Positions 1 through 64,000 of a DNA stretch of 64,000 nucleotides are shown piece by piece. Positions within the stretch are counted from its first letter, which is position 1, and each line of letters opens with the position of its first letter. Both the position numbers and the translations under genes were made by a program. The stretch comes from Hydrogenophaga pseudoflava (GTDB lineage Bacteria; Pseudomonadota; Gammaproteobacteria; Burkholderiales; Burkholderiaceae_C), in assembly GCF_031020795.1 (NCBI RefSeq), contig NZ_JAVHJP010000004.1:378073-442072 (forward strand), in the 5' to 3' direction. A model generated the notes under the pieces. The model saw nothing but the letters and a program-made list of their open reading frames with translations, was not told the DNA's origin and did no database searches.

Positions 1-188
1 CCCATTTCGCCGAGGAAGCGGTGAACGCCGGCCAGTTGCGCCGCGTGCTGCCCGACTGGTGCCTGCCCGAAGCGCCGGCCTGGGCGGTCTACCCGGGGCG
101 CAAGCTGGTGCCGCCCAAGACCCGCGCCTTTGTCGACATGCTCAAGGCCGCGCTCGCGCGCTGCGACTCGGCGCGCAGCGGCATCTGA
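1..188 (+). CDS. LysR-family transcriptional regulator, C-terminal fragment
   Basis: The window opens inside this gene. The 61 remaining codons, read from base 3, give the end of a substrate-binding domain, with the typical LysR ending of YPGRKLVPPK followed by a short helix and a stop. In LysR proteins this region closes the second lobe of the effector domain. The DNA-binding part lies outside the window. It converges with the IclR gene at 207-998, so the two may be unrelated in function. The family call rests on the tail only. Confidence 0.7.
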   Translation, partial: HFAEEAVNAGQLRRVLPDWCLPEAPAWAVYPGRKLVPPKTRAFVDMLKAALARCDSARSGI

Positions 189-206
189 ACCCGGGCCTGC
201 GGGCGT

Positions 207-998
207 TCAGCCCTTGCCCAGCGGCGGGCGGCCCATCAGGCTGTTGGTGCTGAAGATGGGGCCCAGCTCGGCGGCGGCGGCCAGCAGCCCGGGCGCGAAT
301 TCGTGCATGCGCTCGGGCGTCAGGCGCTGGCGCGGGCCGGCCACGCTGATCACGCCGATGGCCTCGCCGCGCCGCAGCACCGGCACCGCGATGGCGCTCA
401 TGCCGGGCGCGAACACCTCGTCGATCACCGCGTAGCCGCGCACCCGCGCCGCGTGCAGGAAACCCAGCAGCGCCTTGACGGTGGTGGGCGCCCGGGGGCC
501 GTAGTCGGCCGGCTCGCCCAGGCCCTGGCGCATCACCAGCGTCAGCGCGTCCTCGTCGCTCATGGTCAGCAGCCAGGCGTGGCCCGAGGCGGTGCAGGAC
601 AGGCGCGCGTCCTGGCCCATGTCGGGGTCGTAGCGCAGCCCCTTGCGCACGCCCTGGGCCTTGGCCACCCAGGTCAGGCGATCACCGTCGACGATGGACA
701 GCCGCACCAGCTCGCCGGTGCGCTGCGCCAGCCGCTCCAGCAGCGGCTCGGCGATGTCCACCACGCCCGCGCCGCTCAGATAGCCCAGCCCGAGCGAGGC
801 GAGCCGGGTGGTGAGCAGGTAGTCGCCCTGGGCGCGCGCCTGGCGCACGTAGCCACGGGCCTGCAGCGTGGCCAGCAGGCGGTGGCAGGCGCTCAGCGGC
901 ATGTCCAGCTCGGCCGCCAGCGAGGCCAGGGGCACGCCGTCCGGGTGGGCGGCCAGGTGTTCCAGCAGGGCAAGACCGCGGTCCAGGGCAAGGCTCAT
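207..998 (-). CDS. IclR-family transcriptional regulator
   Basis: A 263-residue regulator with an N-terminal winged helix-turn-helix (about residues 5-65, beginning ALDRGLALLEHLA) and a C-terminal IclR effector domain containing GLRYDPDMGQDARLSCTASG. The ATG at 998 was chosen because it starts just before the HTH. An upstream ATG at 1042 would add 15 residues that lie in the promoter region. It is divergent from the TRAP binding protein at 1110, and a 15-bp palindrome lies between them, so it probably controls that gene and itself. The second IclR gene (31685-32518) is a close paralogue, with nearly the same effector-domain core. The ligand is probably an organic acid (inference). Confidence 0.9.
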   Translation of the reverse strand: MSLALDRGLALLEHLAAHPDGVPLASLAAELDMPLSACHRLLATLQARGYVRQARAQGDYLLTTRLASLGLGYLSGAGVVDIAEPLLERLAQRTGELVRLSIVDGDRLTWVAKAQGVRKGLRYDPDMGQDARLSCTASGHAWLLTMSDEDALTLVMRQGLGEPADYGPRAPTTVKALLGFLHAARVRGYAVIDEVFAPGMSAIAVPVLRRGEAIGVISVAGPRQRLTPERMHEFAPGLLAAAAELGPIFSTNSLMGRPPLGKG

Positions 999-1026
999 TT
1001 TTGTATGGAGAAAAGAGTTTCCAGTC

Positions 1027-1041
1027 GGGAAAGACTTTCCC
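1027..1041. promoter_or_regulatory. IclR-type operator, 7-1-7 palindrome
   Basis: GGGAAAGACTTTCCC is a perfect inverted repeat in the 111-bp gap between the IclR gene and the TRAP binding protein. Its GGAAA-N3-TTTCC layout matches the known E. coli IclR operator consensus. A second nested repeat, TTTCC at 1018-1022 with GGAAA at 1028-1032, overlaps it. The link to the adjacent regulator is inference from position and from the resemblance. Confidence 0.6.
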
Positions 1042-1109
1042 ATGGGCTTCCAAGAATACGGCGCAACGGCGCGCAGCGGGCGGGCCGGTCCATCACACAG
1101 GAGACAGAC

Positions 1110-2114
1110 ATGAAACTTCCGCTCACCCTGATCGTCGCGGCCGCGGCCCTGCTGGCCGGCGCTCCCGCACAGGCGCAGGACATCCAGGAACGCACCATCA
1201 AGTTCGGCCACCTCAACAACACCGATCACCCGGTCAGCCTCGGCACCCAGCGCTTTGCCGAACTGGTGGCGGCCAAGAGCGGCGGCAAGCTCAAGGTGCA
1301 GGAGTTCCCGTCGTCCACCCTGGGCAACGAACTGCAGCAGCAGGCCGCGCTGCAGGGCGGGGTGCAGGAGATGAGCGCGCCGGCCACGACCTCGCTGGCC
1401 GGCATCGTCAAGGAGTTCGGCCTCATCGACTTCCCGTTCGCAGTGGGCAGCTTTGCCCAGGCCGACGCGCTGCTCGACGGTCCGTTCGGCCAGGCGCTGA
1501 TCGCGAAGCTGCCCGAGAAGGGCCTGGTGGCGCTGGGCTACTGGGACCTGGGTTTCCGCAACGTCACCAACAGCAAGCGCGCGATCACCCGGCCCGAAGA
1601 CTTTGACGGCCTGAAGCTGCGCGTGATTCCCAACCCGGTGTTTCTCGAAACCTTCAAGGCGCTCAAGGCCAACCCGGTGCCCATGCCGTTCGCCGAGCTG
1701 TACGGTGCGCTCGAATCGAAGGCGGTGGACGGGCAGGAGAACCCGTTCTCGGTGATCCTCTCGAACAAGTTCCACGAGGTGCAGAAGCACGTGAGCGCGA
1801 CCAACCACGTCTACGCCGCCAACATCCTGCTGGTCAGCAAGCGCTTCTGGGACAAGCTCTCGCCCGCCGAGCAGCGCATCCTCACCGAAGCCGCCACCGA
1901 GAGCCGCGCCTACCAGCGCCAGGCCAGCCGCGCCGCCGCGCAGAAGGCCGTGGGTGAGCTGCAGGCCAAGGGCATGGCGTTCAACGAAGTCAGCGCGGCC
2001 GAACGGCAGCGCATCGGCCAGATGGTCAAACCGGTCACCGACAAGATGGCCGCCGCCTACGACCCCGAGCTGGTGAAGCTCTACCAGAGCGAACTGGCCC
2101 GCACCGCGCGCTGA
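1110..2114 (+). CDS. TRAP transporter solute-binding protein, DctP family
   Basis: A 334-residue periplasmic binding protein with a cleavable signal peptide (about residues 1-23, ending APAQAQ). The DctP fold is shown by GYWDLGFRNVTNSKR and LKLRVIPNP. The arginine in the latter binds the ligand carboxylate in this family. The ATG at 1110 follows an AGGAGAC ribosome site. No membrane subunits lie next to it, so it may work with the DctQM proteins encoded at 18064-19902, whose own binding protein (16970-17968) is clearly related. It is followed after 15 bases by a dehydroquinase, which suggests a shikimate- or quinate-like substrate (inference). Confidence 0.9.
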   Translation: MKLPLTLIVAAAALLAGAPAQAQDIQERTIKFGHLNNTDHPVSLGTQRFAELVAAKSGGKLKVQEFPSSTLGNELQQQAALQGGVQEMSAPATTSLAGIVKEFGLIDFPFAVGSFAQADALLDGPFGQALIAKLPEKGLVALGYWDLGFRNVTNSKRAITRPEDFDGLKLRVIPNPVFLETFKALKANPVPMPFAELYGALESKAVDGQENPFSVILSNKFHEVQKHVSATNHVYAANILLVSKRFWDKLSPAEQRILTEAATESRAYQRQASRAAAQKAVGELQAKGMAFNEVSAAERQRIGQMVKPVTDKMAAAYDPELVKLYQSELARTAR

Positions 2115-2129
2115 CCACGGGAACCGCCC

Positions 2130-2576
2130 ATGAACATCCTGATCCTGCACGGCCCCAACCTCAACCTGTTCGGTCGCCGCGAACCCCACATCTACGGCCA
2201 CACCACACTGGCCCAGATCAACGAACGCCTGCAGGCCCTGGCCGCCGAACTGGGCGTGACGCTGGAGATCCTGCAGTCCAACCACGAAGGCGTGCTGATC
2301 GACAAGCTGCACGAGCGCATCGACACCGCGCAGGGCGCGCTGCTCAACCCCGCGGGGCTCACGCAGCACGGCGTGCCGCTGCACGACGCGATCAAGGCCA
2401 TGCCCTTTCCGGTGATCGAGGTGCACCTGTCCAACATCGCCGCGCGCGAGCCCTGGCGGTCGCACTCCATCATCTCGCCGGCGGTGCGCGGCACGGTGCA
2501 GGGGCTGGGCTGGCGTTCGTACACGGCGGGGCTGCGCACACTGGTCGAGCTGTTGCGCGACACTGAAAGCCGCTGA
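2130..2576 (+). CDS. Type II 3-dehydroquinase family protein with altered active-site loop
   Basis: A 148-residue protein of normal length for type II dehydroquinase (3-dehydroquinate to 3-dehydroshikimate). Conserved parts include GPNLNLFGRREP, Arg17, Tyr22, QSNHEG (49-54), Asn73, His99, Arg106 and Arg110. The loop that is normally NPGxxTHTS reads NPAGLTQHG here, so the conserved histidine (His81 in the M. tuberculosis enzyme) is Gln79, with a histidine one place later. The other copy at 16427-16903 keeps the normal THTS. Its place behind a TRAP binding protein favours a catabolic role and possibly another substrate. It may be co-transcribed with the gene at 2599. Confidence 0.85.
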   Translation: MNILILHGPNLNLFGRREPHIYGHTTLAQINERLQALAAELGVTLEILQSNHEGVLIDKLHERIDTAQGALLNPAGLTQHGVPLHDAIKAMPFPVIEVHLSNIAAREPWRSHSIISPAVRGTVQGLGWRSYTAGLRTLVELLRDTESR

Positions 2577-2598
2577 CACCACACACCAAGGAGACACC

Positions 2599-3288
2599 AT
2601 GCGCACCCGCGGACAGGCCCAGCTCGCCATCTGGAGCGACATCGAAGCCGACCAGGAAACCGACTACCTGCACTGGCTCACGCGCGAACACGTGCTGGAG
2701 CGTGTGGGTGTGGACGGCTTCCTCTCGGGCCGCGTGTTCCGCGCCGAGGCCGGCGGCCAGCGCCGCTTCTTCATCACCTACGAGCTGCAGGACACGGGTG
2801 TGCTGGCCGGCCCGTCCTACCTGGCCCGGCTGAACGCGCCCACGCCCTGGTCGCAGCGCACCATGCCCATCCTGCAGAACTTCGCGCGCGGCGGCGGGCC
2901 GGTGGTGGCGCGTGCCGGGCTGGGCAACGGCGCGGTGGTGGCGCCTCTGCGGCTGGACCTGGCCGCCGCAGGGCTGCTGGATGCGGAGGCTCAGCAGGCG
3001 CTGGTGCAGAAAGTGGCCGGGCTGGACGCCGTGGCCCAGGTCTGGCTGATGCAGGTGGACGCCGCCGGCACCGGCGTGCAGACAAAAGAGAAGTCCATGC
3101 GCCGCAGCGTGGAGGGCGTGTTCGACGGCGTGCTGGTGGTCGAGGCGCTGCACGCCGCGGCCGCGCAGGCGGCGCTGGACGGGTTGCTGATCGGCGGGCT
3201 GGGGAGCGCGGTAGTGGCCGACCGCCAGCTCTTCCACGCCTGCTTCCAGCTCGACCGGCGCCTGGCCGGGCTGGAGGGCGCGGCCTGA
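2599..3288 (+). CDS. Uncharacterised protein, possibly ferredoxin-like alpha/beta barrel
   Basis: A 229-residue soluble protein with no signal peptide or membrane segment, starting after a GGAGACACC ribosome site 22 bases downstream of the dehydroquinase. I do not recognise the family with certainty. The N-terminal half (DYLHWLTREHVLERVGVDGFLSGRVF, then FFITYEL) resembles the dimeric alpha/beta-barrel proteins such as EthD or NIPSNAP relatives that often accompany catabolic operons. Two NIPSNAP-like genes elsewhere in the window fit that pattern. It is probably the last gene of the DctP-dehydroquinase unit and converges on the lipoprotein gene at 3295. Confidence 0.6.
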   Translation: MRTRGQAQLAIWSDIEADQETDYLHWLTREHVLERVGVDGFLSGRVFRAEAGGQRRFFITYELQDTGVLAGPSYLARLNAPTPWSQRTMPILQNFARGGGPVVARAGLGNGAVVAPLRLDLAAAGLLDAEAQQALVQKVAGLDAVAQVWLMQVDAAGTGVQTKEKSMRRSVEGVFDGVLVVEALHAAAAQAALDGLLIGGLGSAVVADRQLFHACFQLDRRLAGLEGAA

Positions 3289-3294
3289 GCCAGT

Positions 3295-4125
3295 TCAGTT
3301 CACCGGCGCCGACATCGTCAGCTGCAGCGGCCCGTACCAGGCGGTGACGGCGGCGCCCGAGTTGTTCGAATCGGTCATCAGGCCAAGGCCGATCATCGGC
3401 CCCGGTGCCTCGCCGAAGGCCAGCCGGAAGTCGGCCTCGACGTCGCGGTCGAAGTCCACCCACTGGTTCAGCCGCGCCGGCCCCGACTCCACCACGATCT
3501 GGCGGATGCGCCCGGTGTAGGGGTTGGGAATCACCGTGCCGGCCGGGTAGCGGTTGTCCCACACATACATGATCGACGCGTAGGGCAGGGGCTTGCCGGC
3601 GATCAGGCCCGACAGCTCCGAGACGATGTGGTCGCGCGCCTTCCAGGTGCCGTTGTGGCGGTCGCCGTCGAAACTCAGGATCAGCCGCGCCACCGAATCG
3701 TCCTCGCCCTTCTCGCCCAGGTCGAACGCCGGGTTCAGCGCCGGCACGAAGAGCGAGAAGTGCAGGCGCTTGGCCTGTGCGCCGGGTGCCGGCTTGAGCA
3801 GCAGGTTCAGCGTGCTGTTGGAGCCCATGGCCTCGGCCCGCACCGCCGGCCGCCCGGCGTGCTCGGTGGCCTGGTAACGCGTGGGACGACGGCTCACGAA
3901 CACCTGGTGCTCCCAGGGCGTGGCCGGCGCGGCGCCGTCGATGTGGTTGCTGGCCTGCCAGGCCGTGCCATCGAGGATCACCGGGCGCTGCTTGGGGCTG
4001 GCCTCGTCGGCCTCCGCGGTGGTCTCGTCGGCCGAGGGGGACGGACCGCTGGCACAGGCGCTCAGCAGCAGGGCCAGCAGGGACACCCGGAGGCGGGGCG
4101 AGCGTGGGGAGAGAGCAGAAGACAT
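3295..4125 (-). CDS. DUF3047-like lipoprotein
   Basis: A 276-residue exported lipoprotein. The N-terminus has a hydrophobic segment ending LLLSACAS, a lipobox with the acylated cysteine. The body, with aromatic-rich strands (KARDHIVSELSGLIAGKPLPY, SIMYVWDNRYPAGTVIPNPYTGRIRQIVVESG), resembles DUF3047 proteins, whose function is unknown. The ATG at 4125 was preferred over the upstream one at 4224 because it begins directly at the signal peptide. It stands alone, converging with the gene at 2599. Confidence 0.75.
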   Translation of the reverse strand: MSSALSPRSPRLRVSLLALLLSACASGPSPSADETTAEADEASPKQRPVILDGTAWQASNHIDGAAPATPWEHQVFVSRRPTRYQATEHAGRPAVRAEAMGSNSTLNLLLKPAPGAQAKRLHFSLFVPALNPAFDLGEKGEDDSVARLILSFDGDRHNGTWKARDHIVSELSGLIAGKPLPYASIMYVWDNRYPAGTVIPNPYTGRIRQIVVESGPARLNQWVDFDRDVEADFRLAFGEAPGPMIGLGLMTDSNNSGAAVTAWYGPLQLTMSAPVN

Positions 4126-4232
4126 GGGGGACGCAGGGGGCAGCGGCGAAAAAGCCGGGGCGTATTGTGACGCCGGGGCACGGGCGGGATGGGTTACGAG
4201 TTGTGCCGACCGGTGGCCGCGCACTGATTCGG

Positions 4233-4790
4233 TCAGCGCCCGCGCCGGTAGTGCATGGCGACCGCGCCGCAGCGCAGCGGCGTCGCAGAGATCAGCTCCA
4301 GCCGGCGCGTGGCGGGCAGCCCCCCCTCGTACAGCCTCGGGCCATGGCCCGCTATTCGGGGGTGGACGAGCAACTGGTATTCGTCGATCAGATCCAGCCG
4401 GTCCAGTGCGGTGGCAAGCTGGCCGCTGCCGACGAGCACGCCATCCGGGGTCGCGTCCTTGAGCGCCTGCACGACCGTGCGCAGGTCACCGGCTAGGTGG
4501 TGGCTGTTGGTCCACGGGAAATCCTTGCGCGTCGACGACACCACGTACTTCGGCTTGGCCTCCAGCTTCACCGCCCATTCGCGCAGCGCCGGTGGCGCCT
4601 CGACCTCGCCACGGGCCACCGCCGGCCAGTAACTTTCCATCATCTCGTAGGTGGTGCGCCCCCACAGCATCGCGCCGCACCCGTCCATGAGGCGCGTGAA
4701 AAAGGCGTGGGTCTCGTCGTCGGCAATGCCCTCCTGGTGGTCGACGCAGCCGTCCAGGGTGACATTGATGCTGAAGGTCACGAGTCCCAT
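4233..4790 (-). CDS. RibD C-terminal / dihydrofolate-reductase-like family protein
   Basis: A 185-residue protein of the DHFR-like RibD C-terminal superfamily, NADPH-binding reductases often of unknown substrate. Family features are the start FSINVTLDGCVDH, the LWGRTTYEMMESYWP segment, and GVLVGSGQLATAL followed by DEYQLLVHPRIAGHGPRLY. It begins at the ATG at 4790 just before that start. It lies in the same direction as the GFA protein, 28 bases downstream of it, so the two may be co-transcribed. Confidence 0.85.
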   Translation of the reverse strand: MGLVTFSINVTLDGCVDHQEGIADDETHAFFTRLMDGCGAMLWGRTTYEMMESYWPAVARGEVEAPPALREWAVKLEAKPKYVVSSTRKDFPWTNSHHLAGDLRTVVQALKDATPDGVLVGSGQLATALDRLDLIDEYQLLVHPRIAGHGPRLYEGGLPATRRLELISATPLRCGAVAMHYRRGR

Positions 4791-4818
4791 GGTGTTCTCC
4801 CGCTGGAAGGGTGAGGCC

Positions 4819-5244
4819 TCACGTCTTCGGCTGCGGCGCCACCACCGGAGGGCCATCGAATGGCTCCAGCGATGGATCAACGCAAGCCCAGCTGGGCGCA
4901 CTGGCCACCCAGATGTTGGTGGTGGGTTTGACGGCCGATGGCTCGTCCAAGGTGCCCACCCGAACCACCGTCAGGCCCGGGCGACCGCTGGAGTCGGAGA
5001 ACAACTGGGTACCGCAATTTGGGCAGAACCGGCGGGTCACCGTGTTGCCGCTGTCGGCGGTCTTTTCGTGCTGGCCCGGCGTTCCCGAGATCTTGATGGC
5101 GTCGCTGGGGAAGATGACGTTGACCGTTCCGTTGGACGCGATCTTCTGGCAGTCCCTGCACCAGCAGATCCTGGATGGGCCGGCATCGGCGGTGATCTCG
5201 TATCGAATCTCGCCACAGAGGCAACCTCCGGTGAATGACTTCAT
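4819..5244 (-). CDS. GFA family (CENP-V/GFA domain) zinc-binding protein
   Basis: A 141-residue protein of the glutathione-dependent formaldehyde-activating enzyme family. It shows GGCLCGEIRY, the CWCRDCQK cysteine cluster and the later FCPNCGTQL pair, the zinc ligands of the fold. The true role of most family members is not known. The ATG at 5244 follows a GGAGCTC ribosome site, which supports it over the ATG five codons upstream. It ends 28 bases before the DHFR-like gene. Its upstream edge is the border of a low-GC insert. Confidence 0.88.
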   Translation of the reverse strand: MKSFTGGCLCGEIRYEITADAGPSRICWCRDCQKIASNGTVNVIFPSDAIKISGTPGQHEKTADSGNTVTRRFCPNCGTQLFSDSSGRPGLTVVRVGTLDEPSAVKPTTNIWVASAPSWACVDPSLEPFDGPPVVAPQPKT

Positions 5245-5272
5245 GTGAGCTCCTTGCAAATCTCAAACCTAG

Positions 5273-5725
5273 TTAGTCCGCAATGGCATACGCCTGTGCG
5301 ACGTTTCGCTGTATTGCGAGTGTTTCTGCCCCGATGAGGAGGCTGCCCCACGGCTCACTGCGCCAGTCATCATGAAGGACCACGATCACCTGGAAGTCGG
5401 CGAAGTCGCCCGACAGCAACTGCTGAAGTTGCTGGAGCAGGGCTGGATGGAATGTTTTACGAAGGATGTAGATGCATCGTCTGCGATCATCATTCCAGTC
5501 CCAGTTTTGCATCTGAACCTTGGATGCGCCTTCCTCTGGTCCGACTTCTCGTTCAAGCAAGTCCTTGATGGCAACTGCGACCCTGAAGTTAAGTTCGTAC
5601 TCTGCCTCCGCTAGAGATCCCACTGGGGTGTTCTTGCTTGTCTGCATCTGGTCGCAGAAATCCCAGAATGCCTCATCATCTGTGAGGATCTTCACTGTTC
5701 TGAAGGCACGGAGGAACTGAAACAT
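5273..5725 (-). CDS. Unknown protein in low-GC insert
   Basis: A 150-residue protein I do not recognise. It is soluble, tryptophan-rich in the middle (QMQNWDWNDDRRRCIYILR) and starts FQFLRAFRTVKILTDDEAFWDF. GC content is clearly lower than in the flanking genes. The ATG at 5725 is preferred to that at 5824, since the longer version would begin in the attC-like site at 5761-5820. Its stop codon lies in a GACTAAC sequence at 5272-5278 that is one base off an attC core. It follows the DUF6602-like gene in the same direction and is probably part of the same acquired insert. Confidence 0.6.
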   Translation of the reverse strand: MFQFLRAFRTVKILTDDEAFWDFCDQMQTSKNTPVGSLAEAEYELNFRVAVAIKDLLEREVGPEEGASKVQMQNWDWNDDRRRCIYILRKTFHPALLQQLQQLLSGDFADFQVIVVLHDDWRSEPWGSLLIGAETLAIQRNVAQAYAIAD

Positions 5726-5760
5726 GGTTGCTTGCGACTTGTCTTTGCAAGAAGTCTGTC

Positions 5761-5820
5761 TTTTAACGGTGGAGGCCTGCAGCAACAGCTGTCTGTAGCG
5801 GCTGGGCCGATTGGTTAAAT
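5761..5820 (-). other. attC-like recombination site, 60 bp
   Basis: Read on the minus strand, the site begins with ATTTAAC (a perfect RYYYAAC core) and ends with GTTAAAA (GTTRRRY but for the last base). The interior is an imperfect palindrome, with GGCC and CTACAG/CAACAG arms pairing around a short centre. Its 60-bp length is typical of attC sites. Another RYYYAAC core (GTCTAAC) lies at 5885-5891 at the stop of the preceding gene, so the functional site could instead span 5761-5891. Confidence 0.5.
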
Positions 5821-5885
5821 GCAAATGGATTGGCGGAGGATCAATAAGCGAAGACTGAGAATGGTTTTGCTTTATGAATCACTAG

Positions 5886-6710
5886 TTAGACACAGTCTCC
5901 GAGTCTCAGAGTAACAACTCGTCCAAGCTTGGTAAGGATGCGCCTCATGATGGACTCTGAAATTCCAGCGACCGCTGGAAATGAGTACTCAAGTGCAAGC
6001 AGTAGACCAATTGGAGTGGCTTCGCCCCATGTCTCGAAATACCATCCGGTGTTTTTTCCGATAGGGGGCATTGCGCCGTACACGTTTAGTTCAGCATGTT
6101 TGATGTTTTTTAACAAGCCGACTCCGTTGATGATGATTGCGTCCAGTTGTTCTTCAAGTGGTATGGAGTTTTTTGCGTAATACGATGTGATTTCTCGCAA
6201 CATTTCCGTTGGCTCAAAGGCTTTGAGGGTAAAGACGTAAAACGGTATGCGCTGAGAGTGTTCGATTATGTGTGGCGGTGATGAGTATGCAAGCAATATA
6301 GGTGTTTGGCTACGCTTTACGTTTTTGACGCTCTGTCCTTGACGCAAGCTCCGATGTAGTTCATCTGTGCGGGCTAGATTTGGCTTAACCTCAATTGCTG
6401 CATCACACCCATCTGAGAAGATGAGTCGAAATTTTCCCTGCGAGTCCAAAATATTCGGGTGGGCCGGATTGAGAATTAGGCAATCAATCGAGTCGGATTG
6501 ATTGCCGTCGAGGTCGGTAATCTTGCCTTTCGATACTATGTGACTCTGTGGCAAAAATCTTTTGATAAAGCTTTGGACTGCGTGCTCGCGAAAATCCGCT
6601 ACTTCCTGTGGTGTGCCCTCTCCCTGCTCTGATGCTAATTTGAATTCTTCTGTAATAAGTCGACCCTCTGCCTTCAGAATTTCAATAAGCTTATTCATTT
6701 TTGACTTCAT
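5886..6710 (-). CDS. DUF6602-like protein with PD-(D/E)XK-like signature
   Basis: A 274-residue soluble protein whose central part resembles DUF6602 proteins. Visible features are FIKRFLPQSHIVSKGKI, then a D76 strand (SIDCLILNP) and E107-V108-K109 (DAAIEVKP). An aspartate followed by an ExK after about 30 residues is the usual signature of PD-(D/E)XK nuclease folds. It carries no obvious DNA-binding domain, so partner proteins would be needed. Low GC and the attC-like core at its stop codon indicate acquisition. Nuclease activity and a defence role are inference. A second ATG four codons in (6698) is possible. Confidence 0.7.
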   Translation of the reverse strand: MKSKMNKLIEILKAEGRLITEEFKLASEQGEGTPQEVADFREHAVQSFIKRFLPQSHIVSKGKITDLDGNQSDSIDCLILNPAHPNILDSQGKFRLIFSDGCDAAIEVKPNLARTDELHRSLRQGQSVKNVKRSQTPILLAYSSPPHIIEHSQRIPFYVFTLKAFEPTEMLREITSYYAKNSIPLEEQLDAIIINGVGLLKNIKHAELNVYGAMPPIGKNTGWYFETWGEATPIGLLLALEYSFPAVAGISESIMRRILTKLGRVVTLRLGDCV

Positions 6711-6817
6711 TCAGTGTTTTGAGGTTCGGATGGTATGCCGATACAGGTTGTGCCGGTAATGTGTCGCTGTGGAATATCAAGGAGGCAGGCTGCTCGGCTT
6801 TGAAGTTGTTTTGTCTT

Positions 6818-7690
6818 TTACCCCAACCCCTCCGCCAACGCCTCAAACACCACCCTGATTCGCCTGGATGTCCGCAACTCCCGGTGCGTCACCAGCCAGA
6901 CCGGGAACCGGATGGGTGGCAGGTCGTCGAGCACGCGGACCAGGCCCGGCATGTCGTGGGCAATTTCTTCCATCATCGCGCCGATGCCCAGGCCTTGTTG
7001 CACCAGCGCCCAGTGCGTCACGGTGTGGTCGGCGTAGCAGCTGAAGTTGGCTTCGCTGACGTTCAGGCCGTGCATGCGCAGGTAGCCCAGGTAACGGCCC
7101 TGGCGGTCGGAGCCGACGAAGGGCAGGTGGGCGGCGTCTTCGGCGGTGCGCGGGTGGCCGTGGGTCTTCACCCAGGCTTCTGACGCATAGAAGTGGGCCG
7201 TGGCTTCGCGGATGAAGCGGGCGATCAGCTCGGGCTGCTCGGGCTTGACGTGGCGCACAGCGATGTCGGCCTCGCGGCGCAGCAAGTCGCTCAGCGCGTT
7301 GGACGGGATCACCTCGACGGCGATGCCCGGCTCGCGTTCGCGCAGCTGCTTCACCAGTGGCGGCAGCAGGACGGCGGCAACCACGTCGCTGGCCGAGACC
7401 GAGACCACGCCGCCCACCGCCTGCGAGCGGCCGGTGGCGGCCAGGCTCAGCGCATCGGCGGCCGCGCCCATGGCGCGCGCGTGCTCCAGCAGGTCCATGC
7501 CGGTGGGGGTGAGCGCCATGCTTTTGCCCACCCGCTCGAACAGGGTCACGCCCATGCGCTGCTCGATCGCGGCCACCTGCCGGCTGAGCGTGGGCTGGGT
7601 CAGGCCCAGCTTGCGCGCGGCGGCCGAGAGCGAGCCGGTTTCGGCGGTTTCAAGAAAGGCCTTGAGCTGGTTCCAGTCGAGGTTGTTCAT
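6818..7690 (-). CDS. LysR-family transcriptional regulator
   Basis: A 290-residue LysR protein with an N-terminal HTH (LKAFLETAETGSLSAAARKLGLTQPTLSRQ, about residues 8-40) and a co-inducer domain. It is divergent from the methyltransferase at 7744 with 53 bases between, which makes that gene the likely target by the usual LysR arrangement. The low-GC insert ends about 100 bases from its 3' end. Its domain contains YASEAWVKTHGHP and GLGIGAMM, typical of the AmpR/GcvA-like side of the family, but the ligand cannot be told. Confidence 0.92.
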   Translation of the reverse strand: MNNLDWNQLKAFLETAETGSLSAAARKLGLTQPTLSRQVAAIEQRMGVTLFERVGKSMALTPTGMDLLEHARAMGAAADALSLAATGRSQAVGGVVSVSASDVVAAVLLPPLVKQLREREPGIAVEVIPSNALSDLLRREADIAVRHVKPEQPELIARFIREATAHFYASEAWVKTHGHPRTAEDAAHLPFVGSDRQGRYLGYLRMHGLNVSEANFSCYADHTVTHWALVQQGLGIGAMMEEIAHDMPGLVRVLDDLPPIRFPVWLVTHRELRTSRRIRVVFEALAEGLG

Positions 7691-7743
7691 GCGTTTATGT
7701 ATATGTCCGCTGCAATTTACCGCAGTTCCTATCGAGCCTGTGC

Positions 7744-8457
7744 ATGGATAGGATGCCGGTCATGCCGCTGTCCACCACACCCTCCCTCGACACCCAGAGC
7801 CCGCTGCCGAGCGGCGACTCGGTGTCCCGCAAGGCCCGCTTCTGGGACCGCATCGCGCGCAAGTACGCGGCCGACCCGATTGCCGACATGCCGGGTTACG
7901 AGGCCACGCTGCGGCGCGTGCAGGGTCTCCTGACCCGGGAGATGAACGTGCTGGAAATCGGCTGCGGCACCGGCAGCACCGCGCTGCGCCTCGCGCCGTT
8001 CACGCGGCGCCTGCTGGCCACCGACGTGTCGGCCGGCATGATCGCCATCGCCCGCGAGAAGCTGGCGGCCGAGCCCATCCCGCAGCTGGCGTTTGCGCTG
8101 GCCGACGCCGACGCGCCCGCGATCGGCCCGGGCGACTACGACGCGGTGCTGGCCTTCAACCTGCTGCACCTGGTGAGCGACCTGGACGGCGCGCTGGCCT
8201 TGGCGGTGCAGGCTCTGAAGCCGGGCGGCCGGCTGATTTCCAAGACCGCCTGTGTGGCCGAGATGAACCCGCTGATCCGCTGGCTGGCGATTCCGGTGAT
8301 GCAGGCCATCGGCAAGGCGCCCCACGTGCTCCTGTTCGACGCAGACACGCTGCAGGCCGCCATGGTGCGCCAGGGCCTGGTGATCGAGGCGGTCGAGCGC
8401 CACGGCACCAAGGGCAAAGACATCCGCGTCTTCATCGTGGCCCGCAAGCCGGGCTGA
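7744..8457 (+). CDS. Class I SAM-dependent methyltransferase
   Basis: A methyltransferase of up to 237 residues. Motif I is NVLEIGCGTGSTALRLAP, followed by LATDVSAGMIAIAREK (acidic residue contacting SAM), DYDAVLAFNLLHLV and LKPGGRLISKT. The N-terminal RKARFWDRIARKYAADPIAD resembles small-molecule or quinone-type methyltransferases. The substrate is unknown. Start codons at 7744, 7753 and 7762 are all possible. It is divergent from the LysR gene and may be its target. Confidence 0.88.
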   Translation: MDRMPVMPLSTTPSLDTQSPLPSGDSVSRKARFWDRIARKYAADPIADMPGYEATLRRVQGLLTREMNVLEIGCGTGSTALRLAPFTRRLLATDVSAGMIAIAREKLAAEPIPQLAFALADADAPAIGPGDYDAVLAFNLLHLVSDLDGALALAVQALKPGGRLISKTACVAEMNPLIRWLAIPVMQAIGKAPHVLLFDADTLQAAMVRQGLVIEAVERHGTKGKDIRVFIVARKPG

Positions 8458-8569
8458 GCTTCTCCCGCTTTCCTCTACCACCACCCACCCGTTCCGGGCG
8501 GGGCGCCGGTCGCCCTGCCGGGGGGCGTTCGTCCGCGTTTTTCGTTTCGATCACCACAGGAGCTGTTTC

Positions 8570-9124
8570 ATGCCACGCCTTCGCCCGCTGCCCGGCCTTG
8601 CACGCCGCCCCGCCACCGTTCTGGTGCTGCTCTCCGCCCTGGCCCTGGGGGCTTGCGGGGGCGGGGGCGGCGACGACACGCCCGACGGCGGCTCGGGCGG
8701 GGAGACGCCCTCGGCGTCCCTCAGCGCGCTGGCGGGCGACTGGGTGCAGAAGGGCTGCGTGACCACCGGCGGCCAGTCGTACAAGAAGATGCTGCGCGCC
8801 CGCGTGACGGGCGCGAACACGCTGGACTACTACGAAGGCGTGTTCACCTTCGGCGGCAGCGAATGCGCCGGCGGCGGGCGCCTGACCGGCCCGTCCAAGC
8901 TGGGCACGCTGAGCTTCGACCGTTCCGAGGCGGGCGCCGGCGTGGCCGCGCACTGGGGCGTGTACCGCACCGTCATCGGCACGCGCCACGGCGCCATCTG
9001 GGCGCTGCGCTCGCCGCCGCTGCTGTGCCTGCTGGGCGACGAGATCCCAAGCATCCAGCCCACGCTGTCGGCGGTGTCGGCCAGCCTGGCGACCGTGCCC
9101 GCCGACAACTGTTTTGTCCGATGA
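8570..9124 (+). CDS. Lipoprotein of unknown function
   Basis: A 184-residue exported lipoprotein. A basic N-terminus is followed by a hydrophobic stretch ending LALGACGGGG, with a clear lipobox and a glycine/acidic linker. The mature part (LAGDWVQKGCVTTGGQSYKKML, later GVFTFGGSECAG) has four cysteines and looks like a small beta-sheet domain. I do not recognise a family. It begins a same-strand run of exported-protein genes that reaches the carotenoid-oxygenase gene. Confidence 0.75.
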   Translation: MPRLRPLPGLARRPATVLVLLSALALGACGGGGGDDTPDGGSGGETPSASLSALAGDWVQKGCVTTGGQSYKKMLRARVTGANTLDYYEGVFTFGGSECAGGGRLTGPSKLGTLSFDRSEAGAGVAAHWGVYRTVIGTRHGAIWALRSPPLLCLLGDEIPSIQPTLSAVSASLATVPADNCFVR

Positions 9125-9149
9125 ACCTTGCCCACCCTTGGAGCCTTTG

Positions 9150-9530
9150 ATGCACCTTCGATCTTTCGTCCCCGCCGCCGCCGTCCTGGCCTTGCTCACC
9201 GGCTGCGCCGCCACCATCGACCAGAGCGGCCTGGAGCAGCGCACCGCTCAGGCCATCGGCCGCACCGTGGGCCAGTTCACCATCAGCGACCGCTCGGAAG
9301 AAACCGGCGGCCGCATCAACTACAGCGTGCAGACCCGCGACGGCGCGGCCTACCGCTGCTACCTCTACGGGGTCACCGGCTTCCAGAAGGCCATGAGCTT
9401 CGGTCAGATTCCGAACTCCGACGCCATCTGCACCGCCATGGTGGGCAGCAAGGGCAGTGCGCCCGCCGCAGCGCCCAAGGCCACGGGCCCCGAGTGCAAC
9501 GCGCTGCTGCGCGCGGCCGGGCGCTGCTGA
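9150..9530 (+). CDS. Small lipoprotein of unknown function
   Basis: A 126-residue lipoprotein, with the signal MHLRSFVPAAAVLALLTGCAA giving a lipobox cysteine at residue 19. The mature domain contains GRTVGQFTISDRSEETGGRINYSV and three later cysteines. The family is unknown. It follows the previous lipoprotein by 25 bases and precedes a BamE-like protein by 20 bases, suggesting one transcript. Confidence 0.75.
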   Translation: MHLRSFVPAAAVLALLTGCAATIDQSGLEQRTAQAIGRTVGQFTISDRSEETGGRINYSVQTRDGAAYRCYLYGVTGFQKAMSFGQIPNSDAICTAMVGSKGSAPAAAPKATGPECNALLRAAGRC

Positions 9531-9550
9531 ACCCGCTGAAGGAGCGAGCG

Positions 9551-9844
9551 ATGAACGTCCGGAAACTCGCCGCACTGGCCCTGCTGGCGCTGGCCAGCGC
9601 GTCCGCTGTGCCGGCAGAGCCCGATGCCGCCGAGCGCAAGTTCATCCGCCAGGGCATGGGGGAAGGCGAGGTGGTGCTGAAGATCGGCCCACCGGACCAC
9701 GAGGCCGTGCACCGCGCCGTGCGGGGGCAGCCCGAAGAGAAGTCCTGGACCTACTTCCCCCATCCCCGCGACCCGCAGACCCTGACCGTCATCCGCTTCC
9801 ACGCGGGACGGGTCGCCGAGGTGGAACGCAAGATTTCGCGCTGA
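9551..9844 (+). CDS. Small exported BamE/SmpA-like protein
   Basis: A 97-residue protein with a signal peptide (LAALALLALASASAVPA). Its mature part, FIRQGMGEGEVVLKIGPPDHE and then a short beta hairpin ending TVIRFHAGRVAEVERKI, has the layout of BamE/OmlA-like or DUF2845 domains, in which an RxGMxxxEV-GxPD helix-turn is conserved. No lipobox is visible. It begins after a GGAG site at 9541. Its stop overlaps a possible upstream ATG of the next gene. Confidence 0.65.
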   Translation: MNVRKLAALALLALASASAVPAEPDAAERKFIRQGMGEGEVVLKIGPPDHEAVHRAVRGQPEEKSWTYFPHPRDPQTLTVIRFHAGRVAEVERKISR

Positions 9845-9864
9845 TGCGCGGTGAAAGGACCTTG

Positions 9865-10272
9865 ATGAAAGCAGCCCTTGCATGCGCCGCGCTGGCGATG
9901 CCGATGGTGGCGGTTGCGGCCGAACTGCGCGTGACGGTGAGCAACGGCCCCAGCGCCCCTGCCACGCTCTACCTCGCCGTGTTCGACGGTGCCGAGGCGT
10001 TTGCCAGCGGCCAGGCCGTGTGGTCGCAGAAGGTGGAGATGGTCGACGGTGCGGCGCAGTGGGTGTTCAGTGGTGTGCCGCCGGGGCGCTACGCGGTGAA
10101 GTCCTTCGCCGATGAAAACGGCAACGCGAAACTGGACACCAACCTGTTCGGTCTGCCCGTCGAACGCTACGGCTTCTCGAACAACGCGCGGGGCCGCATG
10201 GGGCCGCCGGGCTTCGAGGCGGCGGCGGTGGAGGTGGACGCTGACCGCAGCATCAGCGTCGAGCTGAAGTGA
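9865..10272 (+). CDS. DUF2141 family exported protein
   Basis: A 135-residue protein with a signal peptide (MKAALACAALAMPMVAVAA) and a DUF2141 domain: LYLAVFDGAEAF, then FSGVPPGRYAVKSFADENGNAKLDTNLFGLPVERYGFSNNAR split across the core. DUF2141 genes often sit beside carotenoid genes, as here, where a carotenoid oxygenase follows. The ATG at 9865 was chosen because of its AAAGGACC ribosome site. An ATG at 9844 overlapping the previous stop would add seven residues. Confidence 0.85.
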   Translation: MKAALACAALAMPMVAVAAELRVTVSNGPSAPATLYLAVFDGAEAFASGQAVWSQKVEMVDGAAQWVFSGVPPGRYAVKSFADENGNAKLDTNLFGLPVERYGFSNNARGRMGPPGFEAAAVEVDADRSISVELK

Positions 10273-10283
10273 CGAGGCCCCAC

Positions 10284-11843
10284 ATGCAACGCCGTGAGCT
10301 CCTGACCCGGGCGCTGACCCTCGGGGCTGTTCCCTGGCTGGCGCCGATGGTGTCGCGCGCCGCGGAACCGGAGAACTGGCAGGCACAGTTCGCCGCGTCG
10401 CGCGAACCCTGGGCCCCGGCCTTTGCCACACCGGCCGGCGACTACCCGCTGACCAAGGCCAGGGTGCGCGGGCGCTTTCCCGACGCAGTGACCGGCACGC
10501 TCTACCGCAACGGGCCGGCGGGCCACGATCTCGGCGGCGAGCGCTACCACCACTGGTTCGACGGCGACGGCATGGTGCAGCGCTTCGTGATCGAAGGCAC
10601 CGAGGTGCACCACCAGGGGCGCTACGTGGCGACCGCCAAGTGGGTGGCCGAGATGAAGGCCGGGCGGCGGCTCACCGAAGGCTTCGGCACCGTGTTCAGT
10701 GGGCGCGACGAAGTGAGCGCGCCCGACGACATGAACGTGGCCAACATCGGCGTGCTGCCGCTGGGCGGCGAGCTGCTGGCGCTGTGGGAGGGCGGTTCCG
10801 CGACCCGGCTCGACCTGCGCACGCTGCAGACGCGCGGACCCAAGACCTGGCGCGCCGATCTCGCGGGCGCGCCGTTCTCGGCCCACCCGCGCACCGAGCC
10901 CGACGGCACGGTCTGGAACTTCGGCGTCTATGCGCAGCGCAGCCTGCTGCTGCTCTACGAGATCGCGCCAGACGGCGCGCTGCGGCGGGCCGACGCCCTG
11001 GCGCTGGGCGAGACGCCACTGGTGCACGACTTCGTGGTCACGGAGAAACACCTGGTGTTCCTGCTGCCACCGCTGGTGTACGACGCACAGCGCCGGGCCG
11101 CGGGTGCGAGCGTGCTGGACGCGCACGTGTGGCGGCCCGGGCGCGGCCTGCGCGCACTGGTGATTGACAAGGCCGACTGGGCGCGGCGGCAGGAGTTTCG
11201 CCTGCCCCCGGGCTTCCTGTTCCACCTGGGCAATGCCTGGGAAGAAGAGACGGCGAGCGGCACCGTGATCCACCTGGACTTCGCGCGTTCGGACGACGCG
11301 CGTGGCCTGCTGGTGGACACGCGCGAGCTGATGCGCGGCCGCGCGGGCGGCACGCCGGGGCCGCGGCTGACGGTGGTGGAACTGCGGCTTCGCAGCGGCG
11401 AGGCCACGCAGACCGACCTGGGCATTGAGGCGGAGTTTCCGGTGATCGACCCGCGGCGCGTGGGCCGGCAGCACCGCCAGGTGTTCCACGCGACGGGCAC
11501 GCCCGGCGGGCTGCCGCTGTGGAACGCCATCGCGGCCACCGACGTGACGACCGGCGCTTCGCAGCGCTACAGCCACGGCCCTCAGACCATCGTGGAAGAA
11601 CACCTGTTCGTGCCCGACGGTTCAGGCCCGGGCTGGCTGATCGGCACCGTGCACGACCTGGCGCAGAAGAAGACCGTGCTGTCCTGCTTCGCAGCCGACG
11701 CCTTGAGAGATGGCCCGGTGGCGCAGGCCACGCTCCCGTATGCGCTGCCGCTGGGTCTGCACGGTGCGTTCGTGTCGGAGCCGCGGCTGGCCGATGGGGT
11801 GGTTTGTGATCGGACCGATTGCCAACGCGCCAGGGCCGCCTGA
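10284..11843 (+). CDS. Carotenoid oxygenase (RPE65) family protein with twin-arginine signal
   Basis: A 519-residue non-haem iron oxygenase-like protein. The N-terminus MQRRELLTRALTLGAVPWL is a twin-arginine-type signal, so it probably folds before export. Four family histidine ligands are visible in order: FSAHPRT, LVHDFVV, LFHLGNAWEE and GLHGAFV near the end. Family members cleave carotenoid or stilbene double bonds. After GLHGAFV the last 20 or so residues (DRTDCQRARAA) look unlike the family, and the gene's 3' end lies on top of the 3' end of the patatin gene on the other strand. The ATG at 10284 fits the signal peptide. Confidence 0.88.
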   Translation: MQRRELLTRALTLGAVPWLAPMVSRAAEPENWQAQFAASREPWAPAFATPAGDYPLTKARVRGRFPDAVTGTLYRNGPAGHDLGGERYHHWFDGDGMVQRFVIEGTEVHHQGRYVATAKWVAEMKAGRRLTEGFGTVFSGRDEVSAPDDMNVANIGVLPLGGELLALWEGGSATRLDLRTLQTRGPKTWRADLAGAPFSAHPRTEPDGTVWNFGVYAQRSLLLLYEIAPDGALRRADALALGETPLVHDFVVTEKHLVFLLPPLVYDAQRRAAGASVLDAHVWRPGRGLRALVIDKADWARRQEFRLPPGFLFHLGNAWEEETASGTVIHLDFARSDDARGLLVDTRELMRGRAGGTPGPRLTVVELRLRSGEATQTDLGIEAEFPVIDPRRVGRQHRQVFHATGTPGGLPLWNAIAATDVTTGASQRYSHGPQTIVEEHLFVPDGSGPGWLIGTVHDLAQKKTVLSCFAADALRDGPVAQATLPYALPLGLHGAFVSEPRLADGVVCDRTDCQRARAA

Positions 11844-12718
11844 GTGGCGCTGTACCCCGACTCAATCGCCCGCTCCTGTGAGGCGCGGTCGGACATGCCC
11901 GGTGCTTCCACCGCGGGCTCGACCAGCACATCGGCCTCGGCCTTCTCCTGCGTGGCGATCAGGCAGCTCTGGGTCTGCAGGACCTTGCCGAGAATGGATG
12001 GCGCGTTCACGGCGGTCGTCCGCGGGCTCTGGCAATAGATGTCCACGGCGATCACGATGTCGGCGCCCATGGCGCGGGCCATCCGCACCGGCACCAGGCT
12101 GGTGACGCCTCCGTCGATCAGGTGCCCACCCGGGTACGCCACCGGCACCTGTGCGCCTGGCACGGCCGAAGAAGCCTGAATGACCCGCCCGGCCGAGCCC
12201 CGGGCCAGCAGCACGGCTTGTGCGCTCTGGAGGTCGGTGGCGACGGCGGCAAACCGGAGCGGGAAGTCCTCGATGCGGGTGCCGCCGACGACGGTGTCGA
12301 CCCAGTGCGCCAGCCTGTCGCCGCGGATCAGTCCGCCGGGTTGCCAGGTGAAGTCGAGCAGCGACGACACCTTCACGGCGAGCGCCGCCTGCCGGATCTG
12401 CTCCACGCTCAGGCCGCTGGCGTAGGCCGCCCCCACGACCGAGCCTGCCGACGTGCCGACCACGATGTCGGGGCGCAGGCCGGCCTCTTCGAGCGCTTGC
12501 AGGGCGCCGATGTGGGCGAACCCGCGCAACCCGCCACCGCCCAGTGCAACCGCCACCGTCGGGCCGTGCGCGCGGGCGGGTGTCTGGCGCTGGATGCCGG
12601 ACAGTGCTTGCGGCTGCAGGTCGGCTGTCGCAGGCGGTCCGCCGGATGCGCATCCCGACTGCAGCAGGGCGGCAAGCACCGCCGCTCCCAGGCCAAGGGC
12701 TTTCAGTGGCGTCTTCAT
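11582..12718 (-). CDS. Patatin-like phospholipase lipoprotein with an antisense-derived tail
   Basis: A 378-residue protein. Residues 1-23 form a lipoprotein signal (LLQSGC). A patatin domain follows, with GGGGLRGFAHIG (oxyanion loop), GTSAGS (nucleophile Ser90) and LIDGGV (catalytic Asp). The domain ends near ALARWQ. The remaining 80 or so residues are read from the strand opposite the carotenoid oxygenase and are low-complexity in character, so they are probably not original. The start at 12718 fits the signal; 12739 is the longer alternative. It probably acts on lipids in the envelope as a serine hydrolase. It converges with the oxygenase and overlaps it by 262 bases. Confidence 0.82.
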   Translation of the reverse strand: MKTPLKALGLGAAVLAALLQSGCASGGPPATADLQPQALSGIQRQTPARAHGPTVAVALGGGGLRGFAHIGALQALEEAGLRPDIVVGTSAGSVVGAAYASGLSVEQIRQAALAVKVSSLLDFTWQPGGLIRGDRLAHWVDTVVGGTRIEDFPLRFAAVATDLQSAQAVLLARGSAGRVIQASSAVPGAQVPVAYPGGHLIDGGVTSLVPVRMARAMGADIVIAVDIYCQSPRTTAVNAPSILGKVLQTQSCLIATQEKAEADVLVEPAVEAPGMSDRASQERAIESGYSATQAALARWQSVRSQTTPSASRGSDTNAPCRPSGSAYGSVACATGPSLKASAAKQDSTVFFCARSCTVPISQPGPEPSGTNRCSSTMV

Positions 12719-12735
12719 GGCGGCGTGCCCTGGCA

Positions 12736-13521
12736 TCACACGGCGCAGGCGGGCTCGCGCTCCTCGCCAGCGAACAGGGGGCTGCGCGCCGCCAGCGCCA
12801 CGGCGTCGGCACCGGCCGGGTAGCGCAGCGTCGGGGCGCTGTCGTTCGCGGCCCGCCAGACCGCTTCGGCCACGTCGCGTTCGCTGGTCACCGCCGCGGG
12901 CTGTCCCAGCGCGGCGAAAACCGACTGGGCGTAGGGCGCGTAGGCCTCGGGCACGAGGCCTTGCATGCGTTCGGCGCCGTTGGCCGTGAACCGGGTGGTG
13001 GGCGCGTAGCCGGGCTCGACGAGTTTCACGCGCACGCCGAACGCGGCCAGTTCGAAGGCGAGCGAGGCGGTGAACCCCTCGATCGCGGTCTTGCTGGCGG
13101 TGTAGGCCGCCACCAGCGGCATGGGCGCGAGCGTGGCGCTGGAGGTTACGTTCACCACCAGGCCGGATCGGCGGGCGCGGAACTGCGGCAGCACGGCCTG
13201 TGTCATGGCCATGGTGCCGAAGGTGTTGGTCTCGAAGATGTCGTGCACGGTGGCCATGGGCGTGGCCTCGAAGGCGCCGAAGAGGCCCAGGCCGGCGTTG
13301 TTCACCAGCACGTCGATGGGGCCGGCGGCGTCCAGCGTGCGGGCGATGCTCTCGGGCTGCGTCACGTCCAGCGGCAGCACCCGCAGGCGGGGCGAGGCGG
13401 GCAGCAGGTCGGCGCGGGGGCGGCGCATGGTGGCCACCACCTGCCAGCCCTGGGCGTGGAAATGGCGGGCGGTTTCAAGGCCGTAGCCGGAAGAACAGCC
13501 GGTGATGAGTACGGTTTTCAT
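12736..13521 (-). CDS. Short-chain dehydrogenase/reductase
   Basis: A 261-residue classical SDR. TGCSSGYG is the cofactor-binding motif, NNAG and the YTASK catalytic Tyr/Lys pair are present, and a serine precedes them in NVTSSATL. The proline-glycine VEPGYAPT follows. This subtype is close to the SDRs that oxidise or reduce small carbonyl compounds or hydroxylated lipids. It is divergent from the frameshifted AraC gene, which is the likely regulator. It reads into the patatin gene with 17 bases between. Confidence 0.9.
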   Translation of the reverse strand: MKTVLITGCSSGYGLETARHFHAQGWQVVATMRRPRADLLPASPRLRVLPLDVTQPESIARTLDAAGPIDVLVNNAGLGLFGAFEATPMATVHDIFETNTFGTMAMTQAVLPQFRARRSGLVVNVTSSATLAPMPLVAAYTASKTAIEGFTASLAFELAAFGVRVKLVEPGYAPTTRFTANGAERMQGLVPEAYAPYAQSVFAALGQPAAVTSERDVAEAVWRAANDSAPTLRYPAGADAVALAARSPLFAGEEREPACAV

Positions 13522-13625
13522 GTCGGGACTCCTGTCGGGTTGGTTGAGGGATGGCGCAACGATATCGGGCGGAGTCCGGATTTAATACAATCAAAAGTCC
13601 ATTTTTAATTTGTATAAGTCCGAAG

Positions 13626-14541
13626 ATGGCCGATCCTCTTGCCGAAGTCATTGCCCTGATGCGCCCGCGCGCCGTCTTCTCCAAGGTGATCAGCGGCGCC
13701 GGCGCCTGGGCGGTCCGCTACTCGGCCTTCGGCCAGCCCAGCTTCTGCACGATGCTGGAAGGCGAGTGCGTGCTGGCGGTGGACCAGCAGGCGCCCGTCG
13801 AGCTCGCCGCGGGCGATTTCGTGCTGATGCCGGCCACGCCGGGGTTCACCCTGTCGGGCCGGGAACCGGCTGTGCCGGTGTTCCTCGACCCGCACGCTGC
13901 GCAGGGCGGCACGGGCGAGTTGCGCCACGGACGGCCGTCAGGGCCGCCGGAAGTGCGCATGCTCGGTGGCTACTTCGAGTTCGAATCGCCCGACGCCGCA
14001 CTGCTGGTCTCGCTGCTGCCGGTGCTGCTGCATGTGCGTGGCGTCGAGCGCCTGCCGGTGCTGGTGCAACTGGTCAGGGACGAGTCGCTCGACACCCGGC
14101 CCGGCCGCGAACTGGTGCTGAGCCGGCTGGTGGAGCTGCTGCTGATCGAGGCGCTGCGCTCGACCACGGGGGACGGCGCACCACCCGGCCTGCTGCGCGG
14201 ACTGGCCGATGCGCGCGTGGCGATGGGGCTGCGCCTGATGCACGAGACCCCGGCGCGCACCTGGACCGTGGATGCACTGGCCAGGGAGGCCGCACTGTCG
14301 CGCTCCACGTTCTTCGAGCGGTTCTCGCGCGCCGTCGGAATGCCGCCGATGGAATACCTGCTGGCATGGCGCATGGCGCATGGCCCTGGCCAAGGACCTG
14401 CTCGGGCGCCGTGGTGTGGCGATTGCGGACGTGGCCGAGCGCGTGGGTTACAGCTCCGCCAGCACGTTCAGCACTGCGTTCAGCCGCCATGTCGGGCAGC
14501 CGCCCGGCCAGTACGTGCGTGGGCTGGCGGCGGCGGACTGA
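13626..14541 (+). pseudogene. AraC-family regulator, frameshifted by a tandem heptamer
   Basis: Residues up to LLAWRMA read in one frame: an N-terminal cupin-like sensor (AVRYSAFGQPSFCTMLEG) and the first helix-turn-helix (TVDALAREAALSRSTFFERF). The second helix-turn-helix (ALAKDLLGRR, VAERVGYSSASTFSTAFSRH) and stop are in another frame. The break is at 14365-14384, where CATGGCG occurs in nearly three tandem copies. Removing one unit restores LAWRMALAKDLL and a 302-residue protein of normal length. Either the gene is inactive in this strain or the repeat slips and switches it. A sequencing error is the alternative. It is divergent from the SDR at 13521. Confidence 0.85.
14365..14384. repeat. 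Tandem CATGGCG heptamer, 2.9 copies
   Basis: Units lie at 14365-14371, 14372-14378 and 14379-14384 (last one partial). Seven is not a multiple of three, so gain or loss of one unit shifts the AraC reading frame. With one unit fewer the protein is intact. Confidence 0.9.
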
Positions 14542-14542
14542 A

Positions 14543-15403
14543 TCAGCGCGCCCGCACGCCGAGCACCCCGCACACCGCGATCAGCGCGATGCCCAGCACG
14601 GTCCACACGTCGGGGGCGTAGCCGAACACCACCCAGCCGGCCAGCGTGGCGAACGCGATCTGGGTGTACATGTAGGGCGTGATGCGCGAGGCGGGCGCCT
14701 TCTGGTAGCCCTTGATCATGAAGTAGTGGCCGAGCGAGCCGAACACCCCGATCAGCCCGACCAGCAGCCACAGCATCGGGTCCTGCATCGGCGCCCAGCT
14801 CCAGGGCAGGGCCACGGTGCCGAACACCAGGCCGGTCAGGCCGGTGTAGAAGTGCATGGTGCCGGGGTCTTCGGTCTTGACCATCTTGCTGGTGACGATC
14901 TGGTAGAGCGCGTTGATGACCACCAGCAGCAGCGGCAGGAACATGCCGATGTTCAGGTCGCTGCCCTTGGGGCGCACCACGATGAGTGCGCCGGTGAGGC
15001 CGCCGGCCACCAGTAGCCAGGTGAGCGCGCTCACGTGTTCGCGCAGCAGCACCGCGGCCAGCAGGGTGATGACCAGCGGCACCAGCATGAGGATGGCGGT
15101 GAACTCGCCCACCGGCACATGCTGCAGGCTGATGTAGGCGACGGTGCCCGAGGTGACCATGAGCGCGCCGCGCAGCAGCTGCCACCAAGGGGCGCGGGTG
15201 ACGAACAGCGAGCGGCCCTGGCTGGGCCAGAGCATGGCGGCGGTCATGCCGGCCTGCACCACGAAACGCAGCCACACGGCCATCATCACAGGCACCACGC
15301 CGCCCACGTACTGGCTGGTGGTGTCGAGCAGGGCGAAGCAGGCGGTGGCAAGGATGGCCAGGGCGATGCCCCGGCCGGGGTGGGGGTAGTGGGGGTCGGA
15401 CAA
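14543..15403 (-). CDS. EamA/DMT-family membrane transporter
   Basis: A 286-residue protein with about ten membrane helices in two EamA repeats (first MAVWLRFVVQAGMTA, second in the half from LLVVINALYQIV). These carriers export or exchange metabolites and some import organic acids. It is the last gene of the minus-strand run dctQMP-aroQ-aroE, 25 bases behind the shikimate-dehydrogenase-like gene, so it probably handles a compound of that pathway. The start ATG at 15403 precedes a short polar segment and the first helix. Confidence 0.88.
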   Translation of the reverse strand: MSDPHYPHPGRGIALAILATACFALLDTTSQYVGGVVPVMMAVWLRFVVQAGMTAAMLWPSQGRSLFVTRAPWWQLLRGALMVTSGTVAYISLQHVPVGEFTAILMLVPLVITLLAAVLLREHVSALTWLLVAGGLTGALIVVRPKGSDLNIGMFLPLLLVVINALYQIVTSKMVKTEDPGTMHFYTGLTGLVFGTVALPWSWAPMQDPMLWLLVGLIGVFGSLGHYFMIKGYQKAPASRITPYMYTQIAFATLAGWVVFGYAPDVWTVLGIALIAVCGVLGVRAR

Positions 15404-15428
15404 CGCGGGGGCCGCGAGGGGCTCGCGG

Positions 15429-16262
15429 TCAGTAGCTCAGGCGGGCCACCGCGCGAAGCTCTTCGGCGCTGGTGGTGGGGAAGCCGAAGTATTCCAGATA
15501 GGCGGGAATCATCTCGAACAGCATGTCGGAACCCACTTGCACCTGACAGCCTCTGGCCGCGGCAGCGGTGAGGAAAGCGGTCATCTCGGTGCGCATCACC
15601 ACCTCGCCGACGAAGGTCCTGGCGTCCAGGCGCGAGACGTCCAGTGGCAGCGGATCGCCTTCGTTCATGCCCATGGGCGTGGCGTTGACGACGAGGTCGA
15701 AACCGGCCGGGTCGTTGCTTCCGGTCTTCACGTCGATGGCGGGGTAGTTGTCGCGGATGCGCTGGCCCAGGGCATCGGCCGAGGCGGTGTTCACGTCGTA
15801 GAGGCTGATGTGGGCGATGCCCGCGCCGGCCAGCGAGGCGGCGATGGCGCAGCCCACGCCGCCGCTGCCCACCACCAGCACGCGTGCACCGGCCAGCTTC
15901 AGTCCCTTGCGCAGCACGCCGCGCACGAATCCGGCACCGTCGAACTGGTCGCCCACGAGACGGCCGTCGGGCAGGCGCTTGACCGCGTTGCAGGCACCGG
16001 CCACGCGCACCGTGGGCGTCACCTCGTCGAGCAGGGCGACAGTGACCACCTTGTGCGGCATGGTGATGAGTGCGCCGCGGATGTTGGTGAGCGTGAACAC
16101 GCTCCTGAGAAAGGCCGGGTAGTCCTCGGGCTTGCAGCCGAAGGGCACCACCACCGCGTTGATCCCGTGCTTCTCGAAGAAGGGGTTGTAGATCATCGGC
16201 GACTTGAACGTGTGCGTCGGGTAGCCGATGTGGGCGATGAGTTCGGTGTTGCCGTTGATCAT
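15429..16262 (-). CDS. Shikimate-dehydrogenase-like oxidoreductase, variant substrate site
   Basis: A 277-residue AroE-family NAD(P)-dependent dehydrogenase. The catalytic Lys71 (ITMPHK) and Asp108 (DQFDGAGF) and the VVGSGGVG nucleotide loop are present. In the N-terminal substrate loop GYPTHTFKSP, the first of the two serines that hold the shikimate carboxylate in AroE is Phe19; the second is Ser21. The C-terminal glutamine that also contacts shikimate is a Met in DMLFEMIP. A related but different hydroxy-cyclic acid is therefore likely (inference). It lies downstream of TRAP genes and a dehydroquinase and upstream of an EamA carrier. Confidence 0.85.
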   Translation of the reverse strand: MINGNTELIAHIGYPTHTFKSPMIYNPFFEKHGINAVVVPFGCKPEDYPAFLRSVFTLTNIRGALITMPHKVVTVALLDEVTPTVRVAGACNAVKRLPDGRLVGDQFDGAGFVRGVLRKGLKLAGARVLVVGSGGVGCAIAASLAGAGIAHISLYDVNTASADALGQRIRDNYPAIDVKTGSNDPAGFDLVVNATPMGMNEGDPLPLDVSRLDARTFVGEVVMRTEMTAFLTAAAARGCQVQVGSDMLFEMIPAYLEYFGFPTTSAEELRAVARLSY

Positions 16263-16360
16263 GGTGGGCGGGACTGTAGGAGCGCGGGGCGCAGAACGGG
16301 CGGTATGGCGGGTTTGGTCTGTCTGCTCAGCGATCGCCCGTGTTCGTTAATCGCGCAGTT

Positions 16361-16376
16361 TGCGGGAAAACCCGCA
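16361..16376. other. Hairpin between aroQ and aroE-like genes
   Basis: TGCGGG-AAAA-CCCGCA forms a six-pair stem with a four-base loop. It lies in the 164-bp gap that interrupts an otherwise tightly packed operon. There is no T-tract, so it is not a classical terminator. It could slow transcription or protect RNA ends. Nothing else was seen in this gap. Confidence 0.4.
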
Positions 16377-16426
16377 TGCGTCGAAGACGCCGCGGATCGG
16401 TGCGTCAGGGCCTGTTCAGAGTCTCT

Positions 16427-16903
16427 TCAGGGCTTCTTTGTGGCCGCCGAGTTCACGAACTTGCGCACCAGGCCGTCCATGGCCACCAGGTAGCCGTCCA
16501 CGCCAAAGCCGACCACGATGCCGGCGGCCGCGGGCGAGACCCATGAGTGGTGGCGGAAGGCCTCGCGCGCATGCACGTTGGAGATGTGGCACTCGATGAC
16601 CGGCATCGGCTCCACGCCCTTGATGGCGTCGTGCAGGGCGATGGAGGTGTGGGTGAGGGCGCCGGGGTTGATGACCACGCCCAGCACCTCGCCGGCCTTG
16701 TACAGCCGGCCGTACTCGTGGATCTTGTCCAGCAGAGCACCTTCCCAGTTGCTCTGGAAGCACTCCACCTCGTAGCCGGTCTTCTCGCCATGGGCCTTGC
16801 AGAAGGCCTCCACATCGGCCAGCGTGGTGTAGCCGTACTGAGCGGGCTCGCGCGTGCCCAGCAGGTTGAGGTTGGGACCGTTGAGGATGAGGATCTTTTT
16901 CAT
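16427..16903 (-). CDS. aroQ: Type II 3-dehydroquinase
   Basis: A 158-residue enzyme converting 3-dehydroquinate to 3-dehydroshikimate. All family landmarks are present: [12 protein letters not shown], Arg18, Tyr23, QSNWEG, Asn79, THTS with His85, His106 (ECHISN), Arg113 and Arg117. The ATG at 16903 precedes the first strand; a longer frame to 16966 is unlikely. It follows the TRAP binding protein by 66 bases, so in this setting it is probably catabolic (quinate/shikimate type uptake and breakdown), though it could also serve aromatic amino-acid synthesis. Confidence 0.93.
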
Positions 16904-16969
16904 GGCGGAGAGTGCGGGTGGTCGTGTCCGGTGAGCATAAACCGGGCGCTGGAGCGCCCGGTTCATGCA

Positions 16970-17968
16970 TCACTTCCTGGCTTTTGCGAGCTCGGCGAGC
17001 AGATCCGACACCGTGGCCTCGCCGACGGCACCGGCGTGCTTGGTGATCACCGGCTTCATCTTCTCGACCAGCTTGACCTGCTCGCCGGGGGCCAGTTCGG
17101 AGACGGTCATGCCGGCTTTCTTCAGGTTCTCCAGTGTGCTGGCCACCGAGGCGCGCGCCTGCTGGCGCTGGAACCTGGCGGACTCGGCCACGGCGTCGCC
17201 GATGATCTTCTTCTCGTCGGCCGACAGGGTGTCCCAGAACTTCTTGCTGATCACCACCGACTGCGGGTTGTACTGGTGGTTGGTCAGGGTCATGTGCTTC
17301 TGCACCTCATATAGCTTGGCACCGTAGATGGTGGCAACCGGGTTCTCCTGGCCGTCCACGGCCTTCTGCTCCAGCGCGGCGTACACCTCGGGCCACGGCA
17401 GGGGCGTGGGGTTGGCGTCCAGCGCCTTGACCCAGTCCACGTTGATCGGGTTGGGGATCACGCGCAGCTTCAGGCCGGCAATGTCCTCCACCTTGGTGAT
17501 GGGGCGCTTGCTGTTGGTGATGTTGCGGAAGCCCAGCTCGTAGTAGCCCAGGCCGACCAGACCCTTCTCTTCCAGCTTGGCGTGCATCTTCTGGCCGAAG
17601 GGGCCGTCCACCACGGCGTCGGCTTCCTTGCCGTTGGCGAACATGAAGGGCAGGTCGTACGCCGCGAATTCCTTGACCTGGCTGGCGAAGATGCCCGAGT
17701 TCATCGAGGCCATCTCCAGCGTGCCGCCCTGGAGGGCCGAGACGTTGGCCTGGTCGCTGCCCAGCTGGCCGCCGGGGAACACGTTGACCTTGATCTTGCC
17801 GCCCGACTTGGCCGCGACGATCTCGGCGAACTTCTCCATGCCCTGGACGATGGGGTGGCCCGCGGCGTTCTGGTTGGCGAACTTGATGACCTTGTCCTGG
17901 GCGGCGGCGATGCCGACGGTGGCCAGGGCAGCGGTGGCGACGAGGGTCTTGATGAACAGACGTTTCAT
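16970..17968 (-). CDS. dctP: TRAP transporter solute-binding protein, DctP family
   Basis: A 332-residue periplasmic protein with signal peptide (about 1-23, ATVGIAAAQ). The DctP core contains GYYELGFRNITNSKRP and GLKLRVIPNP with the carboxylate-binding arginine. It is clearly related to the protein at 1110-2114. It captures an organic acid for DctQM, whose genes lie just upstream (18064-19902). A GGAGACAAACC ribosome site precedes the ATG at 17968. The order Q-M-P followed by aroQ and aroE-like genes suggests a ring carboxylate such as quinate or shikimate as ligand. Confidence 0.93.
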   Translation of the reverse strand: MKRLFIKTLVATAALATVGIAAAQDKVIKFANQNAAGHPIVQGMEKFAEIVAAKSGGKIKVNVFPGGQLGSDQANVSALQGGTLEMASMNSGIFASQVKEFAAYDLPFMFANGKEADAVVDGPFGQKMHAKLEEKGLVGLGYYELGFRNITNSKRPITKVEDIAGLKLRVIPNPINVDWVKALDANPTPLPWPEVYAALEQKAVDGQENPVATIYGAKLYEVQKHMTLTNHQYNPQSVVISKKFWDTLSADEKKIIGDAVAESARFQRQQARASVASTLENLKKAGMTVSELAPGEQVKLVEKMKPVITKHAGAVGEATVSDLLAELAKARK

Positions 17969-18063
17969 GGTTTGTCTCCAGCGATCAGGGATGGGACGCA
18001 GATGAAAAAATCCCCTTGCCTTGGCGTGCCCGTTCCGGGCAAGGGTGTGGAAAACAGAAACGG

Positions 18064-19344
18064 TCAGCCGTAGAACCAGCCCAGCGGCACCAGCACGATC
18101 TGGGGGAACAGCACCATCAGGAACATCAGCGCGAACTGGGCGATCATGAAGGGCCAGACGCCGCGGGTCACGTCGTCCATGCTGATCTTGCCGACGCCGG
18201 CCACCGTGTTGAGCACCGTGCCCACGGGCGGGGTGATCAGGCCGATGGCGTTGTTCATCACGAACAGCACGCCGAAGTAGACCGGGTCGATGCCGGCGGC
18301 TTTGACGATGGGCATCAGCACCGGCGTGAGGATGAGGATGGTGGGCGTCATGTCCATGGCCGTGCCCACGATGATCACCAGGACCATGATCGCGAACATC
18401 AGCAGGGTGGGGCTGTCCAGCAGCGGCTGCAGCAGGGTCACCAGCTGGGCCGGCAGCTGGGCCACGGTGATCAGCCAGGCCGAGACCATGGCGGCGGCCA
18501 CCAGGAACATGATGACGGCGGTGGTCTTGGCGGCGGCCAGGAACAGGCCGTAGAGCTGGCCGACCTTGAGTTCGCGGTAGACCACCAGCGAGATGAACAG
18601 CGCATAGACGGCGGCGACCACGGCGGCCTCGGTGGGTGTGAACACGCCGAACTTCAGGCCCACCACCACGATGACCGGCAGGCCCAGCGCCCAGAGTGCG
18701 TCGCGCAGTGCATGGAAGACTTCGGCGCGGGTCTTGCGGGCTGGCGGCTGGACGTTCTCCTTGCGCGCCACCCACCACCAGGTGAAGCACAGCGCCACAC
18801 CCAGCAGCACCCCCGGCACGATGCCGGCCATGAACAGCTTGGAGATGGACACGTTCGCTGCCACGCCGAAGATCACGAAACCGATGGAGGGCGGGATGAT
18901 GGGCGCGATGATGGACGCGGCCGAGAGCAGTCCGGCCGAGCGCGCCTTGTCGTGGCCGGCGGTGTGCATCATGGGCAGCAGCAGGGCGGCCAGCGCCGCG
19001 GCGTCGGCCACGGCCGAGCCGGAGAGCGAGGCCATGATCACCGCGGCCATGATGGCCACATAGCCCAGGCCGCCGCGCACATGGCCGACCAGCGACATGG
19101 CGAAGGCCACGATGCGCTTGGACAGGCCGCCGGCGTTCATGATCTCGCCGGCCAGCATGAAGAAGGGCACGGCGAGCAGCGGGAAGCTGTTGGAACCTTC
19201 GATCAGGTTCTGCGCCAGGATCTGCGCGTCGAACATGTTCAGGTGCCACATCAGGGCAGCGCCGCACAGCAGCAGCGAGAACGAGATGGGCACGCCGATC
19301 ATCATGGCGGCGATGAGCGAGCCCAGGAAGATGGCAATCGTCAT
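18064..19344 (-). CDS. dctM: TRAP transporter large permease, DctM family
   Basis: A 426-residue integral membrane protein with about a dozen hydrophobic helices and the DctM landmarks FFMLAGEIMNAGGLSKRI, GSAVADAAALAALLLPMM and PPSIGFVIFG. It is the sodium-driven membrane domain that works with DctQ and DctP. It starts 24 bases after dctQ and is followed by dctP after 95 bases. The product is full length for the family. Confidence 0.95.
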   Translation of the reverse strand: MTIAIFLGSLIAAMMIGVPISFSLLLCGAALMWHLNMFDAQILAQNLIEGSNSFPLLAVPFFMLAGEIMNAGGLSKRIVAFAMSLVGHVRGGLGYVAIMAAVIMASLSGSAVADAAALAALLLPMMHTAGHDKARSAGLLSAASIIAPIIPPSIGFVIFGVAANVSISKLFMAGIVPGVLLGVALCFTWWWVARKENVQPPARKTRAEVFHALRDALWALGLPVIVVVGLKFGVFTPTEAAVVAAVYALFISLVVYRELKVGQLYGLFLAAAKTTAVIMFLVAAAMVSAWLITVAQLPAQLVTLLQPLLDSPTLLMFAIMVLVIIVGTAMDMTPTILILTPVLMPIVKAAGIDPVYFGVLFVMNNAIGLITPPVGTVLNTVAGVGKISMDDVTRGVWPFMIAQFALMFLMVLFPQIVLVPLGWFYG

Positions 19345-19368
19345 GTGAATGTCTCCGTGGGGCTCGGG

Positions 19369-19902
19369 TCAGGGGTGCGGGTCGCCGTGCGGCATGTCGT
19401 CGGACTCGCGGATGCCGATCAGCTCGCTGTCGTGCATCTGGCCGGTGAACAGGCGCACCAGGTTCAGCAGCAGGACCGGGGCGGCGAGCACGGCGAACAC
19501 CACGCCGCTGGCGTAGAAGTAGCCCATGGAGGTTTCCATGACGGCGCTGGTGGAGTCCCAGTTGATCCTGGTCTGCTCCAGCGCACCCTTGAAGACCAGC
19601 CAGCAGATGAACAGCATCAGCAGCAGCGACAGGCCCAGACAGACCTTCTGGCCGGCCACCGGCAGCCGCGCGATCAGCGAGTCGGTGCCCAGGTGGCCGC
19701 GCTCGTTGATGGCGACCACGGCGCCCAGGAAGGTCATCCACACGAACAGCCAGCGCGAAAGCTCTTCGGAGAGGGTGATGCCGGAATTGAAGCCGTAGCG
19801 CATGACCACGTTGCCGAACACCATGACCACCATCGCCGCGAGCGACAGGACCATGAGCACGGCCAGCAGCCGGCAATAGCCGTTGATGATTTTCTGGACC
19901 AA
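19369..19902 (-). CDS. dctQ: TRAP transporter small permease, DctQ family
   Basis: About 177 residues with four membrane helices (from LLAVLMVLSLAAMVVMVFG) and the family stretch ELSRWLFVWMTFLGAVVAINERGHLG. A TTG at 19902 (LVQKIINGYC) is proposed as start because it has a GGAGAC ribosome site at the right distance and fits the family N-terminus. The only upstream ATG (19983) would add 27 residues across the operator at 19924-19940. It pairs with DctM. The gene is first of the transport operon, downstream of tetR. Confidence 0.88.
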   Translation of the reverse strand: MVQKIINGYCRLLAVLMVLSLAAMVVMVFGNVVMRYGFNSGITLSEELSRWLFVWMTFLGAVVAINERGHLGTDSLIARLPVAGQKVCLGLSLLLMLFICWLVFKGALEQTRINWDSTSAVMETSMGYFYASGVVFAVLAAPVLLLNLVRLFTGQMHDSELIGIRESDDMPHGDPHP

Positions 19903-19923
19903 GGGTGTCTCCGAATCGTTGGA

Positions 19924-19940
19924 GTTCGTAATGTACGAAC
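19924..19940. promoter_or_regulatory. Palindromic operator, probably for TetR
   Basis: GTTCGTA-ATG-TACGAAC is a perfect 7-3-7 inverted repeat in the gap between tetR and dctQ, about 22 bases before the proposed dctQ start. Its size fits a TetR dimer site. The neighbouring TetR protein is the obvious candidate ligand-responsive repressor of the TRAP operon (inference). Confidence 0.55.
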
Positions 19941-19993
19941 TGGTTAGTTTTTCAGATATCAGGGATTTCCCTAGCTCCCCCACCGCAAGGGGG

Positions 19994-20677
19994 TTACTTT
20001 TTGACGAAGCGCACCACCATGTCGACGATGGACGCGCGGCGGTGCGTGGCGATCGTGGGCGAGGCGTAGTCGCGCTTGAAGATCAGCCCGAAGGTGTGGC
20101 GGTTGGAGACGTTGAAGAACGACAGCGCCGAGATCGAGGCGTGGATGTCCACCGGGTCCAGGCCGGGGCGGAAGATGCCCTGCTCGACGCCGCGGGCGTA
20201 GAGCTTCTCGATGGCCGAGATGGCCTTGAGGTTGAGCGCCTGGATGCTCTTGCTCTGGGCCAGGAACTGGCCGCGGTTGATGTTTTCCGACATGACCATG
20301 CGGATGTAGGGCTCGTTGCCCGCATGGTGGTCGAAGGTGAACTCGACCAGGCGGCGCAACGCGGCCTCGGGGTCCAGGTCGTCCAGCCTGAGCTCGGATT
20401 CGGTGGTGCGCACCCGCCGGTAGGCTTCTTCCAGCGCGGCCAGGTACAGGCCTTCCTTGCTCTGGAAGTAGTAATAGATCATGCGCTTGGAGGTGTGCGT
20501 CTCGTTGGCGATCTCGTCGATGCGCGCGCCCGCCAGCCCCTTCTCGGCGAACTCCTTCATGGCCACCTCGAGGATGTTGGCCATGGTGCGTTCGGGGTCG
20601 TTGGTGCGGCTGGGGGCCTTGGCCGTGTGCGCCGTGCCTCGAACCGCTTGTCTCCGGGAATGTACTGGTTCGTCCAT
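19994..20677 (-). CDS. TetR-family transcriptional regulator
   Basis: A 227-residue regulator. The TetR HTH is at about residues 30-75 (ANILEVAMKEFAEKGLAGAR, ETHTSKRMIYYYFQSKEGLY) and a helical ligand domain follows. It is preceded by a 25-30 residue basic leader. The ATG at 20677 is preferred over 20731, which would begin inside the gap to aroE. It lies in front of dctQMP on the same strand, and a 17-bp palindrome follows its gene, so it probably represses the transport operon until an inducer appears. Confidence 0.9.
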   Translation of the reverse strand: MDEPVHSRRQAVRGTAHTAKAPSRTNDPERTMANILEVAMKEFAEKGLAGARIDEIANETHTSKRMIYYYFQSKEGLYLAALEEAYRRVRTTESELRLDDLDPEAALRRLVEFTFDHHAGNEPYIRMVMSENINRGQFLAQSKSIQALNLKAISAIEKLYARGVEQGIFRPGLDPVDIHASISALSFFNVSNRHTFGLIFKRDYASPTIATHRRASIVDMVVRFVKK

Positions 20678-20756
20678 TCCCGCAGTATAGGCCGCACCGG
20701 ACCTGGTCGGCCTTCCGGTGCCGCTCGTCAAGAGGAGGTGGGGCGGCGCGCATGGC

Positions 20757-21578
20757 TCACGTCAAGGGAACCGTGAGCCGTTCGATCACCGGCCCGGTTT
20801 CCGGGCGCACCCCGCGCCACCAGGCGAAGGCCTCGGCGGCCTGCTCCACCAGCATGCCCACGCCGTCGGCGAGACGGTCCACGCCGGTCTGCCGGGCCAG
20901 ACGGAGAAAGGGGGTGAGGCCCTTGCCATAGGCCAGTTCGTAAGCCAGGGCTCCGGGCTCGAACACCGAGGCGGGCACGGGCGGCAGTTCGCCGCGCAGG
21001 CTGGCCGAGGTGGCGTTGAACACGATGTCGAAACGCCGGCCCTCCAGATCGGCATAGCCGCAGGCGCTGACCGGGCCGTGGGCGGCGGCCTCTTTCGCCA
21101 GCGCTTCGGCTTTCTCTAGTGTGCGGTTGGCAATCACCAGCGTGGCCGGCTGCTGTTCCAGAAAGGGCAGCAGCGCGCCGCGGGCCGCGCCGCCCGCACC
21201 CAGCACCAGCACGCGCGTTCCTTTCAGCGGACAGCCCAGGTTGTGCACGACGTCGCGCGTGAGACCCACGCCATCGAAGTTCTCGGCGATCACGCGCCCG
21301 TCTTCGAACTTGAGCGCGTTCACCGCGCCGGCCATCTGCGCGCGCGGCGAGCGCTCGGTGGCGTAGGCAAAGGCCTCGAGCTTGAACGGCGCGGTGACGT
21401 TCATGCCCCGTCCGCCGGCCGCGCGGAACGCGTCCACATCGGCCGCGAACTGGCCGATGCGGCCTTCGATGGCGGTGTAGACCAGGTCCTGCTGCGTCAC
21501 CTCGGCGAACAGGCCGTGGATCAGCGGCGACTTGGTGTGGCCGATGGGGTTGCCGATGACGGCGTAGCGGTCGGTCAT
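20757..21578 (-). CDS. aroE: Shikimate dehydrogenase
   Basis: A 273-residue AroE with classical features: substrate loop GNPIGHTKSP (Thr15, Ser17), NVTAPFK with Lys66, ENFDGVGL with Asp102, VLGAGGAARGAL and the NRT NADP loop, and the ending YELAYGKGLTPFL with GMLVEQAAEAFAWWRG. It reduces 3-dehydroshikimate with NADPH, or oxidises shikimate in the reverse sense. It starts with a GGAGATCCC site and follows the CaiB-like gene by 9 bases, an unusual setting for a housekeeping aroE. A catabolic copy is therefore possible, but it is the most canonical of the three in this window. Confidence 0.92.
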   Translation of the reverse strand: MTDRYAVIGNPIGHTKSPLIHGLFAEVTQQDLVYTAIEGRIGQFAADVDAFRAAGGRGMNVTAPFKLEAFAYATERSPRAQMAGAVNALKFEDGRVIAENFDGVGLTRDVVHNLGCPLKGTRVLVLGAGGAARGALLPFLEQQPATLVIANRTLEKAEALAKEAAAHGPVSACGYADLEGRRFDIVFNATSASLRGELPPVPASVFEPGALAYELAYGKGLTPFLRLARQTGVDRLADGVGMLVEQAAEAFAWWRGVRPETGPVIERLTVPLT

Positions 21579-21587
21579 GGGATCTCC

Positions 21588-22814
21588 TTACTTCGAGAAC
21601 AGCACGCCGTCGGCCTGCAGCGTGGCGATGTCGGCGGCGCTGTAGCCCAGCGTGGCCGCGACGGCGGCGTTGTGTTCGCCCAGGTCGGGCGCCACGCGCT
21701 GCATGGGCGCGCCGGTGTCGCAGTCGGAGAAGCGGAACGGCAGGTTGGGCAGGCGCAGCGTGCCGTAGCGCGGGTGCTGCTGCTCCAGCACCATGCCGCG
21801 GGCCCGGATCTGCGGGTCGTTCAGCACCTCGTCGATGCGCTGCACCTTGGCGCAGGGCACGTCCACGGCGTCCAGCAGCGCCAGCACCTCGGCCACGGTG
21901 CGCGCCGCGACCCAAGGTCTGACCACCGCCAGGATGGCTTCGCGCGCCGCGTTGCGCCCGGCAGCGTCGTGGTAGCGGGTGTCGGCGGCGAAACCGGCGG
22001 GCCCGCCGTGCTGCTCGACCTGGGCGGCGAAACGCTTCCAGGCGTCGTCCACCTGTGCGGCCAGCACCAGGTCACCGTCCTGCGCGCGGAACACGCCATA
22101 CAGGGTCGAAGTCGGCATGTCGTGCCCGGTCTGCTGCGGCAGCACGGTGCCGCCCGAGAGCGTGTAGCACTGCACCGCGTACTCGTGCATGGAGACCAGG
22201 GTGTCGTACAGCGCCATGTCGATGTGCTGGCCCTTGCCGCTGGTGACGCGGCCGAGCAGGGCGGCGTTGATGGCCGCGACGGCGTGGATGCCGGTGTACA
22301 TGTCGCCCAGCGAGATGCGCAGCAGCGGCGGTGCTTCCCCGGGTGTGCCCACCATCTGCATGATGCCGCTCTTGGCCTCGGCGATCAGGCCGAAGCCGGC
22401 GCGGTGCGAATCCGGGCCGGTGTGGCCATAGGCCGAGATCGAGCAGTACACCAGCTTCGGGTTGCGGGCCGAGAGTTCGGCGTAGCCCAGGCCCAGCTTG
22501 TCCAGCGCGCCGGGGCGGTAGTTCTCGATGAACACGTCGGCGCTGTCGCAGAGCTTCTGCATGAAGGCCTTGCCGCGCGGGTCCTTCATGTTCACGCTCA
22601 CGCCCTGCTTGCCCATGTTGAGCTGCAGGAAGTAGCCGCTTTGCTGGTCGTCGATGATGTGGGCGTGCTGGCGGCCGGCGTCGCCGCTGCCAGGGCGTTC
22701 GACCTTGATGACTTCGGCACCCAGCGCAGCCAGGCAGCGGCCCACGTAGGGGCCGGCCAGGAAGTGGCTGTAGTCGATGACGCGGATGCCGCTGAGGGGA
22801 AGGGCTTGGGTCAT
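21588..22814 (-). CDS. CaiB/BaiF family CoA-transferase
   Basis: A 408-residue type III CoA-transferase. It shows the start LSGIRVIDYSHFLAGPYVGRCLAALGAEVIKVERPG (split here into shorter motifs), the FIENYRPGALDKLGLGY segment, and the SLGDMYTG segment carrying the catalytic aspartate. It moves CoA from one acyl-CoA to another carboxylate, so it would activate the pathway acid without ATP. It lies between maoC and aroE on the minus strand with short spacers. The acid is unknown. Confidence 0.92.
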   Translation of the reverse strand: MTQALPLSGIRVIDYSHFLAGPYVGRCLAALGAEVIKVERPGSGDAGRQHAHIIDDQQSGYFLQLNMGKQGVSVNMKDPRGKAFMQKLCDSADVFIENYRPGALDKLGLGYAELSARNPKLVYCSISAYGHTGPDSHRAGFGLIAEAKSGIMQMVGTPGEAPPLLRISLGDMYTGIHAVAAINAALLGRVTSGKGQHIDMALYDTLVSMHEYAVQCYTLSGGTVLPQQTGHDMPTSTLYGVFRAQDGDLVLAAQVDDAWKRFAAQVEQHGGPAGFAADTRYHDAAGRNAAREAILAVVRPWVAARTVAEVLALLDAVDVPCAKVQRIDEVLNDPQIRARGMVLEQQHPRYGTLRLPNLPFRFSDCDTGAPMQRVAPDLGEHNAAVAATLGYSAADIATLQADGVLFSK

Positions 22815-22832
22815 GGTGGGTTCGCGTTTCGC

Positions 22833-23300
22833 TCAGAAGGCTCCCGGGCGGCGCGGGATCATCAGGCGGTGTTCACCGCGCTGGACCACTTCGCCCTTCT
22901 GGTTGATGAGTTCGGACGGCAGGACCACGATGCCCCAGCCCGGACGGCTCTTGCTGGCGCGCAGGCCGCTGACGCGGAACTTCACGTGCAACACGTCGTT
23001 GACCTTGATCGGCAGCAGGAAGTCCCAGGTCCAGCCCAGCGACATGCCGGGCAGGAAGCGGTATTCGCTCTGCGTCTTCAGGCCGTCGGCGATGGACAGG
23101 CCGAACAGCCCGTGCGCGACGATGCAGCCGAAGTGGCTGGCGTTGGCGTAGGCCTCGTCCACGTGCACCGGCGTGTGGTCGCCGGTGAGGTCGGCGTAGG
23201 CCAGGATGCGTTCCTTGGTGACGGTGTAGCTCGGGCTGGTGCACTCGTCGCCGTCGCGGGCGTCGTCCCAGTACTTTTCGGGTGTGGTGGGTGTGGTCAT
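22833..23300 (-). CDS. MaoC-like hot-dog dehydratase
   Basis: A 155-residue protein with the hydratase-2 motif YADLTGDHTPVHVDEAYA followed by FGCIVAHGLFG. The Asp and His of the first motif are the catalytic pair of R-specific enoyl-CoA hydratases. It would hydrate an enoyl-CoA (or dehydrate a hydroxyacyl-CoA) after CoA activation by the next gene. It is separated from the VOC gene by 3 bases and from the CaiB gene by 18, so the group is co-transcribed. Confidence 0.9.
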   Translation of the reverse strand: MTTPTTPEKYWDDARDGDECTSPSYTVTKERILAYADLTGDHTPVHVDEAYANASHFGCIVAHGLFGLSIADGLKTQSEYRFLPGMSLGWTWDFLLPIKVNDVLHVKFRVSGLRASKSRPGWGIVVLPSELINQKGEVVQRGEHRLMIPRRPGAF

Positions 23301-23303
23301 GGT

Positions 23304-23714
23304 TCAGCCCCGGGGTTGGACGGCCAGTGCCGCGCTGACGCTTCCCGGCGCGGCCTGGATGAGTTCGACCGCCAGACCGTCGGGCAGCTGCAGCCAGTTG
23401 CGGCCTTGCGGCAGCGCCTTGACGCCCCAGGGTTCGGCGGCCTTCAGGGCAGCCTCCAGGTCGTCCACCATCACGCCCAGGTGGGCCAGCCAGCCGGCGT
23501 CGTTGCTCGGGGGCGCTTCAAAACCGGGCGTGGCCATCAGCTGCAGGCCGCCGAGCGTCCAGTACTGGCGCGGGTCGTCGGTCGGGCCGTCGATCTCGCG
23601 CACGTCCATGCCCAGCACCTCGTAGAAGAAGCGGATGTGCCAGTGGATGTCCTTGACGCGCACGGCCACGTGCTCGACGTAGGCTTTGGTGGGGGGTGTG
23701 AAGGGAGTGCTCAT
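23304..23714 (-). CDS. VOC-superfamily (glyoxalase/dioxygenase fold) protein
   Basis: A 136-residue single VOC domain: VEHVAVRVKDIHWHIRFFYEVLG at the start and WLAHLGVMVDDLEAALKAAE in the second half, ending with LPDGLAVELIQA. The metal positions His in VEHVAV, His in LAHLGV and Glu in AVELIQ are present. It could be an epimerase, lyase or dioxygenase acting on a pathway intermediate. The ATG at 23714 starts the shortest sensible protein. Its gene touches maoC. Confidence 0.82.
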   Translation of the reverse strand: MSTPFTPPTKAYVEHVAVRVKDIHWHIRFFYEVLGMDVREIDGPTDDPRQYWTLGGLQLMATPGFEAPPSNDAGWLAHLGVMVDDLEAALKAAEPWGVKALPQGRNWLQLPDGLAVELIQAAPGSVSAALAVQPRG

Positions 23715-23727
23715 GGTGTTCGGTGGT

Positions 23728-24657
23728 TCAGTGGGCCTGCAGGGCGCGTTCCACGCCCTTGATGCAGGCGACCAGGGTGGCGTTGACGGGGGTGGCCACG
23801 CCGCAGCGCTGGCCCCAGCGCACCACGGCGCCGTTGATGAAGTCGATCTCGGTGACCGAGCCTTTCTCCAGGCTCTGCAGCATCGAGGTCTTGAAGTCGT
23901 CGGGCAGCCCGGCACGGGCCTTGAGCCAAGCGTCCCGTGGATCGGTGTAGCTCAGCCGCACGCCGGCTGCTTGTGCCACATCCATGGCCTCACGCACCGC
24001 GGCCACCGCGGTGGCTTCGATTTCCGGGATGCCGTACAGCGGGCCGTAGGTCAGGCGCGTGATGCCGCTGACCGCGCCGGTGGACACGTTGATCAGCAGC
24101 TTGTCCCACATGGTGCCCAGGATGTTGTCGCTGACGGTGGTGGTCAGCCCCGCGGCGTTGAAGGTGGCCGCGATGTGTTGCGCACGCTCGCTGATGCGCC
24201 CGTCCAGTTCCCCGATGAGGGTTTCCTTGCCTTCGGTGCCGCTGATGATCTGGCCCGGCGCCAGCAGCACGCCACCGACGTAGGTCTTGCCGGCCAGCAC
24301 GTGTTCGCGGCCCACGATCTGCGCCAGCACGTCTTCGTGGCCCAGGCCGTTCTGCAGCGAGAGCACGGTGGTCTGCGGTCCGACCAGGGCGGTGGCGGCC
24401 GACATGGCGGCCTCGGTGTGAAAGGACTTGACCAGAACGATCACCAGATCGACCGGACCCAGGCCGGTGGCGCTGGTGGTGGCGGCGGTGCGGACCGTCT
24501 GCTCACCGGCCGGTGTGCGCATCCGCAGCCCCTGGTTGTTGATGGCCTCGACGTGCGCCGCATTGCGGTTGATCAGCACCACGCTGTTGCCGGCCTGCGC
24601 CAACGCGCCGCCGATGGCACAACCCAGGGCTCCTGCGCCCAGCACCGCAATCTTCAC
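23728..24657 (-). CDS. Ketopantoate-reductase-family (PanE/ApbA) oxidoreductase
   Basis: A 309-residue NAD(P)H-dependent reductase with the Rossmann start IAVLGAGALGCAIGGALA and the LVKSFHTEAA and SLQNGLGHEDVL segments of the family. The catalytic lysine (KLLINVS) is present. Its setting, first in a block with VOC, MaoC and CoA-transferase genes, makes a 2-oxo-acid other than ketopantoate likely. A GTG start at 24657 with an AGGAGAC site is proposed; the upstream ATG at 24750 would run across the operator region. It is divergent from the LysR gene at 24765. Confidence 0.87.
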   Translation of the reverse strand: MKIAVLGAGALGCAIGGALAQAGNSVVLINRNAAHVEAINNQGLRMRTPAGEQTVRTAATTSATGLGPVDLVIVLVKSFHTEAAMSAATALVGPQTTVLSLQNGLGHEDVLAQIVGREHVLAGKTYVGGVLLAPGQIISGTEGKETLIGELDGRISERAQHIAATFNAAGLTTTVSDNILGTMWDKLLINVSTGAVSGITRLTYGPLYGIPEIEATAVAAVREAMDVAQAAGVRLSYTDPRDAWLKARAGLPDDFKTSMLQSLEKGSVTEIDFINGAVVRWGQRCGVATPVNATLVACIKGVERALQAH

Positions 24658-24725
24658 AAGCTGTCTCCTGTTGGAACGACTGCGGATTCTGGAGACGCGT
24701 GCCCATGCCGTCCATGGAATGGAGA

Positions 24726-24752
24726 CAATACTAAGTATTGAAATTCTCAATA
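24726..24752. promoter_or_regulatory. Two overlapping palindromes in the LysR/panE-like promoter gap
   Basis: CAATACT-A-AGTATTG (24726-24740) and TATTGA-AATTC-TCAATA (24736-24752) are both perfect inverted repeats and share bases. They sit just before the LysR start codon and upstream of the divergent reductase operon, the usual place of LysR-protein sites. The first contains the T-N11-A pattern common to such sites. Confidence 0.55.
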
Positions 24753-24764
24753 TGGAGCGCCGCC

Positions 24765-25715
24765 ATGTCCCAGGAAAACGTCTTGCAGGACCCCAAGCTC
24801 CTACGCCTGCTGGACGCGATGGTCAGCACCGGCAGCGTCACCCGCGCCGCCGAGCAGCTGGGCCTGAGCCAGCCCACGGTCAGCATCGGCCTGGGACGCC
24901 TGCGAACGCAGCTGGGCGACCCGCTGTTCGTGCGCACGCCGCAGGGCATGCAGCCCACGCCGCGCACCGAGGCGCTCATCGGCACGGTGCGCGAGGTGCT
25001 GGACGGTCTGCGGCGTCTTTCGGAAAGCGAAGCCCGGTTCGACCCGGCCACGGCCCGGCGCAGCTTTCGCATTTACATGACCGACGCCAGCCACATCACC
25101 TTGCTGCCCAGGCTGTTCACCCATGTGCGTGCGCTCGCCCCAGGGGTGCAGCTGGAGGCGGCGGGCATCGGTCCGGAAATGGCGCACGCCCTGCAGGCGG
25201 GCCACGCCGATCTGGCGCTGGGTCTGATTCCCGGGCTGGAAGCCGGCTTCTACCAGCAGGCCCTGTTCGACCAGGACTGGGTCTGCCTGGCGCACCCCCA
25301 CCACCCGCGCCTGCGCACCCACCGCTTCTCTCTCAGGCAGTACAGCCAGGAGGCGCACGTGGGCATCGTGTCCGGCACCGGCCAGCAGCTGCTGGAGGCG
25401 GCGGTGAAGGCACAGGCGGTGCACCGGAACGTGGTGCTGCGGCTGCCCGGTTTCCTCGGTCTGTCGGCCATTCTGTCGACCACCGATCTGGTGGCGACCT
25501 TGCCCAGACACATCGGGGAAACGCTGGCGCGGGTGGGCGGTCTGCGGGTGCTGCCGTGCCCGGTGACCATCCCCGGCTTCACGGTCAAGCAGCACTGGCA
25601 TGCGCGCTACCACCACGACGAGGCCAGCCGCTGGCTGCGCGGAGTGTGTGCGGAGCTGTTTCTGAGTGCGGGCAGGGCGCGGGTCAGCCCACGCAGAAAT
25701 GCGCCGCGTCCATGA
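24765..25715 (+). CDS. LysR-family transcriptional regulator
   Basis: A 316-residue regulator of the NodD/NahR/LinR-like branch: HTH LLRLLDAMVSTGSVTRAAEQLGLSQPTVS (short motif LGLSQPTVSIGLGRL), FVRTPQGMQPTPRTEAL, and FRIYMTDASHITLLPRL opening the effector domain. The ATG at 24765 is preferred over a TTG at 24738, since the latter lies in the operator. It is divergent from the panE-VOC-maoC-caiB-aroE block and probably controls it. Its 3' end overlaps the CoA-transferase gene on the other strand by 32 bases. Confidence 0.9.
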   Translation: MSQENVLQDPKLLRLLDAMVSTGSVTRAAEQLGLSQPTVSIGLGRLRTQLGDPLFVRTPQGMQPTPRTEALIGTVREVLDGLRRLSESEARFDPATARRSFRIYMTDASHITLLPRLFTHVRALAPGVQLEAAGIGPEMAHALQAGHADLALGLIPGLEAGFYQQALFDQDWVCLAHPHHPRLRTHRFSLRQYSQEAHVGIVSGTGQQLLEAAVKAQAVHRNVVLRLPGFLGLSAILSTTDLVATLPRHIGETLARVGGLRVLPCPVTIPGFTVKQHWHARYHHDEASRWLRGVCAELFLSAGRARVSPRRNAPRP

Positions 25716-27264
25716 CCTTCAGGTCGGCCGCCACCCGCGGCGCAAAGTCCATCTGGTCCAGGATGTCGCGCTGCAGCTCGATGCCCGGCGCGATCTCGAA
25801 CAGCTCGATACCGTCGGGCGTGAGGCGGAAGCTGCCGCGCTCGGTGAGGTAAAGCACCTGCTGTCCGCGCACCAGACCCTGCGGGCCGCTGAAGGTGATC
25901 TGGTCCACCTTCTTCACCAGCTTCTTCACCGCGCCCTGCTGCAGCACGCGCATCCGGCCGTCGCCGGTCTGCAGCTTCACGCCCTTGGCCGCCAGGGTGC
26001 CGCAGAAGACGACCTTCTTCGCGTTCTGCGCGATGTCGATGAAACCGCCGGGGCCGACGGTGACGCCGCCCAGGCGCGAGACGTTGACGCTGCCTTCTTC
26101 GTCGAACTCGCCGAAACCCAGGCAGGCCACGTCCAGCCCGCCGCCGCCATAGAAGTCGAACTGCGTCGCAGCGTCCAGCATGGCGGTGGCGTTGCGCGCA
26201 TAACCGAACAGCACGCCGTCCATCAGCGTGCCGCCGTAGGTGCCGTGTTCGATGGTCTGGTAGATGCGGTGCTGCTCGTTGCGCGCCGCGATCAGCTTGG
26301 CCACCGCGTCGGGCACGCCCACGCCGTAGTTGATGACCGGGCGGGCCTTGCCGGTGTTGAAGAGTTCCACGCAGGCGCGACGCGCCACGGCCTGGCGTTC
26401 GCTGAAGGCTTCCTGTGACGCGGCGAGTTCGCGCGCGTGGTCCTCGGCTTCGCTGGCGGCACGGGCCTCGCCCGTGAGTTCGCCGCTGAAGGCCGGGTCG
26501 AAGGGGATGGCGTAACTGGTCTGCTGTGCCGGGTCCACCACGATGGCGTCCACCCAGGCCGATGGGATGCGCACCTCGCGCGCCTTGAGCGCGCCCTTCG
26601 GCACCCGTTCCTTGACCTGCACGATCACCGTGCCGCCGCTGTTGCGCGCCGCCAGGGCGAGCGACTGCGCGTCTAGGTTGGCGGCCTCGTGCTCGAAGCT
26701 GATGTTGCCGTCCTCGTCGGCGGCGCTGGCGCGCACGATGGCGACGTGGATGGGGAAGGGTTTGTAGCGCAGCCATTCGCGGCCGTCGATCTGGATCACC
26801 TCGGCCAGGTCTTCGTTGGCCGCGTCGTTCATGCGCCCGCCGCCGAAACGCGGGTCGCAGACCGTGCCCAGACCCACGTGCGAGATGAGGCCGGGGCGGC
26901 CGGCGCCGATCTCGCGCATGAGCTGGCTGCTGACGCCACCGGGCAGGATGTAGGCCTCAATCTTGTTGCTGAGCGCCAGCTGCTGCATGGCGGGAGACCA
27001 CACCCAGTGGCCGCCGATGACCCTCTTCACCAGGCCCTCGTGCGCGAAGCAGTTCATGCCCTTGGTCTTCTTGTCGCCGATGCCCAGGGCGTGCATCACC
27101 GTCAGGTTTCGAGGGGTCTGTGTGGACAGGTAGCGCGCCTGCACCGCCTCGAACACGTGCGTGGCCTCCATCAGGCCGCCGCCGCCGCCCATCAGGCCGA
27201 CTGTGTCGCCATCCCTGATCAGTTGCACCGCCTCGGCGGCGCTCATGAACTTGCTGCTGCTCAT
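25684..27264 (-). CDS. Fused-subunit acyl-CoA:acid CoA-transferase
   Basis: A 526-residue class I CoA-transferase with alpha and beta halves in one chain. The alpha half has TVGLMGGGGGLMEATHVFEA and LPGGVSSQLMREIGAGRPG; the beta half has TIEHGTYGG with the catalytic glutamate near residue 335 and GGVTVGPGGFIDIAQ. It forms a glutamyl-CoA intermediate and moves CoA between short acids. A GGAGACACGCG site precedes the ATG at 27264. It follows the acyl-CoA dehydrogenase by 13 bases and is the last gene of the minus-strand block from 33583. Confidence 0.92.
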   Translation of the reverse strand: MSSSKFMSAAEAVQLIRDGDTVGLMGGGGGLMEATHVFEAVQARYLSTQTPRNLTVMHALGIGDKKTKGMNCFAHEGLVKRVIGGHWVWSPAMQQLALSNKIEAYILPGGVSSQLMREIGAGRPGLISHVGLGTVCDPRFGGGRMNDAANEDLAEVIQIDGREWLRYKPFPIHVAIVRASAADEDGNISFEHEAANLDAQSLALAARNSGGTVIVQVKERVPKGALKAREVRIPSAWVDAIVVDPAQQTSYAIPFDPAFSGELTGEARAASEAEDHARELAASQEAFSERQAVARRACVELFNTGKARPVINYGVGVPDAVAKLIAARNEQHRIYQTIEHGTYGGTLMDGVLFGYARNATAMLDAATQFDFYGGGGLDVACLGFGEFDEEGSVNVSRLGGVTVGPGGFIDIAQNAKKVVFCGTLAAKGVKLQTGDGRMRVLQQGAVKKLVKKVDQITFSGPQGLVRGQQVLYLTERGSFRLTPDGIELFEIAPGIELQRDILDQMDFAPRVAADLKVMDAAHFCVG

Positions 27265-27277
27265 CGCGTGTCTCCGT

Positions 27278-28441
27278 TCAGCGGTTCACGTCGAAGAGCT
27301 GCGCGCCTTTCCTGAGTGCGCTCTTGGCGATCACGCCACGGTGGATCTCCGAGGTGCCGTCGAAGATGCGGTAGATGCGCGCATCGCGGTAGTAGCGTTC
27401 GATCGGCAGTTCCTTGCAGAAGCCCATGCCGCCGAAGACTTGCACTGCGCGGTCCACCACGCGGCCCAGCGTCTCGGCCGCGTGCACCTTGACCATGGCG
27501 ATCTGCTCGCGCGCGTCCAGCCCTTGGTCCAGCATCCAGGCGGCGTGGTAGACCATCCAGCGCGCGGCGTTGATCTCGATCACGCTGTCGGCCAGCATCT
27601 GCTGGACCATCTGGAAATCGCCGATGCGGGTGTTGAACTGCTTGCGGTCGTTCGCGTAGCTCAGCATCACCTCGCACACATGCGTGGCCTTGCCCACGGC
27701 GCGCGCGCCCACCTGGGCCAGGCGCACGACGTTGAGCGCGCCCATGGCCAGCTTGAAACCCTGGCCCTGTTCGCCCAGCAGGGCCGCGTCGTCCAGCACC
27801 ACGTTGTCGAAGAACAGCTCCAGGTGCGGCGTGCCGCGGATGCCCATCATGGCCTGGTCCTTGCCGACGGTGAAGCCGGGCAGGCCCTTGTCCACCATGA
27901 ACATGCTGATTTCTTTCTCGCCCGTCTTGGCGGAGACGAGGAAGAAGTCGGACCAGAGGCCGTCGCTGATGAAGTGCTTGCTGCCGTTGAGCACCCACTG
28001 GCCTTGCTCGTTGCGTTTCGCGTTGGTCTTGATGCCCGCAGCATCGGAACCGGCGCCCGATTCGGTGATGGTGATGGCACAGGTGCGGGTGCCGTCCACC
28101 GCCGGTTTGAGCCAGCGCTCCACCTGCTCGCCCTTGCAATGCAGCAGCGGTTCGTACACGTTGCCGAAGGCGCGGCGGATCAGGATGTCGGTGGTGTGGC
28201 CGAACTGTTCCTCGCAGAGGATGCGGTCGAGGTTGGAGAGGCCGCCGCCGCCCAGTTCGGCCGGCATGTTCAGCGCGTACAGGCCCAGCTCCTTGGCCTT
28301 CTGGTGGATGGCGATCGCCTTGTCCTGCGGCAGTGCGCCGGTGTTCTCCACCTCGTCTTCGAGGGGCTTGAGTTCTTCGGCGATGAAGCGACGCACGGTG
28401 TCGATCATCATTTTCTGTTCGTCGTTGAGGGCGAAGTCCAT
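27278..28441 (-). CDS. Acyl-CoA dehydrogenase
   Basis: A 387-residue flavoenzyme with the ITESGAGSDAAGIKT and WVLNGSKHFISDG segments, FDRKQFN-like NDRKQFNTRIGDFQ and VQVFGGMGF. At the position of the usual catalytic glutamate of the MCAD type (IxEGTSEI), it has aspartate 361 (IFDGTSEIHR). This is found in some family members, and others use a base elsewhere in the chain. It introduces a 2,3 double bond into an acyl-CoA, here probably a ring or ring-derived acid. It lies between the TIM-barrel and CoA-transferase genes. Confidence 0.92.
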   Translation of the reverse strand: MDFALNDEQKMMIDTVRRFIAEELKPLEDEVENTGALPQDKAIAIHQKAKELGLYALNMPAELGGGGLSNLDRILCEEQFGHTTDILIRRAFGNVYEPLLHCKGEQVERWLKPAVDGTRTCAITITESGAGSDAAGIKTNAKRNEQGQWVLNGSKHFISDGLWSDFFLVSAKTGEKEISMFMVDKGLPGFTVGKDQAMMGIRGTPHLELFFDNVVLDDAALLGEQGQGFKLAMGALNVVRLAQVGARAVGKATHVCEVMLSYANDRKQFNTRIGDFQMVQQMLADSVIEINAARWMVYHAAWMLDQGLDAREQIAMVKVHAAETLGRVVDRAVQVFGGMGFCKELPIERYYRDARIYRIFDGTSEIHRGVIAKSALRKGAQLFDVNR

Positions 28442-28466
28442 GGCGTGTCTCGTGGGGTTCGTGTGT

Positions 28467-29279
28467 TCAGCGGTGGGAGGTGAAGGGCAGGCTGGCGGCC
28501 AGGCAGGTGGCGGCCCATTGCAGGGGGTCGGCGGTCTTCTCGCGTTCGAAGTTCACCACCTCGACGCTCACCGGCAGGTCGGCGGGCAGGGCGTCGAACA
28601 GGCCGCGCACGTCGATGCTTCCGTCGCCGGGCAGCAGGCGCTCGCAGCGCGCGGTGTGGATCATTTCTTCGGTGCTGAAGTGCGTGCCGGCCACGGCGTC
28701 GCAGATCTGCGCGTAGTGCAGCAGGCCGCGCGGAATGGCGCGGATGTCGTCGAGGGTGGTGGTGGAACGACCGAAATGCAGCGCGTCCACCAGGATGCCG
28801 GCGTTGGCGGGCGTGCCCGCGTTCTGCACGATGCGCAGCGCGCTTCTCGCGTCCTTCACTGCGGTCCAGGGCATGAACTCCAGGTCGGCCGTGAGGCCAT
28901 AGGGCGCCATCACTTCGCACAGGCGGGCGTAGTTCTGCGTCAGCCGCACCTCGTCCGGGTCGTCGCCGGCCACGAGGATGGCCTTGGCCTTCAGCGCGGC
29001 GCAGGCGTCGTAGAGCGGATCCCAGGTGTGCGGGTCGAAGGATTCGCCGATGCGGATGATCTCCACGTCGAAGATGCCCACACCCGTGTCGGCCATGGCG
29101 GCCTGCGTCTCCTTCAGCACGGCGGGCTGCCCGATCAGGAACTGCTGCGGCGCGCCCGGCGCGTTGGGCCACAGGCGCAGGCCGACGTACTGGTAGCCCG
29201 TGGCGGCCGCCACGCGGATGGCTTCGGGCGGTGTGCAGCGGTGGGAGGTCAGATAGGCGAGAGAGTGGACACGGCTCAT
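28467..29279 (-). CDS. TIM-barrel sugar-phosphate isomerase/epimerase family protein
   Basis: A 270-residue protein of the xylose-isomerase-like TIM barrel. Metal-ligand-type positions appear in order: FDVEIIRIGES, DLEFMPWT, VDALHFGRS and SVEVVNFERE. Family members include hexulose epimerases, inosose dehydratases and 3-dehydroshikimate dehydratases (AsbF/QsuB type). With dehydroquinase and shikimate-dehydrogenase genes nearby, the last is an attractive but unproved guess. It starts 7 bases downstream of the NIPSNAP gene, so it is translated from the same message. Confidence 0.85.
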   Translation of the reverse strand: MSRVHSLAYLTSHRCTPPEAIRVAAATGYQYVGLRLWPNAPGAPQQFLIGQPAVLKETQAAMADTGVGIFDVEIIRIGESFDPHTWDPLYDACAALKAKAILVAGDDPDEVRLTQNYARLCEVMAPYGLTADLEFMPWTAVKDARSALRIVQNAGTPANAGILVDALHFGRSTTTLDDIRAIPRGLLHYAQICDAVAGTHFSTEEMIHTARCERLLPGDGSIDVRGLFDALPADLPVSVEVVNFEREKTADPLQWAATCLAASLPFTSHR

Positions 29280-29286
29280 GTGACGC

Positions 29287-29913
29287 TCACTTCAATGGGG
29301 ACACCGCAGTCGGCAGCGCGATGGTCGAGACCATGTCGGTCGTCAGGTGCGCCGGCCCGCCCTTGGGCGGCCAGATGCCCTGGGCCACCGCGTCGGCGCG
29401 CGCCTTGCTGCGTGCGTCCAGCGTGGTGTAGGCCCAGATGTTGGTGAAGCGCAGCGGGCCGTCGAGCGCGACCATGGCGACCACGCAGGGTGAGAGCCGC
29501 TCGCGCGGTGGCACGTACTGTTCCCACAGGGCTATGGTGGGCTGTACGCCGCCCGGCTTGATGCCGTAGGTGCGGATCTCGTAGACCGGGCCGGTGATGC
29601 CGCTTTCGGCGCTGGGACGCACCGGCTTCATCCACGGGAAGCCCCGGTAGCTGTGCTGTTCCAGCGCCTGGAAGATCTCGCCGCAGCCGAACGGCGAGGC
29701 GCTGTGCTGCGTGCGCTCCCGCTCGGCCTGCAGGCTGGCCAGATCGGCGAAGCCGCGCAGCACGATCATCTGGTTCAACTGGCCGATGTCGGTGAACCAG
29801 CAGGCCAGCAGTTCGCCACGGGCTTCGGGGGCGGTGCAGAAGGCGCGCACGTTCTGCGCCGCGGTGGCCGCGGTGCCGAAAGGCAGGGTGAGGGTGGCGA
29901 GTTCGTAGAACAT
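29287..29913 (-). CDS. NIPSNAP-family protein
   Basis: A 208-residue protein with two ferredoxin-like NIPSNAP halves: MFYELATLTLPFGT at the start and VYEIRTYGIKPGGVQPTIALWEQY in the second half. NIPSNAP proteins are small alpha/beta barrels of unclear activity, often next to catabolic oxidoreductases. The ATG at 29913 starts the first strand. It follows the FAD dehydrogenase gene, and the same pairing is seen at 41507-43524. Confidence 0.85.
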   Translation of the reverse strand: MFYELATLTLPFGTAATAAQNVRAFCTAPEARGELLACWFTDIGQLNQMIVLRGFADLASLQAERERTQHSASPFGCGEIFQALEQHSYRGFPWMKPVRPSAESGITGPVYEIRTYGIKPGGVQPTIALWEQYVPPRERLSPCVVAMVALDGPLRFTNIWAYTTLDARSKARADAVAQGIWPPKGGPAHLTTDMVSTIALPTAVSPLK

Positions 29914-29932
29914 GGGGCGTCCTTGTGGAAGG

Positions 29933-31666
29933 TCAGAGAGGCAGGGCGTGGCCGGCCGCATGCTGCGCAGCGATCCAGCCGAAGGTCATGGCCGGGCCGA
30001 GCGTGATGCCGCCGCTGGGGTAGTGGCCGGCCATCATGGATTCCATGTCGTTGCCACCGGCGTAAAGGCCGGGGATCGGTGCGCCCCGGGCGTCCAGCAC
30101 CTGGGCACTGGCATTGACCTTCAGGCCCGCAAAGGTGCCCAGGCTGCCGGCGACGATGCGCACGGCATAGAAGGGGCCGTGTTCCAGCGGGCCCATGCAG
30201 GGGTTGGACCAGCCACGTTCGGCGGCGAAGGGCGCGTCGCCCTGCATGCGGTTGTAGGGTGTCTCGCCTCTGGCGAAGTCGGTGTCCTGGCCGGCCAGGG
30301 CCATCGCGTTGTAGCGCTGCACGGTGCGTTCGAGACCATCGGCCGCGATGCCGCAGGCGTGCGCCAGTTCGGCCAGGGTGCGGCCCCGTTTCACGTAGCC
30401 GTTGGCCAGCATGGGGCCCAGCGGCATGGGGGCGGGCTTGGCGGCGCCCAGGCCGTAGTGGCGCATGAAGGCGTGGTCGCACACCAGCCAGGCCTGCACC
30501 GGCTGGCCGGCGGGCGTGGCCCGGAGCAGGGCCTGCATCACGTCGTGGTACGAGTCGGCCTCGTTGGCAAAACGACGGCCGTCGGCGCGCACCATGATCA
30601 GGCCAGGCTTGGCGCGTTCGATCAGGTGCGGGAAATGGGCGAATGAGCCGTCGCGCTGCGGCACCAGCGAGACGGGCGCCAGGGCTGCGGCCTGCAGACC
30701 GTCGGTGCCGACCCGTCCGCCAGCGCTCTCACCCAGGCGCAGACCGTCGCCGGTGTTGCCGCGGGAGGCTGCTGACCAGTGTTCGGTGCCGGTGGGCGCG
30801 TGCGGCAGCAGGGCGCGCTTGCGCTCGGTATCGTGCGGGAAACCGCCACAGGCCAGCAGCACCCCGCGGTCCGCACGGACCTCGACCGCGCCCTCGGGCG
30901 TCTGCAGGACCGCGCCGGTCACGCGCTCGCCATCGCGGATCAGCCTGCGGGCCGGGCTGGCGGTGCGGATCTCGACACCGGCTTCAAAGGCCGATGCCGC
31001 GAGTGCCGCCACCAGCGCGTTGCCATTGACCAGGCGCATGCCGCGGCCGTGCAGCAGCCGGTCTTTCCAGTGCGCCAGCACGCGCCGCGCGACGTACCGG
31101 AACGAGGCGGGCTTGCGCATCGCGTTGAGGAAGTGGCGCAGTTCGGCGCCCGAGGCGATGCCCATGCCCCAGAGCGTGGTCTCGGGCAGCGGCGGTTTGA
31201 GGTCGGCGATGCGCGCGCCCAGGCGGCGACCATCGAACGGTGCGGCACAGAGCGAGCGCCCGCCGGTGCACGCATGCGGCGTGCGGCCGTGGAAGTCGGG
31301 AATGGCGTTGCCGTCGATGAACTGCAGCGCGGTCCTCGAGCGGAAGAACTCGACCATGCGCGGCGCCGCTTCCAGAAAGGCGCGGGCGCGGACCTCATCG
31401 AAACGCTCACCAAGTTCGTGGCGCAGGTAGGCCAACGGTTCATCGATGGGCTCGACGATGCCGGCCTCGACCGCGAGCGGATTGCGCGGCAGCCACATCC
31501 AGCCGCCCGACCAGGCCGTGGTCCCGCCGAACCGCGGCTCCTTTTCCGCGACCATGACCTTCAGGCCCAGATGGGCGGCGGTCACGGCGGCTGAGAGCCC
31601 GCCGGCTCCGGAGCCGATCACCAGCAGGTCGCAGTGGAGGGAAGCAGCGGGTGACCGGTCGGGCAT
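29933..31666 (-). CDS. FAD-dependent 3-ketosteroid-Delta1-dehydrogenase-like flavoprotein
   Basis: A 577-residue fumarate-reductase-superfamily flavoprotein. FAD binding is shown by LLVIGSGAGGLSAAVTAA and FGGTTAWSGGWMWLP; the C-terminal GLYAGGNDMESMMAGHYPSG and GITLGPAMTFGW segments are typical of 3-ketosteroid-Delta1-dehydrogenases and related enzymes that desaturate a ring next to a ketone. No signal peptide is seen. It is followed by NIPSNAP. Paralogues are at 34508-36241 and 41507-43198. Oxidation of an oxo-cyclohexane acid rather than a steroid fits the neighbours (inference). Confidence 0.88.
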   Translation of the reverse strand: MPDRSPAASLHCDLLVIGSGAGGLSAAVTAAHLGLKVMVAEKEPRFGGTTAWSGGWMWLPRNPLAVEAGIVEPIDEPLAYLRHELGERFDEVRARAFLEAAPRMVEFFRSRTALQFIDGNAIPDFHGRTPHACTGGRSLCAAPFDGRRLGARIADLKPPLPETTLWGMGIASGAELRHFLNAMRKPASFRYVARRVLAHWKDRLLHGRGMRLVNGNALVAALAASAFEAGVEIRTASPARRLIRDGERVTGAVLQTPEGAVEVRADRGVLLACGGFPHDTERKRALLPHAPTGTEHWSAASRGNTGDGLRLGESAGGRVGTDGLQAAALAPVSLVPQRDGSFAHFPHLIERAKPGLIMVRADGRRFANEADSYHDVMQALLRATPAGQPVQAWLVCDHAFMRHYGLGAAKPAPMPLGPMLANGYVKRGRTLAELAHACGIAADGLERTVQRYNAMALAGQDTDFARGETPYNRMQGDAPFAAERGWSNPCMGPLEHGPFYAVRIVAGSLGTFAGLKVNASAQVLDARGAPIPGLYAGGNDMESMMAGHYPSGGITLGPAMTFGWIAAQHAAGHALPL

Positions 31667-31684
31667 GAAACGGGGTGAACGCGG

Positions 31685-32518
31685 TCAGACCGCGTAGATC
31701 GGCTTGCGGCCGGAAGCGGGCGCAGTGCCACCCGTTTCGGCAGTGAGGTTGAAGAAGGGCGAGGCCCCGCTGGCGGCGGCCAGTTGCGAGGCCACCGACA
31801 GCAGCTCGGGCGCCAGCGTCTGCATGCGCTCCAGGGTGAAGCGCACCGTGGGGCCGGCGATGGTGATGACGCCGATGGCCGGCTGGCCGGCAAAACGCAC
31901 CGGCGCCGAAATGGCCGACAGGCCCAGGCTGTAGGTGTCCACCGTGAGGCTGTAGCCGCGCGCGCGCGTTTCCTGCACCGCCGCCATCACGGCCTGCAGG
32001 CTGGTCGGCGCATTGGGGCCGAACTGTTCGGGCGCACCGAGACCCTGCTTGGCCACGAGGGCCAGCGCGGCGTCGTCGCTCAGCGTGGACATCAGCGCCC
32101 AGCCCGAGGACGAACAGGACAGGCGCGCGTCCGAGCCCATGTCGGGGTCGTAGCGCAGGCCCTGGCGTGCGCCTTGTGCACGCGCGACCCAGGTCAGGCG
32201 CTCGCCGTCCACCACCGACAGGCGCACCAGCTCGCCCGAGACCTCGGCCAGCTGGTTGAGCAGGGGCTGGGCGATGTCGACGATGCCCGAGTTGCTGAGG
32301 TAGGAGAGCCCCATGCTCACCAGCTTGGTGGTCAGCAGGTACTCGCCATGGCCGCGGGCCTGGCGCACATAACCCAGGCGCACCAGGTCGGCCAGCAGGC
32401 GGTGCACGCCGCTGCGCGGGATGCCCGTGTGGTCGGCGATGGCGGCCAGCTCCATGCCTTCGCCGTGCTGGGCGAGCAGTTCGAGGATGCCGAGGGTTCG
32501 TTCGAGGACGCCGTTCAT
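31685..32518 (-). CDS. IclR-family transcriptional regulator
   Basis: A 277-residue regulator: HTH LGILELLAQHGEGMELAAIADHTGIPRSGVHRLL (short motif TGIPRSGVHRLLADL) and effector domain with GLRYDPDMGSDARLSCSSSG. It closely resembles the IclR at 207-998. It is in the same direction as the gfo/idh gene 27 bases upstream and the FAD dehydrogenase downstream, so it is part of the operon it probably controls from the palindrome at 33632-33644. Confidence 0.92.
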   Translation of the reverse strand: MNGVLERTLGILELLAQHGEGMELAAIADHTGIPRSGVHRLLADLVRLGYVRQARGHGEYLLTTKLVSMGLSYLSNSGIVDIAQPLLNQLAEVSGELVRLSVVDGERLTWVARAQGARQGLRYDPDMGSDARLSCSSSGWALMSTLSDDAALALVAKQGLGAPEQFGPNAPTSLQAVMAAVQETRARGYSLTVDTYSLGLSAISAPVRFAGQPAIGVITIAGPTVRFTLERMQTLAPELLSVASQLAAASGASPFFNLTAETGGTAPASGRKPIYAV

Positions 32519-32545
32519 GGTTCGTGTTCCGTGGGGATCAAAAAC

Positions 32546-33583
32546 CTAGACGTTACACGCGACCGTGCCGCCACCGGAGGCCGCGTCGAGCAGCGCGCGG
32601 GTGGCCTGCAGGGTGCGAAGGCCGTCCAGCGCGCTGCACAGCGGCGCCTCTTCGCCGCGGATCACGGCCGCGAAGTGCAGCAGCTGGCGGGTGTAGGGGT
32701 CCGCCTTGAGGGCGGTGCGCTGCTCCCGCACGATGGGGCGGTGCCAGTGGCGTTCGCCCTCGTAGCGCCAGAGCGAAAGATCGGGCAGCGAGAGCGAACC
32801 TTCGGTGCCGGCGATGAACAGGGCGTTCACGTCCTGGCGCGGGTACTGGTCCTGCTCGCCCGCGCAGAAGTCCCAGCACCACGGGGCGACGGCGGTGTCC
32901 GACAGCAGCACCGTGCCCAGGGCGCCGTTCTGAAAGCGCAGCAGCGCGGCGGCCGTGTCTTCCACCGCAAAGCCGCGCACGGCGTTGCTGGCCAGCGCCT
33001 GCACCTGCACGATCTCACCGCAGAGGAAGCGCAGCAGATCGATCTCGTGGATCAGGTTGATCAGCACCGGGCCGCCACCCGGCTCGCGCCGCCAGGCCAT
33101 GTCGAAATAGCCCTGGGGTTTGTAGAAGCAGGCCATGGCATTGGCGCCCACCAGGCGGCCCAGCTTTCCGCTGGCGATGGTTTCGCGCGCCTGCCGGGTG
33201 ATGGGGTTGTGGCGCCGGTGGTGGCCCACCAGCACCGGCACGCCACAGGCGGCCTGCGCGTCGACCAGGTGCTGTGCCTCGGCCACGCTGTCGGCCACCG
33301 GCTTTTCCACCAGCGCCGCGACACCCCGGGTCAGGCAGTCCAGGGCCATGGGTACGTGGGACGGGTTGGGCGTGGCGACGATGGCGCCCTGGGGTGTGAA
33401 CCGTTCGAGCGCGCTCAGATGGTCGGGTGCCCAAGGCACGCCCAGCGATTCGGCCAGCACGCGGCCCGCGTCCGACGGGTCGGCGATGCCGGCCAGCGCC
33501 AGACCGGGCGTGCGCCGGATGCGGTCGATGTGGGTGCGGCCGATGGCGCCGGCACCGATGACCAAAAGACGGGTGGTGTCCAT
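32546..33583 (-). CDS. Gfo/Idh/MocA-family NAD(P)-dependent oxidoreductase
   Basis: A 345-residue dehydrogenase with the N-terminal Rossmann motif LLVIGAGAIGRTHIDRI, the AIVATPNPSHVPMAL strand and the EKPVAD loop whose lysine is catalytic. A C-terminal domain holds NLIHEIDLLRFL with the family histidine. Members oxidise or reduce hydroxyls on sugars, inositols and other polyols. It begins the minus-strand operon gfo-iclR-FAD-NIPSNAP-TIM-ACAD-CoA transferase and is divergent from the aroE-like gene at 33711. A polyhydroxy ring substrate is plausible. Confidence 0.9.
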   Translation of the reverse strand: MDTTRLLVIGAGAIGRTHIDRIRRTPGLALAGIADPSDAGRVLAESLGVPWAPDHLSALERFTPQGAIVATPNPSHVPMALDCLTRGVAALVEKPVADSVAEAQHLVDAQAACGVPVLVGHHRRHNPITRQARETIASGKLGRLVGANAMACFYKPQGYFDMAWRREPGGGPVLINLIHEIDLLRFLCGEIVQVQALASNAVRGFAVEDTAAALLRFQNGALGTVLLSDTAVAPWCWDFCAGEQDQYPRQDVNALFIAGTEGSLSLPDLSLWRYEGERHWHRPIVREQRTALKADPYTRQLLHFAAVIRGEEAPLCSALDGLRTLQATRALLDAASGGGTVACNV

Positions 33584-33631
33584 GTGGGGTGTTTGTCTCC
33601 GGCCCGAAGTCTAGTCAAAAAAAGAACAACA

Positions 33632-33644
33632 TTCAAGACTTGAA
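33632..33644. promoter_or_regulatory. Palindromic operator overlapping a promoter
   Basis: TTCAAG-A-CTTGAA is a perfect 6-1-6 inverted repeat in the gfo / aroE-like divergent gap. Its centre AAGACTT is the same as in the palindrome at 1027-1041 beside the other IclR gene. It overlaps the -35 element of the promoter at 33640-33668, a position suited to repression by the operon's own IclR. Confidence 0.6.
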
Positions 33645-33668
33645 CACAATTCCACTTTTTCATATGAT
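33640..33668 (+). promoter_or_regulatory. Sigma-70-type promoter for the aroE-like/FAD/tct genes
   Basis: TTGAAC (33640-33645) and TATGAT (33663-33668) are separated by exactly 17 bases and match the consensus at 4 of 6 and 5 of 6 positions. The start codon of the aroE-like gene follows 43 bases later. The palindrome at 33632-33644 overlaps the -35. Confidence 0.6.
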
Positions 33669-33710
33669 CCAGGTCAACCACCCGATCCACACGAGATCCG
33701 AGCGAGACAG

Positions 33711-34505
33711 ATGACACAGAACCTCAGCGGCGCCACGCGCCTGCACTACATCGTGGGCGACCCGATCGCCCAGGTGAAATCGCCCGCCGGCGTGACCCAG
33801 GCGTTGGCCGACCATGGCCGTGACGCGGTCTGCGTGCCGGCCCATGTGCCACCCGCCCACCTGGCCGACTGGGTGCGCGGTGTTTCGCTGGCGCAGAACG
33901 TGGACGGCGTCATCGTGACGGTGCCGCACAAGTTCGCCTGCGCCGACCTTTGCGCCACCACTTCGGACCGCGCGGCCTTCCTGCACACGGTCAACACCAT
34001 GCGCCGCAACGCCGATGGGACGTGGCACGGCGACATGTTCGACGGCCTGGGCTTCGTCGCCGCCATGCAGGACAAGGGTTGCCAGCCCGCCGGAAAGAAG
34101 GCCCTGCTGGTCGGTGCGGGCGGCGCCGGCTCCGCCATCGCGTATGCGCTGGTGATGGCCGGTGTGAGCGAGCTGGCGATCCACGACCCCGACGACCAGC
34201 GACGCGCCTCGCTGGTGGTCCGCCTGGCCGGCCTGGGCCGGTGCCCGGTGGTGCACGGCAGCGCCGACCCGACGGGTTTCGACCTGGTGCTCAACGCCAC
34301 ACCGGTGGGCATGAAGGACGGCGACCCGTACCCTCTGGATGTGTCGAAGCTGGCCCCGCAGATGTTCTGCGGCTGCGTGATCACCGCCCCGGCGGTCACC
34401 CGATTCATCGCCGCGGCGCGAGAGCAGGGCTGCGGCACGATGACCGGCGCCGACATGTTCGCTCGCGTGCGTGACCTGATGGTCGGGTTCCTGTTGGGCC
34501 AGTGA
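33711..34505 (+). CDS. Shikimate-dehydrogenase-like oxidoreductase, variant substrate site
   Basis: A 264-residue AroE-family protein. Lys74 (VTVPHK), Asp111 (DMFDGLGF) and the VGAGGAGSAIA nucleotide loop are kept. In the substrate loop GDPIAQVKSP the first carboxylate-binding serine of AroE is Val22 and only Ser24 remains. The C-terminal shikimate-contacting glutamine is a Val (DMFARVRD). It therefore probably oxidises another hydroxy-ring acid. It starts the plus-strand operon with the FAD dehydrogenase and TctCBA, and is most like the copy at 15429-16262. Confidence 0.85.
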   Translation: MTQNLSGATRLHYIVGDPIAQVKSPAGVTQALADHGRDAVCVPAHVPPAHLADWVRGVSLAQNVDGVIVTVPHKFACADLCATTSDRAAFLHTVNTMRRNADGTWHGDMFDGLGFVAAMQDKGCQPAGKKALLVGAGGAGSAIAYALVMAGVSELAIHDPDDQRRASLVVRLAGLGRCPVVHGSADPTGFDLVLNATPVGMKDGDPYPLDVSKLAPQMFCGCVITAPAVTRFIAAAREQGCGTMTGADMFARVRDLMVGFLLGQ

Positions 34506-34507
34506 CC

Positions 34508-36241
34508 ATGCAAGTCCTGAACGCGCTGACCCAACTCCCGGCCGATGCCGCCTACGACCTGGTCGTGGTCGGCGCGGGTGGTGCGGGCATGGCCACCGCG
34601 CTGTTCGCAGCGCTGGATGGCAAGCAGGTGCTGCTGGTCGAACGCACGGAATTCGTGGGCGGCACCACGGCCTGGTCGGCCGGCACCACCTGGGTGCCGG
34701 GTACGCACCACGCCGCCAAAGTGAACCCCGGCGACTCGCTGGCCGAGGCGGCGCGCTACCTCACCAACGCCATCGGCGAACGCACGCCCGCCGCCCTGCG
34801 CCAGGTCTTTCTGCACCACGGCGCCGCGGCCATCCGCTTGCTGGAAGACCAGAGCGACGTCCAGTTTCGTCCGTACCCGAAGCACCCGGACTACATCTCC
34901 GACCTGGCCGGCTCGACGCTGACCGGCCGCGCGCTGGAGCCGCTGCCGTTCGACGGCCGGCGGCTGGGCGAGCTGTTCGGGCTGGTGCGCCCGCCGATTC
35001 CCGAGTTCACCGTGCTCGGCGGGATGATGGTCGACCGCACCGACATCAACCACCTGCTGGGGCTGACCAGGTCGTTGGCCTCTTTCAGGCACTCGCTCAG
35101 GATCCTCCTGCGCCACGGTCTGGACCGGCTGAGCCACCCGCGCGGCACCCGGCTGGTGATGGGCAACGCGCTGGTGGCGCGGCTGCTGTATTCGCTCTCG
35201 AAACAGGCGGGTGTCACGCTGCTGCTGAACACTTCGGTCAGCGGTTTCGAGCGCGACGCCAGCGGTGTCACCGGGCTCACGCTGAAGGGTGGCGGCGAGC
35301 AACGCGAGACCGCGGTCCGCGGCGGCGTGGTGCTGGCCAGCGGCGGCTTCAACCGCCACCCGGATCTGCGCGCCCGGCTGCTGCCCGGTGCCGACATCGG
35401 CTGGTGCCCGGCCGCGCCCGGCCACACGGGCGAGGCCCATGCGCTCGCCAAAGACGCCGGCGCGGTCTACGGGCAGGGCGCGCTGAGCAACACGTTCTGG
35501 GCGCCGGTCTCCCTTCGACCACGCGCCGACGGCAGCACCGCCGTGTTCCCCCACTTCGTGATGGACCGCGCCAAGCCCGGCATGCTCACCGTCAACCGCC
35601 GGGGCGAACGTTTCGTCAACGAAAGCACCTCCTACCACCTGTTCGGCATGGCCATGCAGGCGACCGGCAGCGTGCCGGCGTACCTGGTGTGCGACACGGC
35701 CGCGCTGAAGAAGTACGGCATCGGCATGGTGCGCCCCGGCGCCAGTCCCAGGGACCTCGCGCCTTTCCTCGCCGACGGCTATCTCACGCAGGGCGCCACG
35801 CTGGACGAGCTGGCGCACAAGCTGGGCATTGATGCCGCCGGCCTGAAGGCCAGCGTGGACGAGATCAACCGCTGCGCCGACACCGGCGTGGACCCGCGTT
35901 TCCACCGCGGTGAAACGGCTTACCAGCAGAACATCGGCGACGCCACGGCTGGCCACAAGAACCCCAACCTGGGGCCGCTCAAGACCGCGCCGTATTTCGC
36001 CGTGAAACTCCACCCGGGTGACATCGGCGCCGCCACCGGCTTCGCCACCGACGGCGATGCCCGCGTGCTCGACGACCAGGGCCGGCCCATCGCCGGGCTC
36101 TACGCCGTGGGCAACGACATGCACTCGATCATGGGCGGGGTGTACACCGCACCCGGCATCACCATCGGCCCCGGCCTGGTGTTCGGCCACCTGGCAGCAC
36201 GGCACGCCGGTGCGCGGGCCGTGGCCCGGTCTCAGGGATAA
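34508..36241 (+). CDS. FAD-dependent 3-ketosteroid-Delta1-dehydrogenase-like flavoprotein
   Basis: A 577-residue flavoprotein with LVVVGAGGAGMATALFAA and VGGTTAWSAGTTWVPG at the FAD site and GLYAVGNDMHSIMGGVYTAP, ITIGPGLVFGH at the C-terminus. It is a paralogue of the proteins at 29933 and 41507. A GTG at 34502 overlapping the stop of the aroE-like gene (GTGA) is an alternative start and would mean translational coupling. A dehydrogenase that makes a ketone followed directly by a ketone-dependent desaturase is the most telling gene pair of this region. Confidence 0.88.
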   Translation: MQVLNALTQLPADAAYDLVVVGAGGAGMATALFAALDGKQVLLVERTEFVGGTTAWSAGTTWVPGTHHAAKVNPGDSLAEAARYLTNAIGERTPAALRQVFLHHGAAAIRLLEDQSDVQFRPYPKHPDYISDLAGSTLTGRALEPLPFDGRRLGELFGLVRPPIPEFTVLGGMMVDRTDINHLLGLTRSLASFRHSLRILLRHGLDRLSHPRGTRLVMGNALVARLLYSLSKQAGVTLLLNTSVSGFERDASGVTGLTLKGGGEQRETAVRGGVVLASGGFNRHPDLRARLLPGADIGWCPAAPGHTGEAHALAKDAGAVYGQGALSNTFWAPVSLRPRADGSTAVFPHFVMDRAKPGMLTVNRRGERFVNESTSYHLFGMAMQATGSVPAYLVCDTAALKKYGIGMVRPGASPRDLAPFLADGYLTQGATLDELAHKLGIDAAGLKASVDEINRCADTGVDPRFHRGETAYQQNIGDATAGHKNPNLGPLKTAPYFAVKLHPGDIGAATGFATDGDARVLDDQGRPIAGLYAVGNDMHSIMGGVYTAPGITIGPGLVFGHLAARHAGARAVARSQG

Positions 36242-36250
36242 CCCGGTTTC

Positions 36251-36267
36251 TGATCGATAGTCGATCA
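36251..36267. promoter_or_regulatory. Palindrome upstream of tctC
   Basis: TGATCGA-TAG-TCGATCA is a perfect 7-3-7 inverted repeat in the 154-bp gap before tctC, with a further half-site ATCGATCA at 36281-36288. It looks like an operator that would let tctCBA be controlled apart from the upstream genes. The regulator is unknown. Confidence 0.55.
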
Positions 36268-36395
36268 CTCATGTTCTTTTATCGATCAGACGGCAAGGCT
36301 TTCACATGGACCGCCCACAGGCCGGGTCCTACAGTTCCAACCCATGAGTCCGGGTCACAGGGCTTGAACTTTCATCCAACCGAAGGAGACATCTG

Positions 36396-37409
36396 ATGCA
36401 GCAGTTCAAACGTCAATTCCTGGGCGCGGCCGTCGCGGTCCTGGCCACGCTGGGCTTCAGCGGCCTGGCCCAGGCCCAGGGCTACCCGGAGCGTGACGTC
36501 ACGGCCGTGATCCAGTGGGGGGCCGGTGGCGGCACCGATGTGGCCATGCGCGGTTACGCGCCCTACGCCGAAGAGGCCCTGGGCAAGAAGATCGTGCTGC
36601 AGAACAAGCCCGGCGCCGCCGGCGTGATCGGCGCCAACTTCGTGCTGCAGCAACCGTCTGACGGCTACACCATCCTCATGGGCGCCGAGCCGCAGGCCCT
36701 GTACCGCGTGATGGGGGTGGCCGAGTTCGACTACAACGAGTTCTACCCGATCAACATCGCCGCCGTGGCCAACACCATCCTGCTGGTCGCCAAGCCCGAC
36801 GCGCCCTGGAACAACATGCAGGACCTGCTGAGCTTCGTGCAGGCCAACCCCAAGAAGGTCAAACAGTACCTGGCTGGCCAGGGCACCGTGCCGTTCACCA
36901 TGAACGCCATGATGAGCACGCTGACCAAGTTCGAGACCATCAACGTGCCGTTCGACGGCGACGGCCCGGCCATCGCCGCGCTGCAGGGCGGCCACGTGGA
37001 CATCGGCTTCATCGCCTCGGGCGCTGCCATCGAACACGTCAAGGCCGGCCGCCTCAAGGCCCTGGCCGTGGTGGACACCAAGCCCTACCAGGGCATTGCC
37101 CCCGTGACCGATGCGCCCTCGCTGCGCGGCATCAGCAAGTACCTGCCCTGGGGTTCCTGGTACGGCGTCTTCGTGAAGAAGGACACCCCGGACGCCGTCA
37201 AGGCCAAGCTCGTGGCGGCCTTCAAGAAGGCCGGGGACAACCCGCAGTACCGCAAGATGATGGAGGGCCGTGGCACCACCATGCTGAACATCAGCGGTTC
37301 GGAAGCCGAGGCCTTCATCAAGAAGTTCCAGTCCACCACCGCCTGGCTGTACCAGGGCGCTGGCGCAGCCAAGAAGAACCCGGCCGAGCTGGGCATTCCC
37401 AAGCCCTGA
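36396..37409 (+). CDS. tctC: Tripartite tricarboxylate transporter binding protein (Bug/TctC family)
   Basis: A 337-residue periplasmic protein with signal peptide (ending LAQAQ) and the Bug fold: YPERDVTAVIQWGAGGGTD, NKPGAAGVIGANFVLQ, then GHVDIGFIASGAA and AGRLKALAVV. Bug proteins bind carboxylates between their two lobes. A ribosome site AAGGAGACATCTG precedes the ATG. tctB and tctA follow, so a full transporter is encoded, which is not common for Bug genes. Confidence 0.94.
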   Translation: MQQFKRQFLGAAVAVLATLGFSGLAQAQGYPERDVTAVIQWGAGGGTDVAMRGYAPYAEEALGKKIVLQNKPGAAGVIGANFVLQQPSDGYTILMGAEPQALYRVMGVAEFDYNEFYPINIAAVANTILLVAKPDAPWNNMQDLLSFVQANPKKVKQYLAGQGTVPFTMNAMMSTLTKFETINVPFDGDGPAIAALQGGHVDIGFIASGAAIEHVKAGRLKALAVVDTKPYQGIAPVTDAPSLRGISKYLPWGSWYGVFVKKDTPDAVKAKLVAAFKKAGDNPQYRKMMEGRGTTMLNISGSEAEAFIKKFQSTTAWLYQGAGAAKKNPAELGIPKP

Positions 37410-37427
37410 TCCCCCGGGCTGACAGGG

Positions 37428-37464
37428 ACGGTCTGAGGCGACGGTTCGCCCAGACCGTTTTTTT
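37428..37464 (+). terminator. Intrinsic terminator or attenuator between tctC and tctB
   Basis: ACGGTCTG and GGCG pair with CGCC and CAGACCGT around a short loop, and a run of T follows. Located inside the tct operon, it would reduce transcription into tctBA and leave the binding protein in excess over the membrane subunits, as is often needed for such systems. Confidence 0.75.
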
Positions 37465-37496
37465 CACCCTTTGATCACCACAACGAGGAGAACACC

Positions 37497-38006
37497 ATGC
37501 ACACCAGCCACCCGCGGCTGCCCGGTGAGCTGACCTTCATGGTCCTGATCGTGCTTTTCAGCGCGTTCATGCTCTGGGCGTCGTACAACATTTCCCGCTT
37601 CGACTCGCTCTCGTCGCCGGGCTTCTTTCCCATGCTGTGCGCAGCCACCATGCTGGTGACCGGCCTGATGAGCCTGGTCAAGACCGCGCGCTCGAAACTG
37701 GCGCTGGCGCCCGATCAGTCCGTGCTCCAGCAGTTCGTGCAGAAGCTGGCGCCGCTGACGCTGGTGCTGTTCACCGCGCTGATCGTGGCCTACATGCTGC
37801 TGCTGGAGGTGCTGGGCTTCATCGTCGCGTCCTACCTGTTCCTGCTGCTGTCCATGCAGGTGCTGGGCAGCAAGCGCCTGGGTCTCAACCTGGTGGTCAG
37901 CGCCGTGGTGCTGGCGGCCATCTTCATCGTGTTCCAGACGGCCTTCTCCGTGGTGCTGCCCGCCGGCAGCCTGGTCGGCCCCCACCTGCCGGAGTTCCTG
38001 AAATGA
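37497..38006 (+). CDS. tctB: Tripartite tricarboxylate transporter small membrane subunit
   Basis: A 169-residue protein with four membrane helices (LTFMVLIVLFSAFMLWA first). A GFFPMLCAATMLVTGL segment is typical of TctB. It forms the small membrane part of the transporter with TctA. Its stop overlaps the tctA start (ATGATG), which implies coupled translation. Confidence 0.9.
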   Translation: MHTSHPRLPGELTFMVLIVLFSAFMLWASYNISRFDSLSSPGFFPMLCAATMLVTGLMSLVKTARSKLALAPDQSVLQQFVQKLAPLTLVLFTALIVAYMLLLEVLGFIVASYLFLLLSMQVLGSKRLGLNLVVSAVVLAAIFIVFQTAFSVVLPAGSLVGPHLPEFLK

Positions 38007-39496
38007 TGGAAGCCGTGGGTTACTTCTTCATGTCCTGGGTGGATGTGCAAATGCTGTTGCTGACAGCGCTGGGCACGTTCGCAGGCATCTACATCGGCGC
38101 CATCCCGGGCCTGTCGGTCACGATGGCGGTGTCCATCCTGATCTCCTTCACCTTCAAGTGGGACGTGAACCATGCGCTGGCGCTGATCTCGGGCATCTAC
38201 CTCGGTGGCGTGTACGGCGGTTCGCGCAGCGCCATCCTGCTGAACATCCCCGGTGCGCCGTCGGCCATCGCCACGGGCATGGACGGCTATCCGCTGGCCA
38301 AGCGCGGCGAGGCCGGCCAGGCCATCGGCCTGACCACGGTGGTCTCGGTCTACGGCGGTTTTGTCGGCATCCTGGCGCTGGCCGTGGCGGCGCCGCTGGT
38401 GTCGGACCTGGCGCTGATGTTCGGCCCGCGCGACTACATGCTGCTGGCCATCTGGGGCCTGCTGCTGGTGGGCAGCCTCTCGGGCGAATCGCTGGCCAAG
38501 GGCATCTTCTCGGGTGCGCTGGGCGCGCTCATCGCCTGCGTGGGCCTGGACCCGATGACCGGCGAGAACCGCCTGACCTTCGGCAGCATGCAGCTGTCGG
38601 CCGGCATCGCCTATGTGGCCGCCATGATCGGCTTCTTCGGTGTGTCCGAGGTGATCGCGCAGATCCACGAGCTCAAGCTCACGGCGGTGAAGCAGAACGT
38701 CAGCAAGATCATTCCGTCCTGGGGCCTGGTGCGCAAACACCTGGGCCTGGCCACGCGCACCTCGTCCATCGGCGTGGTGGTGGGCGCGCTGCCCGGCGCG
38801 GGCGGTGACATCGCCGCGCTCATGGCCTACGACCACGCCAAGCGCACGGTGAAAAACCCGTCGCGCCCCTTCGGCGAGGGCGCCTACGAGGGCCTGGTGG
38901 CGCCCGAATCGGCCAACAACGCTGCGGTGGGCGGCGCCTATGTGCCCATGCTCACGCTGGGCATCCCGGGCGATGCGGTCACCGCCGTGATCATCGGCGC
39001 GCTCTACATCCACGGCCTCAAGCCGGGCCCGATGCTGATGATCGAGACGCCGCACCTGTTCTGGTTCATCGTCGGCTCGCTGGTGCTGGCCAACCTGTTC
39101 CTGCTGGTGTTCGGCTTGACCGGCATCAAGATCTTCGCCAAGATCGTCGAGACGCCCAAGCCGGTACTGCTGCCGCTGATCCTGGTGCTGTCGGCCGTGG
39201 GGGCCTACGCCATCAACAACAACCCGGTGGACGTGTACTGGATGCTGGGCTTTGGCCTGCTGGGCTATTTCCTCAAGATGTACGGCTTCCAGGTCGGGCC
39301 GGTCATCCTGGGCATGATCCTGGGCCCCATCATGGACCGCAGCTACCGCCAGGCCATGCTGTCCGCGGGCGAGGACGTGGGCGTGTTCGTCACCGAGTTT
39401 TTCACCACGCCGCTGTCGGCCATCCTGCTGGCCTGTGTGGTGCTGACGGTCGTCAGCCAGGCGGACTGGTGGAAGAAACTGCGCGGGAGCAAGTAA
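38003..39496 (+). CDS. tctA: Tripartite tricarboxylate transporter large membrane subunit
   Basis: A 497-residue membrane protein with many helices and the two conserved TctA motifs: YIGAIPGLSVTMAVSIL near the start and VVVGALPGAGGDIAALMAYD in the middle. It is the cation-driven translocation subunit for the acid bound by TctC. It ends the aroE-like/FAD/tctCBA run. Alternative adjacent ATGs (38003 and 38006) differ by one residue. Confidence 0.95.
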   Translation: MMEAVGYFFMSWVDVQMLLLTALGTFAGIYIGAIPGLSVTMAVSILISFTFKWDVNHALALISGIYLGGVYGGSRSAILLNIPGAPSAIATGMDGYPLAKRGEAGQAIGLTTVVSVYGGFVGILALAVAAPLVSDLALMFGPRDYMLLAIWGLLLVGSLSGESLAKGIFSGALGALIACVGLDPMTGENRLTFGSMQLSAGIAYVAAMIGFFGVSEVIAQIHELKLTAVKQNVSKIIPSWGLVRKHLGLATRTSSIGVVVGALPGAGGDIAALMAYDHAKRTVKNPSRPFGEGAYEGLVAPESANNAAVGGAYVPMLTLGIPGDAVTAVIIGALYIHGLKPGPMLMIETPHLFWFIVGSLVLANLFLLVFGLTGIKIFAKIVETPKPVLLPLILVLSAVGAYAINNNPVDVYWMLGFGLLGYFLKMYGFQVGPVILGMILGPIMDRSYRQAMLSAGEDVGVFVTEFFTTPLSAILLACVVLTVVSQADWWKKLRGSK

Positions 39497-39580
39497 CCCC
39501 CCTGCGCGGCTGCGCCGCTTCCCCCCTGGAAGGGGGGACCACGCCTGAGGCCCGGCGGAGCCGGTTCCTCGGCGTGTGCT
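39497..39580. repeat. GC-rich palindromic intergenic element
   Basis: Directly after tctA lie several small hairpins in a row: GCGGC-TGC-GCCGC, then CCCCCCT-GGA-AGGGGGG, then CCGGCGGAGCCGG. The pattern recalls palindromic elements scattered between genes in Comamonadaceae. Whether it is repeated elsewhere in this genome cannot be seen from the window. Confidence 0.5.
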
Positions 39581-39619
39581 GGACAAGACACGCGCTCCGG
39601 ACAGCCTGTGCGCTTGACG

Positions 39620-39655
39620 AACCCCCGCTGCTGAAAGGCATCGGGGGTTTTCTGT
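39620..39655. terminator. Intrinsic terminator shared by tctA and the AraC gene
   Basis: AACCCCCG (39620-39627) pairs with CGGGGGTT (39642-39649), followed by T residues on the plus strand and A residues before it for the opposite direction. It lies between two convergent genes, two bases beyond the end of the AraC gene. Confidence 0.7.
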
Positions 39656-39656
39656 T

Positions 39657-40565
39657 TCAGGGGCTGTTGGTGTGGGCCAGCTGCGCCAGTGCCTGCGCGC
39701 GGAAGGCGCGCGGGCTCAGGCCGGTGTGGCGCTTGAAGAAGCGGCTGAAGTAGGCGTCGTCTTCAAAGCCCAGCTCGGCCGCCAGCTGCTGGATGCTGCC
39801 CACGGTGTAGACCAGCTCTCGCTGCGCTTCGTGCACCAGGCGCGCGTGGATGACGTCCAGAGCCGACATGCCCAGCACCTCGCGGCAGACGCGCGAAAGT
39901 TGTCCGGCCGTCAGGCCCAGCGCACCGGCATAGGCCTGCACCGGGCGGTGGGCCCGGAAGTCGCGGTCGAGCAGGGTCTTGAACTGCTGGATCTGGCGCT
40001 GCTTGCGCGTGCCCGTCGCGCTGCCCACCGGGTCGGCATCGGCCGGCCCCGCCAGCCGCGCCACCTGCACCAGCAGCGCGGTCAGCAGCGCCATTCCGGC
40101 CGCGGTCTGGCCGGTGCTGTGGCTGCGCGACTCGCGCTCGATGGCCCCGAACAGCGGCATCAGCGGCTGCAGTGCATCATCGTCGGGCAGCGCGAGCACG
40201 CGCGGTGTGCGGATGGTGTCCAGCAGCCCGGGCATCACCAGCGTGGCCAGTGATTCCAGCACCTTCTGCGTCGCGGTCACCACCGGGCCATCGACGTCGT
40301 TTGAAAAGCGGAAGCCGTGCGCCGCACCTGCGGGCACGACGATGAGGCAGGGCGCCTGCGCCGCGACGCGCGCGCCGTTCATGCGCACCTCGCCCGAACC
40401 CGCCGTCAGGCACAGCAGCTGCACGAAGGCGTCGTGCCGGTGCACCTGGATCTCCCACTGGTAAGGGGCCGAGCGCTGCGGAATCCACTCGAAGTTGAAC
40501 GAGTTGGACCAGGCGGGTGCGTCCTGGTCGCCGTACAGCGCGTAGTTGGGGATGCGGGCGGCCAC
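39657..40565 (-). CDS. AraC-family transcriptional regulator, PobR-like
   Basis: A 302-residue protein with an N-terminal cupin domain (YQWEIQVHRHDAFVQLLCL) and a C-terminal AraC DNA-binding domain (YAGALGLTAGQLSRVCRE and IQQLAAELGFEDDAYFSRFFKRHTG). This layout is shared with PobR, the 4-hydroxybenzoate regulator. A GTG start at 40565 is proposed, with an AAGGAG site just upstream; the open frame continues further but into the promoter gap. It is divergent from the SDR-FAD-NIPSNAP operon at 40672, its likely target. Confidence 0.88.
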   Translation of the reverse strand: MAARIPNYALYGDQDAPAWSNSFNFEWIPQRSAPYQWEIQVHRHDAFVQLLCLTAGSGEVRMNGARVAAQAPCLIVVPAGAAHGFRFSNDVDGPVVTATQKVLESLATLVMPGLLDTIRTPRVLALPDDDALQPLMPLFGAIERESRSHSTGQTAAGMALLTALLVQVARLAGPADADPVGSATGTRKQRQIQQFKTLLDRDFRAHRPVQAYAGALGLTAGQLSRVCREVLGMSALDVIHARLVHEAQRELVYTVGSIQQLAAELGFEDDAYFSRFFKRHTGLSPRAFRAQALAQLAHTNSP

Positions 40566-40582
40566 CGGGACTCCTTGAAATG

Positions 40583-40648
40583 CACGAATTGTCCTGGTGC
40601 TTGCCGGGATCGTCAAACCCTCGCGAGGGCCCGGTCCGAACAATCGTG
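40583..40648. promoter_or_regulatory. Inverted repeat in the AraC/SDR divergent gap
   Basis: CACGAATTGT (40583-40592) and ACAATCGTG (40640-40648) are near-perfect reverse complements separated by 47 bases. They could be two AraC half-sites used for looping. The evidence is only the repeat and its position. Confidence 0.35.
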
Positions 40649-40671
40649 TCCATTCCAGACAGGAGACAACG

Positions 40672-41496
40672 ATGTCCGATTCACCCACCCACTGGCTGGG
40701 CCTGCAAGGCCGGGTGGCCGCCGTCACCGGCGCTGCCAGCGGCATCGGTGCCGCAACTGCGCGCCAGTTTGCAGGAGCCGGGGTCCATGTGGCCCTGATC
40801 GACCGCGACGCCGAAGGCGCCCAGCGCCAGGCCAGCGCTCTCGCGGGCGAGTTCGGGCCGCAGGGCGTGCGCACGCTCGCCGTGGCCTGCGACATTGCCA
40901 GCGAAGAGCAGACCCTGGCTGCGGCCCGAAAAGTGCAGGCCGAACTGGGCGACGTCTCGGCCCTCGTCAACAACGCCGGCCTGTTGCGCCCGGGCGTGCT
41001 GGACAGCGTCAGCCTGGCCGACTGGAACACCGTGCTGGGCGTCAACCTCACCGGCTACCTGCTGTGCTCGCGCGCCTTCAAGCCGCAGCTCGAACGCACG
41101 CGCGGCGCGCTGGTGCACGTGGCGTCCATTTCGGCCAGCTTCCCGCAGACGGGCAGCGGCGCCTACAGCGCGGGCAAGGCCGGTGTGCTGCTGCTCTCGC
41201 GCCAGATGGCGGCCGAGTGGGGGCCGCTGGGCATCCGCAGCAACGCCATCTGCCCCGGAATGATCCGCACCGCGCTGTCGGCCAAGTTCTACGAGGAGCC
41301 GGGCTTTGAAGAGAAGCGCGCCCGCGTCACCGCCAGCCGACGCATCGGCGAACCGCAGGACATTGCCGACGTCGCGCTGTTCCTGGCCAGCCCGCGCTCG
41401 GCCTACATGAACGGCGCCGAACTGGCCGTCGATGGCGGCATGTCGTCGATGCTGATGGACATGGTGCCGCGCCCCGGCTTCAACAAGACTGCATGA
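40672..41496 (+). CDS. Short-chain dehydrogenase/reductase
   Basis: A 274-residue classical SDR: TGAASGIGAATA cofactor loop, NNAGLL, VASISASFPQTGSGAYSAGK holding the catalytic Ser, Tyr and Lys (short motif AYSAGK), and CPGMIRTAL. The start follows an AGGAGACAACG site. It is the first gene of a three-gene operon with the FAD dehydrogenase and NIPSNAP. It would oxidise a ring alcohol to the ketone that the next enzyme needs. Confidence 0.92.
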   Translation: MSDSPTHWLGLQGRVAAVTGAASGIGAATARQFAGAGVHVALIDRDAEGAQRQASALAGEFGPQGVRTLAVACDIASEEQTLAAARKVQAELGDVSALVNNAGLLRPGVLDSVSLADWNTVLGVNLTGYLLCSRAFKPQLERTRGALVHVASISASFPQTGSGAYSAGKAGVLLLSRQMAAEWGPLGIRSNAICPGMIRTALSAKFYEEPGFEEKRARVTASRRIGEPQDIADVALFLASPRSAYMNGAELAVDGGMSSMLMDMVPRPGFNKTA

Positions 41497-41506
41497 GGAG
41501 ACAGCC

Positions 41507-43198
41507 ATGAACACAACCGAGTGCGACCTGATCGTGGTGGGCTCCGGCGCCGCCGGCCTGTCCTGTGCCATCACCGCGAAAAAGCGCGGCCTTGACGTGC
41601 TGGTGATCGAGAAAGAGCCTGTCTTCGGCGGGACCACCGCGCTTTCGGGCGGCGTGCTCTGGATCCCGCTTGGCCCGCACGGCCGCCTGCAGAACCCGGC
41701 CGACACGCGCGAGGCCGTGCGCCGCTACATGGTGGAAGAGACCGGCGCGTTCCACGACGAAGCCGCGGTCGAGGCCTTCATCGAGAACGGACCGAAGATG
41801 GTCGAATTCTTCGAGCGCGAAACGGCGATGCAGTTCGTGCCCACGCTCTACCCGGATTACCACCCCGACGTGCCGGGCGGCGTGGACCTTGGCCGCTCCA
41901 TTCTGGCCAAGCCGTTTGACATCCGCGGACTCGGGGCGGACATGGCGCGGCTGAAACCGCCGCTCAGGACCATCACCTTCATCGGGATGATGTTCAACTC
42001 GTCCAACGCCGACCTCAAGCACTTTTTCCAGGCGACGAAGTCGCTCACCTCGTTCCTCTACGTGGCCAGGCGCCTGGCCACGCACCTCAAGGAACTTGCG
42101 CTCTACCGCCGCGGCATCAACGTCACCAGCGGCAATGCGCTGGCCGCTCGGCTGGCGAAATCGGCGCTGGATCTGGGCATTCCCATCCTCACCTCCACGC
42201 CCGCGAAGTCGCTGCTGATGGACGGCGAGGCGGTGCGGGGCGTGCGCAGCGAGAGTGCCACCTTCACCGCTCGGCGAGGCGTGGTGTTGGCCTGCGGTGG
42301 CTTCCCGCACGACGTGAAGCGCATCGCACAGGCCTACCCGCACGTGGCGCGCGGCCACCAGCACCTCTCGCCCACACCTGTGGGCAACACCGGCGACGGC
42401 GTGGCCCTCGCCGAGCAGGCGGGCGGCGTGGCCGACATCCGCTTCAAGGACAGTGCCGCCTGGATGCCGGTGTCGAAGGTGGAGTACGGCCACGGCGAGA
42501 TCGGCGTGTTTCCGCACCTGCTGGACCGCTACAAACCCGGCGTGATCGGGGTGCTCAAGAACGGCCGGCGCTTCACCAACGAATCGAACTCGTACCACGA
42601 CGTGGGCGCCGCGATGATTGCCGCCTGCGCCGACATGGACGAGACCGCGATGTGGCTGGTCTGTGACAAGACCACGCTGGCCAAGTACGGCCTGGGCTTC
42701 GTCAAACCAGCGCCCATGCCCATCGGCAGATTCCTTCGCAACGGCTACCTGTTCAAGGGCGACACCCTGGCTGAACTGGCGCAAAACGCCGGCATCGATC
42801 CGGTCGGTCTGGAGCAGACGGTCAGGGACTTCAACGTCGGGGCGGTCAAGGGCGACGACCCGGCCTTCGGCCGCGGCCGCACCAGCTTCAACCGCTACCT
42901 GGCCGACCCGGCCCACCTGCCCAACCCCTGCGTGGCGCCGGTTCAGACCGGACCGTTCTACGCGGTCAAGGTGGTCATGGGAGACCTGGGCACCTTCGAC
43001 GGTGTGCGCACCAGCGTGGTGGGCGAGGTGCTGCGGCGCGACGGGTCACCGATTGCCGGCCTCTACGCCGTGGGCAACGACCGCGCCAGCCTCATGGGCG
43101 GCAACTACCCCGGCGCCGGCATCACCCACGGGCCGAACATGACCTTCGGTTTCGTCACCGGCAACCATATTGCCGACCAAGCGGGAACACGCGCATGA
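41507..43198 (+). CDS. FAD-dependent 3-ketosteroid-Delta1-dehydrogenase-like flavoprotein
   Basis: A 563-residue flavoprotein. The FAD site is LIVVGSGAAGLSCAITA with FGGTTALSGGVLWIPLG; the C-terminus has GLYAVGNDRASLMGGNYPGA and ITHGPNMTFGF. It is the third paralogue in the window and lies 10 bases after the SDR. It overlaps the NIPSNAP gene by four bases (ATGA). The pairing with an alcohol dehydrogenase again suggests oxidation next to a ring ketone. Confidence 0.9.
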   Translation: MNTTECDLIVVGSGAAGLSCAITAKKRGLDVLVIEKEPVFGGTTALSGGVLWIPLGPHGRLQNPADTREAVRRYMVEETGAFHDEAAVEAFIENGPKMVEFFERETAMQFVPTLYPDYHPDVPGGVDLGRSILAKPFDIRGLGADMARLKPPLRTITFIGMMFNSSNADLKHFFQATKSLTSFLYVARRLATHLKELALYRRGINVTSGNALAARLAKSALDLGIPILTSTPAKSLLMDGEAVRGVRSESATFTARRGVVLACGGFPHDVKRIAQAYPHVARGHQHLSPTPVGNTGDGVALAEQAGGVADIRFKDSAAWMPVSKVEYGHGEIGVFPHLLDRYKPGVIGVLKNGRRFTNESNSYHDVGAAMIAACADMDETAMWLVCDKTTLAKYGLGFVKPAPMPIGRFLRNGYLFKGDTLAELAQNAGIDPVGLEQTVRDFNVGAVKGDDPAFGRGRTSFNRYLADPAHLPNPCVAPVQTGPFYAVKVVMGDLGTFDGVRTSVVGEVLRRDGSPIAGLYAVGNDRASLMGGNYPGAGITHGPNMTFGFVTGNHIADQAGTRA

Positions 43199-43524
43199 AC
43201 CTGCCCCTCATAGATCACCGCACCTACACGATCGCCCTGCGCAAGATGCCCGAGTTCCTGGAGGTGTTCAACCGCCTGGCCATGCCCATCCTGATGAAAA
43301 CACTGGGCCACCCGCTGGGTTTCTGGACCAGCTGGGTCGGACCGCAGAACCAGTTCGTGCACTGCTGGGCCTACGAAGACCTGGCCGACTACGAGCGCCG
43401 CTGCCGGGCGCGCGACGCCCACCCGGACTTTCCGGCCTACCTGCAGGCCTCGGCCCACCTGATCACGGCGCAGGAGACGCGGCTGATCCGCGCCGTGGAC
43501 ATGCCAGGCTGGACCCGGCCCTGA
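43195..43524 (+). CDS. NIPSNAP-family protein, short form
   Basis: A 109-residue single-domain NIPSNAP protein: IDHRTYTIALRKMPEFLEVF, then GHPLGFWTSWVG and WAYEDLADYERR. It is half the length of the protein at 29287-29913, with one domain instead of two. Translation is coupled to the FAD dehydrogenase through an ATGA overlap, which supports a role with that enzyme. Confidence 0.87.
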   Translation: MNLPLIDHRTYTIALRKMPEFLEVFNRLAMPILMKTLGHPLGFWTSWVGPQNQFVHCWAYEDLADYERRCRARDAHPDFPAYLQASAHLITAQETRLIRAVDMPGWTRP

Positions 43525-43530
43525 GGCCGG

Positions 43531-44424
43531 TCAGGGCGCCGGGTCGGTCACCCCGAAGATGCGGCGCAGCGGGTTGAAGCCGGTCACCAGCGCCGAGGCC
43601 ACCAGCACCAGCGCGCCGCCGACGAAGATGCCCGGCGACAGGGCCTCGCCCAGGAACAGGTGGCCCCAGGCGACGCCGAACACCGGGATCATGAAGACCG
43701 GGCTCATGGCCGCCACCGGCGTCACGTGGCGGATGATGCGCAGGTGCGCCCAGTAGGCCAGGCCGGAGGTGACGATGCCCAGCACGGCCATGGCCGCCAG
43801 CGTGCCGGGGGTGAAGCGGGCCTGGGGCCATTGCCAGGCCGCGCCCGGCAGCACCACCAGCAGCGCCATCACATGGATGCCCGCGGCGATGGACAGCGGC
43901 TGCATGCGCGCGGTGGCGCGCTTCATCACGGGCGTGGCCATGCCATAGCAGGCGGCGGCGCAGACACAGGCCAGGGCCGCGACCAGCGTGGTGCCGTCCA
44001 GTGGCACCGGGCCCAGCCGCACGATGAGGCCGACGCCGATGAAGCCGATCAGGCAGCCCAGCAGCTTGCGGGCAGTGAGCGTGTCTTCCTTGAACCAGGC
44101 CGAGGACAGCGTGCCGAACAGCACGGCCGTGGTGTTGAGCAGCGCGCTGTAACCCGCCGGCAGGTACAGGCCGGCCCACGCATAGAGCATGAACGGCGCC
44201 GCGACGGACAGCACCCCCATCACCGCCAGCATGCGCCACTCCTTCCACGGCCAGGTGTGTCGCAGCACCGACATCAGCAGCACCAGGGTGAGTGCGGCCA
44301 GGCCGACCCGGCCGGCGGCCAGCACCCAGGGCCCCATGACCGGCACGGCCATGCGGATGAACATGAAGGAAGCGCCCCAGAGGGCTGAGAGTGCGACGAG
44401 CTGCGCGAAGTGGCGGGTTTTCAC
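43531..44424 (-). CDS. EamA/DMT-family membrane transporter
   Basis: A 297-residue carrier with about ten helices and two EamA repeats (SALWGASFMFIRMAVP at the start, ACVCAAACYGMATPVMKRA in the second). The substrate cannot be told. It converges with the NIPSNAP gene and stands next to PaiB-like genes. It is not close to the copy at 14543-15403. Confidence 0.88.
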   Translation of the reverse strand: MKTRHFAQLVALSALWGASFMFIRMAVPVMGPWVLAAGRVGLAALTLVLLMSVLRHTWPWKEWRMLAVMGVLSVAAPFMLYAWAGLYLPAGYSALLNTTAVLFGTLSSAWFKEDTLTARKLLGCLIGFIGVGLIVRLGPVPLDGTTLVAALACVCAAACYGMATPVMKRATARMQPLSIAAGIHVMALLVVLPGAAWQWPQARFTPGTLAAMAVLGIVTSGLAYWAHLRIIRHVTPVAAMSPVFMIPVFGVAWGHLFLGEALSPGIFVGGALVLVASALVTGFNPLRRIFGVTDPAP

Positions 44425-44484
44425 GCGGTCATTGTCGGCGCTCGCCGGTGCCGGCGGGCCAGGTGACAGACGCTTGCGGGACCC

Positions 44485-45126
44485 TCAGTTCCCCGCCCTG
44501 GGGGATGCCTGCTGCATGGCCTGCGCCAGGTCGCTGTTGCCCAGTGCGGCCAGACCGGCGGCGGCGCCCAGGCGGTCGCGCTCTTCCCGGTTCTGTCCGA
44601 GCTTGTACTTGCCCACCAGGCGGGTGATCTGGATCTCCAGACCGACGATCACCTTCAGCAGTCCGTCGATGTAGTCGGCGGGCGCGTCGCCCATCTTCCA
44701 GGGCTTCTCCTGCTGCGAGCGGGCCTCGTGCTCGCGCGTCAGCCGCGCCACCAGCCCGCGCAGGAAGCGCTCGTCGTCGCGCACCCGCAGCACGCCGTGC
44801 GCGTGGACCACCGCGTAGTTCCAGGTCGGTACGTGGCGGTGGTGTTCGGGCTTGCTCGGGTACCAGTTGGGCGAGATGTAGCCGTCGGTGGCCTGGAAGA
44901 CCACCAGCACCTCGCTGTCGGCCGCCTGCTGCCACACCGGGTTGGCGCGCGCCACGTGGGCGCGCAGCAGGCCGTGCGGGCCGACGGCGGTGTCGAGTTC
45001 GAAGGGAATGTGGTTCGCGTCCAGCCCGTCGGGGCCGTGCGTGACCAGGGTGCCCAGCGGGCGCGCCTGCATGAGGGCGTGCAGGGCCTCGGGGCGGTTC
45101 ATTTCGAAGGCGGCGGGCAGGTACAT
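44485..45126 (-). CDS. PaiB-family FMN-binding protein
   Basis: A 213-residue protein of the FMN-binding negative regulator family related to Bacillus PaiB: MYLPAAFEMNRPEALHALM, GLDANHIPFELD, YISPNWYPSKPEHHRHVPTWNYAVVHAHG split here, and WKMGDAPADYIDGLLKVIVG. The fold is a split barrel that binds FMN. It is in tandem with a shorter paralogue 5 bases upstream (45132-45662). Confidence 0.88.
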   Translation of the reverse strand: MYLPAAFEMNRPEALHALMQARPLGTLVTHGPDGLDANHIPFELDTAVGPHGLLRAHVARANPVWQQAADSEVLVVFQATDGYISPNWYPSKPEHHRHVPTWNYAVVHAHGVLRVRDDERFLRGLVARLTREHEARSQQEKPWKMGDAPADYIDGLLKVIVGLEIQITRLVGKYKLGQNREERDRLGAAAGLAALGNSDLAQAMQQASPRAGN

Positions 45127-45131
45127 GGTGG

Positions 45132-45662
45132 TCAGTGGGGGGATGTGTTCAGTGCGTGCTGCACGAGCGCAGCCATTGTGCGCGCGGCCTCGGAGCCCGC
45201 AGCCCTGAGACCCACGACGGTGCCTTCGCGGTCGGCGCGCGCTTCGTCCTGGCTGGCCTTGAGCTTGCCTTCCAGCCGCTGGATGGCGATCTCGATGCCC
45301 GCACCATCGGCGGTCCACCGCACGGTGCCATGGGCATGGACCACCACGTAGTTCCAGGTGGGCACCACGCGGCCGTGTTCGGCCTTGCCGGGGTACCAGC
45401 CGGGGGAGATGTAGGCCTGCGGTCCGAGAAACACGACCAGCGACGGCGTGCCGGCCGGCACCGCGCGCGCCTCGGCGTCGTCCGGATCGATCCAGGCGCT
45501 CAGCGTGCCGTGGTCGCCGCGCGCGCGGTCCAGCGCAAAGGGCAGGTGGCTGGCGATCAGGCCGTCACCGCCCTGGCAGACCCAGGTGCCCAGCGGGTGG
45601 GCGTCGATGAGGTCGTACTGCGCTGCGCGGTCGTCGAACCGGTGGTAAGGGGGGCGGTACAT
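45132..45662 (-). CDS. PaiB-family protein with internal deletion
   Basis: A 176-residue paralogue of the neighbouring protein: MYRPPYHRFDD, GLIASHLPFALD, YISPGWYPGKAEHGRVVPTW, and RLEGKLKASQDE. Between VVHAHGTVRWTADGA and GIEIAIQRLEG it lacks about 40 residues that are present in the 213-residue copy, including the WKMGDAPADY stretch. The deletion keeps the frame. The gene may have lost activity or be specialised. Confidence 0.82.
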   Translation of the reverse strand: MYRPPYHRFDDRAAQYDLIDAHPLGTWVCQGGDGLIASHLPFALDRARGDHGTLSAWIDPDDAEARAVPAGTPSLVVFLGPQAYISPGWYPGKAEHGRVVPTWNYVVVHAHGTVRWTADGAGIEIAIQRLEGKLKASQDEARADREGTVVGLRAAGSEAARTMAALVQHALNTSPH

Positions 45663-45686
45663 ATATGGAGGGAGTGTCGGACTGGC

Positions 45687-46331
45687 TCAGGTGCCCTGCA
45701 GCACGTGCCGCAGCAGCAGCACCGCCAGCGTCCACATGGTCAGGCCGATCAGGCCGTCCAGCACCTGCCAGGCGCGGGGTTTTGCGAACAGCGGCGCCAG
45801 CCAGCGCGCGCCGAAGCCCAGGCCACAGAACCAGACCAGGCTGGCCAGGCTGGCGCCGGCGATGAACCAGCCGCGCAGGCCGGCCGGCTGCTGGGCGCCG
45901 ATGCTGCCCATCAGCATCACGGTGTCCAGGTAGACGTGCGGGTTGAGCAGGGTGAACGCGGCCACCTGCGCCATCGCGGCGCCGCGGCTCAGTCCAGGAC
46001 CGCCGTCGGCCGCCTGCAGCCGGCTGGCGTGCCGGGCCCGTTGCAGCGCCTGCCAGCCGTACCAGGCCAGGAAGAGGGTGCCCGCCAGCGCCATGGCCTG
46101 CGCGAACCCGGGGTGCGCTCCCAGCGCCTGGGCCATGCCGAGCACACCGGCGCTGATCAGCGCCGCGTCGGCCACGGCGCAGAACAGCACCAACGGCACC
46201 ACGTGCTCGCGCCGCAGCCCCTGGCGCAGGATGAAGGCGTTCTGCGCGCCGATGGCCACGATGAGACCGAAGCAGAGCACCAGACCCTGCATGAACACGG
46301 GCAGCGCCTGGGCGAAGGAAGTGGACAACAT
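45687..46331 (-). CDS. LysE/ArgO-family amino-acid exporter
   Basis: A 214-residue membrane protein with six helices and the family start FMQGLVLCFGLIVAIGAQNAFILRQGL (short motif GAQNAFILRQGL), and AFTLLNPHVYLDTVMLMG. It exports basic amino acids such as arginine or lysine. It is divergent from an ArgP-like LysR regulator at 46405, the normal pairing in proteobacteria. The ATG at 46331 begins just before the first helix. Confidence 0.92.
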   Translation of the reverse strand: MLSTSFAQALPVFMQGLVLCFGLIVAIGAQNAFILRQGLRREHVVPLVLFCAVADAALISAGVLGMAQALGAHPGFAQAMALAGTLFLAWYGWQALQRARHASRLQAADGGPGLSRGAAMAQVAAFTLLNPHVYLDTVMLMGSIGAQQPAGLRGWFIAGASLASLVWFCGLGFGARWLAPLFAKPRAWQVLDGLIGLTMWTLAVLLLRHVLQGT

Positions 46332-46404
46332 GACGCCAGCTTGCCAGTGCCTGCGCATGAAGACAAACTGTCTTTCCTTCATCCGCTTAAGGAAAACTGA
46401 AATC

Positions 46405-47301
46405 ATGCTCGACTACGCCGCCCTCAACGCCCTGGCCGCCGTGGTGCGCGAGGGCAGCTTCGACCGCGCGGCGCGCGCGCTGCACGTCACGCCCTCGGCG
46501 ATCTCGCAGCGCATCCGCCTGCTGGAGGAGCGCGTGGGCTGCGCGCTGGTGGTGCGCGGCCAGCCCTGCCGGCCCACCGACACCGGGCGCCGCATGTGCC
46601 AGCACATGGATCGCGTGCGTCTGCTGGAGGCGGAGCTGACCGACGCGCTGCCCGCCATCGCGCCCGAGGGCGGGGCGCGGGTGCACTTGCCGGTGGCGGT
46701 CAACGCCGACAGCCTGGCCACCTGGTTCGCGCCCGCGCTGGCCGCGTTCGCGGCCGAAGCGCCGGTGCTGGTGGAGCTGAGCGTGGACGACCAGGACCAC
46801 ACGGCCGAGTGGCTGCGCACCGGCGCGGTGGTGGCCGCGGTGACCGGCACGGCGCGGCCGGCCACCGGCTGCAACAGCCAGCCGCTGGGCGTGATGCGCT
46901 ATGTGGCCGCCGCCAGCCCGGCCTTCATGGCGCGGCACTTTGCGCATGGTGTCGGGGCGGGCAGCCTGGCCCAGGCACCCAGCCTGCTGTTCAACACCAA
47001 GGACGAGCTGCAGGCCAGCTGGGTGCGGCGCCTGTGCCACCGCCATGTGGAGCTGTCACGGCACACGCTGCCCTCGTCGCACGCCTTCGTCACCGCCGCG
47101 CTGGCCGGCATGGGCTGGGGCATGTTTCCGCAGGGCATGGTCGCGCAGCACCTGGCCGATGGTTCCCTGGTGGAGCTGGTGCCCGGTACGCCGCTGGACG
47201 TGCCGCTGCACTGGCAGACCGCGCGGGCCGCGTCCAGCCTGCTCGACGGGCTGACGCGGCAGATGGTGGCCGCCGCGCGGGAGGCCTTGCGGCACCGGTG
47301 A
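46405..47301 (+). CDS. argP: ArgP/LysG-like LysR-family regulator
   Basis: A 298-residue LysR protein of the ArgP (IciA/LysG) type: MLDYAALNALAAVVREGSFDRAA, HVTPSAISQRIRLLEERVG and VVRGQPCRPTDTGRR are close to the family pattern. It activates the exporter gene in response to arginine or lysine. It is divergent from the LysE gene with 73 bases between, fitting that role. Confidence 0.9.
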   Translation: MLDYAALNALAAVVREGSFDRAARALHVTPSAISQRIRLLEERVGCALVVRGQPCRPTDTGRRMCQHMDRVRLLEAELTDALPAIAPEGGARVHLPVAVNADSLATWFAPALAAFAAEAPVLVELSVDDQDHTAEWLRTGAVVAAVTGTARPATGCNSQPLGVMRYVAAASPAFMARHFAHGVGAGSLAQAPSLLFNTKDELQASWVRRLCHRHVELSRHTLPSSHAFVTAALAGMGWGMFPQGMVAQHLADGSLVELVPGTPLDVPLHWQTARAASSLLDGLTRQMVAAAREALRHR

Positions 47302-47355
47302 GCCGGTGGCCTTTGTTAGGATGCTGCGCCCCCCGTTGTTCCCCGACCCTGTTAC

Positions 47356-49335
47356 ATGTCCCACCTGCCGCACGCAGAGAACTACCGTTCCGACATCGAT
47401 GGACTGCGCGCCATCGCCGTTTCTGCCGTGGTCATCCACCACGCGTTCCCCGAGCTGTTCCCGGGCGGCTTCATCGGTGTCGACATCTTCTTCGTGATCT
47501 CGGGCTACCTCATCAGCTCGATCATCCTGGACAACCTGGCCCGCAACCGCTTCAGCTTCGCCGACTTCTACGCGCGGCGCGTCAAGCGCATCTTCCCGGC
47601 CCTGTTCCTGGTGCTGGCGGCCACGCTGGTCTATGGCTGGTTCGTGCTCGGGCCGCTCGAATACAAGGCGGTGGGCAAACACGCGCTGGCGGGCAGCTTC
47701 TTCGTCTCCAACTTCGCGTTCTGGCAGGAGGCCGGGTACTTCGACGCCTCGGCGGTCGAGAAACCGCTGCTGCACCTGTGGTCGCTGGCGATCGAGGAAC
47801 AGTTCTACATGTTCTGGCCGCTGGTGCTGGTGGTGCTGCACCGCGTCGGGCAGCCCAAACGCATCTGGATCGCGGCCCTGCTGCTGGCCTCGCTGGCGTT
47901 CAACCTCTGGCTGGTGCGTCTGGACGACCCGAACCCGGCCTTCTACAACCCGCTGGGCCGCTTCTGGGAAATGATGATGGGCGCCTTCCTGGCCGCCAGC
48001 CGCCCGGCCCCGGGGGCGCCACAGGCCAGCAATGCAAGGGCGCAGTGGCTCTCCACCGCCGGCGTGCTGCTGATGGCCGCCGTCATGGTCCAGCTCGACC
48101 CCGAGCGGCGCTTCCCCGGCGGCTGGGCCTTTGCCGGCACCCTGGCCACCTGCCTGATGATCGCCGCCGGCCCCGCCGGCTGGTTCAACCGCTACGTGCT
48201 CTCGAGCAAACCCATGGTCTGGATCGGCCTGATCAGCTACCCCCTCTATCTGTGGCACTGGCCGCTGCTGGCCTATCCGCACATCGAACACGGCGGTGTG
48301 CCGCCCGTGCTCCACCAGGTCGGCTGGGTCCTGCTGGCCGTGCTGCTGGCCTGGCTGACCTACCGGCTGGTGGAGACGCCGATCCGCTTCGGCCACTGGC
48401 GCCAGTGGCGCTTCACCACCGTGGCCCTGAGCGCGGGGGTGGCCATGACCGGCCTGACCGGCTTCACCATCTACAAGCAGGACGGCCAGCCCGAGCGGCT
48501 GCAGCGCATGGCGGCCCGCCAGTCGGGGCAGGACGGCACGCCCGAACAGATCCAGGCCCTGATCCAGACGCTCTCGTCCAAAGGCGGCCGGCCCGCCATC
48601 ATCGAAGGCTGGCGCGACGGCGACTGCATGCTCGACTACAAGCTGCCGGCCAGCCACTACAAGCCCTTCTGCGTCGAGCAGAAGCGCCCGCTGGTCTTCC
48701 TCTGGGGCGATTCGCACGCCGGCTCGCTCTATCCGGGCTTCAAGGCGCTGCAGGACAGTGGCAAATACAACTTCGGCCTGGGCGAGCGCACCGCGGCCAT
48801 CTGCCCGCCGATCCTGGGCATCGACCCGCGCCCGCTGTGCAAGAGCCTGAACGACGACACCATCCGCGTCATCCGCGAGACCAAGCCCGACATCGTGGTG
48901 CTCTATGCGTGGTGGCACGAGGGCAAGGTCAAAGGGCGCTACAAGGACACCTCGGGTCTGGAACCCACCGTGGCCGAACTCAAGAAGGCCGGCGTCAAGC
49001 GCATCGTGCTGCTCGGCGCTGTGCCCTACTGGCGCGAAGACCTGCCCAAGCTGCTGCTGAAGGTGTGGCGGGAGCAGCAGCGCATTCCGCTGCGCCTGGG
49101 CGACGAGTACCTGGACCGGCACGTCAAGGCCGCCACCGCCGAGATGCGCCAGCGCGCAGCGGCCATGGGCATCGAGTTCATCTCCGGCATGGACTATTTC
49201 TGCAACCGCCAGGGCTGTCTCACGCGCATGGAACCCGGCTCTGCCGAGCCCCTGAGCTACGACTACGGGCACCTGACGCTGCCCGCGGTGAAGTACTACG
49301 TCGAGCAGATCGCGCCGCTGATCCTCAAGCCCTGA
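47356..49335 (+). CDS. OafA/YrhL-type acyltransferase with SGNH domain
   Basis: A 659-residue protein. Residues to about 380 form an acyltransferase-3 membrane domain (DGLRAIAVSAVVIHHAFPE, FIGVDIFFVISGYLIS, WSLAIEEQFYMFWP). The C-terminal part is an SGNH domain with FLWGDSHAGSLYPG and a late DYGHLTLPAV motif holding the Asp and His. Such proteins O-acetylate lipopolysaccharide or other cell-surface sugars. It is a single gene between argP and azlD. Confidence 0.93.
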   Translation: MSHLPHAENYRSDIDGLRAIAVSAVVIHHAFPELFPGGFIGVDIFFVISGYLISSIILDNLARNRFSFADFYARRVKRIFPALFLVLAATLVYGWFVLGPLEYKAVGKHALAGSFFVSNFAFWQEAGYFDASAVEKPLLHLWSLAIEEQFYMFWPLVLVVLHRVGQPKRIWIAALLLASLAFNLWLVRLDDPNPAFYNPLGRFWEMMMGAFLAASRPAPGAPQASNARAQWLSTAGVLLMAAVMVQLDPERRFPGGWAFAGTLATCLMIAAGPAGWFNRYVLSSKPMVWIGLISYPLYLWHWPLLAYPHIEHGGVPPVLHQVGWVLLAVLLAWLTYRLVETPIRFGHWRQWRFTTVALSAGVAMTGLTGFTIYKQDGQPERLQRMAARQSGQDGTPEQIQALIQTLSSKGGRPAIIEGWRDGDCMLDYKLPASHYKPFCVEQKRPLVFLWGDSHAGSLYPGFKALQDSGKYNFGLGERTAAICPPILGIDPRPLCKSLNDDTIRVIRETKPDIVVLYAWWHEGKVKGRYKDTSGLEPTVAELKKAGVKRIVLLGAVPYWREDLPKLLLKVWREQQRIPLRLGDEYLDRHVKAATAEMRQRAAAMGIEFISGMDYFCNRQGCLTRMEPGSAEPLSYDYGHLTLPAVKYYVEQIAPLILKP

Positions 49336-49341
49336 GCGCGC

Positions 49342-49650
49342 TCAGAACTGCCTGAACAGGGCCGCTGCCACAATCCCGGCCGCAATCGCCGGCAGCGGCT
49401 TCCTCAGCACCAGCATCACCAGGGCGGTGGTGGCCATTGCAGCGCGGGCGCCGAGGTCGCCCTGCGCGGCCAGCGGCGCCAGCACGGCCACCAGCACCGA
49501 GCCCGACATGGCCGCGATGAAGCGCCGCACGCGCGGCCCGATGGGCACGTAGGCCATGACGAACACGCCGCCCCAGCGGGTGGCCAGGGTCACCAGCGCC
49601 ATCACCGCGACGATCAGCAGCGCGCCCCAGCCGGTGGATTCAACGCTCAT
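49342..49650 (-). CDS. azlD: AzlD-family small membrane protein
   Basis: A 102-residue protein with three to four helices and the AzlD start LLIVAVMALVTLATRWGGVFV. AzlD works with AzlC to export branched-chain amino acids. It overlaps the end of azlC by 11 bases, which is typical for the pair. Confidence 0.9.
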   Translation of the reverse strand: MSVESTGWGALLIVAVMALVTLATRWGGVFVMAYVPIGPRVRRFIAAMSGSVLVAVLAPLAAQGDLGARAAMATTALVMLVLRKPLPAIAAGIVAAALFRQF

Positions 49651-50362
49651 CGCTCTCCTCCTTCCACAGCAGGCCCAGCAAGCCGCCGGCCAGCGTGCCC
49701 GTCACCACGTGGCTGTTCTCCGGCAGCCAGTGCCAGGCCGCGATCGAGGCGCCGGCCGCCACCGCCCAGATCAGCAGCATGCGCGGGTTCTTCTGCCCGC
49801 CGACCACCATGGCCAGCAGGAAGCAGCCCATCACCATGTCCAGGCCCCAGCGCCGCGCATCGGCGATCAGGCTGCCCACCTGCGTGCCCAGCACGGTGCC
49901 CATGATCCAGAACACCCACAGCGCCAGCCCACCGCCCAGCAGCAGGCCCAGACCCGGTTGCCCGCGCCCCATGGCCTGCATGGCCAGTGCCCAGTTGGAG
50001 TCCGAGGCCAGCGCCATCACGCCATAACGCCGGACGGTTGGCAACTGGCGCAGCCAGGGGTAGAGCGTGGCGCCCATCAGCAGGTGGCGCGCGTTGATCG
50101 CGAACACCGTCAGCGCCAGGGTCAGCATCGGCACCTGCGGCCCCCACAGCTCCAGCACCGCGAACTGCGCCGCGCCGGCGAACACGGCCGAGCTCATCAG
50201 CACCGTCCAGGTGGTGCCCAGCCCGTGCTGCATGGCCGCCAGGCCGAAGGCCGCGCCGAACACCAGCACGAACAGGGCGATGGGCAGCATCTCGCGAAAG
50301 CCCGCCCACACCAGGGGGCGGGTGAGGGCACTTTGTGTGCGCAGGTCGTTGGATGTGGTCAT
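49640..50362 (-). CDS. azlC: AzlC-family branched-chain amino-acid exporter
   Basis: A 240-residue membrane protein. FREMLPIALFVLVFGAAFGLAA and FAGAAQFAVLELWG are AzlC landmarks, and INARHLLMGATLYPWL follows. It forms the large part of the AzlCD exporter. The ATG at 50362 fits the family start. It is divergent from the LysR gene at 50452. Confidence 0.92.
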   Translation of the reverse strand: MTTSNDLRTQSALTRPLVWAGFREMLPIALFVLVFGAAFGLAAMQHGLGTTWTVLMSSAVFAGAAQFAVLELWGPQVPMLTLALTVFAINARHLLMGATLYPWLRQLPTVRRYGVMALASDSNWALAMQAMGRGQPGLGLLLGGGLALWVFWIMGTVLGTQVGSLIADARRWGLDMVMGCFLLAMVVGGQKNPRMLLIWAVAAGASIAAWHWLPENSHVVTGTLAGGLLGLLWKEESDER

Positions 50363-50451
50363 GGCGCGAGACTGTGCCGGCTTTGATGCATCCCGAAAAG
50401 CGCAAAATTCACATCGTTTCCATTCGATAAACGCATGCAAGGACGCCCTCC

Positions 50452-51321
50452 ATGAAAGCGCAGGATCTGCAGATCGACTGGCTCCGGTGTTTTGTGGCGG
50501 TGGTGGACACCGGTTCGCTGTCGGCCGCGGCGGGCGAGGTGCACCGCTCGCAGTCGGCCGTGAGCATGCAGCTCAAGAAACTGGAAGACGCGGTCGGCCG
50601 GCGCCTGCTGGAGCGTGGGCCGCGCAAGCTGCAGCTCACACCCGACGGCCAGACCCTGCTGGGCTACGCGCGGCGCATGCTCGACCTGCAGGCCGAGGCG
50701 CAGGCCGCGCTGCACGGCGACGAGCTGACCGGCCGTGTACGCCTGGGCGTGCCCGACGACTACGCCGCGAGGTATCTCACGCCGGTGCTCAAGCGCTTCG
50801 CGCCCAAGCACAGCGGGGTCGAGATCGAGCTGCACTGCGAGCAGTCACCCGCACTGATTCCTCGCGTCGCGCGCGGCGAGCTGGACCTGGCCCTGGTCTC
50901 GCGCGACCACGCGCGGCGCGGCACCCTGCTGTTCCACGAGCCCATGGTCTGGGTCGGCTCGCCGCAGTTCGAGCTGTGGCGGCGCGACCCGCTACCGATC
51001 GCGGTCTACGAGGAGGCCAGTCTGGCAAGGCGCGGCGCGATCCAGTCGCTGGCGCAGCAGGGGCGGCGCTACAAGGTGGTCTACAACAGCTCCAGCCTGG
51101 CGGGGCAGATCGCGGCGGTGGACAGCGGCCTGGCGGTGGCGGTGCTCACGCAGTGCAGTGCGCCGCCGCACCTGCAGGTGCTGGGCGCTGAGCACGGCCT
51201 GGGGCCGCTGATGCCGATGGAGGTGGGCGTCTACCGCAGCCGCGAATCGCGCGGCAACAAGGCGGTGGACGGTCTGCACGACCTGCTGGTGAGGACTTTG
51301 CGGCAGTCGACGACGGGCTGA
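50452..51321 (+). CDS. LysR-family transcriptional regulator
   Basis: A 289-residue protein: HTH LRCFVAVVDTGSLSAAAGEVHRSQSAVSMQ (motif GEVHRSQSAVSMQLKKLE), then GRVRLGVPDDYAARYLTPVL in the effector domain. It is divergent from azlCD with 89 bases between and is its likely regulator. It shares the general organisation of the CysB/MetR-like LysR proteins, but the inducer is unknown. Confidence 0.9.
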   Translation: MKAQDLQIDWLRCFVAVVDTGSLSAAAGEVHRSQSAVSMQLKKLEDAVGRRLLERGPRKLQLTPDGQTLLGYARRMLDLQAEAQAALHGDELTGRVRLGVPDDYAARYLTPVLKRFAPKHSGVEIELHCEQSPALIPRVARGELDLALVSRDHARRGTLLFHEPMVWVGSPQFELWRRDPLPIAVYEEASLARRGAIQSLAQQGRRYKVVYNSSSLAGQIAAVDSGLAVAVLTQCSAPPHLQVLGAEHGLGPLMPMEVGVYRSRESRGNKAVDGLHDLLVRTLRQSTTG

Positions 51322-51473
51322 GCTGTTGGGGCGTGCAAACGAAATGAACCTTCCACCTACTTCGGCCGCCGGGGCGAGACACACGTGGAGCGCTTCCCGG
51401 ACTGAGCCGAGGAATCTGGCCGGTTTCTGACACAAGTCATTGCAACTCCGGCCATCTGCGCGAACATCCGGGC

Positions 51474-52211
<738 letters not shown>

Positions 52212-52221
52212 CACACACAAG

Positions 52222-54591
52222 ATGAGCACGCTGCACACCAAACTCTGGCGCGACCTCAAGCGCCTGCGTGCGCAGGTGCTCACCATCGCGGTGGTGGTGG
52301 CCATCGGCGTGGCCGGCTTCGTGGGCATGTTCGCGGTGCACGACTCGCTCAAGACCTCGCGCGACGCCTTCTACGCCGACAACCGCCTGGCCGACCTGTT
52401 CGCCGGCATCAAGCGTGCGCCGGTGTCGCTGGGCGAGCGCCTCCGCGCCATTCCCGGCGTGGCGGAGGTGAAGCTCGACGTGGTGTTCGACGCCCAGGTC
52501 GACCTGCCCGAAGTGGTGCAGCCGGTTACCGGCCGCTTCATCGGGCTGGACCTGTCGGCCGCGCGGGCCGGGCGCCAGGGCCTGAACGCGCTCAGCCTCA
52601 AACAGGGCCGCTGGCCCGAGCGCGGTGCCCAGCTTGAAGCCCTGGTCAGCGACCGCTTCGCCGCCGCCCGCAGCCTCAAGCCCGGCGACGTGGTGCACGC
52701 CATCCTCAACGGCCGGCGCGAGCGCATCCACCTGGTGGGCACGGCCGCCACGCCCGAATACGTGTTCGCCTCGCAGGGCGGCGCACCCGACGACACGGGC
52801 TTCGGCATCTGGTGGATCGACGGCGCCCGCATGACCGAGCTGTTCGACATGCAGGGCGCGTTCAACCAGGCCTCGCTGCGGCTCGAAGCCGGTGTGCCCG
52901 AGCGCGCCGTGCTCACGCCGCTGGACCGCCTGCTCGAACCCTACGGCAGCATCGGCGCGGTGGGGCGCGACCGCCAGCTCTCCACCAAGATCGTCAGCGA
53001 CGAACTGGCGCAGCTCAAGGTCATGGGCACGGTGCTGCCGGCCATCTTCCTGGCCGTGGCCATGTTCATCCTCAACGTGGTGCTCAGCCGCCAGGTGGCC
53101 ACGCAGCGCAGCCAGATCGCCGCGCTCAAGGCCCTGGGCTACACCGACGGCGCCATCGCGTGGCACTACATCCAGCTGGCGCTGGTCATCGCCGGGCTGG
53201 GCGTGGCGGTGGGCCTGGGCCTGAGCCAGCTGATTGGCCGCGGCATGCTCAGCCTGTACGACGAGGTGTTCCGCTTCAACCGCCTGGCCTACGCCACCGA
53301 CACCACCCTGGTGCTGCTCTCGGCCGCCATCGCCGGGCTGGCCGCCGCCGCGGGCACCTGGACCGCGATTCACGCCGTGGTGCGGCTGCGCCCTGCGCAG
53401 GCCATGCTGCCGCCAGCGCCGCCGGTCTACACCGCCACCCTGGTCGAGCGCCTGGGCCTGGGGCGCCTGCTCTCCACCAGCGCGCGCATGGTGGTGCGCA
53501 ACCTCGAACGCCGGCCGCTGCGCGCGGCCTTCACCGTCACCGGCATCGCGCTGGCGGTGGCCCTGCAGATCTCGGGCGCCTTCTGGCTCGACGCCATCGC
53601 CCACATCGTGGACGTGCAGTTCCGCCAGGTGCAGCAGGGCGACGTGCTGGTCAACTTCCACCGCCCGGTGCCCGTGACCGTGGTGCGCGACCTGCAGCGC
53701 CTGCCCGGCGTGCTCGACGCCGAGGTCTACCGCACCGAACCGGTGAAGGTGACGCTGCGCGGGCGCAGCCACGACACCGCGGTGATGGCCCTGCGCGGCA
53801 ACGCCAAACTCATGCGCCTGGTCGACGAAGACCGTGGCGCGCTGGCCCTGCCGGCGCAGGGCGTGGTGCTCTCGGGTTTGCTGGCGCGCGAGATCGGCGC
53901 CCGGGTGGGCGACCGCATCACGCTGCAGTTCCGCCTGTGGAGCCGGCGCAGCGTGGAGGTGGAGGTGGTCGACATCGCCCGCACCATGTTCGGCCAACTG
54001 CTCTACATGAACCTGGACACCCTCAACCGCCTGGCCGGCGATGGCGACGGCGTGGCCGACGCGGCGCTGCAGGTGGACCCGGCCGCCATGCCCGCCTTCT
54101 GGGCTGCGGTGAAGGCGGCGCCCGGCATCAACTCGGTGTTCGACAAGGCCAGCTCCATGGCCGAGTTCAACCACCGCACCGAACGCAACATGGGCGTGTT
54201 CAGCGGCATCCTCACGCTGTTCGCCGTGGCCATGGCGGTGGGCATCATCTACAACGCGGCGCGCATCTCGCTCTCCGAGCGCGCCTGGGAACTGGCCAGC
54301 CTGCGCGTGCTGGGCATGACGCGGGCCGAGGTCTCGGTGCTGCTGCTGGCCGAGCTGGCGGCCGAACTGCTGATCGCGCTGCCGCTGGGCGCGCTGGCGG
54401 GCTGGGGCCTGGCCACGCTGATGATGCGGCTCATGGCCAGCGACGCGATCGATTTTCCGGTGGTCATCGAACCGTCCACCTACGCCTCGGCCGCGCTCAT
54501 CGTGCTGGCCGCCGGTGTGGCCAGCGCCTTGCTGGTGCGCCGCCACATCGACCGTCTGGATCTGGTCTCTGTCTTGAAGGTACGCGAATGA
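52222..54591 (+). CDS. FtsX-like ABC transporter permease
   Basis: A 789-residue permease with a transmembrane segment near residue 20-40, an extracytoplasmic domain, two FtsX domains of three helices each ([20 protein letters not shown] and [20 protein letters not shown]), and the cytoplasmic ends [16 protein letters not shown] and [19 protein letters not shown]. It is the double-length type found in DevC/MacB-like exporters. Its stop overlaps the start of the adaptor gene (ATGA), so the pair is translated together. Confidence 0.92.
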
Positions 54592-55808
54592 ACAAGTCGA
54601 ACAACGGTGCGGCCAAAAAACGCCGCTGGCTCATCGGCGGACTGGCCGTGGCCGCCCTGGCCGCCATCCTCTGGGCCTCCTACCGCCCGCGTCCGCTGGA
54701 CGTGGAAACCGCCACCGTGGCCGAAGGCCGCTTCGAGCAGGTGATCGAGGAAGACGGCCAGCTGCGCCTGCAACAGCGCTACCTGGTCACCGCGCCCACC
54801 GCCGCGCAACTGCAGCGGCCCACGCTCAAGGTGGGCGACGCGGTGAAGGCCGGCGACGTGGTGGCCGTGCTCGCGCCCAATGCGCCCGGCATGATCGACG
54901 CGCGCACCCGCAACGTGCTGCAGCAGCGCGTGGGCAGCGCCGACGCCGCCGTGGCCGCCGCGCGCGCCAACGTGCAGCGCGCCCAGGCCGCGCTGGCCCA
55001 GGCCACGCTCGAAGCCGAACGCTCTGCGCAGCTCGCCAAGGACAACTTCATCGCCCCGTCCGCCCGCGACCAGAGCCGTCTGGCGCGCGAAGCCGCGGCC
55101 CAGGCCCTGAAAGCCGCGCAGGCCGAACAGGCCGCCGCCGGCCACGCCGCCAGCGAAGCCCGCGCCGCGCTGGGCCGTGCCGAGCCGAGCGGCGCCGTCC
55201 AAGGCATGTGGTCACTCAAGAGCCCGGTGAACGGCCGCGTGCTCAAGCTGCACAAAGACAGTAGCGAACCCGTGCAGGCCGGCGCGCCGTTGCTAGAGAT
55301 CGGTGACACCGGCGCCATGGAAGCCGTGATCGACGTGCTCTCCGGCGACGCGCCGCGCATCGCCGCGGGCGCCGCCGTGCAACTGGCCACCGGCCGCAAC
55401 CAGCCGCCGCTGGCCGGGCAGGTGGCCCGCGTGGACCCGGTCGCGTTCACCAAGACCTCGGCCCTGGGCATCGAGGAACAGCGCGTCAACGTGACGGTCG
55501 CGCTCCAGGCGCCGCCCGAAGAACTGCAGAAACTCGGCGACGGCTTCCGCGTCGACGCGCGCATTACCGTGTCAGCGCAAGACAGTGCGCTGCTCGTGCC
55601 CTCGGCCGCACTGGTCAGGCAAGGGGAGGGCTGGCAGGTGTTCGTGGTGGAGGCCGGCAAGGCCCGAGCGAGGGCGGTGAGCTTCAGCGACCGCAACGCA
55701 GACAGCGCCTGGGTGAAGGACGGGCTGAAGGCAGGGGAGACGGTGATTCTTTATCCGGGGAGCGGGATGAAGGAGGGGCAGCCGGTGCGGGTCAGGGTGG
55801 CTCGCTGA
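54588..55808 (+). CDS. HlyD-family periplasmic adaptor (membrane fusion protein)
   Basis: A 406-residue protein with one N-terminal membrane helix (WLIGGLAVAALAAILWAS), lipoyl-like halves (VGDAVKAGDVVAVLAP and VNGRVLKLHKDSSEPVQAG), a long alanine-rich coiled coil between them, and a beta-barrel end (AALVRQGEGWQVFVVEAGKA). It links the ABC exporter to an outer-membrane channel that is not in the window. It ends the operon; the low-GC island begins about 90 bases later. Confidence 0.93.
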   Translation: MNKSNNGAAKKRRWLIGGLAVAALAAILWASYRPRPLDVETATVAEGRFEQVIEEDGQLRLQQRYLVTAPTAAQLQRPTLKVGDAVKAGDVVAVLAPNAPGMIDARTRNVLQQRVGSADAAVAAARANVQRAQAALAQATLEAERSAQLAKDNFIAPSARDQSRLAREAAAQALKAAQAEQAAAGHAASEARAALGRAEPSGAVQGMWSLKSPVNGRVLKLHKDSSEPVQAGAPLLEIGDTGAMEAVIDVLSGDAPRIAAGAAVQLATGRNQPPLAGQVARVDPVAFTKTSALGIEEQRVNVTVALQAPPEELQKLGDGFRVDARITVSAQDSALLVPSAALVRQGEGWQVFVVEAGKARARAVSFSDRNADSAWVKDGLKAGETVILYPGSGMKEGQPVRVRVAR

Positions 55809-55895
55809 CAGCTTTCGACCCGAAGCAGCCTTCCGGAACACTGAAAGCCCAAAAACATCACCTGCAACCGAGGCTGCCGGGTTTCGCGAGTTACA

Positions 55896-55907
55896 TATAC
55901 CGGTATA
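55896..55907. other. Perfect 12-bp palindrome at the island edge
   Basis: TATACCGGTATA reads the same on both strands. It lies in the 224-bp gap between the adaptor gene and the first island gene, close to where the composition becomes AT-richer. It could be an operator or a trace of an insertion boundary. Confidence 0.4.
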
Positions 55908-55967
55908 ACTGTCAGGCGTTCACGCTCAAATGGTTGATCTGATTGCACTTTCGGAGGAATGACGTGA

Positions 55968-56028
55968 CCAGAATATCCCGCACCGTCCAGAATATCCCGC
56001 AGTTTCTGCGGGATACATTACGTTAGGC
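55968..56028. other. Direct repeats, hairpin and GTTRRRY core ahead of the first island gene
   Basis: CCAGAATATCCCGCA occurs at 55968-55982 and again at 55987-56001 (19-bp period). The second copy forms a ten-pair hairpin, TATCCCGCAG with CTGCGGGATA (55993-56015). The core GTTAGGC follows at 56022-56028, five bases before the start codon. Direct repeats plus one core recall an integron attI site; the hairpin recalls an attC arm. No matching RYYYAAC core was found upstream, so a complete attC is not shown. Confidence 0.45.
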
Positions 56029-56032
56029 TGCG

Positions 56033-56854
56033 ATGCAGAACGAACCGAAGATTCCAGATCCACCCGAACCAGAAGATGAGGTTTTTGGTGGAATAAACCT
56101 ACTCACGCGATCATTGCGTGACCTTGATGATCGAGGCTTAGTCCTCTCGTTAGCGGCATTCGCTGAAGAAGCCCTCGGCGAACTACTGAAGGCATTCATG
56201 ACGCCCTCAGAGGCGACGACACAACTTATCGAGGGTTTCAATGCTCCTCTGGGAGCATTTTCTTCCCGTATTAAGGCAGCTTACGCCATTGGCCTAATCA
56301 CCAAAGAGCAATTTCTCGATCTAGAGCGCCTGCGTAAAATTCGGAACGAATTTGCTCATAGCTGGAAGCCAGTTGATATTTCAAAGCAGCAGGTTGCGGC
56401 GCTGATCGACAGCATGGCCTTCAGTCGCATAGATGATCATTTCCCAGAAACCCCCATCGAGAAGATTCGCAGTTCCATGAGTTGTTTGTTGGTAGAGATT
56501 CGTTCATCGACCCATCAAATTCAAAAGAAGGGCCTCCAAGCGAGGCTGGTTGGAAATCATCTCATGCGTGGATTCTCTGGAGAATTTGACACTCAGATTC
56601 AAAACGCCCGTGAAGAGCTAACCAACATCTCCAAGAATTTGGACGGTGCTGAAGATAAGAAACGCAATTTCTATCTAACGCTTCTTCTCCGATTCAAGGA
56701 CAGATTGACTGTATTGGCTAGGCCAGAAAGTCCTGAGCAGAAAAAAGTGCTTAGCGATTTTCTTGAGGAATTTAGTAGTGTGCTGCGTCAAGTCACAGCC
56801 CAACAATCCACTCCAGAGGGACGCTACGCCGGCAAGCCGGCTTCGCGCCCCTGA
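56033..56854 (+). CDS. MtlR-like protein with RNxxxH motif (cassette gene 1)
   Basis: A 273-residue soluble, helical protein. Residues 20-110 resemble the MtlR (mannitol operon repressor) family: LLTRSLRDLDDRGLVLSLAAF, LIEGFNAPLGAFSSRIKAAY and LRKIRNEFAHSW. The last contains R104-N-E-F-A-H109, the Rx4H motif of HEPN RNase folds. A helical C-terminal half follows. The final 18 residues are read from the attC-like site itself, which suggests the original end differed. No mannitol genes are nearby, so a sugar role is unlikely. A toxin or defence role is inference from the motif and the neighbours. Confidence 0.75.
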   Translation: MQNEPKIPDPPEPEDEVFGGINLLTRSLRDLDDRGLVLSLAAFAEEALGELLKAFMTPSEATTQLIEGFNAPLGAFSSRIKAAYAIGLITKEQFLDLERLRKIRNEFAHSWKPVDISKQQVAALIDSMAFSRIDDHFPETPIEKIRSSMSCLLVEIRSSTHQIQKKGLQARLVGNHLMRGFSGEFDTQIQNAREELTNISKNLDGAEDKKRNFYLTLLLRFKDRLTVLARPESPEQKKVLSDFLEEFSSVLRQVTAQQSTPEGRYAGKPASRP

Positions 56855-56869
56855 GCTAGTACGTTAGAC
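56798..56869 (+). other. attC-like recombination site, 72 bp
   Basis: It begins with the perfect RYYYAAC core GCCCAAC (56798-56804) and ends with the perfect GTTRRRY core GTTAGAC (56863-56869). The interior folds back on itself: GCCGGC-AA-GCCGGC at the centre, continued by imperfect pairing of GGGACGC with GCGCCCC. Length and cores fit an attC. The end of the preceding gene lies inside it, and the next start codon follows 8 bases later. Confidence 0.65.
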
Positions 56870-56877
56870 CTCTCAAT

Positions 56878-57426
56878 ATGTTCGCTGACGCCGCCAAGAC
56901 ATTTCTTGAATTCCTGAAGCTCGCTCCACGCTATCTCATAGCGCTTGGTGTCATGGCTGCCTTTCTTCTCTTTGCCAACGAGGAGTTTCTCAAGTTCATC
57001 GGAGTATTTGAGCTTGCACAAAACAATCGCCCTATGCTGGGTCTTACCCTCGTTGTCACCGTCGCGCTTTTCTTGGTTTCCGTTATCGGCGACGGCATCG
57101 CTCTCGTAAAGCAATGGTGGTTCAGGAGGCGCCGCTATCGGCGTATCGAGGAGCGATTGCAGTGCCTGACCGAAGACGAAAAGCAAATTCTCCGGTACTA
57201 CCTCGCGGAGAACACTCGCGCAAACACGCTCCGCATCGACGATGGTGTCGTGCAAGGACTCAAAGCCAGCGGCATCATTCACTTGTCCGCTTCGATGGGC
57301 AACGCCCTCGAAGGGTTCGCACACAATATCAACGAGTTTGCGTGGGACTATCTCCACGTACACCCGCATTTGCTCGAAGGAACTACCAATACTTACCGCA
57401 CTGATAAACGGGAGTCGTATTGGTAG
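56878..57426 (+). CDS. SieB-like membrane protein (cassette gene 2)
   Basis: A 182-residue protein with two membrane helices (about 17-37, YLIALGVMAAFLLFA; and 51-75, LGLTLVVTVALFLVSVIG). A basic segment WWFRRRRYRRIEERLQ and a cytoplasmic domain with LTEDEKQILRYYL follow. The layout matches the SieB superinfection-exclusion family of phages, whose members sit in the inner membrane and stop infection by other phages. Similar genes occur in bacterial genomes and cassettes with unknown role. It has an attC-like site on each side. Confidence 0.7.
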   Translation: MFADAAKTFLEFLKLAPRYLIALGVMAAFLLFANEEFLKFIGVFELAQNNRPMLGLTLVVTVALFLVSVIGDGIALVKQWWFRRRRYRRIEERLQCLTEDEKQILRYYLAENTRANTLRIDDGVVQGLKASGIIHLSASMGNALEGFAHNINEFAWDYLHVHPHLLEGTTNTYRTDKRESYW

Positions 57427-57432
57427 CACGAG

Positions 57433-57501
57433 ACCCAACCCTGCAATCCAACGGCGCTGCGCGATAAACCCGCGCAGCGCCGGTGATTTTGAACGTTAGC
57501 C
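57433..57501 (+). other. attC-like recombination site, 69 bp
   Basis: It begins with the perfect RYYYAAC core ACCCAAC (57433-57439) and ends with GTTAGCC (57495-57501), one base off GTTRRRY. The centre is a perfect 12-pair stem, CGGCGCTGCGCG (57452-57463) with CGCGCAGCGCCG (57471-57482), and a seven-base loop. It starts 6 bases after the stop of gene 2; the start of gene 3 follows 10 bases after its end. Confidence 0.65.
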
Positions 57502-57511
57502 TCCAGAAATC

Positions 57512-58465
57512 ATGAATCTTGTTGATACGCTGCGAAAAAAGATCGACGTGCTGGAGGATGGCGATTACGTTCCTGGATTGAAGGCGGTGCTACTTCATAT
57601 TGAGACGGCCTTCCGACATCTCTCGCGTGGACAAGAGACCGACGACGAAACTGCCTTTACTGACGCAATCTATAGGACAAACCAAGCGTTTGAAGGCAGT
57701 GTCAAGGAAGCCTATCGAGTCTTGGCCGGCCAAGACCCTGCAAAGAAGCGTCCCTTCGACATCGAGAACTATCTTGAGCAGAACAACATCTTCCGCAGCA
57801 GAGTGCTTAGCCAACTGACTACGTATCGTACGGAGTGGCGCAACCCATCGGCCCATGACTACAAGCTGGATTTTGACGAGAGCGAGGCATTCCTTGCAAT
57901 AGTTTCGGTATCGGCGTTCGCATGTCTTCTCCTCGATCAGATTGCTGAACGTATCGCTTATACGAGGTCGCTGGCGGAGGCAGAAGCGCAGAAGGCGGTA
58001 CTCGAAGCGAGCCTCGCCCAAACTGTGAACGCCGACCTGCTGATCAGGCTCACAGATTTACTGAATCAGTTCTGTGCAATCCACTTGCCTTCTACATCGT
58101 CCTCCAGCAAAGCAACTGAGTCGCAAGTAATTGGCGCACTCCATGGCTTCTTGTCGTCGGCCGCTCCGGAGCTAGCGGTTGAGACCGAGGCCCGCTTAGA
58201 TGCGGACAAGCCGTTTCGAGCTGACTTGCTTGTATCGCGTGGTGGGGAAAAAGTCGTCATTGAGATCAAGCGGCGGCTTATGAGGCAAAACTATGCGAAT
58301 GCTGTCGCGCAGGTGGAGCACTACTTGCTCATTGGTGGTGTCAAGGACGGCATCCTGTTGTTCTTGCCCGATGCACCGAGCGATATGGAGAGAATCGACA
58401 CAACCATTGCCGGCGTAGATGGTCGTCTTGTCGTACTGTCGCCTGTGGGGTCTAAATTACGTTGA
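57512..58465 (+). CDS. HEPN-like plus PD-(D/E)XK-like fusion protein (cassette gene 3)
   Basis: A 317-residue protein of two parts. Residues 1-150 are helical and hold R110-NPSA-H115, the Rx4H motif of HEPN RNases, followed by YKLDFDESEAF. A helical linker (150-175) follows. Residues 205-317 carry a restriction-nuclease-like core: E224/E226, D238 in FRADLLVSRGG, E251-I-K253 in VVIEIKRRL, and a Q-x-E helix (QVEHYLL). Both signatures are intact. I do not know a named family for the full length. A role as an RNA- or DNA-degrading abortive-infection effector is inference. Confidence 0.7.
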   Translation: MNLVDTLRKKIDVLEDGDYVPGLKAVLLHIETAFRHLSRGQETDDETAFTDAIYRTNQAFEGSVKEAYRVLAGQDPAKKRPFDIENYLEQNNIFRSRVLSQLTTYRTEWRNPSAHDYKLDFDESEAFLAIVSVSAFACLLLDQIAERIAYTRSLAEAEAQKAVLEASLAQTVNADLLIRLTDLLNQFCAIHLPSTSSSSKATESQVIGALHGFLSSAAPELAVETEARLDADKPFRADLLVSRGGEKVVIEIKRRLMRQNYANAVAQVEHYLLIGGVKDGILLFLPDAPSDMERIDTTIAGVDGRLVVLSPVGSKLR

Positions 58466-58531
58466 GCGACTGTTTACCCGTTTGATCGAACGCCGCTCCT
58501 GGCCGAGAGCTGCCGACCAACGCAATTGCGG

Positions 58532-59011
58532 TCACCCACGCCAAGCCTTCTCAATCCCCGCCACATCAATCTTCCTCATCCCCATCATCGCGTCGAACGC
58601 CCGCTTGGCGGCTGCGCGGTCCGGGTCGTTGATGGCGGCGGTCAATACGCGCGGGGTGATCTGCCACGACAGGCCCCACTTGTCCTTGCACCAGCCGCAG
58701 GCGCTTTCCTGGCCGCCATTGCCGACGATGGCGTTCCACAGGCGGTCGGTTTCGGCCTGGTCGTCGGTGGCCACCTGGAACGAGAAGGCTTCGGTCTGCG
58801 GGAAGGCCGGGCCGCCATTGAGGCCGAGGCAGGGAATGCCCATGACGGTGAATTCGACGGTCAGCACATCGCCCTGCTGGCCGGAGGGGTAGTCGCCCGG
58901 CGCGCGCATGACCGCGCCTACGGCGCTGTCCGGAAATGTGGCCGCGTAGAAGCGCGCGGCTTCTTCCGCGGCGCCGTTGAACCAGAGGCAAATCGTGTTC
59001 TTGGCGGGCAT
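58532..59011 (-). CDS. PhnB-like VOC-family protein
   Basis: A 159-residue protein of the PhnB/3-demethylubiquinone-methyltransferase-like VOC group: ICLWFNGAAEEAARFYAATFPDS at the start, VEFTVMGIPCLGLNGGP, SFQVATDDQAETDRLWNAIV and WGLSWQITP. Activity is unknown for most members. It converges on the last island gene with 66 bases between and has normal high GC, so it belongs to the chromosome side of the boundary. Confidence 0.88.
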   Translation of the reverse strand: MPAKNTICLWFNGAAEEAARFYAATFPDSAVGAVMRAPGDYPSGQQGDVLTVEFTVMGIPCLGLNGGPAFPQTEAFSFQVATDDQAETDRLWNAIVGNGGQESACGWCKDKWGLSWQITPRVLTAAINDPDRAAAKRAFDAMMGMRKIDVAGIEKAWRG

Positions 59012-59245
59012 GAGCGTCTCCTAGTGTTTTGAAGGGCACCCACGATAGCCGGAATGCACGGCGGTCGTCGAGGGGCGGGTGTTCTGTCCTGCAGAGGTTT
59101 CTTCGGTGTCTTTCTGTAAGTCGTCTTGGTGCCGCAGAGCCGCGGGGAGTACGCTGCCCATCCCCTCGCGGTCGGTCAGGCCGGGGTGCCAGTTGTTCGA
59201 CGGCGGCGGGATCCGAAGCATCAACAACACACACAGGAGATGGAC

Positions 59246-60865
59246 ATGGAACACACCGGTTTGATGGGGCGGCGTCTGATGCGAGGGCGATGGGGCGCGG
59301 CGTTCGCCGCGACCTTGCTCGTGGCGGCGTGCGGCGGAGGCAGCGACTCGTCCGGCGACAGCGGGGGCGACCTCGCCACCGCCCGGATGCTGACGACAGA
59401 GGTGGCCGCAGTGGGAGGGGCGGCGGCCGCTGGATCGTCATCTCCCAGTTGCCTCAACCGGGTCAACAACACGTTCAACAAACTGCTGGAGTGCGTGACC
59501 CTGGCCGGTGTCCGGCGCCACCAGCAGGCGTTGCAGACCATTGCCGATGAAAACAATGGCATCCGCACCTCGGGCACACCCGGTTACGACGCTTCGGTGG
59601 ACTACGCGGCCAAGGTGCTGCGTGACGCGGGCTACCTCGTCACCGTCACCGAGTTCCAGTTCCAGACCTTCATCGCGCTCTCGCCCACGGTGCTGGAGCA
59701 GGTGTCGCCGGGCCCCGCGGGTCCGCTGGCGAACAACATCATGGAGTACTCCGGCAGCGGCGACGTGACGGCTCCTGTGACGGCGCTGACACCGCCGCCG
59801 GGCGACGGCACCCCGGGCTGCGAGGCGGCGGACTTCGCCGGTTTCCCGGCGGGCAACATCGCGCTCATCAGCCGTGGCGCCTGCCCCTTCGCCCTCAAGG
59901 CCACCAATGCCCTGGCGGCCGGTGCGAGCGGGGTCGTGATCTACAACAACGTTGCCGGCGATCTCAACGGCACGCTGGGCGAGGCCTTCACGCTGGACAT
60001 CGGCGTGACCGGCATCACCCAGGCCCTGGGCCAGCAACTGGCGGCCACGCCGGGGCTGGTGCTGCGGCTCAAGACCGACACCTTCCGCGGTGAGGCGACC
60101 ACCAGCAACGTGATCGCCGAGTCGCGCACGGGCGATCCGAACAACGTGGTGATGGTGGGCGCGCACCTCGACTCGGTGAACGAAGGTCCGGGCATCAACG
60201 ACAACGGCTCGGGTGTCGCGGCGATCCTGGAGACCGCGGTGCAGATGGCAAAGGTCAAGCCCCGCAACAAGCTGCGCTTCGCACTTTGGGGCGCGGAAGA
60301 GTCGGGGCTGGTGGGCTCCACGAACTATGTGGAAGGGCTGTCCCAGGCCGAGAAGGACCGCATCGCGCTGTACCTGAACTTCGACATGATCGGCTCGCCC
60401 AACCACGTCTTCTTCATCTACGACGGCGACGATTCGGACGGCACGGGCGAAGGCCCCGGCCCGGGCGGGTCGGACCAGATCGAGAAGGCCTTCGAGTCGT
60501 TCTACATGCAGCGCGGCGTGCCGTTCAAGGGCACAGACTTCGATGGTCGTTCCGACTACCGGGCCTTCATCCAGAACCTGATCCCGGCCGGCGGCCTGTT
60601 CACCGGCGCCGAAGGCATCAAGACCGCGGAAGAAGCGGCGCTGTGGGGCGGCACGGCGGGCACGGCCTACGACCCCTGCTACCACCAGGCCTGCGACACC
60701 TACGCCAACAACAGCGACACCGCGCTGGACATCAACGCCGACGCCGTGGCCTATACCACGCTGCTGTTCTCGATGAACACCTCGAGCGTGAACGACCAGC
60801 GCGGCAAGGGCAACTTCCGCATGCCGGCCCTCAAGCCGCTGCACCCGGAGCGCGTGGGGAACTGA
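59246..60865 (+). CDS. M28-family zinc metallopeptidase lipoprotein
   Basis: A 539-residue exported peptidase. The signal ends LLVAACGGG (lipobox). A PA domain (about 190-290, RGACPFALKATNALAAGASG) is inserted before the M28 catalytic core: MVGAHLDSVNEGPGINDNGSG (His and Asp ligands), WGAEESGLVGS (Glu pair), NFDMIGS (Asp) and CYHQACDT (late His). It is an aminopeptidase of broad type, acting at the outer membrane or outside. An AGGAGA site precedes the ATG at 59246; one at 59240 is too close to it. The 234-bp gap upstream shows no other feature. Confidence 0.92.
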   Translation: MEHTGLMGRRLMRGRWGAAFAATLLVAACGGGSDSSGDSGGDLATARMLTTEVAAVGGAAAAGSSSPSCLNRVNNTFNKLLECVTLAGVRRHQQALQTIADENNGIRTSGTPGYDASVDYAAKVLRDAGYLVTVTEFQFQTFIALSPTVLEQVSPGPAGPLANNIMEYSGSGDVTAPVTALTPPPGDGTPGCEAADFAGFPAGNIALISRGACPFALKATNALAAGASGVVIYNNVAGDLNGTLGEAFTLDIGVTGITQALGQQLAATPGLVLRLKTDTFRGEATTSNVIAESRTGDPNNVVMVGAHLDSVNEGPGINDNGSGVAAILETAVQMAKVKPRNKLRFALWGAEESGLVGSTNYVEGLSQAEKDRIALYLNFDMIGSPNHVFFIYDGDDSDGTGEGPGPGGSDQIEKAFESFYMQRGVPFKGTDFDGRSDYRAFIQNLIPAGGLFTGAEGIKTAEEAALWGGTAGTAYDPCYHQACDTYANNSDTALDINADAVAYTTLLFSMNTSSVNDQRGKGNFRMPALKPLHPERVGN

Positions 60866-60895
60866 CCCCTGCACGCTGCTGCCCGCAGGCCCGAT

Positions 60896-61795
60896 TCAAC
60901 CCCGCATCTTGCGCAGCAGCAGCTCGCGCATGATCTGGATCGGTGCCTCGCGCCCGCGGCCGCGGCGCGTGGCCAGCATGAAGGGCGACTGGAAGCCGAA
61001 GCTGGCCGGCAGCAGCACGCGCAGCTTGCCCTGGTCCATCCACGGCTGGGCGTAGTGTTCGGGCAGGTAGCCCACGTAGCCGCCCGAGAGGATGAGGAAC
61101 AGCTGCGCCTCCATGCTGTCCACCGTGGCCACGCTGTTCTTCATGCCGTGTTTGCCCAGCTCGGCCTTGCTCCAGTAGCTGCGGCGCACGACGTTGAGCT
61201 CGGACACCTGCGCCTCCGCGATGTGGCGCTGGGCGAACAGCGGGTGCTGGTTGCTGCAGTACAGCCACTGCTGTTCCCGGTAGAGGGGCTGGAACACCAG
61301 GCCCGGCGGGCGGGTGGGAAAGAAGCCGATCGCCAGGTCCAGCTCGTTGTTGAGGATGCCCTCCTGCAGGTCGTAGGGGTTCTTGACGAACAGGGCCAGG
61401 TGCACGGCAGGGTGGCGCTGGTTGAACGCGCCGATGGCGTCCGACAGGCGCAGGGCGCTGTCGGTGACGGTGGAGTCGATGACGCCGATGCGCAGCGTGC
61501 CCGAGAGGCCGCCCTTGAGCGAGGCGGCGAAGCTGCCGAAGCCGTCGATCTCGCCCAGCAGGCGCTGCACCTCGCCGAGCAGCAGCTCGCCCTTTTCGGT
61601 GAGCGAGAAGCCGCTGCGGCCGCGGTCGCAGAGCTTGAAGCCCAGCAGGCTTTCGAGCTGGCTCATGTAGGTGCTGATGGCCGAGAGCGTGAGGTTGAGC
61701 TCCTGCTGCGCCTTGGCGAAGCCCTGGTGGCGGGCGACGCTGGAGAAGATGCGCAGCAGCTTCATGTCCGGCAGCGGGGCGGTGGTTGAGGCCAT
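60896..61795 (-). CDS. LysR-family transcriptional regulator
   Basis: A 299-residue LysR protein: HTH LRIFSSVARHQGFAKAQQELNLTLSAIS (motif LNLTLSAISTYMSQLE), then LSGTLRIGVIDSTVTDSALRL opening the effector domain. It is divergent from two ureohydrolase genes starting at 61898 and is probably their regulator, responding to a guanidino or amide compound (inference). The ATG at 61795 fits the family start; the open frame continues far upstream but without meaning. Confidence 0.9.
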   Translation of the reverse strand: MASTTAPLPDMKLLRIFSSVARHQGFAKAQQELNLTLSAISTYMSQLESLLGFKLCDRGRSGFSLTEKGELLLGEVQRLLGEIDGFGSFAASLKGGLSGTLRIGVIDSTVTDSALRLSDAIGAFNQRHPAVHLALFVKNPYDLQEGILNNELDLAIGFFPTRPPGLVFQPLYREQQWLYCSNQHPLFAQRHIAEAQVSELNVVRRSYWSKAELGKHGMKNSVATVDSMEAQLFLILSGGYVGYLPEHYAQPWMDQGKLRVLLPASFGFQSPFMLATRRGRGREAPIQIMRELLLRKMRG

Positions 61796-61897
61796 GGTTG
61801 TGAAAAGTCTGAAGTGAGTTTTTGGTTCTGAGCATTTGTCGTGCCAGGGGACGCACGAAGAATGGGCATCAGCACACGACCACCGACCCGGAACCGA

Positions 61898-62848
61898 ATG
61901 ACCGCTCACTTCAACCAGCCCCAGGGGGGCAACGAGATGCCCCGTTTTGCGGGGCGGGGCACCATGCTGAGGCTGCCCGCCGCCGAATCGCCCGAGGGGC
62001 TGGACGCCGCCTTCATCGGCGTGCCGCTGGACATCGGCACCTCGCTGCGCGCCGGCACCCGTTTTGGTCCGCGCAGCATCCGCAACGAGTCGGTGATGAT
62101 CCGGCCCTACAACATGGCCACCGGCGCCGCACCGTTCGATGGCCTGCAGGTGGCCGACCTCGGCGATGTGCCCATCAACACCTACAACCTGCTCGAATCG
62201 GTGCGCATCATTGAGGCGCACTACGACACGCTGCTGCCGCACAAGGTGGTGCCGCTGACGCTGGGCGGTGACCACACCATCACGCTGCCCATCCTGCGCT
62301 CGCTGGCCAAGAAGCACGGCCCGGTGGGGCTGGTCCATGTGGACGCCCACACCGACACCAACGACCACATGTTCGGCGAGAAGATCGCCCACGGCACCAC
62401 CTTCCGCCGCGCGGTGGAAGAGGGCCTGCTGGACTGCAAACGCGTGGTGCAGATCGGCCAGCGCGCCCAGGGCTACACCAGCGCCGACTTCCAGTGGGGC
62501 GTGGACCAGGGCTTCCGCCTGTTCACCGCCGAACAGTGCTGGTACCGCCCGCTGGCCCCGCTGATGGACGAGGTGCGCCAGACCATGGGCGACGGCCCGG
62601 TGTACCTGAGCTTCGACATCGACGGCATCGACCCCGCCTGGGCACCCGGCACCGGCACGCCCGAGGTCGGTGGCCTGACCAGCATCCAGGGCCTGGAGAT
62701 CGTGCGCGGCTGCCGCGGCCTGAACCTCATCGGCGGCGACCTGGTCGAGGTCTCGCCTCCTTACGACCAGAGCGGCAACACCGCCCAGCTGGCCGCCAAC
62801 CTGCTCTACGAAATGTTGTGCGTGCTGCCCCGCGTGCCCGTGCGCTGA
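61898..62848 (+). CDS. Ureohydrolase-family protein (agmatinase/guanidinobutyrase-like)
   Basis: A 316-residue member of the arginase/agmatinase family that removes urea from a guanidino compound. The two-manganese (or nickel) site is complete: LGGDHTIT, VHVDAHTDTND and SFDIDGIDP. GTGTPEVGGLTS follows. The ATG at 61898 is preferred over 61841 because it starts near the family N-terminus. A second family member follows 16 bases later, and the pair faces a LysR gene. Agmatine, guanidinobutyrate, guanidine and related acids are all possible substrates. Confidence 0.9.
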   Translation: MTAHFNQPQGGNEMPRFAGRGTMLRLPAAESPEGLDAAFIGVPLDIGTSLRAGTRFGPRSIRNESVMIRPYNMATGAAPFDGLQVADLGDVPINTYNLLESVRIIEAHYDTLLPHKVVPLTLGGDHTITLPILRSLAKKHGPVGLVHVDAHTDTNDHMFGEKIAHGTTFRRAVEEGLLDCKRVVQIGQRAQGYTSADFQWGVDQGFRLFTAEQCWYRPLAPLMDEVRQTMGDGPVYLSFDIDGIDPAWAPGTGTPEVGGLTSIQGLEIVRGCRGLNLIGGDLVEVSPPYDQSGNTAQLAANLLYEMLCVLPRVPVR

Positions 62849-62864
62849 TTCCAGAAAGCTGCTC

Positions 62865-63863
62865 ATGACGACCACCACGTTCCCCCAGCCGCAGGACGCC
62901 GCCCAGGTGCCGCGTTTCGCCGGCCTGTCCACCTTCATGCGCCTGCCCATGGTCGAGCCCGACCGGCTGGACACGGTCGACATCGGCCTGATCGGCATCC
63001 CCTGGGACGCCGGCACCACCAACCGCGCCGGCGCCCGCCACGGCCCACGCGAGGTGCGCAACCAGTCGGCGCTGATGCGCAAGGTGCACCACGTCAGCCG
63101 CATCGCGCCGTACGACCTGGCGCGCGTGGCCGACCTGGGCGATGTGGCCCTGCCGCCCATGGACCTGATGCTGGGCCTGGACCTGATCGAAGCCTTCTAC
63201 CGCCGGGTGCACGCGGCCGGTGTGCGCCCGCTGTCGGTGGGCGGGGACCACCTGGTCACGCTGCCGGTGTTCCGCGGCATCGCCCGCCAGGGCGCGGTCG
63301 GCATGGTGCATTTCGACGCCCATTCAGACACCAACGACAGCTACTTCGGCGGCCAGCGCTACACCCACGGCACGCCGTTCCGCCGCGCGGTGGAAGAGGG
63401 CCTGCTGGACCCGACGCGCACGGTGCAGATCGGTGTGCGCGGCTCGGTCTACGACCCGGCCGACCTCGACTTCGCCAAGGCGGTGGGCATCCGCGTGGTG
63501 CAGATGGAAGAGGTGGCGGCCCGCAGCAACGAAGACCTGCTGGCCGAAGCGCGCAGCATTGTCGGCGTCGCGCCGACCTACATCAGCTTCGATGTCGACT
63601 GCCTGGACCCGTGTTACGCGCCCGGCACCGGCACGCCCGAGATCGGCGGCATGACGACCTTGCAGGCGCAGCACCTGGTGCGCGGCCTGCAGGGCCTGAA
63701 CCTGGTGGGCGCCGACGTGGTGGAGGTCAGCCCGCCCTTCGACGTGGGCGGCGTGACTTCGCTGGTGGGCGCGACCATGACCTTTGAACTGCTGTGCCTG
63801 CTGGCCGATGCGCACGCCCGGCTCGGCCGCCTGCCTGCAGCCAGCGTGGGGGCCGCCGCATGA
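62865..63863 (+). CDS. Ureohydrolase-family protein, second copy
   Basis: A 332-residue paralogue of the preceding protein with the same metal motifs: VGGDHLVTLP, VHFDAHSDTND and SFDVDCLDP, then GTGTPEIGGMTT. Both start with PRFAG, showing tandem duplication followed by divergence. The two may form a mixed oligomer or act on two related guanidino compounds. Its stop overlaps the start of the next gene (ATGA), so translation is coupled. Confidence 0.9.
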   Translation: MTTTTFPQPQDAAQVPRFAGLSTFMRLPMVEPDRLDTVDIGLIGIPWDAGTTNRAGARHGPREVRNQSALMRKVHHVSRIAPYDLARVADLGDVALPPMDLMLGLDLIEAFYRRVHAAGVRPLSVGGDHLVTLPVFRGIARQGAVGMVHFDAHSDTNDSYFGGQRYTHGTPFRRAVEEGLLDPTRTVQIGVRGSVYDPADLDFAKAVGIRVVQMEEVAARSNEDLLAEARSIVGVAPTYISFDVDCLDPCYAPGTGTPEIGGMTTLQAQHLVRGLQGLNLVGADVVEVSPPFDVGGVTSLVGATMTFELLCLLADAHARLGRLPAASVGAAA

Positions 63864-64000
63864 AACTCGACCTGTTCCGTTCCCTCTGGGGCTGGCAGGG
63901 CGACTGGGCGACCTGCGCCGCCGAGGTGCGCCGCATGGGGGCCGTGGGCGTGGAGGCGCGGCTGCCCGGCGACCCCTTCGCCCAGCGCGCACTGCGCCAG
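63860..64000 (+). CDS. Sugar-phosphate isomerase/epimerase-like TIM-barrel protein, N-terminal fragment
   Basis: The first 47 codons run off the window. MKLDLFRSLWGWQGDWATC and MGAVGVEARLPGDP look like the first strand and helix of a xylose-isomerase-like TIM barrel. It overlaps the second ureohydrolase gene by four bases and so shares its operon. The family call is provisional because only the start is visible. Confidence 0.5.
   Translation, partial: MKLDLFRSLWGWQGDWATCAAEVRRMGAVGVEARLPGDPFAQRALRQ

Follow-up and report, generated by a model that had tools for sequence, protein, structure and literature searches.

Overall structure of the island

The window, a 64,000-nucleotide stretch of a Hydrogenophaga pseudoflava contig, carries three genes on the + strand (ORFs 56033-56854, 56878-57426, and 57512-58465), whose GC contents are 0.49, 0.53, and 0.53, respectively, against a background of ~0.69. 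These values agree with a preliminary description of three AT-rich genes in one direction on an integron-like island. The left limit drawn there, 56022, coincides with base 1 of the attI core; the attI-bearing left end (55813-56028) had been overlooked. The island contains the following features.

55813..55874, + strand: left block of the platform, probably a remnant, in reverse orientation, of the flank 3' to a deleted intI
55875..55888, - strand: relic of the intI start, the reverse complement of ATGAAACCCGGCA; the start codon is changed here
55953..55957, + strand: Shine-Dalgarno-like GGAGG of the leader ORF, recognized from the sequence
55964..56026, + strand: leader ORF of 20 codons that spans attI, with its TAG stop at core positions 3-5
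55971-55982 and 55990-56001, + strand: direct repeats GAATATCCCGCA, candidate integrase-binding sites
56007-56015, + strand: inverted TGCGGGATA, candidate integrase-binding site
56022..56028, + strand: attI core GTTAGGC, the left boundary of the cassettes
56033..56854, + strand: cassette 1, MtlR-fold HEPN protein of 273 aa (Pfam, predicted fold)
56798..56869, + strand: attC of cassette 1 (model 43.4 bits, E 6.9e-11), overlapping the end of gene 1
56878..57426, + strand: cassette 2, SieB-family membrane protein of 182 aa (PF14163, E 8.4e-36)
57433..57501, + strand: attC of cassette 2 (model match 57433-57500, 27.4 bits, E 5.6e-6)
57512..58465, + strand: cassette 3, putative fusion of HEPN (RNPSAH) and PD-(D/E)XK (D238, E251, K253), 317 aa (alignment, predicted fold)
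58449..58467, + strand: right junction, GTCTAAATTAC followed by GTTGAGC; cassette 3 has no attC here, and the stop codon lies within the junction

The attI platform

The 162 bp to the left of the cassettes (the platform) recur in 23 of 67 genomes of the genus, at 38 places. Of the 36 platform loci examined, which include two near-identical contigs from a single genome (L136 and L137) and a locus chosen for its intI (L162), 12 have intI or pieces of it directly upstream in divergent orientation. Where intI is present, the repeat is found in the interval that separates intI from the first gene downstream, with the core (G|TTAGGC) at its end, and attC sites lie downstream of many copies. Although the platform is multi-copy in several genomes, as an unrelated dispersed repeat of the REP or MITE type would be, its position adjoining intI and the attC sites behind it make that explanation extremely unlikely, and we discarded it.

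On the basis of its homology to the intI-linked copies, the 162-bp stretch is designated an attI site. A GTT core stands at the place equivalent to 56022 in 30 of the 37 copies examined, including that of the window, and the DNA after the core differs among the 13 copies compared. The layout of the repeats between 55971 and 56015 was compared with DR1, DR2, and L of attI1 (PMC12901181), and by this analogy they are possible integrase-binding sites. Within the family, 141 genera were sampled, and the core part of attI was detected in 33 of them. Searches of 72,556 plasmid records and 50,697 phage records gave no match to the attI at E 0.01, and carriage by plasmids or phages was set aside.

Probable loss of the integrase

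The genome is rated 100% complete, and no integron integrase exceeded the cut-off in it (best match 84 bits versus 265). Weak matches of this kind also occur in 14/14 control genomes, and those of the present genome are not next to attI; the intI gene that adjoins attI in a complete integron is absent here. An integrase over the cut-off is present in 15/67 genomes of the genus.

The left end of the platform appears to preserve a trace of the gene. ATGAAACCCGGCA corresponds to the first codons of intI in L138/L119, and TGCCGGGTTTCAT matches the intI start when reverse-complemented. Seven copies without an integrase have this left block in common, with z ≥ 3 for 14 of their 21 pairs, and the similarity ends abruptly (1/21 pairs for the next 58 bp and 0/21 for the segment after that). 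A resemblance of the block to the DNA that follows intI was seen by blastn for L129 versus L121 (E 0.042) and by eye for L118 and L124. From these comparisons we infer that the left end is the scar of an intI deletion. Integrase-less copies with similar left ends are located at unrelated genomic places, two of them in this genome.

Two histories were considered for these copies. In the first, to which we give about an even chance, every attI without an integrase goes back to an old integron from which intI disappeared independently, and nothing was dispersed, the like left ends reflecting a favoured deletion or the parental layout. Half-decayed integrases adjoin attI in five loci (L133, L144, L149, L150, and L153), and intI inactivation is frequent in Xanthomonas (PMC12444791). 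In the best tree, the seven copies whose left ends are alike do not group together, two changes being needed; a single clade (p-AU 0.32, not rejected) was therefore not retained. The abrupt end of the similarity shared by 14/21 pairs argues against independent decay, as do two properties of the tree. A branch (84/89, not starred) sets the ten copies of two left-end types apart on a side without any intI-linked copy, and one and the same genome contributes copies to different sub-groups.

In the second history, which we put forward tentatively as the less probable one, the integrase-less attI is a dispersing, non-autonomous form of integron. The part of intI from its first codons to its stop would have been lost in an ancestor that retained attI with a ribosome-loading leader. 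This form would then have reached seven or more genomic places across the genus (two here, from two sub-lineages), providing extra landing pads that were filled by the integrases of relatives with cassettes such as that of the HEPN-nuclease. Because the left block of the window reaches z ≥ 3 with only 3/6 other copies, we give less weight to dispersal and more to independent decay.

attC sites and cassette borders

A covariance model of attC was built from the loci of other genomes only and used to scan the 64-kb window, with reporting up to E 10. It returned exactly two matches, both between the three genes, which substantiates the cassette island of the preliminary description; the bottom strand of the cassette-1 site folds. 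An AT-rich patch at 5.0-6.8 kb was rejected as a second cassette array, as the model found no attC there. Because one attC lies behind gene 1 and another behind gene 2, genes 1-3 are separate cassettes.

The last cassette has no attC, none being detected by the model at its right end. Thus, two of the three cassettes carry the attC expected in a complete integron. In the gene-3 relatives L057, L062, and L064, an attC is present at the equivalent point, and the cassette-3 attC has probably been deleted. The same place in a close relative (G312) is occupied by other genes, so that no clean empty site was obtained. We propose that each gene was captured singly via attI x attC recombination by an integrase now absent from the genome, and that the array would have become frozen once intI and the last attC were gone.

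A leader ORF in attI

The 20-codon frame across attI is retained in 24/30 examined copies, and the ATG of cassette 1 is located six bases past the leader stop. The substitutions in the leader comprise 24 silent and 86 non-silent changes, with an expected silent share of 0.29. Since they show no bias toward silent changes, the leader peptide is not conserved; we abandoned the idea of a selected peptide and describe only the frame and its length. Constraint at the DNA level alone could explain both the repeat and the frame.

No sigma-70-like promoter was found by consensus within 55780-58600, attI included. A transcript starting in or left of attI would run through the array. Ribosomes would then translate the 20-codon leader, halt at the TAG within the core, and restart at the ATG of cassette 1. 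ORF-11 of attI1 provides a precedent for leader translation and restart at the first cassette (PMC8876359).

The cassette-encoded proteins

Gene 1 passes the Pfam MtlR threshold (PF05068, 25.4 bits; cut-off 25.2) over residues 70-131 only and is below the cut-off of NCBIfam MltR (29.6 against 149). Its predicted model matches a solved MtlR structure (Foldseek, 6kcr_C, E 7e-4, TM-score by target 0.59), and the Rx4-6H motif, R104-N-E-F-A-H109, is at the end of helix 91-108. The MtlR-like protein with RNEFAH that had been proposed is thus borne out, with a HEPN-like fold. PADLOC gave a weak Cas10 match only (E 0.014). Relatives in viral contigs were found at nine loci by alignment and at none by single-sequence search. 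The protein keeps the RNase motif and could act either as a toxin with RNase activity or as a regulator that binds RNA.

Gene 2 matches Pfam SieB (PF14163) over its full length with 123.2 bits (cut-off 26) and has two hydrophobic segments, in accordance with the SieB-like two-helix membrane protein expected. PADLOC yielded no match, and no relatives were found in viral contigs. Gene 2 would most likely stop phage growth at the membrane in the manner of SieB proteins.

Gene 3 passed no Pfam or NCBIfam cut-off (PDDEXK_3, 18.3 versus 22). Its predicted fold has a pLDDT of 85.9 and a pTM of 0.85. The N-terminal half is all-helical, and the motif R110-N-P-S-A-H115 directly follows helix 96-108 in a low-confidence loop. 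In the C-terminal half, the predicted helix-strand-strand-strand-helix-strand order (H203-217, E222-228, E236-243, E246-253, H258-275, and E279-284) gives the alpha-beta-beta-beta-alpha-beta core with D...ExK of PD-(D/E)XK nucleases (D238, E251, and K253). Foldseek matched one half to McrC and restriction enzymes and the other to HepT and sacsin HEPN domains, with a best E of 0.012 and none passing 0.001. R110, H115, D238, and E251 are invariant in 13/13 aligned rows, and K253 is kept in 11/13 and replaced by Arg in 2/13. The RNPSAH region and the PD-(D/E)XK-like core noted beforehand are therefore present. The predicted structures show a HEPN-like fold for both gene 1 and gene 3 and, in the latter, also a nuclease-like one, the Foldseek matches of gene 3 being weak and its PDDEXK_3 score below cut-off.

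Relatives of gene 3 were collected at 13 loci (Acidithiobacillus, Massilia, Pseudomonas, cyanobacteria, Burkholderia, and others), with 90% identity in Acidithiobacillus and 80% in a cyanobacterium. Model attC sites (E < 0.001) flank 4/13 of them (L057, L062, and L064 at either end, L012 at the left end), and by these sequence comparisons gene 3 is a travelling cassette. Both viral searches returned the same one contig. PADLOC gave only weak matches (LmuA, E 6e-4; Cas4, E 0.01).

The search for defence neighbours covered 10 proteins picked by hand at 4/13 gene-3 loci. In L059, the relative follows a cyclase, HORMA, TRIP13, and an exonuclease (a CBASS gene set), and in L012 it lies between PtuA (Septu-type) and GajA/GajB (Gabija-type). 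The one protein looked up in L058 had no defence match, and that in L065 matched a candidate system only (PDC-S33, E 3e-9). The suspected link to defence is thus supported by two relatives that adjoin known defence genes, and gene 3 is likely defensive. It would most likely act alone as an infection-activated nuclease, with the HEPN half cutting RNA (R110/H115) and the PD-(D/E)XK half cutting DNA (D238/E251/K253), resulting in abortive infection or destruction of phage DNA. Alternatively, the HEPN half could be a non-catalytic RNA binder and the nuclease could serve repair or regulation. Certain HEPN proteins are regarded as RNA binders that lack activity (PMC3710099), and K253 is Arg in two rows, but the invariance of R110 and H115, the wide mobility of gene 3, and the CBASS, Septu, and Gabija neighbours make this alternative unlikely.

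Relationship among the three genes

The preliminary description had treated the three genes as a set, possibly a membrane sensor with two effectors, and had suggested a neighbourhood survey to see whether they travel together. They are adjacent, on the same strand, and of kinds known in defence, and one transcript could serve all three. Two attC sites between them nevertheless argue against a SieB sensor and two nuclease effectors selected as a unit. Outside this genome, no second member of the trio was found at 13 gene-3, 14 gene-1, and 2 gene-2 loci (flanks of 1.5-10 kb), and the trio shares no other genome among 300 order-level genomes. PADLOC gave no strong model match to a known defence system among the three genes. 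Because of the lack of co-occurrence at these loci and in these genomes, we dropped the three-gene system, which we consider very unlikely.

We conclude that this island represents a chromosomal integron that lacks its integrase. In our preferred reading, which we consider probable, it consists of a solo attI platform (55813-56028) that lost intI and three singly captured cassettes, of which gene 3 would encode a stand-alone nuclease.

Comparison with known systems

If this reading is true, an integron can survive or multiply as a site of capture and expression after losing its integrase, and such sites would go unlabelled in searches that target only intI or only attC. The leader frame would suggest that the translational coupling at attI known from class 1 is a property of family-wide chromosomal integrons. 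In gene 3, a cassette would carry, as a single gene, a protein whose two halves both resemble nucleases and which could readily be tested for defence. A literature search, partly by exact phrase, found no paper on a leader ORF in this attI or on a dispersed integrase-less attI.

With two attC sites and no intI, the island falls within the CALIN class (cassette arrays lacking an integron integrase; two or more attC, no intI). In PMC12444791, CALINs are defined by attC clusters only; here, in contrast, an attI with a leader ORF still heads the array. The intI-inactivated integrons of Xanthomonas and the intI loss in Treponema likewise show arrays that outlive the integrase (PMC12444791 and PMC3607928). 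In Xanthomonas, intI is mostly at one ancestral place (PMC12444791), whereas here integrase-less platforms are found at several unrelated places, two in this genome.

The SieB superinfection-exclusion proteins (PF14163) resemble gene 2 in full length and differ in that gene 2, whose function here is predicted, is cassette-borne. The HEPN superfamily (PMC3710099) covers MtlR, Ymh, and an integron-cassette HEPN (PDB 3jrt), and includes EC042_2821, a HEPN fused to an REase. Genes 1 and 3 share its Rx4-6H at a helix end, and both HEPN in cassettes and the HEPN-REase fusion were thus already known. Gene 3 differs in that its predicted model consists of HEPN followed by PD-(D/E)XK only, with no room for a wHTH or zinc ribbon.

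The closest parallel to the leader is attI1 with ORF-11 (PMC8876359), which is also a short ORF with its own SD that crosses attI, stops at core positions 3-5, and is followed by the start of the first cassette a few bases beyond. The present leader has 20 codons instead of 11 and a different sequence, and its attI spans a bacterial family and persists in integrase-less copies.

Three independent genes in the island

The island holds three AT-rich genes in one direction, as the preliminary description stated; the stretch has about 50% GC, in a chromosome region near 69% GC.

56033-56854, + strand, gene 1: MtlR-fold HEPN protein (RNEFAH)
56878-57426, + strand, gene 2: SieB-family membrane protein
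57512-58465, + strand, gene 3: HEPN (RNPSAH) and PD-(D/E)XK fusion

Gene 1 just exceeds the Pfam MtlR cut-off and matches PHROG 22031, which has unknown function (E 9e-19). Its MtlR-like nature is borne out by the solved MtlR structure 6kcr, which was matched by both the predicted model (pLDDT 77.6; E 7e-4) and the sequence profile (E 3.5e-5). Arg104, Asn105, and His109 are kept in all 10 aligned rows of the family (nine viral-collection contigs and the window). According to an excerpt of PMC3710099, MtlR belongs to the HEPN superfamily, and the RNase motif is kept in some members and absent in a large fraction. Gene 2 is clearly a SieB family member, as proposed, with few relatives (four plasmid records and one order-level genome besides the window's own).

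Gene 3 reached the cut-off of no family profile searched, and its sequence profile gave nothing good against solved structures (best E 0.69). The AlphaFold2 prediction, based on a 13-row alignment, shows two domains and is confident overall; the stretch around the HEPN histidine (residues 113-118) has low confidence. The best Foldseek matches are the PD-(D/E)XK enzymes McrC, OkrAI, Can2, and Hjc and the HEPN proteins HepT (of MntA-HepT) and sacsin, none at E <= 0.001. The two-domain model and these weak matches to both kinds agree with the HEPN and nuclease folds suggested earlier. Arg110, His115, Asp238, and Glu251 are invariant in 13/13 rows of the alignment, and Lys253 is present in 11/13.

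The intergenic regions are attC-like, with a right core GTTRRRY, a left core RYYYAAC, and a foldable bottom strand. An attC covariance model was built from 12 sites, taken from nine loci in other genomes; the window was excluded to avoid circularity. In the whole 64-kb window, this model found two attC only, at 56798-56869 (E 6.9e-11) and 57433-57500 (E 5.6e-6), which upholds the proposed integron-like cassette island. No attC was found by the model in the window for the third cassette, which carries gene 3. At the place where gene 3 of the window stops early (GTCTAAATTAC|GTTGAGC), an attC is present in the relatives from Acidithiobacillus (L057), Dechloromonas (L062), and Acidovorax (L064); the attC of this cassette was therefore most likely deleted. 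Cassettes with a truncated attC are a known unusual type, as noted in part of PMC12901181. In the Acidithiobacillus array (L057), which includes the 90% relative of gene 3, an integrase-like ORF is shortened and attC was matched eight times at E < 0.001. A second AT-rich patch of the window (5000-6800; three minus-strand ORFs) contains no attC by the same model. An ARAGORN tRNA-Asp call at 63200-63291 lies within a long ORF and is probably a false hit.

The idea that the three genes form one set was not supported. Among 300 order-level genomes, gene 3 occurs in the window's genome only, gene 1 in three others (weak partial matches), and gene 2 in one other; outside the window's genome, no two of them share a genome. 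A second member was found at none of the fetched relatives' loci, a comparison that leaves out two gene-1 and three gene-2 plasmid records; a gene-2 match in L064 had an E of 0.64. We conclude that the cassette array is real and belongs to an integron without integrase, and that its three genes are independent.

Gene 3 as a candidate defence cassette

Relatives of gene 3 were found at 13 loci outside the window's genome (11 genome contigs, one viral-collection contig, and one plasmid), with identities of 90% in Acidithiobacillus, 80% in the cyanobacterium Nodosilinea, and down to 43%. Two of them lie beside defence genes. In Pseudomonas frederiksbergensis (L059), the relative comes after a CBASS set (cyclase, HORMA, TRIP13, and exonuclease), and on a Janthinobacterium plasmid (L012) it is flanked by Septu PtuA and by Gabija GajA with a shortened GajB. 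The GajB-like helicase (L012:8087-8656) has 189 amino acids versus a 471-position profile and adjoins an IS3 element. The look-up covered 10 hand-picked proteins from 4 of the 13 loci, with no match for L058 and one candidate-system match for L065; the proximity is an association and carries no statistical weight. Among the three genes, the HEPN-nuclease fusion stands out as the best candidate for a new defence cassette with a single gene.

The general idea, stated in the preliminary description, that defence genes occur on integron cassettes is already known from work that PMC12444791 cites and lists: 20% of function-unknown Vibrio cholerae integron cassettes gave anti-phage activity, and papers of 2025 treat integrons as defence libraries.

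An attI platform at many places in the genus

The more unusual part of the island is its attI platform. A left-flank search revealed that the DNA bordering the island on its left recurs across the genus as a dispersed repeat that ends at the core (56022-56028). This 162-bp unit occurs at 38 places in 23 of 67 genus genomes (E <= 0.01). Among the 37 regions fetched, two (L161 and L162) were chosen for their integrase gene (intI); the unit was located in 36 by a lenient criterion, and 28 of these align over at least 60 bases. The DNA after the unit differs among 13 copies compared. At 12/36 loci, an intact or broken intI is found immediately upstream in divergent orientation; two of these loci, L136 and L137, are near-identical contigs from a single genome. 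The unit opens with the start codons of intI. Because a site beside intI is where attI belongs, we identify the unit by its position as attI.

An integrase above the family cut-off is present in 15/67 genus genomes and absent from the window's genome. The latter has a second attI without intI (G000:C18:171329-171485; L131, about 9609-10545); this attI carries a 20-codon leader frame, and small genes and two attC lie behind it. One lone attC is on contig C16. The genome-wide attC list covers 150 of 3,954 candidates and lacks the window's second attC. The site at 55809-58530, between an efflux-adaptor gene and a 3-dmu-9_3-mt gene, varies: in the close relative G312 it is occupied by other genes and has no attI match. 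Those genes resemble a RES/Xre toxin-antitoxin pair.

Origin of the copies without integrase

Among 18 fetched copies that align over 60 or more bases and lack a detectable intI, the model found attC within about 2.5 kb in 11; seven of these 11 loci supplied sites to the model, and L131, L139, L140, and L148 did not. Of the remainder, L126, L145, and L152 have less than 1 kb of downstream DNA, and L129, L142, L143, and L155 gave no attC despite a longer downstream stretch.

A further 58-bp block on the left shows similarity among seven copies (window, L126-L129, L131, and L140), which then diverge: pairs at z >= 3 number 14/21, 1/21, and 0/21 in successive leftward blocks. The window's left block reaches this level with L126, L127, and L129 and falls below it with L128 (2.5), L131 (1.7), and L140 (0.7); the sole pair in the next block is the window and L127 (4.3). 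No homology was found among their upstream surroundings, compared up to about 1.3 kb further left (about 0.2 kb for L128). Because the left block, reversed, resembles the sequence behind intI of complete integrons (L129 versus L121 at a blastn E of 0.042; others by eye), these copies look like integrons from which intI was excised, from about codon 5 to the stop.

In a tree of 28 attI copies, from which the duplicate L137 and loci with a poor match were omitted, the ten copies with two left-end types all fall on the same side of a branch (84/89, not starred), with no intI-linked copy among them. The seven copies with similar left ends need two changes on the tree, and a single clade is not rejected (p-AU 0.32). 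The two attI of the window's genome fall into different sub-groups. Dispersal after one deletion would fit; repeated decay is at least as likely.

Leader frame across attI

From 37 attI copies including the window, 7 without a GTT core were set aside; 24 of the other 30 keep a 20-codon frame ending at the core, nested in five cases inside a frame with a start called further upstream. The core supplies TAG in 15, TAA or TGA in 5, and no stop at that point in 4. In the intI-linked L162, the frame length is unchanged and the sequence is much altered. Between L162 and the window, the hairpin that precedes the core retains its base pairing with changed letters (CCCGCA..TGCGGG against AGAGCA..TGCTCT, by eye), a hint that its structure, or paired sites for the integrase, may be under selection. 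The 68-bp core part was matched in 49/299 genomes and 33/141 genera of the family, in a wider draw with at most three candidates scored per genome.

Silent changes are not favoured among the leader substitutions (24/110 versus 0.29 expected), and therefore the peptide, judged by these substitutions, is not the conserved entity. Because the DNA of the repeat is itself so well conserved, the frame does not count as independent evidence. The leader resembles ORF-11 of attI1, described in similar terms in part of PMC8876359: ORF-11 loads ribosomes for the first cassette, the core supplies the stop, and amino-acid changes matter little. By analogy, the leader frame here may load ribosomes for the first cassette as ORF-11 does.
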